NCBI GenBank assembly: GCA_010093605.1 | Contig: MU004181.1 | Coordinates: 2,386,215-2,450,214 of the forward strand | Length of the DNA stretch: 64,000 nucleotides | From: Lophium mytilinum | Taxonomy: Eukaryota > Ascomycota > Dothideomycetes > Mytilinidiales > Mytilinidiaceae | Direction: 5' to 3' | Shown here: piece after piece, positions 1 to 64,000 of the stretch | Numbering within the stretch: position 1 is the first letter of the stretch | Layout of the letters: each line of letters begins with the position of its first letter | The notes under the pieces: model-generated | Database searches by the model: none | What the model saw: only the letters and a program-made list of their open reading frames with translations | What the model was told of the DNA's origin: nothing | Made by a program: the position numbers and the translations under genes

Positions 1-405
1 TTTGACAGTTCTGACGCATCGCGTGGGCTTTTCGGAGTTCCTTGAATCTATTTTTGGGCATCTCCAGCTTGCAATTGCAACCTGCCCTATATCGCGATAG
101 ATTAGCGGCTTTGGATTTAGTAGTGAAAATGTCATCTACTTCTTGAAGAGCGGCGACCTAATCTCCCATTAGATCTTTGGAAACATCGAAGATTCACTGA
201 ACCATCCTATTTACCTCTCTAAAGAGAAGCCAATATGAACTTAACCCACTTACCCCTAACATAACTCTCGTTGCGTGACACCCATTCTTATACCAATACC
301 ACCGTGCCACTCCCCTACCCACAACCACCACAAGTGCCACTTCTCTAAAAGCATAAGCAACAATACCCCTCACCCACTCAATCGCCTCCCTAAAAACTCC
401 ACTAG
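1..405. other. intergenic or window edge, no gene seen
   Basis: I see no convincing coding sequence here. The stretch from about 280 to 405 is C- and A-rich with few G, like the pyrimidine-rich leaders that precede start codons elsewhere in this window, so it is probably the promoter and 5' leader of the gene starting at 406. Confidence 0.5.
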
Positions 406-972
406 ATGGTCCTCCACCTCACGCGCTCTCACCGAGCCCGCTCCGTCGACTCCGTGGACCCAAAAGCACGTTCGTACCATCCCCCACTCCGCGACCCTAA
501 CGCGCCCACTCCAGAAACCCAGCCCTTCCCATCCGTCCTCGACCTCCCAGCCAGCGCCGTAGACTTCAAATCCCAGGAACCAATCTCAGTGGCCCCTCCA
601 ACAGCGCAGTCGACGAATGCGTCCAGCATCGGCGCCTTCACGTGGGCGGAGATGGCCAACAAGCTGAACGAGCGGCTCGAAGCAAGCGGCTCGGTCGATT
701 ACGATGCTCTCTTTGCGGAAATTGATCACGATTGTGTTCAGGAGCTCGAGGTCGGCGAAGGCAATCCACTGACGGCGGAGAATTTGGCGCGGTTGCAGGC
801 TGCTTATGCGTCTGAAAAGGCTTTGGAGAAGCAGAAGCAGAAGCAGGCGAAGGGAGGTAGGAAGACGGTGGCGCTCTGCGGACCGCCGAGGACGCTTTCG
901 CTGCGTAGTGTCCCGGGGACGCGGGAGGGGGAGGAGCGGGAGACGTGCTCGCGTCCTAGCACGGGGTCGTAG
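406..972 (+). CDS. hypothetical protein, 188 aa
   Basis: I do not recognise the family. It is a single-exon reading frame of 188 residues. The N-terminal half is basic and proline/serine-rich and looks disordered. The middle (about residues 75-140) carries a better conserved-looking stretch with FTWAEMANKLNERLE and an acidic patch, followed by a short Gln/Lys-rich helix (EKQKQKQAKGG) and a basic, Arg-rich tail. No signal peptide or membrane segment is visible. Base composition supports coding: the first half is C-rich at wobble positions and the second half G-rich, the pattern seen in several clear genes in this window. The opposite-strand frame over the same bases is low-complexity and likely a shadow. 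A start at 406 is the first in-frame ATG. Confidence 0.5.
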   Translation: MVLHLTRSHRARSVDSVDPKARSYHPPLRDPNAPTPETQPFPSVLDLPASAVDFKSQEPISVAPPTAQSTNASSIGAFTWAEMANKLNERLEASGSVDYDALFAEIDHDCVQELEVGEGNPLTAENLARLQAAYASEKALEKQKQKQAKGGRKTVALCGPPRTLSLRSVPGTREGEERETCSRPSTGS

Positions 973-2107
973 ATGCGGTGAATGTTGTTTGGGTGAATGT
1001 TCGGAGGCTAAATGGCTTCCAGGTAGGATGGTTGCATGAGCCCGTGGCCCAGAGAGAGTAGGCGTGGTGTACTTGTATACCAATTGGTACATATTAGGGC
1101 AGATAAGACTCTTCTTCCTAGGTAAATAGAGGAACGAAATTTTAGAAAACTAACGCACTGCGTCTTGAAAGTCTATAGTAGATGTTTCCGAGTGTAGGGC
1201 TTGCAAAAAAGATCAAAAGAGCAAAACGCCACCTTCCCCGATGGAAGGTGTAGAAAACCCTACGCGGGTTATTCTCCGTAGCCCGGTTCACATGCTCACG
1301 TGTCAGTCGACGCTTATTGCATGTACCGTAAAGGCTAATTCTCGAGGTGGGATTCGAACCCAGGGGTCCTCGAGTTGGCGACGTCGGCCGGTTCGGTTGG
1401 ACGACTCGACTCGGAGGGGGAGGAGAACCAACTGAGCAAACCTAGTTGTTAGTGATTAGTGGCCGAAATTAACTCAATCATGTACCCTGATTCATAGCGT
1501 CACCTGTTACGCTGTTGAAAATAGCGCGAGAGGAAACGTGCTGACCGTCCACTTCATCATCATTAGCAAAAGACGGCAATGAGCTATCCGCGTGTGACTG
1601 AGAGTGTACGCAATTAAGCAACAGCGGCATGGAAATGCATTCTCTATGCCTTCGATCATACTTGTCTTCTTAGACACCTTCGATTGGCATTGCAGCGAAG
1701 GGTTTAGTCCGGGACACGACGTCATGTCGAACTACCAGGACATGTTTCTGGAGGCACATGGCGACCACATGAGAACTCACTAGGAGCTACTCCAAAACAT
1801 TCACCACAGCTCGAAAAGCCCGTTCCTACCCGCGGAAGTGCGTCCGTCATAGGGTTCCGGGCGGCGTTGTGAGTTCACCTGACAACTTTATGTAAGCACG
1901 TTGCCAACTCACTGCAGACTGAAGGATACACTTATGCTCTTACATTGTAGTGAATGCCAAAGACTCACCGGATGCATATAAAGCCCTCCACTTCTCATCT
2001 TCGGAGCATATCAACACCCACCTTGACACCGCTACCCACACTCACCAGCAGAACCACCAACATCCCAACTCAACCACAAAAACCTTTCTCAGCACCAAAG
2101 CCAGAAG
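973..2107. other. intergenic region with a tRNA-like stretch
   Basis: Apart from a tRNA-like sequence near 1336-1445 there is no convincing gene. The C/A-rich segment from about 2010 to 2100 looks like the 5' leader of the next gene. Small open frames here have no coding character. Confidence 0.4.
1336..1445 (-). other. tRNA-like sequence with pol III A- and B-box matches
   Basis: On the minus strand a sequence matching the A box (TTTGCTCAGTTGG) is followed about 65 nt later by a perfect B-box/T-loop match (GGTTCGAATCC). The T stem is imperfect and the base after it (CTCGAGA) finds no 7-nt partner upstream, so I cannot close an acceptor stem or name an anticodon. It is best described as a degenerate tRNA, an unusual intron-bearing tRNA, or a tRNA-derived repeat. 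A covariance-model tRNA scan would decide. Confidence 0.25.
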
Positions 2108-2965
2108 ATGCCACCATCATCGGCCCTCGACACGGCCATGTCGATCTCAACGTACGACCGCGGCCAGTTACGGCACGGCCCACGCCTAGACATCCTGACC
2201 GCCGAAGGCCAGATAGTTTTGCAAGGACTGAGCGCGAACCTGGTCACGCATTACTCTCCTACTGTACGTCAGCACATGAAGACGGTGGAAAACGAGAAGG
2301 GTCAACCGAAACATACTTTCTATCTCCGACAGGGCGCGGCAGAACTTCAAGGATTGAAGCAAGTCATCGACTGGATGGTGCTAAGCATGACAACTACTCC
2401 AACAGCAATCAAAGCGCCGAAAGACCTCGTCAGCGCCATATTCTTGGCTCGAGCACTCTTCGCTCTCGGAATGCGAGTCGATGCAATCAATGTCAACCGC
2501 TTTGTCGAAGACAAACTCCGAAAGAACCTGCACCCGATGCATGTTAAAGAACTCTGGGAGCAGGTTCCGCGCGATACGAAGTACGTGCATATGCTCGTCG
2601 AGAATCTTGTTCGCTTTGGCCGAGAGGACAAGCTTTGCAAGGAGACGATCATCTATATCCGATCCCATAACGAGCTATTCGACCGCTTAAAGAACCCGGA
2701 ACTGAACGATAGCGAACTCGGCAAGAAAGAGACGCCTCAAGAATTCCGCGCTCGGAAGGATGCACTCGAGGGAAAGGGAAAAGAAAACAACGGTGGTCGG
2801 ATCCAGGCACAGAAGGCCCGAGTGGCTCGCGACAAGAGGGCGAAGGCCGAGAAGGCTGAGGCTGAGAGCTTCGAGAATGACCCGAAGAACCACGCAGGCG
2901 GTGCTTGGGAGAAAGAGCTCCTACCTGGTCAACAGACCCGTTCCGGATTCCAATATCGAGGATAG
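2108..2965 (+). CDS. hypothetical protein, BTB/POZ-like fold possible, 285 aa
   Basis: A single-exon protein of 285 residues. Residues about 20-190 are globular: a start resembling the strand pattern of BTB/POZ-like proteins (GPRLDILTAEGQIVLQGLSA) followed by helices. The last 80 residues are strongly charged and Lys/Ala/Glu-rich (EFRARKDALEGKGKENNGG, then a KAEKAEAE helix), probably a disordered or coiled tail. Proteins of this shape are common and largely uncharacterised in Dothideomycetes; the BTB link is only an impression. No signal peptide or membrane segment is visible. The start could be residue 1 or Met-11. The leader upstream is C/A-rich, as expected for a fungal 5' UTR. Confidence 0.65.
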   Translation: MPPSSALDTAMSISTYDRGQLRHGPRLDILTAEGQIVLQGLSANLVTHYSPTVRQHMKTVENEKGQPKHTFYLRQGAAELQGLKQVIDWMVLSMTTTPTAIKAPKDLVSAIFLARALFALGMRVDAINVNRFVEDKLRKNLHPMHVKELWEQVPRDTKYVHMLVENLVRFGREDKLCKETIIYIRSHNELFDRLKNPELNDSELGKKETPQEFRARKDALEGKGKENNGGRIQAQKARVARDKRAKAEKAEAESFENDPKNHAGGAWEKELLPGQQTRSGFQYRG

Positions 2966-3269
2966 GCAACCGATTTTCGACACCTGATCATGGACAGTTA
3001 GCGCACGTTCGCGACCGTCTGGAATAGCTCACGAGCCTGTGTACGACCACATGAGCTGATACTCTAGAGCAGTAGACATTCTACTTCTCACACACAATGA
3101 AATCATCCTCTAACATTACTTTCCAATCGACCGACGTGATTCGCGAGCTTAAAGAGAACCATGTGACTGACCTCTGTATTCTCCGTGATGCCGTTCGATT
3201 TGCCATCAATGCAATATGTGTTGCTGCGGGCGTCTAGGATGGTTCGTATGAAAGCAAACTCCAACCCCG
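2966..3269. other. short convergent intergenic region
   Basis: This is the shared 3' region between the plus-strand hypothetical gene and the minus-strand regulator. I see no further gene in it. Confidence 0.6.
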
Positions 3270-5299
3270 TCAACGGCTGTTCCACTCCCAAACTTCTTCC
3301 AGCTGGGACCTAGCCGCTTTAGTAGGCCATCCATGCCGAGTTTCAGTTTTGATCAGCATTTCTCGAAGCTGTGACTGATCTTGACGATTTGTGAAACGAT
3401 CTCCCACTGATGGACGTTAGTGCTTGAATTTTGATGATACAGAATTCGAGTATACTGACCAAGCGCTATCGCAAAGCACGCGACCAAGCTAGCGGGAAAT
3501 GCCCTCTCGTTAGAAAGGGCAACGCCAACAAGAGTGCGGACGTCCTCCTGAACTTGAATCTGAAATCTGATTTAGTGACTAGTTGGTTGAGGGATTGATC
3601 TGGTGGCAGGCGTACATCTACTTCCATCTTGGCTTTCTTATGCGCCGGCCCGAGTTGTGGAATGGTGGGATTGTGGACTACGAGAAGAACACGACCTAGG
3701 ATGTTGTATTGCCGCCCCATGACTACCTCCGCATTAGCTTAGAATTAGCATTAAGAGTATGAGTAACTTACCGTGCGCATCGGCGTGGCAACGGATATCC
3801 GGAAAATTACGACCACTACCATCTCGATCTCGTTGATGGAAAAACTCGATGAATGAGTCGGGCCTCCGCCTCCTCCATGACTCATTCTCCTCCATAAGTC
3901 GGTTGAATCGTGATACAGAATGCTTTCCCTCGCCGAACGCAAAGTGTATGACGTCTCCAACGTGGGCTATCGTTCGGTCAGCCCACGTGGAGTCATTAGC
4001 AGGTTCAATGGATCTGTCTGCTTCAAAGATATGCAGTTGAAAGGGTCTCTGGGTCATCAAAGATATCCAAAGCTCTTGCCGAAAGGCTGCCCAATAAATT
4101 GCTTGTCGAAAGCTCGTGTCGACTGGATTCAGATCATATCGCCGCTGGACTGCTCGAAGGATAGCGTGGGTGCCAAACAAATGACTTCGAGGATCATCAC
4201 CAGTTATTGGGATATTGAGTTCCTCAAGAAGTCTGAGAATGATCGTAGCTGCAAGAAGAGATTCGTCATTGATTGCGACGCTGTCATTTAAGGCTGGAAT
4301 GAGTGTCTGGAGGCAGATTTGGTAATAGCGGTCCGCTACGAATGTGTCGAATGACGATGTTCGACTTAGGTGGCGAGCTGATAAAGCCATTATAGCGTTG
4401 AAGAGTGTAATATTAGTTCTAGCTCTTTGAGGAACTTCAAACGTGAAGTGCTTCTGGGCATCGCACATATCAAACTAGTCTTCTGGTCAGTCATAGCACA
4501 TATGTTTCTACTCAAAGGTGATGTAGGCGTAATACGTACGAAAAGAGCAACATGGTCAATATAATGACCCATCAACATTGCTTCTTGATCATTTTCAAGA
4601 GGCCAAAATCCAGCAGGGGTAGTACTGTGGTGGCCACTTGGTGGACGGCTCCTTGCAAGGTGCTCATCGCTACCGTGACGTGCTATTACATTCGCTGGGG
4701 AGTTTGAGATGGACGAAGGCGTTCTACTCAGCACGTCTAGCCGGATAGGGGACTCCGAATTGAGTAAAGACGAAACCGGAATGACTTCAGCAGATGTGAC
4801 CGTGCCAACGGGGCTGTCACTAAAAGCTTGAAATCCGAGGGGTGGAGACTCTCTGCTTGGTGCCACGAATCCAGGCTCCTCAACCCCATGTCAGCGCAAC
4901 TCAAAACTGGAGTCCCAAGCTACTGACATATTGCGACCGGACGTCGTCAGTCTCATCGAAGAAATCGACTCAACTTCATGTCAGCGTAGCCCAAACTGGA
5001 GTCCCAAGCTACTGACTGGTTCGTGGAAGCGCGATCCATTTCTGATCTTTCTTGAATGCCTTTTGAATGGAAGATCGCCTGATTCTTAGGCCGGTCTCGT
5101 AAACACAGCGCTCGCCTGCCTTCTGACATTGATTGCACTTTGGCAACTTGCCATTGCCTGATATTAGGAACTGTTAGCTTCAAAATAGCCTAGGTGTGAC
5201 GACTTTTTCTTACATTTGTGATGACGTACCCGACAACGATTGCTGAAAGAGTCAGCTGCAATAGAGCATCACCGGACGGGTTAACACTGACCATGGCAT
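3270..5299 (-). CDS. Zn(II)2Cys6 transcription factor, 9 exons, 534 aa
   Basis: Fungal transcriptional activator with an N-terminal binuclear zinc cluster and a C-terminal fungal-specific regulatory domain. Exons on the minus strand: 5299-5292, 5242-5214, 5157-5017, 4968-4928, 4878-4540, 4474-3772, 3722-3616, 3559-3460, 3406-3270. Joined, they give an open frame of 534 codons plus stop. The cluster reads C-x2-C-x6-C-x6-C-x2-C-x6-C (core CNRCRVRHHKCNGKLPKC) and is split by two introns, each cutting a Cys codon. The first coding exon is only 8 nt (ATGCCATG). The C-terminal half shows the usual helices, including IQVQEDVRTLVGVALSNERA and the end motif LREMLIKTETRHGWPTKAA. It is divergent from the dioxygenase gene at 5594, with 294 bp between start codons, so regulation of that enzyme is plausible. 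Introns 3 and 4 are near-identical copies of each other. Domain identity is secure; the ligand and targets are unknown. Confidence 0.88.
4879..4927 (-). repeat. duplicated intron, copy B (intron 4 of the Zn2Cys6 gene)
   Basis: This 49-nt intron begins gtcagtagcttgggactcca and contains a CTGAC branch site and the acceptor ttgag. It matches the 48-nt intron at 4969-5016 at about 43 of 49 aligned positions, including the first 21 nt without change. The flanking exons show no similarity, so the repeat boundaries coincide with the splice sites. Confidence 0.8.
4969..5016 (-). repeat. duplicated intron, copy A (intron 3 of the Zn2Cys6 gene)
   Basis: This 48-nt intron is the partner of the intron at 4879-4927. 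The two lie 41 nt apart, separated only by exon 4, and are in the same orientation. Donor gtcagt, branch site CTGAC and acceptor ttgag are the same in both. Confidence 0.8.
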
Positions 5300-5593
5300 C
5301 ACGATCAAAGGATGAAGTTGGAGCGGGCGGCGTGAATTGCCCTTTGGACGACGAAAGAGATGAATCACGGCTATGGGGATGTCATGTACGTTGAAAAGTG
5401 CGGGGAGACCGAGCCAATGATCGCTGTGCTAACGCAATCGTGTCTTAGCGAGGAAATCCGACCCGCATGCAGGGACTGCATGGCGATTGATAAGAAGCTC
5501 CGATAATCTATAAATGTATATGTAACATTCAAGAGTGCGAAGTATCGGTAGTGGTATTAAGTTGTAAAGTTCAGATTTCTTTCGCCTTTCGCT
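5300..5593. promoter_or_regulatory. divergent promoter, regulator / dioxygenase
   Basis: Only 294 bp separate the start codons of the Zn2Cys6 regulator (minus) and the phytanoyl-CoA dioxygenase-like gene (plus). Such head-to-head pairs often share control elements in fungi. CGG triplets, the typical half-sites for zinc-cluster factors, occur at several places here, but I cannot define an operator from sequence alone. Confidence 0.45.
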
Positions 5594-6723
5594 ATGCCTC
5601 ACGCAGAGCAAGTCCCACGCACCCCTGAGTCGCTCTTCGTGAACGACGGTCCTCTAGCAGCGGACCAGGTAGGGTCACTACGAGAGTCAAACCCAGACCT
5701 CCCTCTGGAAGAGCTTCGTCGAAGATATGAAGAAGACGGGTATCTGTTCCTCAAAGGCCTGCTCCCCCGCCAAGACGTCCTCAAAGCCAGGGAAGAATAC
5801 TTCAAACTCCTCTCCCCAAGCGGAGTTCTGAAGGATGGCACGGCCCCCGTTGATGGCATATTCGACGACCAGAACGATCCAGGCGACTACCCTGGCATTG
5901 GTGCCGGCGCTGCAGATGGCAACGGCAAACCTGGCGGACAGAAAGCGGAGAAGTTCGTCGACCTCGCATTGCAAGCTCACTACGAGACTTGGTACAAGGA
6001 GGACTTTTGCAAGCACCCAGTACTCCGGAATATGATTGCGAAGTTGACAGGATGGGGGGAAAGTACGCTTGGGGTCCGGAGAAGCTTGCTGCGGAACAAT
6101 ACGCCTGGAAACAAGGCGATTGGGGTTCACTACGACCAGATATTCCTCCGCCATGGCGAGCCAACCAGCGTCACAGCGTGGGTGCCCATGGGGGATGTGT
6201 CTTTGAGTGGTGGGGGTCTCATATACCTTGAGAAAGGTATGGTACGCTGCAAACATCCACACGGACGGTGTTGACTTTTACAGGATACACACTTGGAAGA
6301 GAAGTCGAAGACACCTTCACAAAGAAGGCTAGAGAATGTGGCATGTCAGAAGAGGAGGCCAGAAATGCCTTCAATCAGAACATGCTATCAACAGGGTTGC
6401 TGGCCGATGGTCCTGCGGAATACGCACGCCGGTTCGATCGTCGATGGTTGGTAACTGCGTATGAGGCTGGAGATGTCGTGCTACATACGCCATTTGCGGT
6501 AGGTTCGAGAATTGGTTGCACGGAGTTGCACTGACGAGAGATCAGATACACGCTTCGACCATCAACCAGGATCCTCAGAATGTGATTAGACTCGGGACTG
6601 ATCTACGTTTCGTGGACTCCAGTCGGCCATGGGACACTGTATGTTTGCAAACCTTCCATCTCGTTAGAAGCTAATCGATCACAGCGATGGGACAAAGATT
6701 ACTCCTTCAATGATGGCGTCTGA
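5594..6723 (+). CDS. phytanoyl-CoA dioxygenase (PhyH) family enzyme, 329 aa
   Basis: Fe(II)/2-oxoglutarate-dependent oxygenase of the PhyH family, which hydroxylates acyl-CoAs or small molecules. Exons: 5594-6236, 6284-6498, 6546-6638, 6685-6723. The N-terminus has the typical entry helix (YEEDGYLFLKGLLPRQDVLK). The iron ligands appear as HYD in GVHYDQIFLRHGEPTSVTAW and the distal His in LHTPFAIHASTINQDPQ; the 2-oxoglutarate-binding Arg probably lies in VIRLGTDLRFVDSSRPWD. All three catalytic features are present, so the enzyme should be active. No signal peptide or clear peroxisomal C-terminal tripeptide is seen (the tail ends in DYSFNDGV). Its divergent pairing with a zinc-cluster regulator suggests inducible expression. 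The substrate cannot be told from sequence; PhyH enzymes in fungi range from fatty-acid alpha-oxidation to secondary metabolism. Confidence 0.88.
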
Positions 6724-6974
6724 ATACCGAAAGAGCAATATGAATTCTAGGTCTGAGTCATGCTGTTATACTCCGTACTTTTGCTCCCCGGGGATGAGAG
6801 CTCGCTTTCTAGTTAAATCAAGTAAAAGCCAGGTCGTAGTAATATGCAAACGCTCTAGACTCTAAGCATTTCTAACGCCGTTGAGCTGCAAATGGGTATC
6901 CGCTCCTCACCAAATAGTATCGCCTTGTTCCATAATCCAAAAGTACCGCCTTCATTCCAATGGGCCAAACAAAC

Positions 6975-8388
6975 TCATGGTCGACGCACGAGCATTGGTT
7001 GTCTTTTCACGTACTCGATCTTCGTCTCCTGGGTCTGCCTCATCGAAATTCCCCCTTGGCTGTTGTACAAGCTGCTTGTACTATTCTCGTCGTCCCTTGT
7101 ACTGCCCCTCGACATTGTGTTCTGCCAATCCGCGGCCTTCTTCTTGCCCTTGAATTTATTCCACCTCCTTTCACTTTTTCTACTACTGCTCACGTTGGTC
7201 TGCATGTGGCCTTCGGTGCCTGAAGGGACCAACTTCAGTGGCGGCTCATCCCGGTGTCGCGGGTGCTGAGTACGCGAGATGCCCTGCGAGGCGTCGAGCT
7301 CGAAATCCGTGAGACGCATGGTAATGACGCCGGCGTGAAGGCTCGCGAAGAAGTGATTTGTGCGTGGGATGGTTGCGCTGAGTACTGACAAGTTAATGAC
7401 AGCTTGTGTCACCATGACGGGGATCCAAGATGCGCGGGTCTGGTCTTCTTTGTGAAGTGCCACTCCCACCAAGACCATCTGAGCGACCGCCGTAAAGGAG
7501 ACTCTGTAGGCATGTTAGCGACTTGGGCCCTGGCAAAATACAAGCGTTTGGATAAGGTATAGGCAAGCTAAAGGGGATCGTACAGTAACCGAGTGCCAAA
7601 CAGGGCTATGACGGCTAAGCGCTTGTTCCTGTCGATTAGGACACGCCAGATAGTGGGAAGAAACCATAGAGCCAGAAATGCGTCTGTCAGAGCATTGCCA
7701 ATGATAATAGGATATGCGAGATAGCCATGCGTTGGACATTCGCTGGGAGAATAAACCCAGGCGTTGGGTAAGTGGCATTGGAATGAGACGGCCAACATAG
7801 AGAAAATAGCCCAAACGGCGATCATAGCGATGATGCTGTAGAATGTTCGTGGGAATTGCGGAGCTACGCGATCTGCAAGCAGGAAAAATGATGTTTTTGC
7901 GAACGCCATGGATGTGATGCCGACGAATTGGCTGGCAAACATGGCCTTGAAAACAGGAGGCTTAGCATTAGTTTTTCGGTGGAGTGAGCTGGGAGAGATT
8001 ACTTTGTAGTATGTATCGAGTTCATGTGGACTAAGGTCTGCGATATGACGGCCGAGGCCGCCGTTCGTGGCTACATGATAGCAAACGGAAGTTGCTATGG
8101 CGAATACCTGCGACGTTGGCTCAGTACAAGAATAATTCCCACTCCGGTGGTTGCCGTAGTTGTTTGATCTATTCTTCTCGACAAGAAGAGAGTGTTCTAG
8201 GGGCTTACTGCAGCGAGGGAGAAGCTCCAGTCGTCGAGCTTGAACGGCAGGCGCTGCACACGGGCGAAGCTGAAGCGGATGAAGGCAATGAGGAGGGTCA
8301 CAAAGGCCCAGGAGTACGCGGATATAATGACAATCGGACCGCGATCTTGGGCACTCAGACGATGCAGCGGTTGGCGGTCGCCGGGCAT
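6975..8388 (-). CDS. rhodopsin-domain integral membrane protein (PTH11-like), 391 aa
   Basis: A fungal seven-helix membrane protein of the large rhodopsin-domain/PTH11-like group, usually regarded as orphan receptors at the plasma membrane. Exons: 8388-8209, 8107-8003, 7945-7584, 7503-6975. Helices are visible at IVIISAYSWAFVTLLIAFIR, VFAIATSVCYHVATNGG, QFVGITSMAFAKTSFFLLA, FYSIIAMIAVWAIFSMLAV, PIIIGNALTDAFLALWFLP and VMVTQAVINLSVLSATIP. Family marks include the FKLDDW motif after helix 1, the ATNGGLGRHI segment and the conserved Cys in the QCHLPNAWVYSPSECPTHGY loop. The C-terminal tail of about 120 residues is charged, Ser-rich and probably cytoplasmic. Convergent with the PhyH gene and divergent from the permease. 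The ligand is unknown. Confidence 0.85.
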
Positions 8389-9534
8389 GTTGTGTAACGC
8401 TCAATGGTGCATAGCAGCTGGCAGGCTACCTATCACCAGCCGGCCCAGGGCGGAAAAGGACAAAAGGGCAGGTCGTCAAGGTGTCGTGGAACACGAGGAA
8501 TAGCGGTAACGGTACAGCAATATGCGAAAAGGGCACAGGGATGCCAGGGCATTGCAGACGCCGTCTCAGGGCGGGACCTGGGGATTTTTGGAGCTCGCAG
8601 TCGTCAGGCGGTCGTGATGCCCTCCCGGCAGGTTTCGTCCCCCGCTCGGGTCCAGTAGAGATCTTCGCGGGACTCGAGGGAGGGCAGCGAATAGAAGGGG
8701 CCCGCTTGCGGAACCGGATCCGATCCTTCTGCCCTGCGTACGCTATACGCTAGGAAATAGACCGTCGCGAATTCTGGCGAGCTTCGTCGCAAGCTCCTCG
8801 TCCCGGCCCGCCCCTTGAGTGCTCCGTATGGGGTCGGCAGAGCTACTCGTAGTCTCGCCGTGGAAGCGGGCGTGCGCTCGAGGCCTGAATACAGAGGGCC
8901 GTTGGCCGATGGCACAGTTGCAAACTGCACAGAGACGCTCAAGAGAAGAAGAAGACCCTCCCGGCATCCCAAGCATCTGGAATCAATCTCGGTAAGCTCC
9001 GCATGGCCGCGACAGGCCACGACAGCTCCCCGGTGCGGCCCTTTTTAATTCTCCCGTCTGCAGCTGCAGCGCCTTTGGCGTTCTTGAAGAGCTCGAGAGG
9101 ACGACTCTGCATGAGAGTGTCAGCCCATCATTGACAGCAGCCGCGGGAGCCGTGTTTCGAATGGCAGCCCTCCCTGCCCGTCGGGATGGCGTGGAGGGGA
9201 CGCCTCCCGAGCCATGGGCGCGGCCATGGGAACGGCCCTGGCCGCCGTGGCGAGCGCTGAAGAACCTCTCAGCGGGCACTTTTCAACGGACTTCGTTCCC
9301 CAGCGGTTCTCAGTCGCCGGGACGGTGTGCACCAGCTCGAGCCGTGCATGAGCGCGAGTCCGTCGGCTCGTCTGGGGAGACGGGAGGCCAGTGTTGCAGT
9401 GACTAACGATTTCCGGCTTGCCGGCTTGACTCGTGGGCGTTGGTGCCGCTTATCTGGAGCGCAGTTCTTCTTATTGAACCTGCTGATCCTGAACTCTACC
9501 ACTCCGCTGGAATTCTCGTCTTTTTTTTGGAGCC
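8389..9534. other. divergent intergenic region, GC-rich
   Basis: This 1.1-kb region lies between the divergent rhodopsin-domain and permease genes. It is GC-rich from about 8600 to 9420. Open frames exist on both strands, but none resembles a protein. It most likely holds the two promoters and the permease leader. Confidence 0.5.
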
Positions 9535-11353
9535 ATGGCGGATGGAAAGGGTGACATTGAATTGGCCACGCACGCCGATGGCGACCGCACACCGCCCGAG
9601 CTCGCCGGAGCACAGGAGACTATATCAGGCACACCTATTGATGCCGACGAGAAGCATGCGCAGCAGCACAACGGCGGCGTGCTCGAGGTAAGCCCAACGT
9701 CAATGGCCCCCAGGTTGCTCCCCAGACACACTGACACTGCTGCAGAGATACATCAACCTCATCTCGGCCATCAATTTTGGCTTTATCCTGCAATGTTCCT
9801 GGGAAGCAACCGCAGTGACTTTCCAGTTCTCCCTCTCCAATGGCGGACCCGCCGCCATGGTATACGGGAGCTTGTTTGCCGGTATCGGCACCACCACAAT
9901 CGCCATGTCCTTGGCTGAGATGGCGTCAATGGACCCTGTGGTTGGTGCACAGTACAGGGTACGTGGACTCTGCACTGCTGTCAACGCCATCTCTCCATGC
10001 TTCATGCTAACACGAGCTGAATAGTGGAGTGCAAGATTTGCCCCTGGGTGGAACGAGTTTTGGGGTTTGATGCAGGGTGTGTACTTCTCTTCTCATCTAT
10101 CGTCTGAAACACCGACTGACATCACAAGGCTGGATCACTATATTCGCCTGGATATGCTCTTGCACGTCGAACCCTGCCATTCTCTCAAACATCATCGTCG
10201 GCCTCGCCATCTTCAATTATCCCGACTACGTGCCTGAGAGATGGCACACCACCCTCATCATGTGGGCGTTTACCATCCTGCCGTTCGTCGCAAACTTCTG
10301 GTTCAGACGTCTTCTTAACCCGCTTGAGGCCGTTGGTGCAATCTGTCACGTGCTCTTCTTCATCATCTCCATCATCACCTTGGTGGTACTAGCAGAACGG
10401 AGCACGGTGAGCTACGTGTTCGAAACCTTAACCCACGATGCCAGCGGATGGAACAATGCCGCTGTATCGTGGGGAATAGGCCTACTCTCCGTGACCTACC
10501 CTCTCACAGGTAAGCTTCCTTGATTCGTCGTGACTTGATAAAACGAAAGACTTGCTAATCGCTACTAGGTTTTGACGGCGTTCTCCATATGAGTGACGAA
10601 GTCAAGCAGGCTAAGACCCGCGTACCCCGTAGTATGATTGCTGCGGTTGCCATGAATGCCATCATGCAGTTCGCATATGTCGTCTGCCTCCTCTTCACCA
10701 TCGGGAACATCGACAAAGTTACCAACACCCCAACCGCTCTTCCCATCATCGAAGTCTACTACGAGGCGACTGGCTCGAAGAGCGCCACAAACCTGTTCAT
10801 TGTCATGATCGCCATTATCATATTGATCGCCTTCTTCAATGTATTTGCATCAGTTTCGCGACTAGTCTGGGCCTTCTCAAGAGACAAGGGACTGCCATTC
10901 TCGGGCTTCTTTGGGAAGGTCAACACCCGCCTCAAGATGCCCCTCAATGCGCTCGGTCTTGTCGGACTCGCTATTTGTCTCCTCGCCATCATCAACATCG
11001 GCTCAGCCACCGCTTTTAACGCCTTTATCTCGCTACCCGCGATGGCCCTCTACATATCCTATTTCTTCCCAATCTTGTTCTTCTTCTTACGCCGATTCTC
11101 ATCGAACAAGCCCGCCCCTGGTCCATTCAGCCTTGGAGTAGTGGGTCTCCCAATCAATTTGTTCGCCATGTCCTATATCATCTTTACCTTTATTTGGATG
11201 CCGTTCCCGACCGTCTTGCCGGTCACAGGGGATAACATGAATTATGCTGGACCATTGGTTGGCGCGATTATTATTGGAGCATTGATAGACTGGTTCATCA
11301 GCGGACGGAAGAGGTTCAAGGTCCCCGTTGCCCGCGAGAGGCCGGACTACTAG
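9535..11353 (+). CDS. amino acid/choline/GABA-type permease (APC family), 527 aa
   Basis: Plasma-membrane permease of the amino acid-polyamine-choline superfamily, closest in look to the fungal GABA/choline (Hnm1/Uga4-like) branch. Exons: 9535-9687, 9746-9958, 10025-10076, 10129-10509, 10569-11353. A hydrophilic N-terminus of about 50 residues precedes 12 hydrophobic segments. Family landmarks are INFGFILQCSWEATAVTFQF in helix 1, the SLAEMASMDPVVGAQYRW segment (the AEM/S and P-x-AGGQY-like motif), GFDGVLHMSDEVKQAKTRVP after helix 6, and FSRDKGLPFS in the loop after helix 8. The loop sequence HMSDEVKQA is typical of this branch. The upstream gene is divergent and the next gene is 0.8 kb away. 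The substrate is uncertain (choline, GABA or another amine). Confidence 0.9.
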
Positions 11354-12127
11354 AGGAGTTTGTGTTCTCAGCTCATCTCATGTACACGCTCAGACAAAGA
11401 TCTATGTAGATGTCACGAAATATACCAAGCGAGCTATTTAACCTTAAACTTAACGAAATTCTCGAGTCCAGTCATCGTTGCCGCCTCCAACTTTCAGCAT
11501 ACTTCTAAGTTCTAGGAAGCGAAATGCACAAGAGCACTCGACTCCACCATCAGGTTTGTTCTTGTTACATCGAGCCGCCCTTTGATTCATGGAAGGTGCT
11601 CAAGATTCATTGGTATATAACCTACAATAAATAATGCGGGTCTTCACAAGCAAACAAATAGCTGTACGCACATATGAGAACACTACCCTCACTCTTCACT
11701 TGTCGCGCAACAGCTCTTCACTTCATCACTAGCCAAAATTTGGCCCACGCTGCTGAGTATCAAGGTCACATGACTCTTCTATATTCGGCTAGGTCCACGT
11801 GACCGCCCCATAGAAAATGCAACTACCCGCAGAGCCTCGAAACCTGTGCACATCCACCTATCAGTCTTATCACGGGCTACACGAGCAGTCTCTTCCGATG
11901 ATGCGGGGTACCACGGAATCCGCTTGCCACCGGAACGCTCCCACGGTCCCCGCATTGTTCACTATCCGAAGTCGTTTCGCATTAGAGAAGGGTATAAAGA
12001 ATGAAGAGCCCGAGCATATTGGTTTTAATTTCCTACATCGTTAGCAATTTCTCAAGAAGCCTTTCGTCAAAGAGGATACACCAGCAACGCACTTCCATTC
12101 CAATCCAGTTCAATCCCATCACTCACT
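11354..12127. other. intergenic region
   Basis: No gene is seen. It probably contains the permease 3' UTR and the promoter of the hydrolase; the last 80 bases are C/A-rich, as in a fungal 5' leader. Confidence 0.5.
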
Positions 12128-12934
12128 ATGCCCTTCTTCCAACCCTCCATCCTCTCCCTCTTCTACACCGACGACGGCCCCAACACAACCACCACCCCAC
12201 CCCTCCTCCTCCTCCACGGCTACCTCTGCGACTCCCACGACTGGAGCGCCCAAATCCCCGCCCTCCTCACAGCCGGCCACCGCGTCCTCGCCCTCGACCT
12301 ACGCGGCCACGGCCGCTCCACTGCGCCCCCGCCCCCCTACTCCCCCCACATCTTCGCCGCCGACATCCTCGCGCTGCTCGCCCACCTCGCCATCCCCGCC
12401 GTCGTGCTCGTCGCGCACTCCATGAGCACCATCACCGCCTCCATCCTCGCGGTCGAGCACCCGGACGTCGTGCGCGCGCTCGTGCTCGTGCATCCGATCT
12501 ATGGGATCGTGGGGCCGGCGCTAGGTAGTCTGCTAGAGGAGATGCGTGGCGAGCCCGCGCAGGCGCCGGAAATCGCGGCAAGATTTTTCGCGGCGGGGAT
12601 GGAGAGGGATGGGACGCCGGCATGGGTGAGGACGTGGAATCGGCGGAGGGCGTTGGGGTCGGGGCCGGAGGTTGTGGTGGGGTGTATGGCCGGGCTTGTG
12701 GCGCTGGATGGGACGGTGACGGGGCAGGGTGCTGAGGCGAAGGGATATATGCGGCGCAGGAGGGCGCCGAGGTTGGTGGTTTCCGGGGTGGAGCTTGCGT
12801 TGGCGTGGGAGAGGGAATTGGGGTTGAAGGAGGGAGATGAGGTCAAGGAGGTTAAGCAGGGGACGTTTTTGCATGTGGTGGAGGCGGCGGTGGTTAACGG
12901 GTATATTATTGAGTGGTTAAAGAAGATTGTGTGA
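12128..12934 (+). CDS. alpha/beta hydrolase, 268 aa, intronless
   Basis: Single-domain alpha/beta-hydrolase-fold protein. The oxyanion-side LLLLHGYLCDSHDW (HG motif) and the LDLRGHGRST strand-loop identify the fold. The nucleophile elbow reads AHSMS around residue 98, a variant of G-x-S-x-G with both glycines replaced by small residues; Ser remains. The catalytic His is likely in GTFLHVVEAAVVNGYIIEWL near the C-terminus. No signal peptide is visible. It has no introns, unlike most neighbours, and shows the sharpest base switch in the window: codons end in C through about residue 115, then in G. The substrate is unknown; esterases, lactonases and haloperoxidase-like enzymes share this fold. 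The GC-rich opposite-strand frames are shadows. Confidence 0.85.
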   Translation: MPFFQPSILSLFYTDDGPNTTTTPPLLLLHGYLCDSHDWSAQIPALLTAGHRVLALDLRGHGRSTAPPPPYSPHIFAADILALLAHLAIPAVVLVAHSMSTITASILAVEHPDVVRALVLVHPIYGIVGPALGSLLEEMRGEPAQAPEIAARFFAAGMERDGTPAWVRTWNRRRALGSGPEVVVGCMAGLVALDGTVTGQGAEAKGYMRRRRAPRLVVSGVELALAWERELGLKEGDEVKEVKQGTFLHVVEAAVVNGYIIEWLKKIV

Positions 12935-13285
12935 ACGTCTATAGAAACCGTCGCGGGTCGGTGGCGGACATTCGTACGCATTTTTCCCGTGGCCCTTTAA
13001 CTTCATTGGGAGGTCAATTCTCGTGTGTAGTAGGCTTGTATTTCTGGCGAGATCGTAGGAAATCTTTCGCTGTCCCGAATGACTTTCTGCAGCCATAAGA
13101 GATTCCAGATGTTATCTTTCTTTGTCTTAGCAACAATTTTCTCGATGTAATTCAACGATATGACTTACCAAAAAAGAGTGGCGATTCAGTGTTCATGAAG
13201 ACGGCAAGCTGGCAAACGAGCTTAAACCGCGCAGCCGATCCGGGAGCAGATGCAGCACTGCCCACCATGAGACTTCAGATAAGAG
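12935..13285. other. convergent intergenic region
   Basis: 3' ends of the hydrolase and the second regulator meet here. I see no gene. Confidence 0.55.
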
Positions 13286-15148
13286 TCAGCTAGTGATACC
13301 ACACAGTCCAAAACCATTCAAAACATACATCCACTGATACACGAACGGCATCCGCATCCATGTTTGACTGAGAACCTCCCATCGGTATTCGTCTTGGCCC
13401 CATAGCAAATCACCCAACGCTTCCACGTCGGCAGTGTTGCTATCACTCTCAAATGGGACAAGTTCCACAGTTGCTCGGTAGAATATTTGCGCAGCGATAT
13501 AGCAAGCTTCTGTTACCTCACGCGGCGTCGTGGTGTCAACGACCTTCGCAGCAAATATCCGGTTTTGCCAACTGACTGGTGACGACCCGGGAGGTGAATG
13601 GTAGGCGCCTTCTAACCAACACCGGTGTTGGAAGCATGAAAATGCATCGGTAAGGAGGTCCACGAGTCTTTCTGGAAGCGCGAAGTTGCGCTGCTGCTGT
13701 CCTTCGATCGGGCGCGGTTGATACAGGAGCGGAGACCCCAGAAACGTCAGGTTGTTGAACGGTGCTCGATCTGCAATATGCTTGTAGGGTTGAGGGCTTT
13801 CAAAGTCGCTTAGAAGTGGAATGTCGTTGTTGGAGACCGCGTACATGAGGTCGTATCTGCCAGATGAGAATTAATTTAGCCCACCGTCTTGAATTTGTAA
13901 CACCACGAAGGCTGCAGGAGTCGGATTAGATCTTACTGGCTAATAGCTCTTGGGAGAATATCTAAGAACAAGTTGCATTCGGAGGTGTCGGCGGTGATGA
14001 GTCGACTGATCTCGCCCAAGCCTATGATGTGTAGCCTGACATCTGGAGCACCTGCAATCATCTGTGTCTAGTTAGACAGTGGACTTTATAGTAAGAGCGT
14101 CGAAGGCTTCGCATGTATACCTCATACCCAGTGAGTTGCATGATAGCAATGACATTGTCGGGGCTCAAAGACTTGGAAGTGTCTGCGAGATTCTGATTCA
14201 CCCACCCCAGCAAAGTGCTTTTTGCCTTCAGAACATGCTGTTGTCGAGGCACGCCTTCACCATCAGAATCGCCTAGCTTCAGTGGCCCTAGGCCTATATG
14301 AAGGGTAGTCCAAGCATCAAGCAAGTCATCTCCAGCCTTTGCTAACTGTGGTACTACCGTAGAATAAAATCCTAGCTGGTGCGAGCGATGAAATGGGAGT
14401 GCTCTTTGCCACGGCGTATGCCTAAAAACTGTCCGGTCAGCGTCAGGGGGTTTCCACTATTGGAGGAGAAGGAAGGCAAAGCGCGGGCGTACATTTATGG
14501 AACGAGAGCTCAGTCTTTCGCGTTGGGCTGTCTAAGTGTATGATGGGCGAACTGAAGCGTTGTCGCCCGTGAGCCTGCTCTTGCGACCGGCCCGTCGCGG
14601 ATCGTTTCCGGTTAGGTGCCATAACAGTTTCACGTGGCGTGGCGGGCGATATGTATGGCGTTACGCTCAATGGTTCCACAAGCTTATCGTCATTAAGGGC
14701 ACGCTTTTGGATTAGACAAGCCTCTCCCATGCCAATCAAGTGGAACTCCGCGGGCACACCTAGGCATGAACTGTGCCTTTCTGCATCAGGCCATGTTCTA
14801 GCCGTCTCAGCTAGTCGTAGGTCTGTATTGACCCGTGACGGTCCACCACCAAAGTCTCTCGGGACAGCACCACAAACTTGAGGATTAGTCTTTCCCTTCC
14901 TTGCTGCTCTTGCCACTTTCGAGACATCGTTAGCGAGAACGGCCAGATATGTGTAAGATGTCGACCCCAGTAGTACCTTTGCAAGGGGCTGTAGACCAAG
15001 GATTTTCCTTTCTGGCACCCCGCATAACATGAGAGCGAATCGTCTGGCGCGTGCCGTCGTCGTCTATACGCCCACTTGACGCACTGGCGCCCATGTTAAT
15101 GAATTGGCACTCCATCAAGCCGTGATCGTAGCCGGGTTCTTTCAGCAC
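13286..15148 (-). CDS. fungal-specific transcription factor domain protein without zinc cluster, 532 aa
   Basis: Probable regulator of the type with a fungal_trans_2-like domain. Exons on the minus strand: 15148-14977, 14915-14493, 14428-14121, 14061-13937, 13856-13286; total 532 codons plus stop. The N-terminus has QFINMGASASSGRIDDDG followed by TIRSHVMRGARKEN, the RSHVM motif that starts many Zn-cluster-free fungal regulators. The middle contains LSPDNVIAIMQLTGYE and HIIGLGEISRLITADTSECN, matching the helical core. No CxxC cluster occurs, so it may act through a partner or be a structural homologue without DNA binding. It sits at the edge of the group holding the permease and hydrolase. Splice sites are all GT-AG with plausible branch sites; the exon 1 to exon 2 junction is the least certain. 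Confidence 0.75.
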
Positions 15149-15503
15149 CCAGTCGCCGTGTCTAAGATCTATGCAAGTGCTAGAAGCTATCGATTGCGCG
15201 TTAAACTGATAGTAGACCCGCAGAAGTCCGATCCGTGGCTTTTCGCGGTACTGTCGAAAATCCTATGCGAGGTTTCCCTTCGAAGACGCGGGCCTCTTTA
15301 CTACATACAGTTATTGGGGTGGTGGAATACCTAGACGTTGGATGGGCCCCACTTTGATCTTGGCAGCCCTTTGCCGCTTTGCCGTTTTGGGTTTGTATTA
15401 GTTCTATAAATAGTGCGATTAGTATCGATCTGAAGAGGTTCTCAGGGTAGCCTGAATGAGGACGTAATCTCTTACTAACCGCCTCTTTGAAGAGGTGTTA
15501 TAG

Positions 15504-15674
15504 CGCGCAAGGTTGCCTGTCCGTACGATCAAGGAAGTCTCTCCTGCTGCCGTCTCTCATATTACATCAGCAAAAGTCACGTGGGAAGAAAAGAAGCACC
15601 TGTCGAAAGTGTTGGAAGCCTTGGGGATGGATGCTGTAAACGTAGATGATTGTGCTTATATACGTGATAACTAG
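15504..15674 (+). pseudogene. coding-like fragment, possible relic
   Basis: A 57-codon frame without a start codon reads like a real protein piece: LPVRTIKEVSPAAVSHITSA, then KVTWEEKKHLSKVLEALGMD, ending in a stop. It is preceded by an intron-like stretch (gtaatc donor, ttactaac branch, ttatag acceptor), and the ten codons before that donor join in frame before a stop. I find no upstream start, so it may be the last exon of a decayed gene or of a mobile element. The family is not recognised. Confidence 0.3.
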
Positions 15675-17214
15675 GGCAGTAACTTCGCGTCACCGGAGGT
15701 CTCTCTGTTTATCAGGGTTATAACTTACAAACTCCTAGTGTTAACGCCGTATAATCTACGTTAAATGTGAATTGATAGGACGACACTCAGGATTGAGTTC
15801 GCGGAGTCGGGGCCGCGGAGTTGAGGCCGATCCTATAAATCAACGCAGAACTATTGGGTACAGCTTTAAGGTGGAAACCAGAAATTAGAAAACTTAGGTG
15901 TGATGCCTGATACTACACCTCAGATGCAGTTACATAGCATCCCTTTTTGACCATGGCGCCCGGGATCACAATCTAGAATGAACCTCTGTTGGTCTCCATG
16001 TAACAATTCCGTCATCATAACGAACAACTCAGCTGGGTCACACCGTGAGAGCGCATCGCCACTCCATCGCTGTAGAACTATGCTAGGCAGGATATCTCAT
16101 TCTCCCTACATTCTGCCTCTGCTTGTTTTCCACTCGTTCCAAGAGGGCAATGTCCATGTCCGGGAAAAACTCCAAGAAGGCGAAGAGAACAGGTTTATTT
16201 ACCTGTAGAAGTGGTGCTTGGACAAGAGAAACTGCAGATTAGCCGCGAAGATAGTAAATGCTTATCTATGCCGGAAATCTAGAAACTTCTAGGCAGCCAA
16301 TCGCCTTGGAATGGTCACGCCACACTCGGGCTATCTAGAGCTCTTTGATGTCTTTGAATGACGCAAGAGCTTTCTGCTACGCGGATAGTTTGACTTTCCA
16401 GAAGAGCCTTGAAAACGTTGCTAGCTCTCCAGGATCTCCAGCACAGTCGTAGCCTGTAGAACTGTTCCCTCCGCGTTTAAGGCGTGGCATACTGAATAAC
16501 GTCAGATGCAAATCAAAGGAGTAGCAGAGATCCGGTTTCCTTGGTTTGGCATGCCGTGTGTATAATAAAGCCCCTGATATGGCCGGAATAGAAAGCCACT
16601 TTGATTAACAACCATGTCCCTAAAGATAACAGAATGCGAATCTGAGCTCCTGATCCAAGTGACGTTGAGTAGACGATTGGAATAAGACTTGACATATTCC
16701 CACATGGTGTGGTTCGCAGGGTGGTCTAGATAGAAGTTACCGCAGCAGACTTTGGCCCAGTGGTAACTACCCAGCAACTTTAGGATCAGAAGACCTGTGA
16801 TTTTGGAGTACCTCAATTGGCTAGATGAGATAGGGGGAGACTGCTGGTAAAACATATGTTCCAGGACTCGATGCCGCCATAACTTTTTTAGATGGCCCTC
16901 ACATTGGCTACAGAGCTCCCAGGAATGTCCTTACGTATAGAGACTTAATACATAAACGACGTAGCGCGTGGGTAGTGCTTTTAGTGTGGCGGCCAGCTAG
17001 GTTTCCGGGCAAAGAGGGCAAAGCTAAATGCAGTCCGAGGTCCGACTCTCGAGGAATATTATCGAATAAGCCTGTGAGGGGACGCGGCTCTAGGTGAAAG
17101 AACAGTAATCATGTCGTGTGCCTCCTTCGAAGTAGAGGGTAGTGACGGAGAAGCATCGTAGAGGCAGAACGCCGTGGAGGTGGAATGTCTGAGAAACAAA
17201 AGGCTTTCAGGGAA

Positions 17215-17273
17215 CTGCCCTAGAGGTGGACTGTCCTAGAGATGGACTGTCCTAGGGGTGGACTGTCCTCAGG
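17215..17273. repeat. 16-nt tandem repeat, about 3.7 copies
   Basis: Unit ctgtcctagaggtgga repeated at 17215-17230, 17231-17246 and 17247-17262 with one or two changes each, followed by a partial copy. It lies in the gene-poor region and is not within a recognisable reading frame. Confidence 0.75.
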
Positions 17274-20200
17274 GGAAGAATGCTGAACGCGAGCATCCGA
17301 AAAGTGAATAGCCCTTGAAGGAGACTGTGTTTCGCACGAAATTCCGTAGAAGCTAAGAGTCCGAGTAATAAAGTGATCCTGAACTTAACAGACCTAGAAA
17401 AGACTGTTCCGGAAGCTGACCTGTTAGATTGAGATTACAGTAACGGCCCAGTGTTGGAGGAGTGATCACATTGAAATCTTAAGCGACGATTGTCTGATAT
17501 GATACGAATATATTGGCTACAAGCAGAACTCCGGGTGTTCCAGGAAAAATATGCGATTAAGCAGCGGTAGATCGTTCCCGACTGTAGACTACTTTCCTCA
17601 TGTACGGACTGGCTAAGCTTGTGCTTAGATTTTTAATGAAGGTACGGTGTACAGCAAGACTCCAAGCCGGGAGGATTGTTTGAGCGGTCCTGGAGGAGAT
17701 AGATGTCGAAAGAGTACAAGTGGGTCGTTGCTGGTATGAGATCTCTTCACCACGCAGCGAATGAATGGAACCATATAAAGCAAGGGGATGCTCCAAGATC
17801 GGAATCCGCTGAGGATCAAATCGAAGGTTAAGAAAGCTGGTGGCATCAATCTCTATGGAAATTCATGCACAAACAAGAAACTCTAATCAAGTGAAACTAT
17901 CGCCATAGGTGTGAGGAAAAGTCCTGGAGCCTGATTAACACAGAATTGGACAACGATAGTGCGCTACCAAGCTAAAGCAGACGTGTCGTGGGTACAGGTA
18001 GGATGGCTGTCCATTTGAACACGGGGGATAATCGCGCAATACTGAGGTCCGACAGAACATCACCAACGGGACAGTCCGGGAGGGCAGATCCAAAAGGCGA
18101 ACACTAAGCGAAGGCAGAAAGGAGCCCGGACATGTAGGAGTCTCTGGGAAAAAACGCGGTATCATGGGGAGAGCGCGGTCGATATGTTGCGTCAAGAAAG
18201 TCCACGAGGAGGATTCGGCGGGATACGAAGATATCTAGCACGGTAAAGTTCGCAGGGAGCATTCGAAGAACAAGTGAAGAAACGAGGAGTACACCTATAG
18301 AGATTAGTAGTAATGGAGGGGTACTACTGTATACTCTCGAGGGGAACCGTGAGGCCTCCCCCAAGACGTTGCACTATCGATTGGGTCCGGTCGACAAATA
18401 CAACGAACTAGCCAACCGAGATGTCTACAGCTCTCACAAGGGCATTGAAAAGAGAACCGGAAGACGATGATGGCGAACAAAGATGTTGAAAAGGTGGACG
18501 ATGTCGAAGACCTCGAGGGTCGAAAAGTCCCCTGAGGGTCATGGCTTTCTCGAAAGCACAGAGCACAGCTAGTTTAAGGATGTTCCAGAGACGGAGCCAA
18601 GAAAGCTTCTCGCAGCTCGGAGATGGCCAGGCGCGGCAGGACGGCACAGATCCACCGTGCTGATGCCACCACAACCATGGCGACTTCACTGGCCAGATGG
18701 TGGGAAGCGAGCGCAATGAGCGCAATATTGGCGCGAGCGGTCGAGGTCTTGGCGTCAGGGCGGGTGTTGACTCGACGTGGCAAACGCTGGGATGGAACGA
18801 CCGCAGCGGAGATTCAAAGACGGTGAAGAGCCGCCGAATGACGCATGGGAAAGCGTCAAGCAGGTCGGAAGGCGGCATCCGGCGCGCGATGGCGAATCGG
18901 CAGTGAATAGGGGCGCCGGAGTGGCAGCCGGACGCGTTCTGGACGTGACAGTGGTGAAGAAAGCGTGGTGAAGGGGCTGCAGAAATGCGGCACAACGAAC
19001 AGCGCAGCGACTCTCCCCGCCTTTTCCAGGAGCAGGGGGTGAGGCTATTGAGGGCCCCAAGCGGGAAGGCGTGCTCGCATCTCGTCAGGCGAGATGAATG
19101 GGTGCATTTTTGGAACAAGAGGTGTGGGGTGAGGCTTGACGTTGGTGAGAGGCCGCTGCAGAAGAAGAGGCTAACCGAAGCAGGGGCTCAAATTTCCACT
19201 CTGGACGACGCCATGCACACGCGATGGATGCTTTTGCAGCGTGAAGAGGTCAGACACCAGGCCTTGGGCCCCGAAGCGCCGCGGTTTTCCCAGGCTTTCA
19301 AAGATGACGGTGGCAAGGCGGCCAGCGCGCGCGAAGACGGTGGGACATCGTGCTGAGGCGGTGGTGTTTTGCTCGGGCTGACAGAGACAGGCTGCATGGG
19401 CGCCCCGACGCTGACAGCAACGATGCCGGCGACGCTGCCGGAAGAGTCGAAAATAGGATCGCCAGGACCGGGCCCAGTTGGTCGCAGGCGGTGGATAGCG
19501 ATGCATGGCCGTCGGGGCGCTTTCGCCTCGTGCGGCATCAACGGCGCACGCTTCGGCCATGCGCCAGCTCGAAGGAGACGGGAGAGCGTGTAACCCCTGA
19601 GTCTGCCACAGGGTCGACCACCCCCATTTGGCGGGCCATGTGCGTGCTGCTGCACCAACCGGCGCCGAGGAAACCTTGGGACTGACCGCCACGCTGTCCC
19701 GTGACGCTGCGGCGGGCCGGTGAGAGAGACTGCCACTGCTTCTGCTTCTGCTGGCCCAAGGGAGCGCGCAGGCCTTCCAGGCTGCATCACATCAGCACAT
19801 CAGCGTCCACAACGGCCGACTGCGAGCCGGCCAATGGCCTCGTCGGCACGCAAGGGCGCAATAGCCGCTGGACAAAACGGTTCTCAGGACTCCCCGTCTG
19901 GTGTGCCAAGGCTGCAGTAGCAGGGGAGCCCAATCTCGACAATACGAGGCGCTGTCACGACTTGCCAGCTTTCCTCCTCCCGGCTCGGGCTAGCACAGGG
20001 GAAAACAACAGGATCGGCTGGTACCTGCGCTAGTTGCTTGCCAGGCCTTGCCCCCAGCGGCTCCGCTGGCGAGTCCGCCAAACAGACGCTGCAGTGGTCC
20101 CCCTGGCTCAAGCCCTCCTTTCACCGACTGGGCCAATTGTTTCGACGGTGCAGGCCGCCGCTGTCTGGCCCCCCGTGCGGTAATCTCCCTCTGTTGATAC

Positions 20201-20391
20201 ATAAGACCTTCTCTGCTCTGCCCTTCTCATTCTTCATCCAGCCCAACTTTTCAAGCTCCAGCAGATCATCTTGACTTCGGTCGTCCACTCGTTGAAACTC
20301 CAACTCACTTACATTCTTTAATTCCAACTCCGCCTCACCCTCACCTACTTCAACTTTTTTAAGTTTTAGCCAACCAACCACATCAATCAAA

Positions 20392-21283
20392 ATGCGTTCC
20401 TCCATTGCCATTGCCGCCGCTATTGTCGGTGCCGTCAACGCTGCCCCTAACGGTGGCTACGGATACGGTGGATACGGTGCCGAGTCCTCCTCCGTGCCGG
20501 TTGTCTACTCTACCTCGTTAGTCACCGTCTACTCGTGCGGTCCCGAAGTCACGAACTGCCCGGCTAAGTACCACTCCAGCACGCCTGCTCCGTACGTCGC
20601 CTCCTCCACCGAGGCCCCCGTCTACAGCGCCCCCGTCTACACCCCGGCTCCCTACAGCAGCCCGGCCCCGTACTCTGCCCCGGCCCCTTACTCGGCCCCG
20701 GCTCCGTACTCTGCCCCGGCTCCCTACAGCGCACCCGCCCCGGTGTACTCTGCCCCGGCCTACAACGTCTCGTCGGCTGCTCCCTACGGCTACATCACCA
20801 AGACGGTGTCTTCCACCGCCGTCTACGCTGTGACCACCGCTGGCACCACCACCGAGACCACTGAGGTCTACGTCTACACCACCGTGTGCCCTGCCACCGA
20901 GACTGAGGTCTACCCCACCGAGACCCCCTCTCCCTCCGCCCCGGAGTCTTCCGTCTACTACCCAGTCGAGAGCACCTCCACTTCCTGCACTGAGTCCAGC
21001 ACCGTGACCGTTGTCGTCCCGGTCTCGTCCGCCTACTACCCAACTGGCACCGGTGGTGCTCCCTACCCGTCCGGTGCCCCATCCGGCACTGGTGTCTGGG
21101 GAACTGCCTCCAGCTCCGGGTAAGCATTCCTCTCACTCCAGTATCATAATCACTACTAACAAGTTCTCTAGCTACGGTGCTCCCTCCGCCACCTACCCAC
21201 CTGAGTTCACTGGCGCTGCCAGCCACGCCAACGCTGGTCTGGCCGTTGCCGGTCTCGGTGCCTTCGCCGCTCTTTTCTTGTAA
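20392..21283 (+). CDS. GPI-anchored Ser/Thr/Pro-rich cell-wall protein, 279 aa
   Basis: Secreted structural or surface protein. Exons: 20392-21119 and 21172-21283. An N-terminal signal peptide (MRSSIAIAAAIVGAVNA) is followed by a Gly/Tyr stretch, a Cys-containing segment (VTVYSCGPEVTNCPAKYHS), and a tandem APAPYS repeat of about six units at residues 85-120. Thr/Ser-rich segments follow, and then a hydrophobic C-terminus after SHANAG (AGLAVAGLGAFAALFL), which fits a GPI-attachment signal. Codons are strongly biased to C-ending forms and the 5' leader is long and pyrimidine-rich (to CCACATCAATCAAA before ATG), both typical of highly expressed fungal genes. The layout resembles clock-controlled CCG-6-like wall proteins, but that assignment is tentative. 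Confidence 0.85.
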
Positions 21284-22673
21284 ATGCCCGATCTCAATTG
21301 ACGTCTCTTACCCATTCCGGGTTCGAGGCTATGGCTTTGCATGAATTCGGAGCAGGGGATTTGGTGTTTATATTTTCTTTTGTGGTCTTGAGTCTTGGGT
21401 TGCCCATGGGAGGGAGTGGCATCTAACGAACTGTCATGGGGGCCTCGACGGCAAAAAAGACGATGATCTCTGTATATTTGAGTGGAAGAGACCCTAATTC
21501 TAATCGGAAAGCTGTCGGAGTGTGGATAGGGGTGGTGGTTGTTGTAGAGAATTCAAAACTTGACTAAAACATTTGTCTTCTCTATCTGATGTCTTTGTGA
21601 TTCTGGTGAATACTTGGTGTCCTGCGGTGATGACTTGTGTTCTGACTTCAAGTTTATCTTCTCAACAGCGTTGAGGAACTTCAATCCTCACGCTGCTCTT
21701 TCCACGCGTATTGTATATAATTCCCTCTGTACTTTCCATCTCATCTCCCTTCAGCCCTCCTCCCACGCCAACCCAGCCGATCAAACCCACCCCCTGTCCG
21801 CAATCTTGCATCTCACAGCCCGCATCCCTGCCGTGTGCCTGACGCCCCCCTGCACCACCGCCTTTCTTTTCTAATTCGGGAACTTCCACCGCTGCCTGCT
21901 CCGGGTAACTCTTTGCTGCTTCTGACGCCGCCAGCACGGGATCGATGTCACCCTCGTGTACGTGAAACCTTGAAATTTAGACCTTCAAGCGTGGCTTGGG
22001 CAAGGCGCGAGGATAGCGGCGCATGCGGGTGGGTAATTTCCGAGATTATGGCGGCGTGGGGATGGGTTCCAGAGTGATGACTGGATGGTGTGACTGATTT
22101 GGGAAGTTGTGCGGTGAATTGGCCGGTTTGTGGAGTTCCGTGTCAGTTCAGATCTTGGGGTGATGTCAGAAGTGTCTTGGTGTCAGAAGCGCCTTGATGG
22201 CTTTGGGATTGATTTGGGTTTCAGTTTGATAGGTTTTGACATGTGTGATGCGAGACCCTGAGCTGGAGTTGCGTGCCGGGTCCCGAGGAGAGACAGGGCG
22301 TTTTGTGTGCAACAGTGGTTGCTCCGATCTGGACAACGTGGGTCGGCTGAGACAGGCTCGGGATCGTTTTGTGCCTGGGCTGGTTTTGAGGACCCTGAGA
22401 TCGATTTGCTGGGAGGGTACTGAGTGCTGGAATGGCTGTGTGACATTTTCGAAGCTCGTCTTCTAGCTGGGAGCGAATTGAAGTCTGACCTTCATTCTAA
22501 CGTTACTGTCGACTCGAGGTCGAGCAACGCAAGTAGATCTGACTATATGTGCATTTTGTTGGGCTACTCTTGTGTTTTATGCGAACAGCATCTTATAGAA
22601 AAACACATGCTTTTATATACCAGGCCATGGCCAGCTAGAAGTACAACATATAGTACAGTCTACTTTGGACTTC
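21284..22673. other. intergenic region
   Basis: 3' UTR of the wall-protein gene and about 1 kb of unassigned sequence up to the 3' end of the AIM18-like gene. No gene is recognised; the short open frames show no protein-like pattern. Confidence 0.5.
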
Positions 22674-24059
22674 CTACAAACCGCCCACCATCCCTTCAAC
22701 GCTTCCAACCGGCCTCTCCACTAGGTTGATACATCCCTCAACAACGCTCTTCCTTGCCTCCTCGGAACTAACGTTCTTCCCGCCGAGATATAGTTCCCAT
22801 ACGAGCCGGCTAACTCGCTCATCCTTAACCTCTCCAAGATGCACAAACTCCCCATCCTTCTTCCCTTTCCTCACGTTCTGGTCCTGCGGTTGTGACTGGT
22901 ACAGCGCACGGAACACGCCCTCTGCATCCCGAGTGAAGATGATCACAGACCCCTTGGCCGCCTTGCCACGACCGGCGAACAGCGACCTAAACGCCCTCAT
23001 AGACTCGCCAAACGACTCATCCGCGAACTCTGACGGGTCAACCGGCTTCGGAAGATTGATCTTCTTTGCCTGCTCCTGCTGCTGTTGCGCAAGTAGCTGC
23101 TGCTGCCTTCTCTGCGTGTCCTGGGTGCGGTTCGTAAGACCCCTCATCCACCCATCTTGCAGATGTTTGAAGTCTGTTCCCCGCGTTGGAACAACCCTGA
23201 GCGCCATTTCGATGCCGTCCAGACCGCGGCGCTGTAGCACATCGTCCCATACTCGCTCCGAGCTCTCACCGTCCAGTAGTACTCTCCGCAGGTGGTCTTT
23301 TTCGCCGGGTATAAGTGCTGACGCGGCGGGGTTGACATGCTTGATGAGAGCGGACTGTAGGAGTGGCAGAGAGGAGTTCTTGACGTATAGTCCCACGACG
23401 TAGACTTGAACGCGCAGGAAAGACACTTTACGTATGCCGAGCCCTAGGAGAGTATATTCTTCAGAGGAGGGGGCCGTTTCTGATCCGCTGGTCGTGGGCA
23501 GCTGGATGCTGCGCGGGAAGAAGGGTACATAGGATGTCCCAGTGGGTACGAGCTCCTCGTTGCTGTCGGTCACTACCACAGGCTTTCCTTGGAAATCGCG
23601 GGTTGCAGAGGCGGGAGCGTCCGCGCGGTCAGACGGAAACCAGGAAGAATTGCTACTGCTGGTGGACTTGGACTCTTTCTTCTTGTTCGATAAATCGTCG
23701 AGGTCGTAGAACTGTATGATTACAATTGGGAGAAGCATGCATAGCGCAGCACCCAGCGCAGCGCGATTTCTTCCTTGAATGAGCTTGCGTCTTTCGATCT
23801 CTTCCCTACGTAGCGGGTCCTTCATGAAGGCATCCGCGTTGCTGCCATTGTAGTCCTTCGTGAGGGCATCCCGGGTGCTATTGTAGCGGCATCTCTGCGG
23901 CGTGCGAACGGGAGTGCGGGGGAAGTTGAGGCAGCGGTAGATGGGGCGCTTCGGTAGGAAGCGGGTTATTGGTGCGGGATTCATCCTGAGAGACTTGTAG
24001 TCGGTGATGGAAGCTTCAATGCTGGTGAAAGCTGGCGGCCGTGCGGAGAAGCACTCCAC
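22674..24059 (-). CDS. aim18: mitochondrial chalcone-isomerase-fold protein, AIM18-like
   Basis: Homologue of yeast Aim18/Aim46, a mitochondrial inner-membrane-associated protein with a chalcone-isomerase-like fold. The frame encodes 461 residues; Met-26 (MNPAPITRFLPKRPIYRC, start about 23984) is a likely true start because it opens a basic presequence. A membrane segment follows (NRAALGAALCMLLPIVIIQF, about residues 97-116). The chalcone isomerase-like domain begins after a linker: YTLLGLGIRKVSFLRVQVYV, VVGLYVKNSSL, FKHLQDGWMRGLTNRTQ, ESMRAFRSLFAGRGKAAKGS and the C-terminal VWELYLGGKNVSSEEARKSV. The last two are family signatures. It lacks obvious introns. Divergent from NSE3, with 168 bp between the start codons. 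The biochemical role is unknown in yeast as well. Confidence 0.88.
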   Translation of the reverse strand: MECFSARPPAFTSIEASITDYKSLRMNPAPITRFLPKRPIYRCLNFPRTPVRTPQRCRYNSTRDALTKDYNGSNADAFMKDPLRREEIERRKLIQGRNRAALGAALCMLLPIVIIQFYDLDDLSNKKKESKSTSSSNSSWFPSDRADAPASATRDFQGKPVVVTDSNEELVPTGTSYVPFFPRSIQLPTTSGSETAPSSEEYTLLGLGIRKVSFLRVQVYVVGLYVKNSSLPLLQSALIKHVNPAASALIPGEKDHLRRVLLDGESSERVWDDVLQRRGLDGIEMALRVVPTRGTDFKHLQDGWMRGLTNRTQDTQRRQQQLLAQQQQEQAKKINLPKPVDPSEFADESFGESMRAFRSLFAGRGKAAKGSVIIFTRDAEGVFRALYQSQPQDQNVRKGKKDGEFVHLGEVKDERVSRLVWELYLGGKNVSSEEARKSVVEGCINLVERPVGSVEGMVGGL

Positions 24060-24227
24060 AAAGCTTGCAGGTGGAGTTCACGATGACGGCTTGCGATTTG
24101 CCGAGCACTTAAACTTCAGCGCGTCCTAAAGACGCGTCCCCCACCAAACAACTTGAGCGCCTCCTAAGATAACACACACAGCCGCGAGTCCTCAGCAGCC
24201 GCAGATTGATCTACTCACCGCACAAGT

Positions 24228-25411
24228 ATGCCTTCTGGTCGTAAACGCCGCGCCGAGGTACGTCTCCCCTCACTCAATTTATGCGCATATCTAATCTACG
24301 ATAGCCCGTGGATGACTACCCCGACAGCTCTCCAGCTCCAGCAGCCCAGGCGACGCAGCAAAAGCAGCGAGGGACACAGCAAACACGTCGACAACAGTCC
24401 CCAGCCTCAGATGCAGAAGACTTTGTCGACGGAGAGGAGGGCGGGGAGTCGGACGATGCGAGTATACAGCAGCTCGCGAAAAATCTCGTGAGATATGCGC
24501 TCTCTTGCGAGTACGCTCGCGTTCCACTCCGGAGGCAGGACATCAGCACGAAAGGTACGAGTAGAAATCGTCTCGGACGAGCATTTCCCACACGTCGAAT
24601 CGGCGCGTACACTCGCTAACGTCTTTCTCTAATCAGTACTCGGCTCACGTTCAAGAGCCTTCAGAAAGGTGTTCGACGAAGCCCAGGACATGCTGCAGGA
24701 TATATTCGGCATGGAGCTAGTGGAGCTAGAGAAGAAGGAGAAGGTCACAATATCACAGAAGCGAGGTATGTCTGAGCACTGTCATTTTTTACTCGCAGTC
24801 CGCAGCTAAGCATTTGATCTCCAGCGGCGCAAATGTCGCAGAACGCTTCCAAAAGCAGCGGACAATGGATACTGAAAACGGTCCTGCCCAAAAAATACCT
24901 CAACGACCCCCGCATCCTAAGTCCTCCACGAGCTCCTACGATAGAAGCAGAGGCGCAATACGTGGGCCTCTACTCCATGGTTGTCTCCCTTATCTTGCTA
25001 GCGGGCGGCACTCTGCCAGAGGCGAAGCTGGACAGATATCTAAAGCGCCTCAACGCAGACCAGTCCACTCCACTCGACAAGACGGACAAGGTGCTGGCGC
25101 GAATGGGCAAAGACGGGTATATTATAAAGGTCAAGGAGAGCCAGGGGGGGGAAGAGTCGATTGACTACGTGGTGGGACCGAGAGGGAAGGCGGAGGTGGG
25201 CGCCGAAGGTGTGGCAGCGTTCGTCAAAAGGGTATACGGCGAAGAGGCGGACGACAGCTTGCATCAACGTCTGGCGCGCAGCCTAGGAATAAGTGAGCGA
25301 GGTGCTGGGGAAGCGGGTCCTGCGACACAGAAGAGGAATCGCGGAAGGCCCCGGCAACCAGACAACAACGAGGAGGAGGAGCAGGACGAGGACCAGAGCG
25401 AGGAGGACTGA
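24228..25411 (+). CDS. nse3: Smc5/6 complex subunit Nse3 (MAGE homology domain), 331 aa
   Basis: Non-SMC element of the Smc5/6 DNA-repair complex, partner of Nse1 and Nse4 in the nucleus. Exons: 24228-24257 (10 codons), 24305-24554, 24637-24765, 24825-25411. After an acidic, Gln-rich N-terminus the MAGE domain begins at IQQLAKNLVRYALSCEYARV, with VLGSRSRAFRKVFDEAQDML, QWILKTVLPKKYLNDPRIL, VGLYSMVVSLILLAGGTLPE (the conserved helix) and LARMGKDGYIIKVKESQGG (winged-helix end). The C-terminus is disordered with an AT-hook-like core (KRNRGRPRQP) and an acidic tail. The very short first exon is supported by consensus splice sites. Confidence 0.88.
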
Positions 25412-25875
25412 TGCGGCTGAGAGTTTCGAGGCGTCTGCGGTGTCTGGAGGTCAATTTCTGAGCGTTGTCATATTAAAGGGATCAGTGAAAGGCTGGACAG
25501 CCAGCCTCGGGTGCATCATGGGCAGTTCGCGCAATGCAGCCTTCGGCGTCAAAGGACGGGATAGGCTGTTCATATAGGCAGTGCAGCGGTGGAGTTTATT
25601 CGGCGGCGCAGATTGGAGGACAGGCTGAAGGGCAATATTGGATGAAGCCTTTCGGTCGAGTTGCATTGCCGGGCCCATTCGAGTTACCCCACATCGGATT
25701 GATCAGCGGTGTGGAAGGCGTGGCTGGGCAAGAAAGAAGCTGGCAACGACCCAAGGACGGCGAGTCGACGCAAGAAGTCTGCAACTTGCGACCGCACCAC
25801 CATGATCCCCCCAACGCCCGCTAGACGACTACTTGACTCGTAACATCGCCAGCGTCACGCTGCGACCCGTCCACC
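25412..25875. other. intergenic region
   Basis: Short gap between NSE3 and SPP1, both on the plus strand. No gene is seen. Confidence 0.6.
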
Positions 25876-28269
25876 ATGAGCAACATCTCTGCGCTCCTCA
25901 ACCCTGAGCCCGCGCCACAGAAACCATCGCAGCCGTCGTCACACCCTCCCTCGCGCGTTGCCTCCATGGACAGCTACATCCCGATCACCACCACCTTCGA
26001 GGCGGCCGACGCCCTGACTGCGCTCGCGACGGGCGCCAGCAATCCATTGTATCCTGGCGCGCAAGACTCGTACCCTCCGGTCCCATGCCCCGACGCGCGC
26101 CGGCACAGCAGCATTTCCTCTCTGATCGCCCCCGTGGAGCCCTTGCCACCCATCGAGCAGGCCCAAGCATACTCGCCGACACTCGATCAATACCATCACA
26201 GCTCGAGGTCGCCAGACGAACAACGGCGGCCATCGATAATCTCGAGAACCTCGTCGACGAACGTCCTGGCACCCATTCACTCCTTGAACAGCATTCTCAA
26301 TGAGCAGGTCAAAGAAGAGCCCGAGCAGGCAAGCCCATCGTTCGGACACGATGTTTCGCAGATTGTCCCGCCTCGGTCGAGTGAGGCCAGTGAAGAGCGC
26401 GTGGTGGACGGGACACAATATCGCGAGCCAGGCTTTGTGCGCGACAATCCAACCACTGCGCAGATTCGCGAGCCTTCATTTGGCCTCCAAGACTCTCCTC
26501 ACCCTATTTCTACCGCTGTCCCTCTCACTGCGAGCCTGCAAGACACACAACCCTCCCCTCTACCAGCCATAAAGCCCGAGCCGAACGGCACACCGCGAGA
26601 AGGCACACCACACTCCCTTGTCCTTGAAAGAAGGGGATCCGTTACTGACGCATCCATGGACACAGAAACCCTGAAGGCGATTGAGGCTGTCAAGCAAAGT
26701 GAATTGGGACTTCGCGCAAAGAGTCGCGACACCGTTACTCCAACCGGGGACACGCTCAAGCCAGTAGCACCCCCCTCCAAGAAGCGCCCTGCACCTAAAT
26801 CGGCTGCCACTAAGAAAGGCACGGCATCGAAGAAACCTGCGCCCAAGAAGCGCAAGCTTGACGCAGAAACATCCAGCGTTGGAGGCACACCTAGCATCCG
26901 ACGATCCGAAACGCCCTCTTCTCGTACTTCGAAAGCTGCGCCGCTCAGTAAATCTCAAGCGAGATTAACGTCCCAAGCCGGAACTCCCGTTGGAAGCTCA
27001 CCAGCGCCCGATCGCTCCTCCCAAGCTCCCGTCTCCGACGTCGAGGACTCTGACGGTACAAATGAAGACGATGATGCCATCTTCTGCATATGTCGAAAAC
27101 CGGATAACCACAGGTGGATGATTGCATGTGATGGCGGCTGCGAAGACTGGTTCCATGGCTCTTGTGTTAACATGCGCCAAGACGACGAGAACCTGATCGA
27201 CAAATACATCTGCCCCAACTGCGAGACTGCCGGAAAATTTACCACTTGGAAACCCATGTGCAGGAGGGACGGCTGTCGGCAGCCTGCTCGGTTGACCAAG
27301 GGTGCAGTCAGCAAATACTGCTCTGACGAATGCGGCGTGCTGTTCTTCAAGAACACCGTAGGTAGGCATAGCAAGAGGAAGTCCGACACTGGAACGACCG
27401 GGCGGCGTACGAAGAGGAAAGCACACAAGGATACGGACGGGGAAGCGAATATGGATGATGATGAGGAGGAACCATCACCGCGCGGCGGCGTCCTCAGAAC
27501 TCGAGACCTCAAGGCCCTTGCACACTCGTCGGAGGATATCGAGTCTTTCCGCAAGTTGGGCTCCGGAGTACTATCGCCGCCAGCCACAGCATCGCCCACA
27601 AAAGCATCTTTCTCAGATTCACCGAAGCTAGTGAACGGATTCAACCATGCTGAAATAAATGGGACTATGTCGGCGCCATCAATTCCTCTCAATCGCGCCG
27701 AAACCGAGCATCTCTCGGCGCTCAATGTTGAGAAGACCGGACTACAGTCTCGTCTATCTCTCCTCAAAGACCGCGAAAAGTTTGTCTCGCTCACCCGGGA
27801 GCATGCCGTTCGATACGCCGAGCGCGAAGGACTTAAACCGAAGGAATTGTGCGGGTACGACCGCCGTCTTGCGTGGAGCGAGACCGAATTTGCTGGTTGG
27901 CGTGCATCCAAAATCGGTAAAGCATCTCTCAAGCACAATACGCTGGAGCCCGCGGACGATGATGTGGCAGCCGAGTCTGGTGCGGAAGAAGAGAGTGCCG
28001 CAGAGAAGGATGCCGGTGACGACGTGGACAACTCCGCGTTGTGCACAAAGAAACGGTGCGCTCGTCACACGAATTGGCAGAAGATCAACCTGCAGGACGC
28101 CCGGCTTGAAGAGGTGGAGGTGTTTGAGAGCATCAAGCGTGTCGAGCAGGAAGAAAAGGAGGTACGTGAGAGAGCTATGCTTCGAGCGCGAGCAGATGCG
28201 GCGGCAAAGAAAATCGATGCCGTTCCTGGACGTAGGGCTGAAGGCTGGGTGGAGCGCGTGGGCGCATAG
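25876..28269 (+). CDS. spp1: PHD-finger subunit of the Set1/COMPASS histone methyltransferase, Spp1-like, 797 aa
   Basis: Nuclear subunit that reads H3K4 methylation for the Set1 complex. The gene is intronless. The first 390 residues are disordered, Pro/Ser-rich, with a basic stretch (KKRPAPKSAATKKGTASKKP) that may serve as a nuclear signal. The PHD finger spans about residues 395-455: IFCICRKPDNHRWMIACDGG, then CEDWFHGSCVNM and YICPNCE, with all Cys/His ligands and the Trp expected for methyl-lysine binding. A second Cys-rich element follows (MCRRDGCRQPARLTKG and KYCSDECG), which is diagnostic for Spp1/CFP1 proteins. A charged C-terminal region carries a further Cys/His pair (ALCTKKRCARHTNWQ). 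It is longer than budding-yeast Spp1, as usual in filamentous fungi. Confidence 0.92.
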   Translation: MSNISALLNPEPAPQKPSQPSSHPPSRVASMDSYIPITTTFEAADALTALATGASNPLYPGAQDSYPPVPCPDARRHSSISSLIAPVEPLPPIEQAQAYSPTLDQYHHSSRSPDEQRRPSIISRTSSTNVLAPIHSLNSILNEQVKEEPEQASPSFGHDVSQIVPPRSSEASEERVVDGTQYREPGFVRDNPTTAQIREPSFGLQDSPHPISTAVPLTASLQDTQPSPLPAIKPEPNGTPREGTPHSLVLERRGSVTDASMDTETLKAIEAVKQSELGLRAKSRDTVTPTGDTLKPVAPPSKKRPAPKSAATKKGTASKKPAPKKRKLDAETSSVGGTPSIRRSETPSSRTSKAAPLSKSQARLTSQAGTPVGSSPAPDRSSQAPVSDVEDSDGTNEDDDAIFCICRKPDNHRWMIACDGGCEDWFHGSCVNMRQDDENLIDKYICPNCETAGKFTTWKPMCRRDGCRQPARLTKGAVSKYCSDECGVLFFKNTVGRHSKRKSDTGTTGRRTKRKAHKDTDGEANMDDDEEEPSPRGGVLRTRDLKALAHSSEDIESFRKLGSGVLSPPATASPTKASFSDSPKLVNGFNHAEINGTMSAPSIPLNRAETEHLSALNVEKTGLQSRLSLLKDREKFVSLTREHAVRYAEREGLKPKELCGYDRRLAWSETEFAGWRASKIGKASLKHNTLEPADDDVAAESGAEEESAAEKDAGDDVDNSALCTKKRCARHTNWQKINLQDARLEEVEVFESIKRVEQEEKEVRERAMLRARADAAAKKIDAVPGRRAEGWVERVGA

Positions 28270-30885
28270 GGTAACAAGTTTTGGTACACCGTGCGACGAT
28301 GATCCGGTACTTTCTGACCAGGAATTTAATGGCGGCTTAGCGAGCCGGTAGCATTGGAAGTCTTATGGACGATACCTACCTGAGTTCGCGATTTTGATTA
28401 TCTTGCGTCAGCAGTGTGGGCAGAACAGGAGGTTTTTTATCTCTTTGGCCAACTTACGGGTAACCAATGGTATCAATCACATTTCATGTTATCGATGTCG
28501 CATATCACAAGTCCTCCCGTCTTAAACTCCTGACCTGGCCCAAATTGCACGCTGCCTTCATACAGCAACCCCCAGCAGAGTCAAAAGGACGTCAAGCCCA
28601 GAGACTGGCATTAAAGCTTCAATCCTCCAGATCCAGACTCCGCACTTCCTAGTTTCATCTCTGCGATCTGAAGCCTGTTTTTCATCGCAAACTTACCCGG
28701 GTTTGATTCTAGTCACTCGGAAACCCCCATTTCAAACTCTGTGAGGGCCAGGAGCCCTTTGATGTGGGTTTTGATGCGTCAAAGGAGCGGGCTTGCAAGA
28801 TAAAGGTGCGCTGCGTGGACAGTTATTGAGGGGTCTTTTCCTAAATCGCATTCGCCGTCGCGCAGATCACGAGCAGTTTAGGAGCTTTGGGACCCTTGAG
28901 AGCCCAGAAAAGTCCCACACGACACGGCACTAAGCGATCAACTCCGATGAAGCCCATTTCCGAAAAACACTAGGCCGATCTCACAGCTAGAAATACCGAG
29001 ACCCAGAACCACGGTCGAGAAATCGAGATAATTGTCCCAGGACGTTGTCGATCTGTTCGATCAGCCAGGCCAGCTTTGAACAGTCTCGAACCAAGTCTCA
29101 TCGACAAGTTTCTATGTTCGGAATCAACGGATGACTTCATGTGACAGACCTTACTATGACACCGCTTGACGTAAATTCGTGGGGGCACGGCGCGTGCAGC
29201 GCTTCTTTTCAAAATCACTTCAACAAAGGCGCCGGTCATGTTTACGAAGCACGGCTCTTGAAGCCACATACCTCACGGCATACAGCAATAGAAAAAGCAT
29301 GAGTGGTTTCGTTGTCAGTCTCCTGTGAGCCGAACACTAGTATCACCACCGGCGTCGCCTTTAACTTTCAATGGAATTGCTCGACGTGTGATTTGACCAC
29401 GGCTTGATAATGATAGCTTTTAATTGCCATTCTGGGTAATTCCTCGGAGAGCTTAGGAGTCCAGGGTCTGGGTCAGAGTGGATACAGACACGCGACTGGT
29501 AGGTACTATGGCAGTCATGGGACTCACTCGAACCCTAGGAAAAGGCCGTGAATATGTGTCTTGGGCTCGGTTCTCGGGCTCCAGGCAACGCCACGGGTTG
29601 TTCGATCCATGAGGTCAATGGTCTCGGCTAGATCAGGACGTTCATCCGATGTACAAAGTGAGGCGCAAATGGTCTGACACACTCCAGACTTCTCCTCTGA
29701 GGCCCGGGAAGAACCGTGAAGGGACTCTTAGCTAATATCACTAGTGCCGCGTTCCCCATGGCGCAGATGATCTTATGAGATAATAGATCTCTTGGCACAC
29801 CCTTAGCACCGCGAAAGAGCCGGAGGTCTGGAAAGGCGTCTGAAGTGACTTCGGTTCACGCAACGTGGAAGGGGAGAAAAGCAACACTTTTGGCTGAAAA
29901 GCGCGAATTATCTGGCCTCATTGTATCGGATCCTTGAGATTGCATATGCTCCGGCTTCTCCAGGTCTTCCTGTCAGTACGTAGAATAGATGGTGGTCTCC
30001 GAGGTCGGAGCCCCAGGTGGATATAGATCCCTGTAAACAAAGCGGATCAGATAACTCTAAAGTTATCAGATTTTTCTAGCGAAGCGCGCCATCCACGATC
30101 GCGGGTTAGCACCATGCGTCTCGTTCGACTCCCTCTCGTCCCATCCGTCGCTTGGAATTACCGTCTTTCAGCGCAGCCTTAACAAACGTATTCGGTGTGG
30201 TGTCTCTAGGGCCTTCTGGCTGCTAACAGCGACAGTCTTTTTTATCAAAACTCTCATTCTGCTCCAGACGCTCATATACAGTCAATCTTGCAGCTGTATT
30301 ACTTTGCTTTGTGCTTAAAGCGTATCCCCACCCCGATGCGTGAACGGCATTATGCTCTATTCCATACTGCTGTTGTGTCACATCGCTCGTATATCGGAGG
30401 TTCTGCATGCGCTAGAACCCAATGGCTGGCTCTCGGTCACAACCGATCCTGCTGTCAAGCCATGCGAAGCATCACTTGGGACGCTTAGAGCAACCTTGGC
30501 CGTTAGCTTGGTAAACGGTCCCCACCTCTCGCTACCTGATTCCCGATTGCTACATGTTTTGCTCATCTGAGGCCGGCCTGGCCTGAGCATTGGAGTACTA
30601 TTCTCGCCACTTTTCCAGAGCTCCACCTGTTGACATCGTCTAGGCTTGGGTATCTCTCGTTCAATTCCCACGCTAGAAAGAAGAAGGAATTTCGCGTCCG
30701 AGGCAGCTGGAACGGCTCTGCGGGATGAGGGTGCTTGGCAAAGGAGGATCAAATAGGGGAGGGGTATGAAAAGACCCTCTTCCCTGGCCTTTAATCCCAT
30801 CAACCAGGTCGTCAAATACATACAACCTTCTTGGGATCCTTCTTTCATCACTTTCTGTACCATTTGGAAAGAACCCCCAGAAGCA
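28270..30885. other. 2.6-kb intergenic region
   Basis: No gene is recognised. The sequence is mixed in composition with many short broken frames on both strands. The last few hundred bases should include the ferric reductase promoter. I saw no transposon domains. Confidence 0.45.
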
Positions 30886-33605
30886 ATGATGTTGCCCCTG
30901 TCTCTCGCCCTTGTGGCCCTTTTCTGGTCTCAAGGAATATGTGATTTACTCAAGAAGAACCAGGTCTGTGTCGACGCCATTTTTGAAGCCTTTGGCGACC
31001 TCAACTTTGAGGGAGTAGGCTACGGCGAGTACTATGTGTCCATCTGCAACAACTCCCTTAAAGTAAATTCAATCTATGCAACGGCAAAGACGTATTGCAA
31101 ACCAGAAGATATCGAGCCTGGTTTCGCTATGCTTGCAGAGTATTGCACAGACTATGCCGAAGTCGAGCTCTTGCCAATGTCTGACTTCACGGAAAACTTG
31201 ACCGATAGCTACATTAGTAGCATGAGGGTGATAGACTATGAAGAAGTAGCGGAATTCGACAACATCACCACGACGGTGTTGTTATCTCGCGCGTACTACC
31301 GGGCATCATGGCGGACCGTTGTCAGTACTTCCAATCAATTACGTGTGACTATCCGTTTTGCTTACCCTTATCAGACTACCTGGGATTTTGAAACATGGTC
31401 TCATCACACATTTGGGTATGTCTTTACAATTCACTTCACCCTAAGAAGATGCGACTGATCCTGTCCTAGGTTCGCATTATACGGTTTCTGGGGCGGTATA
31501 TTGCTGCTTGCAATGATCAACCAGTTCATCAACGTGGTTTTCCACAAACGACAAAGTCGAGTCAGTACCGATCCAGAGCACAACGCTCCTTTGCAAGATT
31601 CTTCGTCAAGCAAATCCCTCGCTCCGATCCACACCGTGAACCACTGGATTCGAGCAAACATTATTGTTCCTGCTCCTTTCGGATCCCACCACCAGCGCCT
31701 CTACTACTGGTGCGCTGTGCCAACACGTCTAGAAGCAATCATAGTACTTTCGTATTGGGCTATCAACATTATTTTCTCATGCCTCCACTACCGCGCTTTC
31801 ATTGGAAACCTCTAGTAAGCATTCCTTGTCGCCAAATTCTCATACCTGCTAATGGATTGGGTAGTTGGAACAATATTTCCCCACAAGTATGGCGCTATGT
31901 CGCTGACCGTACCGGCATCTTGTCCTATGCCAACCTTCCCCTCCTTTGGATGTTCTCTGGCCGCAATAATATATTTATTTGGGCGACGGGTTGGAGCTTC
32001 TCTACTTTCAACATCTTCCATCGTCATATTGCTCGGATTGCTACCCTGCAGGCCATCGTTCATTCCATCGCATACACAGAAATGTACTTGATAGGTAAGC
32101 TGACATCATATGTCGAGAGCGAGACACTGGCTAATCATCTTGCTAGGGGGTTACTATAAAGAAGAGTACGATGAACTCTGGTTCATCATGGGAGTAGTAG
32201 TCAGTGCCTTCTAATGCTACATGCTATCCTTAAAGTGTTCGCTAGCTAACACTAATGCTTAGGCTACTGTTCTGATGAGCTTCTTGCTTGTATTCTCATC
32301 GGTGTGGCTTCGGAAGAGGTACTACGAGGCCTTCTTGCTGATCCATATTGTGTTCTCGATCGTGGTCCTTGTTGGCCTCTTCTAGTACGTGCAGATCTTC
32401 TCTCCATGTAAAGCTAGGCGGCCAGTATCTAAACTTTATGTAGTCACACCGACATTTATGACGGAGAATACGACCCCTACCTCTGGCCTCCAGTTGCTAT
32501 CTGGGCCTTCGACCGATTCCTTCGCATTGTCCGCCTCGTATTTTGCAACCTCAATCTAAGATTCAGCGGAAAGAAACTACAGCATACCAATACTATTGCA
32601 AGCTACAGCAAGGAGACAGACGCTGTTAGACTGGAGATCATCCCCGGGTCTGCATTCCTCAAACCTAATCCTGGACAACATTACTTCTTGTACCAGCCAT
32701 TGAGCTGGAAGGGTTACGAAAACCATCCTTTCACATTAGGGGCCTGGACGTCCGCGTCCGAAAACGATGCCTCTACACCAACCCACACAACCTCATCAAA
32801 GAAAATGGAAAGCGACATCATAGTCTCCACCGCCGCCGTCTCATCCGGTTCCGGTTCCGCCTCAAGCCACTCAGACCACTCCCCAACCTCCGCCCCAAGC
32901 GACATCAGCCTCATCTTCTGGGTCCGCCCCTTCAACGGCTGGACGCGCCGCATGCGCAACGCCTGCCTAAACGCCCCCAACGGCATCGTCACGCGCTCCA
33001 ACATCCTCATCGAAGGCCCCTACGGCGAGCGTGCGCCCGTGCACAACTACGAGACCGTCATCCTGATCGCCGGCGGCACCGGCATCGCCGCCGCCGTGCC
33101 CTACATCCAAGACCACATCCGCCGCTCTTCACCCCGCCAAAAGGACGGCCAGCTCACCTTCTCCACCCGCACGCGCCGCATCGAGCTTGTCTGGACCTGC
33201 AGGCAGGCCGGCCTCATCAAGAACATCGCCAACCGCGAGCTTGCGCCTGTGCTGGCCCGTGATGACGTGCATGCGGCGTTCTTCTGCACGCGGGATAGTG
33301 GCGCGATGACGACGACGGCTTCGAGCGAGGCGGCGTCGGAGATTAGCCCCGTGGAGGATAAGGAGTTTTCGATGGCTGCGGCACGCGATTGCGATATCAA
33401 GATTGAGCATGGGCGGCCGGACGTTAGGGGGACTATTCTGCAGACTGCGCGTAGTATCACGGCGGAGGGCGCGAAGGCTGGGAAGATTGCGATTTTGGTC
33501 TGTGGCCCGGCTGGGATGGCGGATGAGGCGAGGGCTGCGGTGCATACTGCTATGAAGGAGGGGTGTCGGTCTGTTGAGTATATTGAGGAGGCGTTTGGGT
33601 GGTAG
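30886..33605 (+). CDS. ferric/cupric reductase transmembrane protein (FRE family), 813 aa
   Basis: Plasma-membrane metalloreductase that passes electrons from NADPH through FAD and two hemes to extracellular Fe3+ or Cu2+. Exons: 30886-31415, 31470-31814, 31865-32094, 32147-32199, 32263-32384, 32444-33605. I chose the ATG at 30886 because it opens a signal peptide ([17 protein letters not shown]); an upstream in-frame ATG at 30766 would bury it. The extracellular N-terminal part has several Cys. The heme-bearing membrane core includes [40 protein letters not shown] and [20 protein letters not shown], with the expected His pairs. The FAD site is NHPFTLGAW and the NADPH site is [16 protein letters not shown] plus [15 protein letters not shown] Ser-rich insert of about 60 residues follows the FAD motif. 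The last exon switches from C-rich to G-rich. Iron-responsive GATA sites were not resolved. Confidence 0.92.
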
Positions 33606-34517
33606 GTGGAGTCGGTTGGACTTTGGGATTGAGGAAGGGTTGAGTTTGGATCTTAGATAGATCCGATGAAGGGAACATTTCGTAAATGTTGCGAGATAGT
33701 GGTGTTCAATGCCATACTCACTACCTCTGAATAGCCCCGGCATACTCCGCAGGTGACGGCTTGCATACACCTCTACTAACCAATCCGTTTATACGAGCCT
33801 TTTGGAACGCTTCCCGTAACGCTGTATAGTACGAACGAGAATTAGGCCTTGAATACCCACGTGATTTTGGCGATAAGCGAGATCTAGCGCACCTACACGT
33901 GCTAGCGGCACGTGACGTCGACTGAGCAAACGTAAGAGAGAAGCCAACATTAGATACAGCGAAATCAAAGTTACATGGAGAGCGCTCAATCCCATCATCG
34001 GTATAAACGACTGTATTGACCACCTCCACCACAGCACCTATACACACTACCGGCTCACTAACATATGTACTCCCCACAACAGCATGCCACCCACCCCAAC
34101 ACTATGAAAACAACAGCTCCCAAAAACTCAGCCAACAGGAGCCGCAACAAAACGAGGGTATGAGAAAAAGAGAAACAGGAGTGCCCCTGTGATGCAAGTA
34201 TCCGTACCCAGCCCACGCCCACCAACTCGACTCTACACAACCAACAAACACAACTCCGTTCGCTGATGCAACAGGAAAAAAAAAAGGAAACAATGAAAGT
34301 CTCGAAGGAACAGAATGTGTGTGTATGCAAGGGAGGGGGAATCTTCGCTTTCGCTCTCGCTCAAAAAGGGATGGTTCTGGAATGTAAAAGGGCTGATGTA
34401 ATTTGGCACATCTTCATTCCGACACAAAGCAAAACTTTTTCTCTTGACTCTCGTCTTTAGTATTTGAACATATGCCACTGATATTTCTTTCGTTCACTCA
34501 CTCGCTCAAGAACAAAT
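33606..34517. other. convergent intergenic region
   Basis: Between two converging 3' ends. A 118-residue minus-strand frame at 33721-34077 has no recognisable family and no clear coding signal. A poly-purine stretch lies near 34270-34300. No gene is called. Confidence 0.45.
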
Positions 34518-36741
34518 TCATGCCCATCCGAGGCTGTCGAGGAGGCGTTTCGTTTCTGGAGGCGGCATGCCGAGGGCGCCGAGTGCGCGCACCTGGGATC
34601 CGCGGCGTAGTTTCTGCAGGCCAATGGCGACCTTCCAGCTCTCTGCGTCGGCGATGATAAAGACGTATTTCTTGCCCTCGGGATCTCGGATGCTGGCGCG
34701 GAGTAGATGTTTGCCATTACGCTCGCCGGTCTGTGAGTAAGCATGTTAGTAACGATACATTGATTGACAAGGTAAGGAGCTGATAGCTTACCTCGACGAG
34801 CTTCATAGTCCAAGCCTTGATATCCCACTCGCGCTGTGCAACACCTCTAACATCATCGTCAATGAAGAGACCCTCGGTTGTGATCTTCAATATCAATCCA
34901 TCAGTGACGGCACCGATACCGGCAACCAATTGAGCCACTGGCTTCGGGAACAAGTCGTTGAAGAGATAGACAGCCTTGATCTGGATCTTGTCGGGGTCAT
35001 TGGTACTGTATGCACCCCGTTGGCTGGGCGGAGGTGTGGTCCGAGATGTGCTTTGGGAGGGAGCATAGGAAGATTCAGAGTAGGTGGACGACTGAGGCTT
35101 CGCTGGACGCTTGGGTGTGTCGTAAGGACGGAAAGAGTGGGCGTCCACATCTTCGGTGCCGAGATATGACTTTGCGGAAGGTCGCTCGTAGTTCTTCTTG
35201 GGCGATGAAGTCACTTTGACGGTAGTCTTCAGAGGCGAGGAGCGAGTGGAAGTAACTGAGGGTGTAGAAGGACCTCGACCAAAGACATCCGTTCGCTCTC
35301 CGGCACTCATCCCATACGTCGCAGAGCGTCGTCCGGTCACGCTGGCTGCAAGCCGCTCTGCTGCAATCCGCTCTGCTTCGGCTTTCTTTGCTCTTTCTAG
35401 ACGCTCTTTCTCCGCACGTTCGCGAGCAGCCTTGAGACGTTCGGCACGGATCTTGTCTGCTTGTTCTTTTGCTTCCTTGGCCGCAGCATCCGCCTTTTCT
35501 TGTGCTTCCTTGGCTGCAGCATCTGCTTTGTCCTTCTCAGCTTTGATCTTAGCTTCCTCAGCTCTGATCTTGGCTTCCGCAGCTCTGATTCTGGCTTCCT
35601 CTTCAGCTTGGAGAGCTCTGGCCTTAGCTTCCTCCTCTGCCTTGAGAGCTCTAGCCTTAGCCTCCACCTCAGCCCTCAGTCTCTGCTCGGCCTCCAGCTT
35701 CTCTCTGATCTCCTTCTCGATCCTGATCCGCGCTTCAGCTTCCCGCGCTTCTCGTTCTCGGGCATCATTCTCCCTCTTTTCCTTCTCCTTCGCCTGGCGC
35801 TCTCTAGCGATACGCTCTCTTGCTTCACGTTCACGTTGCTCCTTCTCCCGCGCCCGCATCTTTTCCCACTTCTCCTTTTCGGCTTGAGCACGAGCTTTTC
35901 GTTCAGCTTCGTCCTTCTTCTTCTGCTCCTCATCGCGCCGCCGCTTGGCTTCATCAGCTCGCTTCTTTTCTTCTTCCTTTTTCCGTGTTTCTTCGCGAGC
36001 ATTTTCCCAGGCGGATGAGGCAGAGGGTGGAGGCTTTGACCATGAAGGCTTTGGCTCCGGCTTCGGTTCGGGCTTTGGTTCTGGCTTTGGTTCCGGCTCT
36101 GGTTCGGGGTCGGGCTCCGAGGGGGGTGGCGGCGGCCGGGGAGGTGGAGGTGGAGGTGGTGGTGGAGAAGGAGGACGAGGAGGAGGAGCTTGCTGGTGTT
36201 GATGTTGGTGAGAATGGGGCGGTGGCCCGTAGCCAGGCTGCGGTCCCCCTCCCGGTGGACTCTGGGGAGTGAAGCCAGCTCCCGGATAGCCATTGGCGGA
36301 CGGTCTTGCTCTCTGATAGCCTGGTGGGACCCCTCCAGCTGTTCCATGAGCGCCATCAGCATTCCCACCTCCCGCAGGCCTTCCACCACCCCAAGCTCCT
36401 TCTCCTTGTGTCTTGCCCCAGGCCCAACCTAGTACTCCAACTGCGACTACGAGGATAATGACGCCCGTCCCGCCTGAAGCTACACCCTTGCTGATCATGG
36501 CAACCCATTGCTTCACGGTCGGCTCAATGACCTGCCACAAGCCCAGGGCAGCGAGCGTTGCAACTACTCCCGCCAGGAAGCTGTTTCGCTGGGGCGTCAG
36601 AGACGGCAAGTAGACGAAGCCGCCACCAGACGAGTGCGGCGGTATTATGAAGATGTCGTAGTTGCCTGGCGGTAGGCCACCTCCTCCCGTGGACTTAGGG
36701 TTGGCGCCATGCGGAGGCGGTGGAGGCGGAGGGCCGTCCAT
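34518..36741 (-). CDS. proline-rich, coiled-coil membrane protein, 720 aa
   Basis: I do not recognise a named family, but the architecture is clear. Exons on the minus strand: 36741-34792 and 34730-34518. The N-terminus is polyproline (MDGPPPPPPPHG), followed by two hydrophobic segments (SFLAGVVATLAALGLWQVI and TGVIILVVAVGVLGWAWG). A Gly/Pro/Gln-rich linker with long proline runs and a KPEP repeat (about five units) leads into a highly charged helix of about 230 residues rich in E, K, R and A (about 240-465), surely a long coiled coil. The C-terminal 130 residues are globular: KAVYLFNDLFPKPVAQLVAG, GLILKITTEGLFIDDDVRGV, and after the intron GKHLLRASIRDPEGKKYVFI and DAESWKVAIGLQKLRRGSQV. This end looks conserved and may bind something at a membrane. 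Introns flanked by consensus sites support the model. Confidence 0.8.
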
Positions 36742-38113
36742 GGCAGGCGGTCGTGCGGCAGCCTCGAGGCCGCGTCAGAGTCGAGCGACGCTATAGGGAG
36801 CGGTGTTGAAGAGAGTGTCGCAGGAAGCCTGGAGGATGAGGTTGGCGTATTCGGGGTGCTGGGCCGGTGGGTCGGAGAAAAAGCATAAGGGCAATTTCCA
36901 GCTTGGGGTCAGCGGGTCGCGAGATGACGAGCTGGGATGCGGCGAGTCAGGCGGTTACGGAGACATATAGATGGCAAAACAAGACAATGCGGCGACCGGG
37001 AGCGCCAGTGTGCGAGCAGAGGGCGGAGGTGCTGTACAGAGGGCGGTGATGGCGGTGTGGTGGTGTGTTTACTGAGTGTTGATGGCCGTGTTTTGGCGAG
37101 CTAGCGGTGCAAACGGGAAAGCGATGGTGTGGGCCGGTCCGCAACTCGGTGCCAGTTTCCAAGGTTGATGCCCGGATATTCTCTCCCAGGTGCAACGCGG
37201 CAGCAGACGACGAGGCCTTAAGGCTGCTTTCCTGCGTGCTGGCTCTCGGTGGGCGGTGGTTTAGGCCTGGCGACGCGGGACGCGCTGTGCTTTTTGATCC
37301 CCGCGAGCGTCGGAAATCCAGTAGTGGCGCTGGGATTTGTTGTCTCCCACAACACGCGCAATCGGGCGAATGGCGCGGCCGCACGCAAGCTCTCGGCCTC
37401 TACTGGCCTGCACCGTGATATCGTGTGAAGCCGAGTCATCCAGTGCATCTCGTGGCCGAACGCGTCGTGCTGTGGTTCGTCCAAAGGGCGAGCCGGCCCA
37501 CGCCTCTGTCTTTGCTAGACAGGCTCCCGCGAATCTGCATCATGCTGCAGCGGCACCCGGTCCGCTACCAAGCTGAGGGAATAGCCCGTTCTCGTGCCGC
37601 CATGCAGGCCTTTCCTTGACCGGCCCGCGTTACATGGCAAACGGCCGGAAGATAACTGGCCTTCCCGCGGGGCAATGGGGCACGCGCTGCTGTCTCGGAA
37701 CCCTGGAGGAGTTTAGCAAGGCCGCCGAACAGGTCGACAGCCTCTGCTGTCTGAGACGCAGAACGAGTGGCTATAGCGCAGGTATCGATAGCTGCGGAGA
37801 ATATATGTAAACAACGGCAACGGCGATGCGTTGGCGCTGCATGCGAAATTTATGCCCGGCTCGGCTAGCCCTGCTGAATCACGTTTTGATACCAGGGCCT
37901 CTCCCGCTCCGCCGTCATCGTTAACGGTCAACGGCTTGCCGTGACAGAGTGCTCGTCCAATTGTTGCACGCTGGCACGAGCATCATCTCTGCTCGAGTCC
38001 TCGTGTGCGACGACGCGTCCCTTTCTGCCATCTGCCATGAGTTGGGACGATTGAGGACCATCATGGGTCCACACCGCCTGACTCCCTGGTGACACCGAGC
38101 TTGGCCGGCCGAT
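36742..38113. other. divergent intergenic region, GC-rich
   Basis: About 1.4 kb between the divergent coiled-coil and MFS genes. GC-rich with open frames on both strands that look like shadows of composition. It presumably holds both promoters; no specific site could be assigned. Confidence 0.5.
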
Positions 38114-39996
38114 ATGGAAGAATACGAGCTTCACCCGCCAGCGCCGCCTGCGATCCCGCCCAGCGCCATGCCCGGCGACCTCATGGACCAGCGAAGAGAA
38201 GCCTTGCTGAACAAAAAGACGGTCCGCAAGCTTGATCTAATTTTGCTGCCTTTTCTTGCCCTGTTATTCCTGTTCAACTCGCTCGACAAGTCCAACGTGA
38301 GCCCCACCAGCTGCAGCCTCCAACATAAACTAACAGCTTCAGATTGGAAATGCCGAGTCCGCACATTTCACGTCTGATATAGGGCTGGATAAGGAGGACA
38401 TCAATACAGCTGTTGCCCTCTTCTTTGCCTTCTTTGTCAGCCTGCAGCCTCTAGGGGCCGCCCTGGGCCGGAAGTATGGCATGGTACGCTGGGTCCCGTC
38501 TTGCATGATAATATGGGGTGTTTGTACGGCACTACATGTCTGGGTGCGGTCGAAGTGGCAGCTGTTCATTCTGCGTATCATTATTGGGGCGTGTGAGGGT
38601 ATGTAGCTCTCTCCGATCCATGAACAGCTGCTAACGATATTCACCAGCTGGCTTCTATCCTGTGACTGTAGTATATCTATCCGTATTCTATACACGATTC
38701 GAATTCGCCCGTCGATTGAGCTTGTTCTATGGTCAAGCAGCTGTGGGAGGTGCCCTCGGCGGTATACTCTCTTACCTAGTCTTCTCCCAATTCGGCGACG
38801 AACGGACAAACCAGCCCGACGATACTGGCGACGAAGGTTGGAAATCCTGGCAGGTGCTCTTCCTGCTTGAAGGATGCTCCACGGTTATAATCGCCTTCGC
38901 TGGCTACTTTTGGCTCCCACACAGTGCCAAGACAGCGTGGTTCTTGACGCCAGAAGAGCGAGAATGGGCAGAACTGCGCATCCAGCGTGATATTATAGGA
39001 GAGACCAGCCACCATTCTAAGGACGACCAAACGGAAGACGACGACGACGACGAAGAGCGCCCCGACACCTCCGGGTCCGAGTCTCACGGCCTCCTAAACC
39101 CCACCGCTCCGACTTCCACGAAAGTCCTCACAGACGACCGCGGCATATCCCCCCACGACATCCTCTCCGCCCTCACGTGCCCCAAGATCTACCACATCCT
39201 CATCGTCAACATTCTCTCCGCGATTCCCGCCATGGCCTTCCAAGTCTTCCTCCCTCTCGTGCTCGCCCCATTAACCTCGTCCACCGACGACCCAAACGAA
39301 CCCGGAAAAACAAACCCAGCCCTCACAAACCTCCTGACTGCACCCCCCTACATCTGCGGCGCCATCACCCTCTTCGCCTTCGCCGCCTACTCCGACCGCC
39401 ACCGCAAGCGCCTCCCCCCGATCCTCGCCGGTCTCTGCCTCCTCCTCTCCGGCCTCGTCCTCGTGGTCGTGATGCCGCAGACGAAAGCATGGGCGATCCC
39501 GCGCTACCTCTCCCTCAACGTGCTGCTCAGCGGCACCTTCATCGCTAGCCCGCTCACCGTCGCGTGGATTTCCGGGAACACGCCGTCGCCCGGGAAGCGC
39601 GCGGTGCTGCTCGGTATCAACGGCTGGGGAAATCTGGCAGGCGTGTTCTCGGCGCTGCTGTTCAAGCCTAAGTACCAGAAGGAGGGGTATATCACCCCGT
39701 TCTGGTGGACGCTGGTTGCTGTCAGTGTGGCGGCGGCGGGTTATGTCGTTTTCTGGCTGAATCTGCGGAGGGGAAATGAGGCGCGGATGGCGCTGGTGAG
39801 GAGTTGGGATGCTGATGATGTGGAGGCTGAGCGAAGAGATGGGAGGGGGCCGGTTGGGCGGAAGAGAGGAGTTGCGTTGGGGTTGGCGAGGTTGCTTGCA
39901 GAGGTCAAGGGGTTCGCGGGGTTGGCGGAGTGGGTCGAGAAGGCGAGTGAGGGGAGAGAGGGAGATGAGAGGGTTACGTTTGTTTGGGGGTATTAG
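38114..39996 (+). CDS. major facilitator superfamily transporter, anion:cation symporter type, 595 aa
   Basis: Plasma-membrane transporter of the Dal5-like group (allantoate, nicotinate and other organic anions). Exons: 38114-38296, 38343-38598, 38648-39996. Helix 1 is DLILLPFLALLFLFNSLDKSN, followed after the first intron by the family motif IGNAESAHFTSDIGL, which is typical of this group. The A-like motif LGRKYGMVRWVPSC follows helix 2, then ILRIIIGACEAGFYPVTVVY (helix 4). A central cytoplasmic loop of about 80 residues is acidic (EDDDDDEERPD). The second bundle includes LLTAPPYICGAITLFAFAAY and GINGWGNLAGVFSALLF. The C-terminal tail is charged. Third-position bases change from C-rich to G-rich along the last exon. 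The substrate is not predictable. Confidence 0.88.
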
Positions 39997-40603
39997 AGTA
40001 TTGAAGGCGTTTTGGTGCAGTAATTTCTGGTGTTCTTGGTGGCTGTTTGTTGAAGCATGACGATACCCGTGGGATCATATCTAAGCGTGAGACTTATAGG
40101 TTATGGATGGTTATTATTTGAGAGAATAGTTAGCTGTTTGCGAATGACTTGCGTAGGGTGAGGTATGTGAATGTCACGACGAAATTTTATGTGTACTCTT
40201 GAATGCTATCATGTGGACGGATATATTTTGGACACTGAAGAAGCGTTCTTGGCAGAGGATAAGGTTGTAACAGAACAAGATGAAATAGCGCGAATGGGGA
40301 TACCGAGGAAACTCTACTCTGCAGGAGTCTGTCGCAGTGACAGATCATGAGACTATTTCACACTCCTTTGCCACTGCCTGGGGTCCTACCACAAGATCTC
40401 ATAAATCCAAGGGCGACGTCATGTTCCAGGCAGTGCAAATTAGACTGCCTGTTGACGGACTCGCGATTTAGTAGCCAGGCGACCCCTTATAGTGGTGTTG
40501 AGTAAGCAAGACTCGAACCGTGGTGTGCTGGATTCGTGTCCCCAGACTTATGATCTAGTACTGTACCAAAAGCCGACCACTGAATGGTTTTCTAGATAAG
40601 GCT
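39997..40603. other. convergent intergenic region with a weak tRNA-like stretch
   Basis: No coding gene is seen. On the minus strand near 40500-40575 there is a partial B-box match (GGTTCGAGTCT) and a hairpin CTAGA/TCTGG with a CAT-containing loop, but acceptor and T stems do not close. I regard it as a degenerate tRNA at most. Confidence 0.3.
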
Positions 40604-43524
40604 TCATAGGTATGTAGGCATGGACCATGCGTCTGATGCTCCCCATGCATCTCCAAGAAGTCCGTTCTTCCATAGGCGGTATGCAACATGCTTCCTCCAG
40701 CTAAGTTCGCGTGCCGAAGGATACGGGGCAAATCCATTATCGTTGTGCTCGCTGTGCTTGCATGTATGCTTCTTGACCCAGTTTGTGCAAGGCTGCCCAG
40801 CGGAATGATAGTCGATGTGGCTGTGTAACGAGCCTTCAGAGCCATCGACAAGATAGCTTCCATACAGATCAAACGGCGCTTGCCACGACTGCCACACCCG
40901 TTGGCTTCCGCAGCATTGACATGAGCTTCCGTCGGTTGCAAACTCCTTCAGCTTTTTACTTTCGGGCAACTCAACATCTTCATGCTCTGCGACAACAGTA
41001 TGGTACTTCTCGTCTATTTCGTTTTCTAGCCACTCGACACCGTATGCCTTGTCGTCTTTCTGAAGTATTTGAGCGACCTCGAGACCAGCTTTCTCAAGAC
41101 ACTCGCACCAAAGGGTCCAGGATGATGGTGACATGAATCGGTCTGACGGTGTGAATCCATAAGCGTTTTCAGAATTTGGGTCGCATCCCATTTGAAGAAG
41201 TGATACGATGATTTCGCTTATTTCTTCGTACCATGCGGCACCTGGTCCATGGACATCACAGACCGTAAGTGGTGAAGAAATCCTGTGAAGGATTCCATCG
41301 GCGTCGTCATCGATGGCGCGTGTATCTGCTCCATACTTGAGGAGCAATCTCATCACACGCGGAAGCGCGCTAAAACAGAGATAATCTGTAGCAGACAGCA
41401 AAGGAGTCTCGCCCCAACCGTCTCTCACTTCTGTATCAGCACCACGTTGGAGTAGAAGTTCCAAGGATTGACAGGACTCGGTAATTGCATCATTGCTAGA
41501 CCAGGAGCGAAAAAGCCACTGGATTGCGCTGTGAATGATCCCTTGAGTAAAGGTTCCAGTAATAGTTCCATCCCAATCGAGATGCCTTTCACATTCCACA
41601 ACATCGGCACCTCCGGCAGCGGTGAGAGAACGTGTGGTATCTAAAATTCTAGTACCATGCTGCTTTTTTCTTGTCATTCGTTTATAGAAGATAGATAATG
41701 CCGAGGAGCCGTTACTGTGATATTTCCCATCAGAACTTACATTGTCGAAAGGAAAAGGGATGACTTACGAGTCACAGTCTAGCGTATCAGCGCCTTCGAT
41801 TAATAGTAGTTGCATGATCTCTACTTGGTGATAGTATGCCGCACACTATATATATGTCAGCGTTGCACATATTTGAAGGCAGCCAGTTGCTTGTCAACAA
41901 TGAACGGTGTCTCACTCCCAGTAAGGTGTCTCCGTCGCGATTATCTCGGTCATTTAGGTGAACGCGATGGTCCCCCAACAGATCGCGGACACCATCAATG
42001 TGACCACCTGCGATGTAGCGCCATATGTCATGATCCGGCGGTAGGACTCCAAAGGTTGAAAGCAGAGGCGACATTGTGGGTGTCGGCGCGTTATTCGCAA
42101 AGGAGGCCGCAAAGCCACACACTGGAACTTCGGCTTTTGGGAAAAACAGCACTCGAAATCCTCCGAGTTCGGAGCCGTTTGACAGAAGAGGGTCGTTCTC
42201 GGATATGAAAACTGTTACCCTTCCGATAGGGCCAAGGTCTACACTGATTTTGGTTTCTCGAATTTCTACTGCTTCGCGACGTTTGGACCTTTTCTTGTGG
42301 TTCCTTACGCTCGCTATAGTACGGAAATATGACGGATTGTTTCTCAACATTTTTCGGAGTGCGATAGGCTGGGATGGTCTGTACCTTCCAGCGTAATTTG
42401 ACTGTTTCTTGTTTGAAGTAATCTCGTGGTAAGCCTGAGCATGCAAGATCGCTAGAAGAGATCTGAAATTATGGACAAGAATGCCCGCTCCGCTTGAAGA
42501 AGGCAGGACGTTTTCCGGGGATTGATGTAGTGAAGCAGCTGCGATTTCTTCGAAATGCTTTGAGAGCAGAGATAAAGAGGTCACGGCATCTTGGGCAGAG
42601 CCATTCATTATCACTTGATCTCCCAAAGAGGGCAGCTGGAGTGTGTTAAGACTTTCAACCAAGCCAGCCAGCCGGTCCAACTTATCCGTATTGGTGCTGA
42701 CATGCTTTGAGAGTTGTTGTATCATTCCTTTCGATGTGGTACTATCAGAACGAGTTGCTGATAAATGGTCACAGGCAGTCGAAAATCCCGTGACTATGGT
42801 GGACTTCAGCTCCTCTTGGCGGGTTGTGATTGTGGATAGGCTCAGGGTCTGTGAAGAGACTGTTTGAACGAGGGTTTGTGATATCTGGCGTTGATCGCGG
42901 CGCGTATCGCGTTGAGTCTGAACGATAGCATCGAGCTTGAGATGCGTTGTCGTATCGTTGCTTTTGAGATCGGTTTCCAGATTTTCTTGAGACTCTTGGA
43001 TCGCTTTAAGACGTACTTGTGTCTCTAGATCGTTATGGCTGCGCAGCGTCAGTATCAGACTTTACTTAACACTAATATACTGACCGCCCAATACTAGACA
43101 GAATTTCAGAGATGCCCAATCTCCGCCGTTCCAACCTTCCCGAAATTTTACTCAACTCTTTTTCCTTGAAGACAGACTTTACTCGCTTCCCAAACCGGTT
43201 GAAGGCATGCTCGGCGCTGGACTCCGGGCCTCCGAGTAGGCTTTTGAGACGGGCCAGATCCTGAACGAAGAGCTTGAGCTCTTCGTCGAGATCATCGAAG
43301 GCTGACTGATGTAACGGTGCAAGCGATGAGTTCGAATATGACTGTTTAAGTGTTTTGCTCCGAATGAGCGCCTTCTCTAGGCCGGCAAGATGGCGATGGA
43401 GGTATCTCAGCTCCGCCGATGCTTGGCGCAAGGCTGAGATGAACTTGCACGTCTCTCGAATGGCTCTGAGACTCACGTCGAGAAGGCTGATGGACGCTGA
43501 AACGATAGAGAAGGGTTCGGCCAT
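40604..43524 (-). CDS. HeLo-like N-terminal domain plus ankyrin-repeat protein, 901 aa
   Basis: Exons on the minus strand: 43524-43085, 43038-41916, 41845-41769, 41669-40604, giving 901 codons plus stop. The first 150 residues match the fungal STAND-protein N-terminal domain (HeLo-like): opening MAEPFSIVSASISLLDVSLR, then helices such as LRYLHRHLAGLEKALIRS and LKLFVQDLARLKSLLGG. Such domains act as signalling or membrane-active modules in fungal NLR-type proteins. A coiled-coil region of about 150 residues follows (many Gln/Thr). No P-loop or NACHT motif is visible. Ankyrin repeats occupy the C-terminal half: GGHIDGVRDLLGDHRVHLND, CAAYYHQVEIMQLLLIEGAD, SLELLLQRGADTEVRDGWGE and VMRLLLKYGADTRAIDDDAD. 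The end carries a CQCCGS motif and a His/Cys-rich stretch. Role in self/non-self recognition is inference from family context. Confidence 0.82.
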
Positions 43525-44301
43525 ACTTAGCTCGTAGGCTCAAGGGCTGGTGCTTGTGATGTAGGACCAGCTGAGGCGAGTGGGAAGGGGAGTAGACTTA
43601 TCTAGCCCACAAGGCTGACTGGTGTTTCCTAACAGGTCGGCGAGCGAGACTCGAGCGGGATTTGCCTTGCTGTATGTACATACATGTTTCTGCGTTGGCA
43701 TACTACACAAGGCTGAATGCATAAACTGTCTACAACGTCATCAGAAAGCATATCTAAATCACTGTAGGATATGTTAACTGCAACAGCTTTCTCCACAGTT
43801 CTTTATGATAAAGTCAGATCCTAGCGTTCTATCCGTTCAAAGAGCCCGCCATAGGAGGTAGAAGCTAGTGTGTCTAGAGGCACCAAAGCAAGCTACATGG
43901 CTCCCAGAACTAGTCAATACTGCCTTCCATGGTACCCAACTACGCAATGGTTTCTTTCGAAGGCTTTCAGAAAGGTGCGATGCAAAGGTTGGTAGATGAT
44001 GGGGTTTAGAGGGCAGAGCACTGCGATGGAGACGATCATAGGCTGCACGTGATAGTCCTAATTTGTGTTAGTGGTAAAGTCTTCCGCAACCCCCATATGC
44101 CTCGGCTCCTGATTACTCTTCAGCGGTTATCGATGTGGACTCCATACATCGTGCTGATTCCCCTCTAGGTTTGAATTGGCTTTAAAAATTTACTAACTGT
44201 GCGACTTCCTGTCCTTTTCATCCGTCTTCTCTACTCACTACCTGCATTCATTACCTATCAACCCCAAGGTTTCGACTTTTTTTCTTGCCATAGCATGCGA
44301 G
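43525..44301. other. divergent intergenic region
   Basis: Divergent promoters of the ankyrin protein and the thioesterase. No gene is seen. A pyrimidine-rich leader runs from about 44205 to 44290. Confidence 0.55.
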
Positions 44302-45282
44302 ATGGTGCTCGCCGCAACCCTGCCTGATCAAGTAGCCTTAAAAAAGATCTCCGAAGATCACTATGTCACTCTATTTAATCCGGACAAGATGGGGAACGCA
44401 GCTAACATTGCTTATGGTGGATGTACCGTTGGGGTTGGAGTAAATGCGGCCTATCAAACCATCAAACCTGGATATCATTGCTATTCCATCATGGGCAACT
44501 ACCTTGGGCCCGCTCTCACAGACCGGAAATTGTTTTGCAAAGTTCGGCGATACAGAGACACTCGGACTTTTGCAAGCCGGCAGGTTGAAGTCAGTCAGGA
44601 GCAAGACGATGGAACACACCGTCCCTGTCTCATCCTTTTGGCTGAGTTCCAAGTCCAAGAGCCCGGCACTCTTTTTGATTATTCTGCGCCGCCTGCTTCC
44701 AAATATGCTCCTGCCGAGGACTCTCCTACCAGAGATGAAGTTACGAGTGCACTGGTGAAAGAGGGGAAAGTGTCACAAAAGATGGTCGACGTATTCAACA
44801 TAGTATTCGGCCTCATGGCACGCTTTTGGGAATCGAGATCCCCGCCTGGTACCGTTATGTCGGAAAAGCTATACGGAATGGCGAAGCATCTAAAAACAAC
44901 ACAAGACCACTTGCCAATCACTTCGAAAACATCTGCTGAATGGGTACGGAGCAAGTCGAAACTGTCGACAGAAGCTGAGAACATTTCAGCACTCTCTTTC
45001 TACATGGACGGGGCCTTGTCGTTCATTCCTCTTTCATATAGTAACTTGTTTCTGCAAGATGCTGCCGCTTGTTCGACGCTAGATTTCGCTTTGCGCCTCT
45101 TTTCGAATAAGGTTGATATGAACCAGTGGCATATCAAAGAGATGAAAACGATTAATGGAGGGGAAGGGAGGACATACAATGAGGCGCAGATATGGGATCA
45201 GCAGGGAAACATGATCGCTTCTATGACACAGCAATGCATCATGCGACCACATAAGCCAAAGCCGGTGAAAGCGGCGCTTTGA
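44302..45282 (+). CDS. acyl-CoA thioesterase, double hot-dog (TesB-like), 326 aa
   Basis: Hydrolyses acyl-CoA to free acid and CoA, probably in lipid turnover. Single exon. The N-terminal hot-dog is recognised by YGGCTVGVGVNAAYQTIKPG (central helix), YSIMGNYLGPALTDRKLFCK and the strand RYRDTRTFASRQVEVSQ with the conserved TRTF-x-x-RQV. The C-terminal hot-dog shows ISALSFYMDGALSFIPLSYS with the Asp expected at the active site, then LDFALRLFSNKVDMNQWHIK and the final strands (EGRTYNEAQIWDQQGNMIAS), which fit the conserved W-H and G-x-x-x-x-E/Q-x-x-x-x-D-x-x-G pattern. No clear C-terminal peroxisomal signal (ends KPVKAAL). Fungal relatives are about 300-350 residues, so the length is normal. Confidence 0.88.
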   Translation: MVLAATLPDQVALKKISEDHYVTLFNPDKMGNAANIAYGGCTVGVGVNAAYQTIKPGYHCYSIMGNYLGPALTDRKLFCKVRRYRDTRTFASRQVEVSQEQDDGTHRPCLILLAEFQVQEPGTLFDYSAPPASKYAPAEDSPTRDEVTSALVKEGKVSQKMVDVFNIVFGLMARFWESRSPPGTVMSEKLYGMAKHLKTTQDHLPITSKTSAEWVRSKSKLSTEAENISALSFYMDGALSFIPLSYSNLFLQDAAACSTLDFALRLFSNKVDMNQWHIKEMKTINGGEGRTYNEAQIWDQQGNMIASMTQQCIMRPHKPKPVKAAL

Positions 45283-45660
45283 TTGGCCTGAGAATTGGTG
45301 AATGGAGAAAGATAATGGGAGTAAGGCTATGAACCGGGGATCAGTTTCGAACATCTATAGAACCTTGAACAGTCAAATCTCGTGCTCTTTCTGTTTTTGG
45401 TTACTCCAACTGATGGTGTGTTCTAACTCCACATCTTGAATTTGGTGCTCGTTACATGATCAAGGTAAAATTCGAAGATGAAGCTGCTAAAGGTTGGCCA
45501 GCACAGACCAAACAAGCACGAAAACGGTTCGCGTGTCGGGCACGTGACCATTCTGGCTCCGTTCTGCCAGAAACCTCATCCGAACCGCATCTTCAACCAG
45601 AGCTCAATCTCCAACAACGCCATCGAATCTCATCTCCCGCGGGCCCTGATCCACAAACCA

Positions 45661-45736
45661 GTAAGTCAATTCTGCACTCTGGAGCTCCCTTCGCCTTCAA
45701 TTCGCGCCCTGGACGATGCTAACAAAGGTACCGCAG
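45661..45736 (+). other. probable 5' UTR intron of nuclear atp8
   Basis: A gtaagt donor at 45661, a branch site ATGCTAAC near 45718 and an acceptor accgcag ending at 45736 fit a leader intron just upstream of the atp8 start codon. No ATG lies in the roughly 100 bases before the donor. Confidence 0.5.
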
Positions 45737-45744
45737 AGGCCGTC

Positions 45745-46108
45745 ATGAACTCCACCCGTGTCTTCCGCCCGCTCGCAAGGGCCGTTCAGCGCCAGCCGGG
45801 CATGCTGCACGCCTCAGCAATGGTCCGCCCTACTCTGGCCGCCACCCAGATCAAGACGAAGCAGACCGAGACTGCAGCCAAGCCACAGGGACTGGTATGT
45901 AATTCACGAGCCGATGAAGCCGGGTACGGCTAACAAATTGCAGATGATGTACCGCGCGGCGATGCCCCAGCTCGTCCCCTTCTTCTTCGTCAACGAGACC
46001 ACCGTTGCCTTCATTGCGCTCCCCGCCCTCATCTACGTCTTCTCCAAGTACGTTCTACCAGCGAAGGTCCGCACCCAGGCTGCGCGTCTGTTCATCAGCA
46101 AGCTATAA
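45745..46108 (+). CDS. atp8: nuclear-encoded ATP synthase subunit 8 with mitochondrial presequence, 104 aa
   Basis: Exons: 45745-45894 and 45944-46108, joined in phase 0. Exon 1 encodes a 50-residue basic, amphipathic presequence without acidic residues near the start (MNSTRVFRPLARAVQRQPG and on). Exon 2 encodes MMYRAA followed by a complete subunit 8: it opens MPQLVPFFFVNETT, has one membrane segment (VAFIALPALIYVFSKYVLP) and ends in the basic tail RTQAARLFISKL. The MPQL-VPF start and the RLFISKL end are hallmarks of Atp8 of the F1Fo stator, a protein encoded in the mitochondrial genome of most fungi. Codons are nuclear standard and C/G-ending, and the gene has spliceosomal introns, so this is not a recent mitochondrial DNA insertion. 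The intron lies exactly between presequence and mature part. Confidence 0.9.
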
Positions 46109-46578
46109 GCATCGGATGGATATCAATGGGCGACTTAGTGAAGGAATAAGGGAGATATCTTTGCGGGTAGCAGCGGGTGTTGATTGTATATAAGGTCCTT
46201 TAGCTGGGCTAGACTTGCGTCAAGAATCAAGCTTTGGTTGAATCTATCTTCAACAGTATTATTGAGTGGTTTATGATCCGATTAAGATATTCGCAAGCTA
46301 CTGAATACTCCGCGCATTTCTCGAAAGCAGGTCTCGTGATAGCGGAAGGCGTCTGGTGTGAGCAGCTACTGCCAAAATTCTCTGTAAGTCATTACTGATT
46401 ACCTAGGTATAGACTTCTGGACGTTACTCTCATACGCCATCCATCCGAGTTCATCCCAATCGCTCAATCCAACAATATCCCAACTACTCTCGCCGTCGCT
46501 CTACTCATCAATATTTCAAACGATCGCGGAATAACCACTTCTTTTCCTTTTGCAGCGGCCTCTCCAAGGACAACCACC
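46109..46578. other. intergenic region
   Basis: 3' region of atp8 and promoter of the next small gene. No gene is seen. Confidence 0.55.
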
Positions 46579-47049
46579 ATGTCCTCCTTATCCTTCCACT
46601 TCCGACGTCTCATCGCCCACCCAGCACTCCAGCTCTTCCTCGATGCCACACTACCCTCGCCCCGCGTTTCTTCCATCATTCTGTGGCTCTTATTCGGCAT
46701 CGCCGGCGCCATGGCTGCAAGAACCATCCGCGCCAGACGCGAGCTCGGAAAGAGAAGGTCACGACTCCCAGACCGCATACCGGGCCCTATTGACAGAACT
46801 TCCGTGCTTCAGATTCTACATCTTTATCTCCGACCTTTCGAGACGACTATTTGGGCTAGGAGGTATGTTGAAAAACTGTTATGCTTTGAGGGATGATCGG
46901 CTAACCGAGCAAGGCTAAAACGATTCTTCTTCCCGCGGCTGAGCCATAACAGACCTAATTTTAGTGGCGATGAGGGATGGGAGGGGGTAGACGATTGTGT
47001 CGTTAGGGCGCGATTTGTCTTGTTCTGGTGGCATGATAGGAAATGGTGA
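46579..47049 (+). CDS. small hypothetical membrane protein, 139 aa
   Basis: Exons: 46579-46862 and 46914-47049. Splicing (gtatgt donor, ggctaac branch, caag acceptor) extends the first frame into one ending FWWHDRKW. One hydrophobic segment is visible (VSSIILWLLFGIAGAMAAR, about residues 30-48), preceded by a basic N-terminus and followed by a basic stretch (RARRELGKRRSRLPDR). The C-terminal part is FFFPRLSHNRPNFSGDEGWE. I do not recognise the family. It is likely real because the intron restores an open, protein-like frame, but no function can be offered. Confidence 0.5.
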
Positions 47050-48122
47050 CAAGACAGAAACGAGATTGAGTGATATTGGATGTTATTGGCTGTTGATAGG
47101 CTTGGTTGGGCCTTTGGCGTATTCGATATTCCGGCGTTCTGCGGAGGCAGATGGCGCTGCTAGGAGTTCACTGTTCAATGAGGGTTTGGAGACGTGTCAC
47201 CGTTCAGCGTCATATTGCTATCAAAATGCATTGCCAGAGCCAATGGCCATTCAATTGACTTGTCAGAGCAGTTACAGTAGTGAGTACTATTCGAGGCTCT
47301 CTTACTCACTTGGTAGGAGGCAGTCCAAGCGTACTCATTCAATCCCATAGCGTACTTGTAAGTACCGCTGGGATTTGCGGTCATCGTAGTCCAGATGTGT
47401 GATCACTAGTGAATATGTAGATACTCAACACTAGATGGGTACCAAAATGCCAGTGTTCTGGTCCGTATAGTAGTGCTACAGGCTTATTATCTCGGACTAG
47501 CGGAAACTCGACAGGCTACTTCTAGAAACTTGGGCCAACAGCTTTTACTTCTAATGTGCATAGACCCATCTACCTATGTCTAATAATACAATGAAGCACT
47601 CTAAACAGTAGTAGCAGACAACTCACTCCTCCATGCCGAGTCATTACAAGTCGGCTATTCGGTAGAACACGACCTTAGACTTTTGCATGAACTTCGGACT
47701 AATTTCGCCAACGTATAAAAAGTTCATCAAGTGCGACCCGGCTGTCTGTTTATACGAATGTTGTGATACCAAACCCCGCATCATTTGTTGCCCTGTTGTT
47801 GTTCAGTCGGCCCATCCCGAAGTTAACGTCTCGTATGCATGTGCCCCGTTTCCGAACCGACTCATGGGTCAAACTCACTTACTCTAGGATATCTGGCCCA
47901 GCCTGAAACGAGTTAAAACCGCCGTTGCACTTTATTAAAGTAGGCAGGTACGGCAAAGCAAATCCGAGAAAGTAGATAAGTACTGGCACACGAAGCTAGT
48001 TGGTAGAGAAAAAACAAAAGTCAATTCTACTCGAAGCAACTATATCGACGTTCTCAATTCGAGATTACAACACTTCTTCAACCTCGAGATCCCGGGACCA
48101 ATCAATTACCAGCAACCGGACC
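47050..48122. other. intergenic region
   Basis: About 1.1 kb with no recognised gene. The final 120 bases are the leader of the dehydrogenase; an in-frame upstream ATG at 48000 exists but the added 41 residues do not look like part of the enzyme. Confidence 0.5.
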
Positions 48123-48869
48123 ATGGGCAGACTAGACGGAAAAGTGGCCATGGTCACCGGCGCCGGCCAAGGAATGGGAGCAGCGCATGCCCGCAGAATA
48201 GCGTCTGAAGGCGCAAAAGTCGTCCTGACAGACATCGACGCCGCCCGCGGCTCTCAAGTTGCCAAAGAAATCGGCCCAAACGCGCTTTTCGTCCAGCACG
48301 ACGTCGCGTCTATGAGCGACTGGACCCGGGTGGTAGCCGAGGCAGAAAAAGCCTTTGGACCGGTGACAGTCCTAGTGAACAACGCCGGCATACTGGGCCC
48401 GGTAAAGAACATTATCGATTTGTCTGTAGACGAGTACATGAAGGTTGTGGCGGTGAACCAGCACTCGCAGTTCTACGGCATGAAGGCTGTTGTCCCGGGC
48501 ATGAAGGCGGCGGGTGGGGGCAGCATTATCAACATCTCTTCCATTGCGGGACTGGTTGCGTCGGTTGGGGCGCCGAGTATTGCGTATGTGGGGAGCAAGT
48601 TTGCCAGTAGGGGTATGACGAAGCAGATTGCGGTGGAGTTTGGTCCCGACAAGATCAGAGTGAACTCGATACATCCGGGATATATCAAGACGCAGATGAT
48701 GGAGGCTGCAACGGATAAGGAGGGTGGAGGTATCGCGAGTGGGTTGGCCTTGAGGAGGATGGCGGAGCCCGATGAGGTGAGCAAGGTGGTGGTATTCCTA
48801 GCTAGCGATGATGCTAGCTATGTGACTGGTGTCGAGCATCCTGTAGATGGAGGGTTTACAGCGGTTTGA
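48123..48869 (+). CDS. short-chain dehydrogenase/reductase, 3-alpha/20-beta-hydroxysteroid dehydrogenase-like, 248 aa
   Basis: Classical SDR using NAD(P)H. The cofactor motif is [17 protein letters not shown] (TGxxxGxG), with an Asp at the end of strand 2 (LTDID) that favours NAD(H). NNAG is present ([11 protein letters not shown]), and the catalytic set is N ([10 protein letters not shown]), S (INISSIAGL), Y and K ([11 protein letters not shown]). The PG motif and C-terminal [15 protein letters not shown] are typical. I chose the start at 48123 ([13 protein letters not shown]) because it matches the usual SDR N-terminus. It is intronless and resembles bacterial-type SDRs in its compact 248-residue length, which by itself does not prove transfer. 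Substrate unknown. Confidence 0.9.
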
Positions 48870-49380
48870 GGGCATCACATGTCTTAGAAGATGAAACACT
48901 TGAACAGTCTACGATTGGAAAGGGATCTCAGCTAAAGGAGAGAGGACGTAGGAAACATCGTCATTGTCGAAGGCCTGGTTTTGAGAGCGTGATCTGAGTG
49001 ACAGACTTGACCCTGAACTATGAACTTCAAAAAAAGAGTGATGAGTTTAGCGAGGTGGGTGATGAACTTGACAACCATTTCGAGGCAGTGGACCAATGAC
49101 TAGTCGCCCCGCAGGGCAGAGAGGCAGCTGCAATTCAATATGCCTCGCATGCACAAATGGGTACACTATAAATCCTACACATGGCCTTACTGAGGTAAGA
49201 AAAAAATCGTCCGTTTAATACATGATATCCCTAAAAACTGGTGTATTTCAATCCCTCAGCGATCTTCTAATGCCCATAGGAAACAGTCCAGCATATAAAA
49301 ACCCCATCCGAAATAATTCGCCGACCCCTTGCCCTCCTTCATTCTTCTTGACCACCTGAAGGGATCATTTTTCCTCAGGC
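48870..49380. other. intergenic region
   Basis: Convergent 3' regions; no gene is seen. Confidence 0.55.
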
Positions 49381-49632
49381 CTAACGTCCGTTGTAGTATT
49401 TCTTCTCATCTTCCGGGTAGCGGTTTTGCGGAGGTGCCTCTTGATAGTATCGTTGCGGAGGCGCTTCTTGATAGTATCGTTGTGGAGTATATTCTGGCTC
49501 GCGGCCTGTCCGACGAACAGGCTCCTCGTAGCGCGGAGGTGGAGGCGGAGGTGGATTGCTCTCTTTGGAGGAGGAGCTTTTGCCAAGTTTGTAGGCACCG
49601 AGGCCGAGGAGACCGAACTTAAGCTTGGTCAT
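49381..49632 (-). CDS. small Pro/Tyr-rich repeat protein, 83 aa
   Basis: Single-exon frame: a short hydrophobic-leaning N-terminus (MTKLKFGLLGLGAYKLGKSS), a polyproline run (about seven Pro), and two copies of QRYYQEAPP followed by a degenerate third and a basic end. The repeat is also visible in the DNA as two near-identical 27-nt units. I do not recognise it; low-complexity secreted or cytosolic proteins like this are frequent in fungi. A plus-strand frame over the same bases is less protein-like. Confidence 0.5.
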   Translation of the reverse strand: MTKLKFGLLGLGAYKLGKSSSSKESNPPPPPPPRYEEPVRRTGREPEYTPQRYYQEAPPQRYYQEAPPQNRYPEDEKKYYNGR

Positions 49633-51015
49633 ATTTGGTAAGGCAAAGCGAGGCGGTTGGGTTGAATATATATGTAGTGGGCCGTGGGTTTTGGTTTCAA
49701 TATGAAATTGTGATTTGTGAGGCGGAGGTCAAGCTTTAGATCGTATAGCTGCTGATGTGTTAATGAAAGGGAGGATGGTCAGTCTTCTTATAGAGAATGA
49801 GGGTCCGTAGAGTCCTTGGAACGCGTTGCATGATGCCGCGCGGATCCCGAATACGTAGGGCTGTGAGGGGTCGATCATGATGGCTGAAGACCACTGCGGC
49901 GTGTTCCAACGTCACCAAAAGTCGATGCTCAATAGTCGTCGCATTCGCTCCATGTTCATTGGGCTGATGATCCGTTGAGGCAGTGCTGCTGTTTGAAAGA
50001 ACAAGGAACGGACTTTGGACGTCGGAGAGCACGGTGAGACTCGCCGGACGACCAATCAGGGGCGATTACCAGTTTGGAGCAGTGCCACGAAAACACAACA
50101 TCGACATCGCCTCTATAGTACATGCCATTAACGTCTAGAGGCTCAAGGTTCATACGTCTGGAAATTTAACGCTCGTTGCTAAACCCTCCCTAAGAGTTTG
50201 ACTTGTTTATCAAGGCAGAGCATCTAAAGGTAGGAAACTTCACTACCGGCCTTTCTTCCAACTCTACAAGTAACTATCGATGTCTGGTTTCATCAGCATG
50301 CTGTCTCCCCGAACTCACACGCCTTGTCCAGAGAACACATCGTTGTATACCTGGACTTGGTGAATCTCCTAGCCCTCAACATCAAATCTTACTATTCACT
50401 ACAGCCTTCTCAAGATCGTCAATATGTCGCTCCGCGCGGGTCCATCATCCGAAGTATCTATGGGTTCACTCAAAGCTTCTCACTTTGATAGCCGCGACGT
50501 TGTATATTTCGGTCTGTGGTCAGGCGATGCGGTAAGATTGCTCCAATCCCATAGACATATCTGACAGCGTAAAAGAGCAGCGATTGATGATATGCTTATT
50601 GGCTAGCCAAGTAAAGTTGGCGTGGATCGGCTTGAGTGTCATTGTAAGACGACACTGGAAGAGCTGCACAGCCTTCAATCAGGCGTTGACACATGGCGTA
50701 GAGTAAGAGGTCCCACGTCAAGACACAGGTCTACCCGTGAAGTTGGAAAATCATCGACTCCATTTGCGGGTAGAGTTGCGTTCTTATGCGAAGCAACAAC
50801 ACAGTTCAGGTCTTTAGCCACATGAAACATGAATAGGGTCATAGTGCTGATCGTTCGGAATGCACACAGAAGTCACTGAATGAAGTTTGACAGGGAGAGG
50901 GTATGAAACCATGCATAACAAGGAAGTTTTAAGAAACAGCTTAGCCCGATGGATCAACTTGCTTAGTCTTTACCTATGATGCCCGAGGGAGCTGACATTG
51001 AATAACAACTAGACC
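49633..51015. other. intergenic region
   Basis: About 1.4 kb without a recognisable gene; short open frames only. Confidence 0.45.
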
Positions 51016-52119
51016 CTACGACATGTAGAGCGAGAAATTAGTGCCCTTCCATCCATCCAAGTAGAGCGCGTCCTCCAAAGCGATTATGCTCATGGATTGG
51101 CGGAAAAAGCTATTCACCGGGTTGTTCGAACCGCGCAATTCGAGAGACGCGCCTGCGTTAGCTACAACCTTCTCCGCATACGCTGCTCGTAGGGCTCTGA
51201 GAGCCATCTTCCGGCCATGACGAGACATTCCTTTGGGGAGATTGCCAAGATGTGGGGTCGTCGTTACGGTAGTCTTGCCAACTCGCATGTCCGCGATGCG
51301 TTGCTCCATCCGCTTGACGGGCCCGATATCGTCTTGTCCATCACTTACCCTCAGTTCAGCTGTATTTCTCGCCAACATCTCCATATCATCGCCGGTCTTT
51401 GTAGAATCCGCTACCTTTGACAAGACTTCAAGGTAGGTCATCAGCGTATGTGCTGTTCCAATCTGCGTATCACTCATTTCAGGGATGTCTTCGTCCACTG
51501 TGGGATACATGGCACAATATTTCTCCCGCGCTGTAAAGAATCCAGGATTGTGCATGTTCTCGAACACGGCGTCGCGAAAAGCTCCTAAGAGAGGTGATAC
51601 GTCAAGCCCGAGACGTTGCTTCGCAAACGCAAACATTGCCCACCATAGACCGTGAAAGGTACGGAAGGAACGTTTGCCATTAAGATCGCCGAAGTGGATC
51701 ATGCGAGTTGTTTGAGGATCTTGGCCCTTGTAGACGTTGAAGCGTTCAAGCAGCGCTCGGAGTCGTATCTCATTGTTGGCAACATAGTATTGGAATGTGC
51801 AATCGGGAGGTGACCTGAATGATCAAGCATTTCGCATTTAGCCTGGACTGGGTTGGCAAGATATAGTTTGCTTACAGGTAGCCATGCTCGCATAGCTCTT
51901 TGAAGTGGATTTCCTCCCTGTTGTGATTATGTGTGTCAATGCCGTTTGTAGGTACGAGAGACGCAAGTGTTCCTACTCCGACAGCTGGTATAGGGTTATG
52001 GGCAAGTTCCTCGTCGCATCAATCAGAATCTCTCTCCATCTCCTCTCTGCCACTTCCTCCTTTTGCTCCTCGTCGTGTTGTGTTAGTGCCCTGCCGCGCC
52101 TGTTTCCGCGACGCTCCAT
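51016..52119 (-). CDS. hypothetical protein, at least 3 exons, about 327 aa
   Basis: I do not recognise the family. Exons on the minus strand: 52119-51977, 51917-51876, 51814-51016; all junctions are GT-AG and in phase. The N-terminal part is basic and then Glu/Gln-rich (QHDEEQKEEVAERRWREILI), followed by a smooth globular core: RNLPITLYQLSEEEIHFKEL, CEHGYLSPPDCTFQYYVANN, EIRLRALLERFNVYKGQDPQ and FHGLWWAMFAFAKQRLGLDV. The last 120 residues have many charged residues and short helices. The start is uncertain: the frame is open upstream of 52119 as far as an acceptor-like site near 52195 (ctttacag), so an additional 5' exon with a presequence-like Ser/Arg-rich stretch may exist. Divergent from ARP1. 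Confidence 0.65.
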
Positions 52120-53101
52120 TACACGGTCTGGTGCCCCGGCCAAAGCAAGCCGAGGGATCGGGGTGGTGTGAATAAGAGTGGAAGCGGTTGAGCGAGACGA
52201 AGAGCTGTAAAGAAGATGAGGTAGGTGTTTTGAAATTGCGAATGGAGGTCACGTGGAAAGGCAGCAAACCAGGCTTTCGTTTGGGTATCGTTGCTCTCGT
52301 AGTTGAGATCTGCACCTCCTCTTCCACCACTATCTTAGTCAGTTCAGCAAGATTACTTTTTACCAGAGCAATCTCGTTCATAATTATGAAAGCGCATCAA
52401 GGCTCTCTAGGTGGCAGCAGAGGCGCGCACGAAGATCTGTGACAAGGTATGTAAATCGCAAAAATGACCCGAATTACCTGGAAAAGGGCTGTGATAGTCA
52501 ATCATCTGTTCCCTGCCTCTCGCTCACCATGTACAATGCAACTACTAACGTACTTACGGCCACCTCTTCCGCTAGAACGCATGGAAGCATCCAGTGCTGA
52601 AGAAGCTGCTGTCCATAAGGGAAGGCAGGTTTACAGCCCGCATCATCTTGATATACTGGGACTGAAACTATGCACTTAAGTTATGGGACAACATAATATC
52701 AAGCTTCTCGTAGAAAGGAGGAACAGGCCATATGGGGTTCTTTTCAAGTTGGCGGGCGCGGGAATGGTGGTGAAATAGCTTTGTACACTGTTACAGACAG
52801 TTTCACGCTCTTCCAGCTAATGTCCTGAGACGTTGAAATAGTTGCTTCTTCTTTTTGTTTTGTGAGACGGCAGATGATGAGGTTGAGATGAAACCGTGCC
52901 AAGACTGGGGATAATTTAGCAGATCCCTGCACATTTTCTCCCTCGCGTCTGACTTCACCCGTCGACGCGCGACAAGACTCGAAAATCTTCCCAGCATACC
53001 GCCTCACCCTTGTGTCGACCAGCCCTCACCTATCCTCATTTGCACTGCTGTGACCCTTCTCCAGCTTCTCGACCTCCGTACTCCACCCCGACGCCCTCGC
53101 C
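52120..53101. other. divergent intergenic region
   Basis: May include an additional 5' exon of the hypothetical gene (near 52120-52195) and the ARP1 promoter. No other gene is seen. Confidence 0.45.
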
Positions 53102-54441
53102 ATGGGCTCCCGACTGCACAACGCCCCCATTGTCCTGGATAATGGCAGCGGGACAATTCGGGCTGGGTTCGCGGGACAAGATGTACCGAAATGCTACTTC
53201 CCATCATACGTTGGGCGCCCGAAACATGTGCGGACAATGGCAGGCGCATTGGAAGGCGATGTCTTCATCGGACCCCAGGCACAGCAATATAAGGGGCTAT
53301 TCAAGATCAACTACCCACTAGAGCACGGCATAGTCACAGACTGGGACGACATGGAGCGGATATGGCAGTATGTCTACACAGAGGAGCTGAAGACAGTGAG
53401 CGAAGATGTATGTGTCTCTTAGCAACACCTAGATGTGGCTTGCGCCTCAAGGGGACCACTGAAGCTAATCAAAGCCCTGCGCTATGTTACAGCATCCCGT
53501 GCTGCTCACAGAACCGCCCCTCAATCCGCGAGAGAACCGCGACATGGCTGCCCAAATCCTCTTCGAAACCTTCAATGTGCCCGCGCTATATACCTCGGTT
53601 CAGGCCGTGCTCTCCCTCTACGCTTCCGGCAAGACAACAGGCATCGTTCTAGACTCTGGCGATGGCGTGTCCCACGCTGTCCCAGTCTTCCAAGGATTCG
53701 CCATTCCAAACAGTATCAGGAGAATAGATGTGGCAGGCAGAGACGTGACGGAGCATATGCAGCAACTGCTGAGGAAAAGCGGCAAAGTTTTCCACACCAG
53801 TGCGGAGAAAGAGACTGTCAAGCATCTCAAGGAGACGACCAGTTATGTTGCGCTGGACCCGGTGAAAGAGGAGAAGGAATGGTCGGGCAGCTCGGCAAGG
53901 ACGGATGGGAAGAGCGTCGAGTACACGCTGCCCGACGGACAAAAACTAAAGGTGAGAGTCCAAGCAGTGTAACCTGCTCGAGCAGGTGCTGACACCGTGA
54001 AATTCAGATTGGCGCAGAGAGGTTCCGGGCTCCAGAGATTCTCTTCAATCCCGAGCTCATTGGCCTGGAGTACCCTGGCGTTCACCAGATCGTTGTTGAC
54101 GCCATCAATCGGACGGACATGGACCTGCGGAAGGCCTTATTCGGAAACATTGTGCTGTCTGGAGGCTCCACACTCACCAAGGGCTTTGGAAATAGGCTGC
54201 TCAACGAAGTGCAACGGCTCGCAGTCAAGGATATGAGGATCAAAATCTTAGCGCCTCCTGAGAGGATATACACAACGTGGACCGGAGGCAGCATTCTCGC
54301 TGGCCTCAGCACTTTCAAGAAGGTCAGTTCCCCTGTGTCATGGACAGGGGCCCAGATGCAGCGGCTAACCGTGCGTAGATGTGGGTTGAGAAGGATGAAT
54401 GGCAAGAGAACCCCGACATTATCCACACAAAATTTGCGTAG
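53102..54441 (+). CDS. arp1: centractin, actin-related protein 1 of dynactin, 380 aa
   Basis: Forms the short actin-like filament of the dynactin complex, the dynein activator (ro-4 in Neurospora). Exons: 53102-53407, 53493-53951, 54008-54322, 54379-54441. The nucleotide site is complete: phosphate 1 [20 protein letters not shown], connect/phosphate 2 [20 protein letters not shown], and the adenosine motif [20 protein letters not shown]. The sequence [20 protein letters not shown] is characteristic of Arp1 rather than actin, as is [20 protein letters not shown]. The last exon is only 20 codons ([20 protein letters not shown]) and ends with the expected F-like residue near the C-terminus. Length is the family norm. 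An insertion [17 protein letters not shown] lies in subdomain 4. Confidence 0.95.
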
Positions 54442-55974
54442 ATGCAGCATGGCTCCGCAATGTCGCAATTCGCCGCAAGCATTAGATTCTTCTCCGCTTG
54501 TAGCCTTCCCGCCCCCGCAAACGCGACTTTGACACACTTTCGGGACAGCTGCAGGGCGAGTTGGTTGCGCTTTAGTCATGGAATCGGACAATCCGATCCG
54601 GGTAACGGAGAGCCACCGAAGCGGCTTTCCCGCAGCGGATCGACGTGTCATGGCGGCATATGGGCGCAAATCCTGAACGCCGCAGCGCGCTACATGTTGT
54701 TTATTTCCCCGCATGCTGACCGCACTTTCGATTGTTGTTACTAACTTCGCTGCTGGAAGGCTGGCTATTTGATGAGCGAGATGCGAGCAGGGCATTGCGT
54801 GCTGGAGTGCGTGCTGGAACGTGTGCTGAACTGCATTTATGGCGTTAGTCTGGCTGTTTCGTGGCATAAGGATACCCTATGGGAGCATGTAATGATTCAG
54901 GACTGTTAATATTAGCTGAGCGCCGGCGTCGAGACTCGTGTTGCCAAGGATCGTGAGTTTTCTCAAGCTGGGGGCTAAAGGCGCCGTGCCCCGGCCAGGT
55001 GACGGTACCAGAAACAATAGCTGGGCGTAGCTTGCATAAGCGACGCGCTTTAGACGATTCTAGTCAGGTTCTCAGACGGCACTCCAGCCGCCTCCGCCTT
55101 GGACAGCTGTCGCGACGAGCTAAACAAGTCCTGTGACGGCCATCACGGCTCAGAATGACCAGCAAATGGTCACCGCCTGACGGGCCCAGCGCGTCGGCAG
55201 CCGAAGCAGGGCGCTCGCCGCTGGAATGCCCTGGCGGCGTCTGGAAGACCACCGACGGGCCTGACGCAGCAGTGCTGTTCCTGCGTCGGATCATCGACTG
55301 GACAGCAAAAGCAAAGGAGGCATCGCGAGAGCTCATGGCCCACCAAAAAACAGAGATTTGCGCAGATTAACGGCTAGGGCTGCACAATAGTACCGCCGCG
55401 CGGTGTGGAGCGCCCAGAGCACGTTTTTCAAGCGCTGGGTTCCATCACAGGGAGGGATATTTCGAGTCGCCATTCTATTACCCCCAGGAAACTCCCGCCA
55501 GGCACCGAGGGCAGTCAGGTGGTGCTGCAGGCCCTCGCGCCGGCCAATGGGCGGCCGGCATTGACTAATTTAATGGGTGCTCATGCGTGGCGGCGCCAGG
55601 TTTTGGCCGCTTGCCGAGTTGCTTTGTTGGAATGATCATGCTTTCGCCTTGTAAATCCGTTAACTGCAAAGCGCCCTCAGCAGCTCTCATCGAATCTGAG
55701 CCAGTTTACTACGGCTGCTGTTGCGTGACACGCAATTTCTCCTCCGCTTTGTGTCATGATTATTCAACGCAAAAATTTCACGATGCCCTCCGCTACTATA
55801 AGACCCGTCACTGACCCGCCATTGATGCAGCACATAACATTCAGACTCACATCCACCTGAAGCAGACACCAGTCTTCATACCCTACTCGATCAAACTCCC
55901 TCAAAGCAATTCAAGTAGCCATTCTTCTACAAATTTCAACTCCTCCACATATCATCAACCCTCAAAACATCAAC
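54442..55974. other. intergenic region
   Basis: About 1.5 kb of mostly GC-rich sequence between ARP1 and the GRGGAGN-repeat gene. No gene is seen. The last 120 bases are a CT/CA-rich leader. Confidence 0.5.
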
Positions 55975-56433
55975 ATGTCATCCTACCAGATCACCGAGCC
56001 GCACCCATCTGTTCCTGCTAGCAACTACTACCATGCCGGCAGAGGAGGCGCAGGAAACGTCACTCGCGTCAACCCCAAGAGCGTCACCGCCGGCCCTGAT
56101 GCCACCGGCCCTGCCAGCGTCGTCAAGATCGCTCCTCCACCACAAAACGCCTACTTCATGAGCGGACGTGGCGGTGCCGGCAACCTGCACCGCGAGAAGG
56201 AACGCGCCATTTTCAGCTTCGACGAGGAGCTTGCCCAGCAACAGCGTCTGATGGAGCACGCTGCCCCCGTCTACCACATCGGCCGTGGCGGCGCCGGCAA
56301 TCAAGTCTACGACGGCACTGCACGCACAAACTCGGCCAGCTCGACTTTGAGCGCAGACAGCCATGCCTCCCGAACCCGCACCAGCATCGAGGGTGCGTGG
56401 CACCGCGTTAGCAAGAACTTCTCACGGAACTGA
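55975..56433 (+). CDS. DUF3602-type GRGGAGN-repeat protein, 152 aa
   Basis: Small fungal protein of the DUF3602 group, defined by repeats of GRGGAGN. Three perfect or near-perfect copies occur (AGRGGAGNVTR, SGRGGAGNLHR, IGRGGAGNQVY) at about residues 22, 63 and 102, each preceded by a Tyr/His or Phe-containing segment. The rest is Ser/Thr-rich and probably disordered, with a basic end (WHRVSKNFSRN). The codons are C-ending and the leader is long and pyrimidine-rich, suggesting strong expression. Members are often stress- or pathogenicity-related, but the molecular role is unknown. A longer opposite-strand frame is a shadow. Confidence 0.85.
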   Translation: MSSYQITEPHPSVPASNYYHAGRGGAGNVTRVNPKSVTAGPDATGPASVVKIAPPPQNAYFMSGRGGAGNLHREKERAIFSFDEELAQQQRLMEHAAPVYHIGRGGAGNQVYDGTARTNSASSTLSADSHASRTRTSIEGAWHRVSKNFSRN

Positions 56434-58414
56434 GAAATGAGCGCCTCTGCTCTTTGCTGACTGCATTTTCCTTTGGGCTGCATCTACGGACTTTCTTATT
56501 ATGCATTGCGAGCTGGTTCTGATTCTCGCATTCAAGCATGGTGTTGGGCGGCTATTCTGTTTTCTTCCGAGCTCCATATTTCTCGGGAGTCATCATCACT
56601 CTGTGTAAAACAACAAAAAGTGGTTTCGGTTTCATTTCATTTTAGCGATATCACAACCGGCGGAGGAGCTTCGGGAAGGGAAAGCTCCTTTCGTGACGAG
56701 GGCTGCAGCGACGAGCTGTTTCATTTTTGCATATTATACCACAACCAGCGGGCAGATATACCCACATACCCCGGTGAGGGCTCCAGAGAGACTCTGGAAC
56801 ATTCTTGATTTTTTGGGTTGGAGGCTTTAGGCTCGGGAGGATACTTTGGGAGGTAGCCTGCGACGATTATTGTCGTCGATAATGAAAAGCTTCTATGTCT
56901 TCAAATTCATCTTGATGCCATTTTGCGTGATACTGACGCCTTCAAAGTTATGCAGATGCAACCTTACACAAGCCATCATGGCAATCTTGCATCATATTGA
57001 CAATTTCGAGACCATGGAGTTGACCTTCGCTACTGGAAATGGGAGTGATAAACCCCGCTGGACTACCCCAGATCTTCACAGCAAGAGAGGAATAGCCTGA
57101 ACCCCCTAGAACTTCAAAGTCTAGTTTGCCCATCTCATCTCATCTCATCTCACCACACTCCGAATCACCTCTAACCACCAGACCTAGGGTAGACACGTAA
57201 CTTATGGAATGGCGTGCAGCGAGTGACACCATCCAACAGGTCTCGCCACTCCCGCGCTGTGGCTGGTGTCGTGCATCGCAGAATTTTCTTTTCGGGTCGG
57301 CCCACTAAAAAGCTGGAAGCATCGCCGCACGACGTCACACATTGAGATTGTTTCTAAAAGCTATTCCCGCGGGCCGACTCTGAGGACTCGGTAACCCGAG
57401 CCCGAGCTAATCCCGCCTGCGGCCATTGGTAAACATGAAACTGCTGTACTACATAGCAAAACTGAAGCTAACGGCCTTCTCTGTGCTGACAAAACGGTAT
57501 CCTCTCTCGAGTCCATTCTGTCGGCATCTACGGTTAACCTGGGGCCTTTTGCTCTTTGTAATGCACCGAGTGGGATGCTGTGTTGTTCCGATTCTTCTTC
57601 ATGATGTTCAGGGCGCATCAGTGCACGAATATCTCGCTGGGTTGGGCCTCGAGAAGCTGCTTCCTAATGCAAAGAGGGAACACGTAATCCGAGGGCCTGA
57701 GTGCCATTGGATGTAGCTAAAGTCCTTCAGCTATAGGCTGTCAAGGATGTGCATCCTCTCCAACGTCTTTTAGGCACTTCGATCTCCAAACTAATGCCGC
57801 GAGCCTGCCGAGTTTCCAGCCTTATCTGCAGGTAGTCCGAGTGCGGTAATTGGTGTTTGGCCTAAAATTTAGGCTAGCATCTAAAACTATAGATCCCCGC
57901 CCTGTTTTGCTACCAACCCGCCCTTATCATCACTCAAGCCTTTCCCGGAACCCTCGGCCACTCAAATGGAGCTAACATTACCCGTTCGATCTATCTTTCG
58001 CGTATCTAGATACACAAATACGAGACTACTAGTTTTAGAACCATATACGGGGGTTTTCATTCGTCTGTCCTCTCGAAAACGTGCAACTGCCGGCCCCCGA
58101 GGAAGAAAATTTATACACGACACGTCATGTAGGGTATTCACACTTTTCTATTCCCATCAATCGTGACCCACTATTATGCAATCCCGTTGACCTGGGAAGT
58201 CTGTGAAACTGCCTCAGGCTCCGTACTCGGAAGGTCAACTACGGTGAACATCCACATGCTATTATTAAGCCCAAACATATATAAATGGTGTCATTATCCT
58301 TTGATACTGCCCCATCACCATCTTTTAGCATCACAAGCCTCCACTCTTCTCAATTGACCAACGAACATCTAGTTCTCCCACACCCTGAATATCCTTCCCT
58401 CCAAATCCCCAAAA
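56434..58414. other. 2-kb intergenic region
   Basis: No gene is recognised. A short microsatellite lies near 57131. The last 40 bases carry a C/A-rich leader to the alcohol dehydrogenase. Confidence 0.45.
57131..57152. repeat. ATCTC microsatellite, about four copies
   Basis: Short perfect 5-nt tandem repeat in intergenic DNA. Confidence 0.8.
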
Positions 58415-59528
58415 ATGGTCTCGTTCACAGTATTCAAAGGCTCCAAGGATGGCTCCATCCAAAAGAGCACCACTTCCAAGGCTGCACTCACTGGCAACCA
58501 AGTCCGCGTCCGCGTCACCGCCTCCGGTGTCTGCGGCACTGATGAGCACTATCGAGAGCTAGACATGGTCCTCGGCCACGAGGGCATGGGTGTCATTGAA
58601 GAAGTTGGGCCCGAGGTCCAGCACTCCAAGAAAGGCGACCGCGTTGGATGGGGCTATGAGACTAATGCATGTGGACATTGCGAGTTCTGTCTCTCTGGCC
58701 GTGAGACGTTCTGCCCAGAGCGTGAGTTGTACGGGACTGGCAACTTCGATCAGGGGTAAGTGGACTTCAGAAATTGGAGGAAGTTATCATTTTGCTAAGA
58801 TCGTTTTCACAGATCATTTGCCCACCAAGCCATATGGAACGAGAGCTTTCTTTTCAAGATCCCGGATTCCATCCCAGACGAGGAGGCTGCACCCTTGATG
58901 TGCGGCGGTGCGACTGTCTTCAATGCTCTCCGCATGTACGACATCCAACCTGACTCACGAGTCGGTGTGATTGGAATTGGTGGGCTCGGTCATCTGGCCA
59001 TCCAATTCGCGGCCAAGATGGGATGTGAAGTCGTGGTTTTCAGCAGCTCCGAATCGAAGAGAGAGGAGGCTATATCCTTTGGCGCTACCGAGTTCTTTGC
59101 CACAAAAGGGCTCAGGGAACTCGATATCGGGAGGAAAATCGATTGCTTGTTGGTCACGTCCAGCTTTCAGCCTGGTAAGCGGCGACTACCCTTACCATTG
59201 TTTAATTGGGGTACTAACAAGATGGATAGACTGGACCTTCTACCTCCCCCTGATGAACATGGATAGCGTCATCTTCCCCCTATCCGTCTCATCGGGTAAT
59301 TTGGAAATCCCATACATGCCGATTATCGCACAGGGCATTCGTATTCAGGGAGCTCTTGTCGCCAGTCGCGGTATACATACGCGCATGCTCGCGTTTGCCG
59401 CTCAGCACCATATCAAGCCTACAATAATGACGTACCCTATGAGTGTAGATGGGATCACGGAAGCAATGCAAAAGCTTAACGATGGGAAGATCAGGTATAG
59501 GGCTGTTTTGCTGCCTGAAAAGGCGTAA
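58415..59528 (+). CDS. zinc-containing alcohol dehydrogenase, cinnamyl-ADH/Adh6-like, 333 aa
   Basis: Medium-chain, zinc- and NADP-dependent alcohol dehydrogenase reducing aldehydes. Exons: 58415-58755, 58813-59174, 59230-59528. The catalytic zinc ligands are C and H in SGVCGTDEHYRELDMVLGHE, and the structural zinc ligands lie in CGHCEFCLSGRETFCPE. The Rossmann motif is GVIGIGGLGHLAIQFAAKMG. AAPLMCGGATVFNAL matches the second catalytic Cys of the Adh6/cinnamyl group, and the C-terminal IRIQGALVASRGIHTRMLAF follows the family. It is slightly short: between Cys and GHE the usual loop (about 20 residues) is reduced, as the segment CGTDEHYRELDMVLGHE shows, but all ligands remain. Substrate unknown. 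Confidence 0.88.
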
Positions 59529-59827
59529 GGGTGTGTTTTTTGGTTCAGTGGGCTTTTGGGAATGAAGAACAAGCGAGCATTTTCTTATATCTCTTCGATC
59601 TTGCATTTGGTAGCGTAATGATAGCATTTCCACGTATGACCTAATCGTCCTTATGCAGCGGAATTGCCATAGAATTGGTAAATGGCGCCGTTCTTCATTC
59701 CCAAGATAGGTAGTTCAAGGGCACACTTTTCCAATTTCAAACGCTGTGCTCATATGGCCAAGAGCTTTCACAGCAGCAAACATCAAAAAAAGGCACAATC
59801 ATATCCTAGGTTCTCTGCAAGCCCTCA

Positions 59828-60617
59828 CTAGAAAACAACATCTCCATCCTCCAAGACCTGTTCCACCGCCACCTTAAACCACTCCCTCGCCATTCCCCTT
59901 TCCGCATCCAACCCATTAGCCAGCCTCGACGACATGCTCACGCCGCAAACCCCCTTCCCTCTCTCATACGGAAACCCCTCACCCCCTTTCCCCAGCTTCC
60001 GGCTACATACCCCGTCCAGAAACTCACACCACACCACCCTCCTCCGCCGCATTAAGCAACCAAAACTCTCCCGCCTTCTCACTATTCCACACACTCACAT
60101 ACCGATCCCGCGCGACGAAGCTCGCCGGCTCCTCTCGCGCCTCCGCCATTGCAGCCGCGAAGGCGGCGTGCAAAGGCGTGGGATTATGCGGGTTTAAGTC
60201 AATGATGTAGTGGCGCGCTGCCGCGTTGAGGAGGGCGCGATTGAACACGTTCTGCAGCGAGCGCGGGTTCAGGTTGTGCGCAGGGTCGAAGCCGCGATAC
60301 CAGACCATACGGACCGCGGAGATGTTAGGGGATTTGCGGGCTTTGTAGTTCCAGCGCGCGATGATGTTGCGGGTTGTGGTGCGGGCTGGGTCGATGTAGT
60401 CGGCGTGGGTGCAGCCTGGGGGAGCACTGGGAGGGAGATCAGCGAGGGGATCTCGAGGTTAGGGCATTGGTAAGAGCGCTCTTGGTGTAGGTGGTCGGGC
60501 GCTGGGAGCTTACTTATGCTGCTTGTCTATCTCGGCGGAGAGGGCTTCCATGAATGTGTTTCGCTTTTGGTCAACGGAGAGCTTTTGACGGCTTGGGAGC
60601 GCAATGTGCTGCGCCAT
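59828..60617 (-). CDS. hypothetical protein with an apparent frameshift near its 3' half
   Basis: Family not recognised. Exon 1 is 60617-60514 (MAQHIALPSRQKLSVDQKRN and on) and exon 2 starts at 60426, separated by a GT-AG intron. The frame runs through NAPPGCTHADYIDPARTTTR, FDPAHNLNPRSLQNVFNRAL and DRYVSVWNSEKAGEFWLLNA, then stops at 60024 after 168 residues. An equally protein-like frame shifted by one base continues to 59828: CEFLDGVCSRKLGKGGEGFP, then GVSMSSRLANGLDAERGMAR and EQVLEDGDVVF. No intron of reasonable size joins them, so a single-base indel at about 60020-60045, in a GGT/GGA-rich tract, is the simplest explanation. It could be a sequencing error or a real mutation. Confidence 0.6.
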
Positions 60618-60853
60618 TGTATAGGAGGTGAAGAGGTGAAACTAAACCCCCCATTCAGAGCGAGGTTGTTATGAGGTTGGAGGGGGAGAGTGGAAGGTGC
60701 TCAGAGACGTCACCACTAGACCAGCCGAACAGAACACTTACGGGTGGCCGCATACAGATGCACAGCAATAGAAATAGGAAGAGATCTCAATGATAACTTA
60801 TAGGTTTATGCACAAGAATATCTAGAGTAAAAAAAACATACATCGCCATTAGC

Positions 60854-61799
60854 TTACAGCTTCGCATTGATCACGGTGCCTCCGTCAAGGGTGATGGTCG
60901 CTCCATTTACAAAACCACCAGCCTTGCTCCCTAAGAATAAACATGCGCCTGCAACGTCTGTAGGCGATCCAATCCTGCCTAGAGGTGATTCGCTCTTGAT
61001 TTTATCCCCAAATTTCTTCAGTGTTGCCGCCATCATCTTACTCTCGAAGGGTCCACATGCTAGCACGTTGGACGTTATATTACGCGGGCCGAGGTGTACA
61101 GCGAGCACGCGGCTCAGGTGGTGTAGACCGGCCTTGCTGGCAGAATATGCGAAAGTAGAGAGAGCTGGCACCCGTAGGCCGTCAATGCTACCGATGTTTA
61201 TGACACGCGCGGGGTCTTCGGGGGTGGCCGCGGCTTCGAGGAGAGGAGTCACTTGCTGAGTGATGGTGAAGACGCGCTTGAGGTTTAGTGTAATCACGCG
61301 GTCCCAGGCGCTGTCGGGGTAGGTATCGTAGGGTTCGCCCCAGTTGCTGCCGCTGTTGTTGACGAGGATGTGGAGTTCTGTTAAAAGTCCAAAGTAAGCA
61401 ATGGCCTTTCAAGATCTGATTTTCTAAAGCGGAAGGGCCACTGTATGTGGAAAAGTAGAAACATACTCTTTTCTTTCTTCTTCAGCTCATCAGCTAGGTT
61501 CTTGCAGTCCCCTTCCTTGTAGAAGTCCGCGGTAATGTAATGGGCGCTTCCTTTGCCCAAAGCATTGAGTTCTTTACATGCCTGTTCGCATGACTTCGCG
61601 TCTCGAGACGCTATGTACACCTTTGCGCCGTTTTGCACGAAGCCCTCTGAGATCATACGTCCAATGCCCTTGGCGCCTCCAGTGACCAGCACCACTTTGT
61701 CCTAGCTAACGTCAGTTGTTTATTCCTAAATCGAGAAAGCGCGGGCTGGTCGCGTAGAAGAGTGGTCACCTTAACGTTGAACAGGTTCTGGATATCCAT
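60854..61799 (-). CDS. short-chain dehydrogenase, 3-oxoacyl-ACP reductase/RhlG-like, 262 aa
   Basis: Classical NADP-dependent SDR of the fungal group annotated as rhamnolipid-type 3-oxoacyl reductases. Exons on the minus strand: 61799-61770 (10 codons, MDIQNLFNVK), 61701-61467, 61377-60854. Cofactor motif VVLVTGGAKGIGRMISEGFV, basic residues after strand 2 (IASRDAKS) that favour NADP, NNSG in place of NNAG (LHILVNNSGSNWGEPYD, a frequent variant in this group), the catalytic Ser region NIGSIDGLRVPAL, and Y-x3-K in FAYSASKAGLHHL. C-terminal NGATITLDGGTVI is typical. The DKVVLVTGG start directly after MDIQ...VK supports the tiny first exon. Substrate unknown. Confidence 0.88.
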
Positions 61800-62191
61800 C
61801 TTCAAGAGCAGAATTAACAGTAGGGAAAGGAAAGAGAAGCAGAGACAGCTTTCATGTCGGAAGTACGAACCATCTATTGCTCGGGATTGAAATCCGATGA
61901 GAACCCGGGGAACAAACCGAGGCTCGGACCGAGGGTTTTTCCACCCCGAAGGAACCTCCTTTTAGTTGCATATGGCGTTCATCAACAAGAGCCAAGAGTC
62001 CTCGAGTTCCATCAGATTAACGTTTTCGTGATCCATTGTACTCAATGTACTTGTGATCATAATGCTCGGAAAGACGCGGTGGATGTTTGCTCCGCGAAGC
62101 CGCGTGTAGCCATCTGCTGTGCGATTGTCTCTCTTGGCTGCACTACTTCTACGACTGACCTCGCAATCCTCACCCCGCCTCAAGTGCAATC
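61800..62191. promoter_or_regulatory. divergent promoter region between SDR and F-box genes
   Basis: 392 bp separate the two divergent start codons. No individual site can be named. Confidence 0.5.
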
Positions 62192-63444
62192 GTGGCTACC
62201 AGAATGCTCCCCAATGATGTTCTCATTCTGCTGTTCTCAGAGCTAGACGTTGACTCTCTCCTGAACTCACGCCTAGTTTGTCAGCTATATCATGATTTGA
62301 TTCAAACCCACATATTCTCTCTTTCTCGAGCCGTGGCTAGGAACACATTTCCAGGCTCTCCACGAATCCTTCTACCGCCGGATGATGGCATCTACAACCT
62401 ACGATGGCTAAAGCGTCTCCGACGCCAACAGATGGGAGCCATATTGATCGAGTGCGGAACCAGAACTTCATACTCAAAACGGCCACATTATTGGGCCTCA
62501 GCCGAAGAACCCCGTTATGATGATCTCAAGAATCAGATCGCCTGCGGGCTTGAAACACTAGCACAGTTCTCTCGTATTGCGAAAGAGGTTGATGCCTTGG
62601 CTCCTCATGAGCTTCGCTCAACGAAAGAGATTGACTTTCCTATCACTAGTGCTGAGATCAAGGATAAGATCGGAGACGAAGATATACGAGAGCGCGAGCG
62701 GGATATGGGTAAGAAGTTTGCTCCGCCTTGAGATTGTGTTCTACTAACTTACTATGCACAGCTACTCAGCACTACGGTACAACTGTTAGAAGAAGGCGGA
62801 TCGCTCATAGCTTGTTCGGGAAGCCACATAACCGGCCAACCATACTCGGCACTAAGAATTATACCTTGAGCGACGATATCGAAATGGTCTGGCGCCGAGA
62901 GTGGGAAATATGTCGTCTGAGAATCGAGTTTGCAAGAAGCCTACCACTAGAACGCCTCAAGAACTTTCTCATCATGTTTGAATGCCTTGGAGCCTCCTTT
63001 GGGAGTATGTATATGAGATGGAATCTCGATCCTCCACACTCTAGATGGCTTCTTTTGTCGGGAAAGAAGTCGAAGATCGATCGTTCATATACTACTTGGG
63101 CTGGTTGGTGTGTACTCAAAGAGGGACCACAGATGTTTTGGCATCAGTGGTGGAAAAATCGCGAGCTAGGTTCTTCACATTCTACCCACTACGTTCGCGA
63201 TACAATATACCACTGTTGGGACGACCGGAGCTTTCTTCAGCGAGCCGTTGAACAAGAGGTCTGGGCAGATACTCTTTGGGCGCTTAAGATACTTAGAAAA
63301 ATGGTTCCTCACATATATCAAAGGAGTAAGGGCTTGGGAGATACAGGGGTGCCACAGACATTGCCAGATGTCCCCTTTCTGGTCGGTCTGGAGGCGGAGT
63401 ACTTTGTCAATGCCGATAGTAGTGTGGTGAAGTTCTTCTTTTGA
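62192..63444 (+). CDS. F-box domain protein, 399 aa
   Basis: Probable substrate adaptor of an SCF ubiquitin ligase. Exons: 62192-62708 and 62762-63444. The F-box is at the N-terminus: MLPNDVLILLFSELDVDSLL, followed by NSRLVCQLYHDLIQTHIF, with the usual LP-x-D/E-x-L and L-x-x-x-R-x-V-C-x-x pattern. Met-5 could be the true start. The rest is an unfamiliar, Trp-rich region (IEMVWRREWEICRLRIEFAR and GPQMFWHQWWKNRELGSSHS), with no WD, LRR or kelch repeats. The target is unknown; such F-box proteins form large, quickly changing families in filamentous fungi. Confidence 0.8.
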
Positions 63445-64000
63445 ACCATCATTTCCGTAGAAGACTCTTACTCTAGGGATCAAGCTATACTGAGAGGGAA
63501 GTACAAGGTAATGCTTGACTTGGTTTCATCATTAGGCTACAAGATTGGGCACGCGGATATCATACCATTTGCGTGTCAGACTTGACGATCAGATGACGCC
63601 GCTAGGAGTAGCTCAACTATATAGCCTAATATTCGTCAAGATATTACCCGATATCCATCGTTACAAATTTGACTTTATGTTTGTACCTTGAAAGCCCATG
63701 GGGACACCCCAGGCGGTGACAAACGAGTTTACGAACGTCGGCAAGACACCTACTCGATTCTTGTTCTCTTCCTAGTCTGGGCCAGACAGCTATTTGAAGG
63801 ACTCCAAGCCTAGCCAAACTACAAGCTTCATAATGTCATATCTGCGGGCCTGCGAGTTGGGCGCAAGCACCTGGTGATTGAATTTTGCTTTACATTGTTC
63901 ATCACTATAAATTGGAAGAGTGTTGCGATCGTTTTGATAAGCTAGATAGCTGTCTAAGGGCTCCGAGCCTTCCAGTGGTTTGATGTGTCAAAAAGGTGAC
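63445..64000. other. window-end region, no gene seen
   Basis: AT-rich sequence after the F-box gene with several stop-rich frames. No feature can be supported before the window ends. Confidence 0.5.

Follow-up and report, generated by a model that had tools for sequence, protein, structure and literature searches.

A 2024 review (PMC10809612) counts atp8 as one of the mitochondrial genes for which fewer than six transfers to the nucleus are known, and our search of the literature on nuclear-encoded atp8 returned Franco et al. plus a paper on a ctenophore. In the part of Franco et al. 2017 (PMC5626475) available to us, the mtDNA of Stemphylium lycopersici is described as being without atp8 and atp9, while the nuclear homologues have predicted targeting peptides. 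Relocation of atp8 to the nucleus has been in print since that report, and the gene that we describe here is a well-supported further example.

Excerpts of several other papers show how the two genes are distributed among related fungi. Both atp8 and atp9 have moved to the nucleus in Shiraia-like species (PMC11881002), and mtDNA without atp8 and atp9 has been reported in the Pleosporales (PMC6221350, PMC11167856, PMC5722872). The mtDNA of Mycosphaerellaceae retains atp8 (PMC7999263). For Macrophomina phaseolina, the mtDNA gene list has atp6 and atp9 only (PMC8451660), unlike the legend to the tree of 15 species in the same excerpt, which does name atp8. In PMC4366305, atp9 is reported in Neofusicoccum parvum, and atp8 and atp9 are found together only in M. 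graminicola. The literature excerpts that we retrieved contained no description of a nuclear atp8 in the Botryosphaeriales, and a literature search on Cenococcum geophilum found nothing.

The gene described here is located in a 64-kb window (the whole stretch of DNA that we analysed), which belongs to an assembly of 43,183,309 bases in 24 contigs. It is found at 2.43 Mb on a contig of 3,848,845 bp, which we call C1. A search of the assembly for 5.8S rRNA gave no match, with 39 of 1268 candidates scored, and a 5.8S primer had no exact match either. The locus holds one intact gene of nuclear composition that encodes a presequence-like extension followed by a full Atp8. Judging from the sequence, we believe that this nuclear gene very probably supplies the cell with functional ATP synthase subunit 8, and that it would have left the mtDNA in an ancestral lineage of the present filamentous ascomycete.

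Structure of the gene and its product

Features of the atp8 locus, with positions counted along the window
Feature	Position	Strand	Description
atp8 coding sequence	join(45745..45894, 45944..46108)	+	104 aa
Exon 1	45745..45894	+	150 nt, 50 codons; ATG at 45745; presequence-like
Putative intron	45895..45943	+	49 nt, phase 0; GTATGT...GCTAAC...TTGCAG
Exon 2	45944..46108	+	165 nt including TAA; MMYRAA (six codons), then complete 48-aa Atp8
Atp8 part	45962..46108	+	MPQLVPF...RLFISKL, stop; segment of the PF05933 and 6b2z_A matches and of the GC3 value
Candidate upstream intron	45661..45736	+	76 nt, just 5' of the ATG; GTAAGT...GCTAAC...GCAG; proposed from these signals, which may occur by chance

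The earlier note on this DNA had proposed a two-exon nuclear gene, and this model stands: its coordinates are correct, and the predicted 49-bp intron has recognizable signals, including a branch-like CTAAC at 45930-45934. Intron signals alone are weak evidence, because matches to the pattern GTRNGY-CTRAY-YAG are frequent across the 64-kb window, with 28 starts on the plus strand (0.44 per kb, a count that includes real introns) and 21 on the minus strand. The chief support for the intron is that, once it is removed, a complete Atp8 would follow in frame on a presequence-like stretch; a stop codon inside the intron interrupts the frame when it is read unspliced. The intron had also been placed exactly at the boundary between the presequence and the mature protein, and here the model needs correction, given that the six additional codons of exon 2 stand ahead of MPQLVPF and the intron is only near that boundary. 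The start codon of atp8 is uncertain because of the candidate intron just upstream: if that intron were spliced, an ATG at 45456 would be in frame with exon 1. We also noted an open frame at 45456-45722, upstream of atp8, which would join exon 1 in frame on splicing of 45661-45736.

Exon 2 had been read as encoding a full Atp8, and two matches confirm this. Residues 57-104 of the precursor align with positions 1-48 of 48 in the family PF05933 (67.5 bits against a cut-off of 26.1, E 1.1e-18), and they match yeast Atp8 (PDB 6b2z_A, residues 1-48) end to end with an E-value of 2.9e-9, so that both matches are far past chance level. The PF05933 family search also matched weakly, below the cut-off, in 1 of 14 control genomes. 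Identity of the Atp8 part is 24/48 to yeast Atp8 and 28/48 to a fungal mitochondrial Atp8 encoded on the contig NZ_BMCE01000010.1, whose atp8 gene served as our mitochondrial comparator.

This contig was found when relatives were sought in sequence collections. Against viral contigs, no relative was found for either the window protein (24 pattern-matching stretches) or a mitochondrial Atp8 query sequence (48 stretches). Against genome contigs, the window protein again had no relative among 219 stretches, and for the mitochondrial Atp8 query a single stretch out of 264 was confirmed, that on NZ_BMCE01000010.1. This contig of 29,098 bases bears the title Fictibacillus barbaricus strain CCM 4982. 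We examined 10,144 bases of it, which have 26% GC and the look of fungal mitochondrial DNA, with frames on one strand that read as nad1, nad4, atp8, atp6, nad6, and cox3, and the contig is probably a contamination of the bacterial assembly.

Exon 1 encodes 8 basic residues and 1 acidic residue in 50. Within the first 30 residues, which have a net charge of +5 and no acidic residues, the best helical hydrophobic moment is 0.71, a value matched by 31 of 5000 shuffles. Exon 1 resembles a basic, amphipathic mitochondrial presequence in these respects, and both the charge and the amphipathicity fit the targeting role that had been predicted for it. The further suggestion that the targeting exon was recruited from a donor gene fared less well, as a search of the assembly for a second copy of exon 1 found none at E <= 10, and the one candidate scored was exon 1 itself.

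The best 19-residue hydropathy of the Atp8 part is 1.81, versus 2.32 for the Atp8 of NZ_BMCE01000010.1 and 2.41 for yeast Atp8. What we take to be the N. crassa Atp8 sequence gives 2.34. A lower hydropathy of the membrane span is what we might expect for an imported subunit, in what is a small sample. As a requirement for import, reduced span hydropathy is a weak candidate, which we set aside: in the excerpt of PMC3420929 that we used, nuclear expression of yeast Atp8 needed a targeting sequence and recoding, and no change to the protein.

Under the mechanism that we propose, the Atp8 precursor would be made in the cytosol, its basic and amphipathic N-terminus would direct it through TOM/TIM23, a matrix peptidase would cut it near the junction of RAA and MPQL, and its single span would be inserted into Fo beside subunit a. 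The steps of import, cleavage, and assembly are drawn from what is established for Atp8 in general and from the cytosol-made yeast Atp8, which works when given a targeting sequence, as described in the same excerpt (PMC3420929).

Nuclear setting and the fate of the mitochondrial gene

We found no mitochondrial contig in this assembly in searches with the COX1 and cytochrome b families. A match to the ATP6 family on C1 (15.6 bits, E 0.19) was sub-threshold, and we did not accept it as real. Because no mitochondrial contig was found, the loss of mitochondrial atp8 is argued from published fungi, and the analogy with them suggests that the gene is probably gone from the mtDNA here as well. The alternative is dual encoding, in which a mitochondrial atp8 would be retained and working and the nuclear copy would be dispensable or stage-specific. 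That cox1, atp6, and cob led to no mitochondrial contig leaves room for this, but loss of mitochondrial atp8 has been published for groups of Dothideomycetes, the nuclear copy is undamaged and its codon usage strongly of nuclear type, and no atp8 NUMT was reported in the assembly by either the family profile or the mitochondrial Atp8 query, and we therefore consider dual encoding very improbable. Among the best candidates scored, there was also no other Atp8 in the assembly by the window protein, the family profile, or the mitochondrial Atp8 query.

The gene is flanked by an acyl-CoA thioesterase gene on one side and a short-chain dehydrogenase (SDR) gene on the other. GC content is 57% in the Atp8 part, where GC3 is 0.82; GC3 is 0.51 in the thioesterase gene and 0.65 in the SDR gene, and the mitochondrial comparator atp8 has 24% GC and a GC3 of 0.12. 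Based on this difference in GC3 (0.82 versus 0.12) and on a position deep in a 3.85-Mb contig, atp8 is, as far as composition and location can tell, a relocated nuclear gene and not a NUMT. It lies in nuclear DNA, has nuclear-type composition, and carries intron signals, with splicing predicted from the DNA, and it shows neither the AT-rich mitochondrial composition nor the intron-free, decayed state of a NUMT. NUMTs are present elsewhere in this genome, which lends some footing to the idea that atp8 is a NUMT or pseudogene, a chance and functionless nuclear insert of the mitochondrial gene. However, the NUMTs that we saw are AT-rich and broken, whereas atp8 has a high GC3, its frame is unbroken, and it carries intron signals as well as an exon that resembles a presequence, so that we regard such an origin as extremely improbable.

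Equally hard to credit is the idea that exon 2 comes from another small mitochondrial membrane subunit that merely resembles Atp8: short proteins of this kind are easily confused, but PF05933 is the sole Pfam family matched at E <= 1, and up to E 10 just two distinct sequences of solved structure were matched, both ATP synthase protein 8, which contradicts the refuting outcome that the earlier note had named, a closer match of exon 2 to another small subunit.

atp9, NUMTs, and a possible order of gene export

A working nuclear atp8 that replaced the mitochondrial gene remains our preferred reading, and in the published Pleosporales both atp8 and atp9 are missing from the mtDNA. In this genome, we found no nuclear F-type atp9 with a PF00137 profile search or with BLAST using two F-type Atp9 queries, a search that a gene split into very short exons might escape. 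PF00137 gave 10 matches at three loci, all of which we take to be V-ATPase proteolipids, and on this reading we discarded the idea of a nuclear atp9 close to atp8 on C1.

BLAST with the Atp9 queries found pieces on two contigs only, C5 and C21. The C5 NUMT (~464,826-464,978) is an AT-rich patch in a region that otherwise has ~50% GC, and it contains an internally deleted mitochondrial-type atp9, with 92% identity to the Atp9 query in a 24-residue part and 96% in a 27-residue part. On C21, an AT-rich NUMT cluster (~184,669-185,724) contains two decayed atp9 copies that are 85% alike over 93 bases, along with a PF00361 (nad-type) piece, a tRNA-Lys, and a tRNA-Ser. We scanned four NUMT stretches against Pfam (E <= 5); two of the four had matches and the other two gave nothing. 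One stretch matched PF00361 at 21.8 bits, against a cut-off of 21.5, and also DMT_YdcZ below its cut-off, and the other matched PF00137 sub-threshold, at 18 against a cut-off of 24. Given that these NUMTs contain mitochondrial-type atp9, we infer that atp9 is still part of the mtDNA in this lineage or was so until recently.

These results bear on the Pleosporales context in which the earlier note had set the gene. The published loss of atp8 from Pleosporales mtDNA stands, but its fit to this fungus is doubtful, with atp9 present in the NUMTs and with no sign, in the searches above, of the nuclear F-type atp9 that goes with a Pleosporales-type export of both genes. The pattern implied here is that of the Botryosphaeriales, where the available excerpts on M. 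phaseolina (PMC8451660) and N. parvum (PMC4366305) have atp9 in the mtDNA and atp8 unlisted. It is tempting to propose that the Dothideomycetes exported their Fo genes step by step, such that atp8 became nuclear before the split of Botryosphaeriales and Pleosporales and atp9 followed later, in Pleosporales only, so that the present fungus would be Botryosphaeriales-like, with a nuclear atp8 and a mitochondrial atp9. We put this forward tentatively, as a scenario that falls a little short of probable, and the Botryosphaeriales-like character is judged by gene content, not by a tree. Three species of Conidiobolus (Entomophthorales), which are distant fungi, also have mtDNA without atp8 and with atp9, as implied here, although the excerpt of that paper does not state that their atp8 is nuclear (PMC8632527), and because of this parallel we do not place the fungus firmly as Botryosphaeriales-like. 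If the comparison of gene content is right, atp8 left the mtDNA earlier than atp9, and if that order is true, the Dothideomycetes would present successive stages of mitochondrial gene export in one class.

Comparison with described systems

With its intron signals and presequence-like exon, the atp8 gene of this fungus is a clean example of relocation and a natural counterpart to the allotopic expression of ATP8. It is like TW65_04673 of S. lycopersici CIDEFI-216 (PMC5626475), a nuclear atp8 with an N-terminal extension; in that fungus the targeting peptide is predicted by TargetP and the mtDNA is without atp8. The two cases differ in that atp9 of S. lycopersici is nuclear too (TW65_03276), whereas here none was found and the NUMTs point to a mitochondrial atp9. 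An intron is also not mentioned for TW65_04673 in the excerpt of that paper, in contrast to the predicted 49-bp intron of the present gene.

A second comparison is with the nuclear atp9 of Podospora anserina, as described in the excerpt of PMC3420929, which likewise encodes a small membrane subunit of Fo that carries a presequence and is synthesized in the cytosol, as we propose for Atp8 here. The P. anserina case concerns subunit 9, with two nuclear paralogues, and reduced hydrophobicity was required there, which was not so for yeast Atp8.
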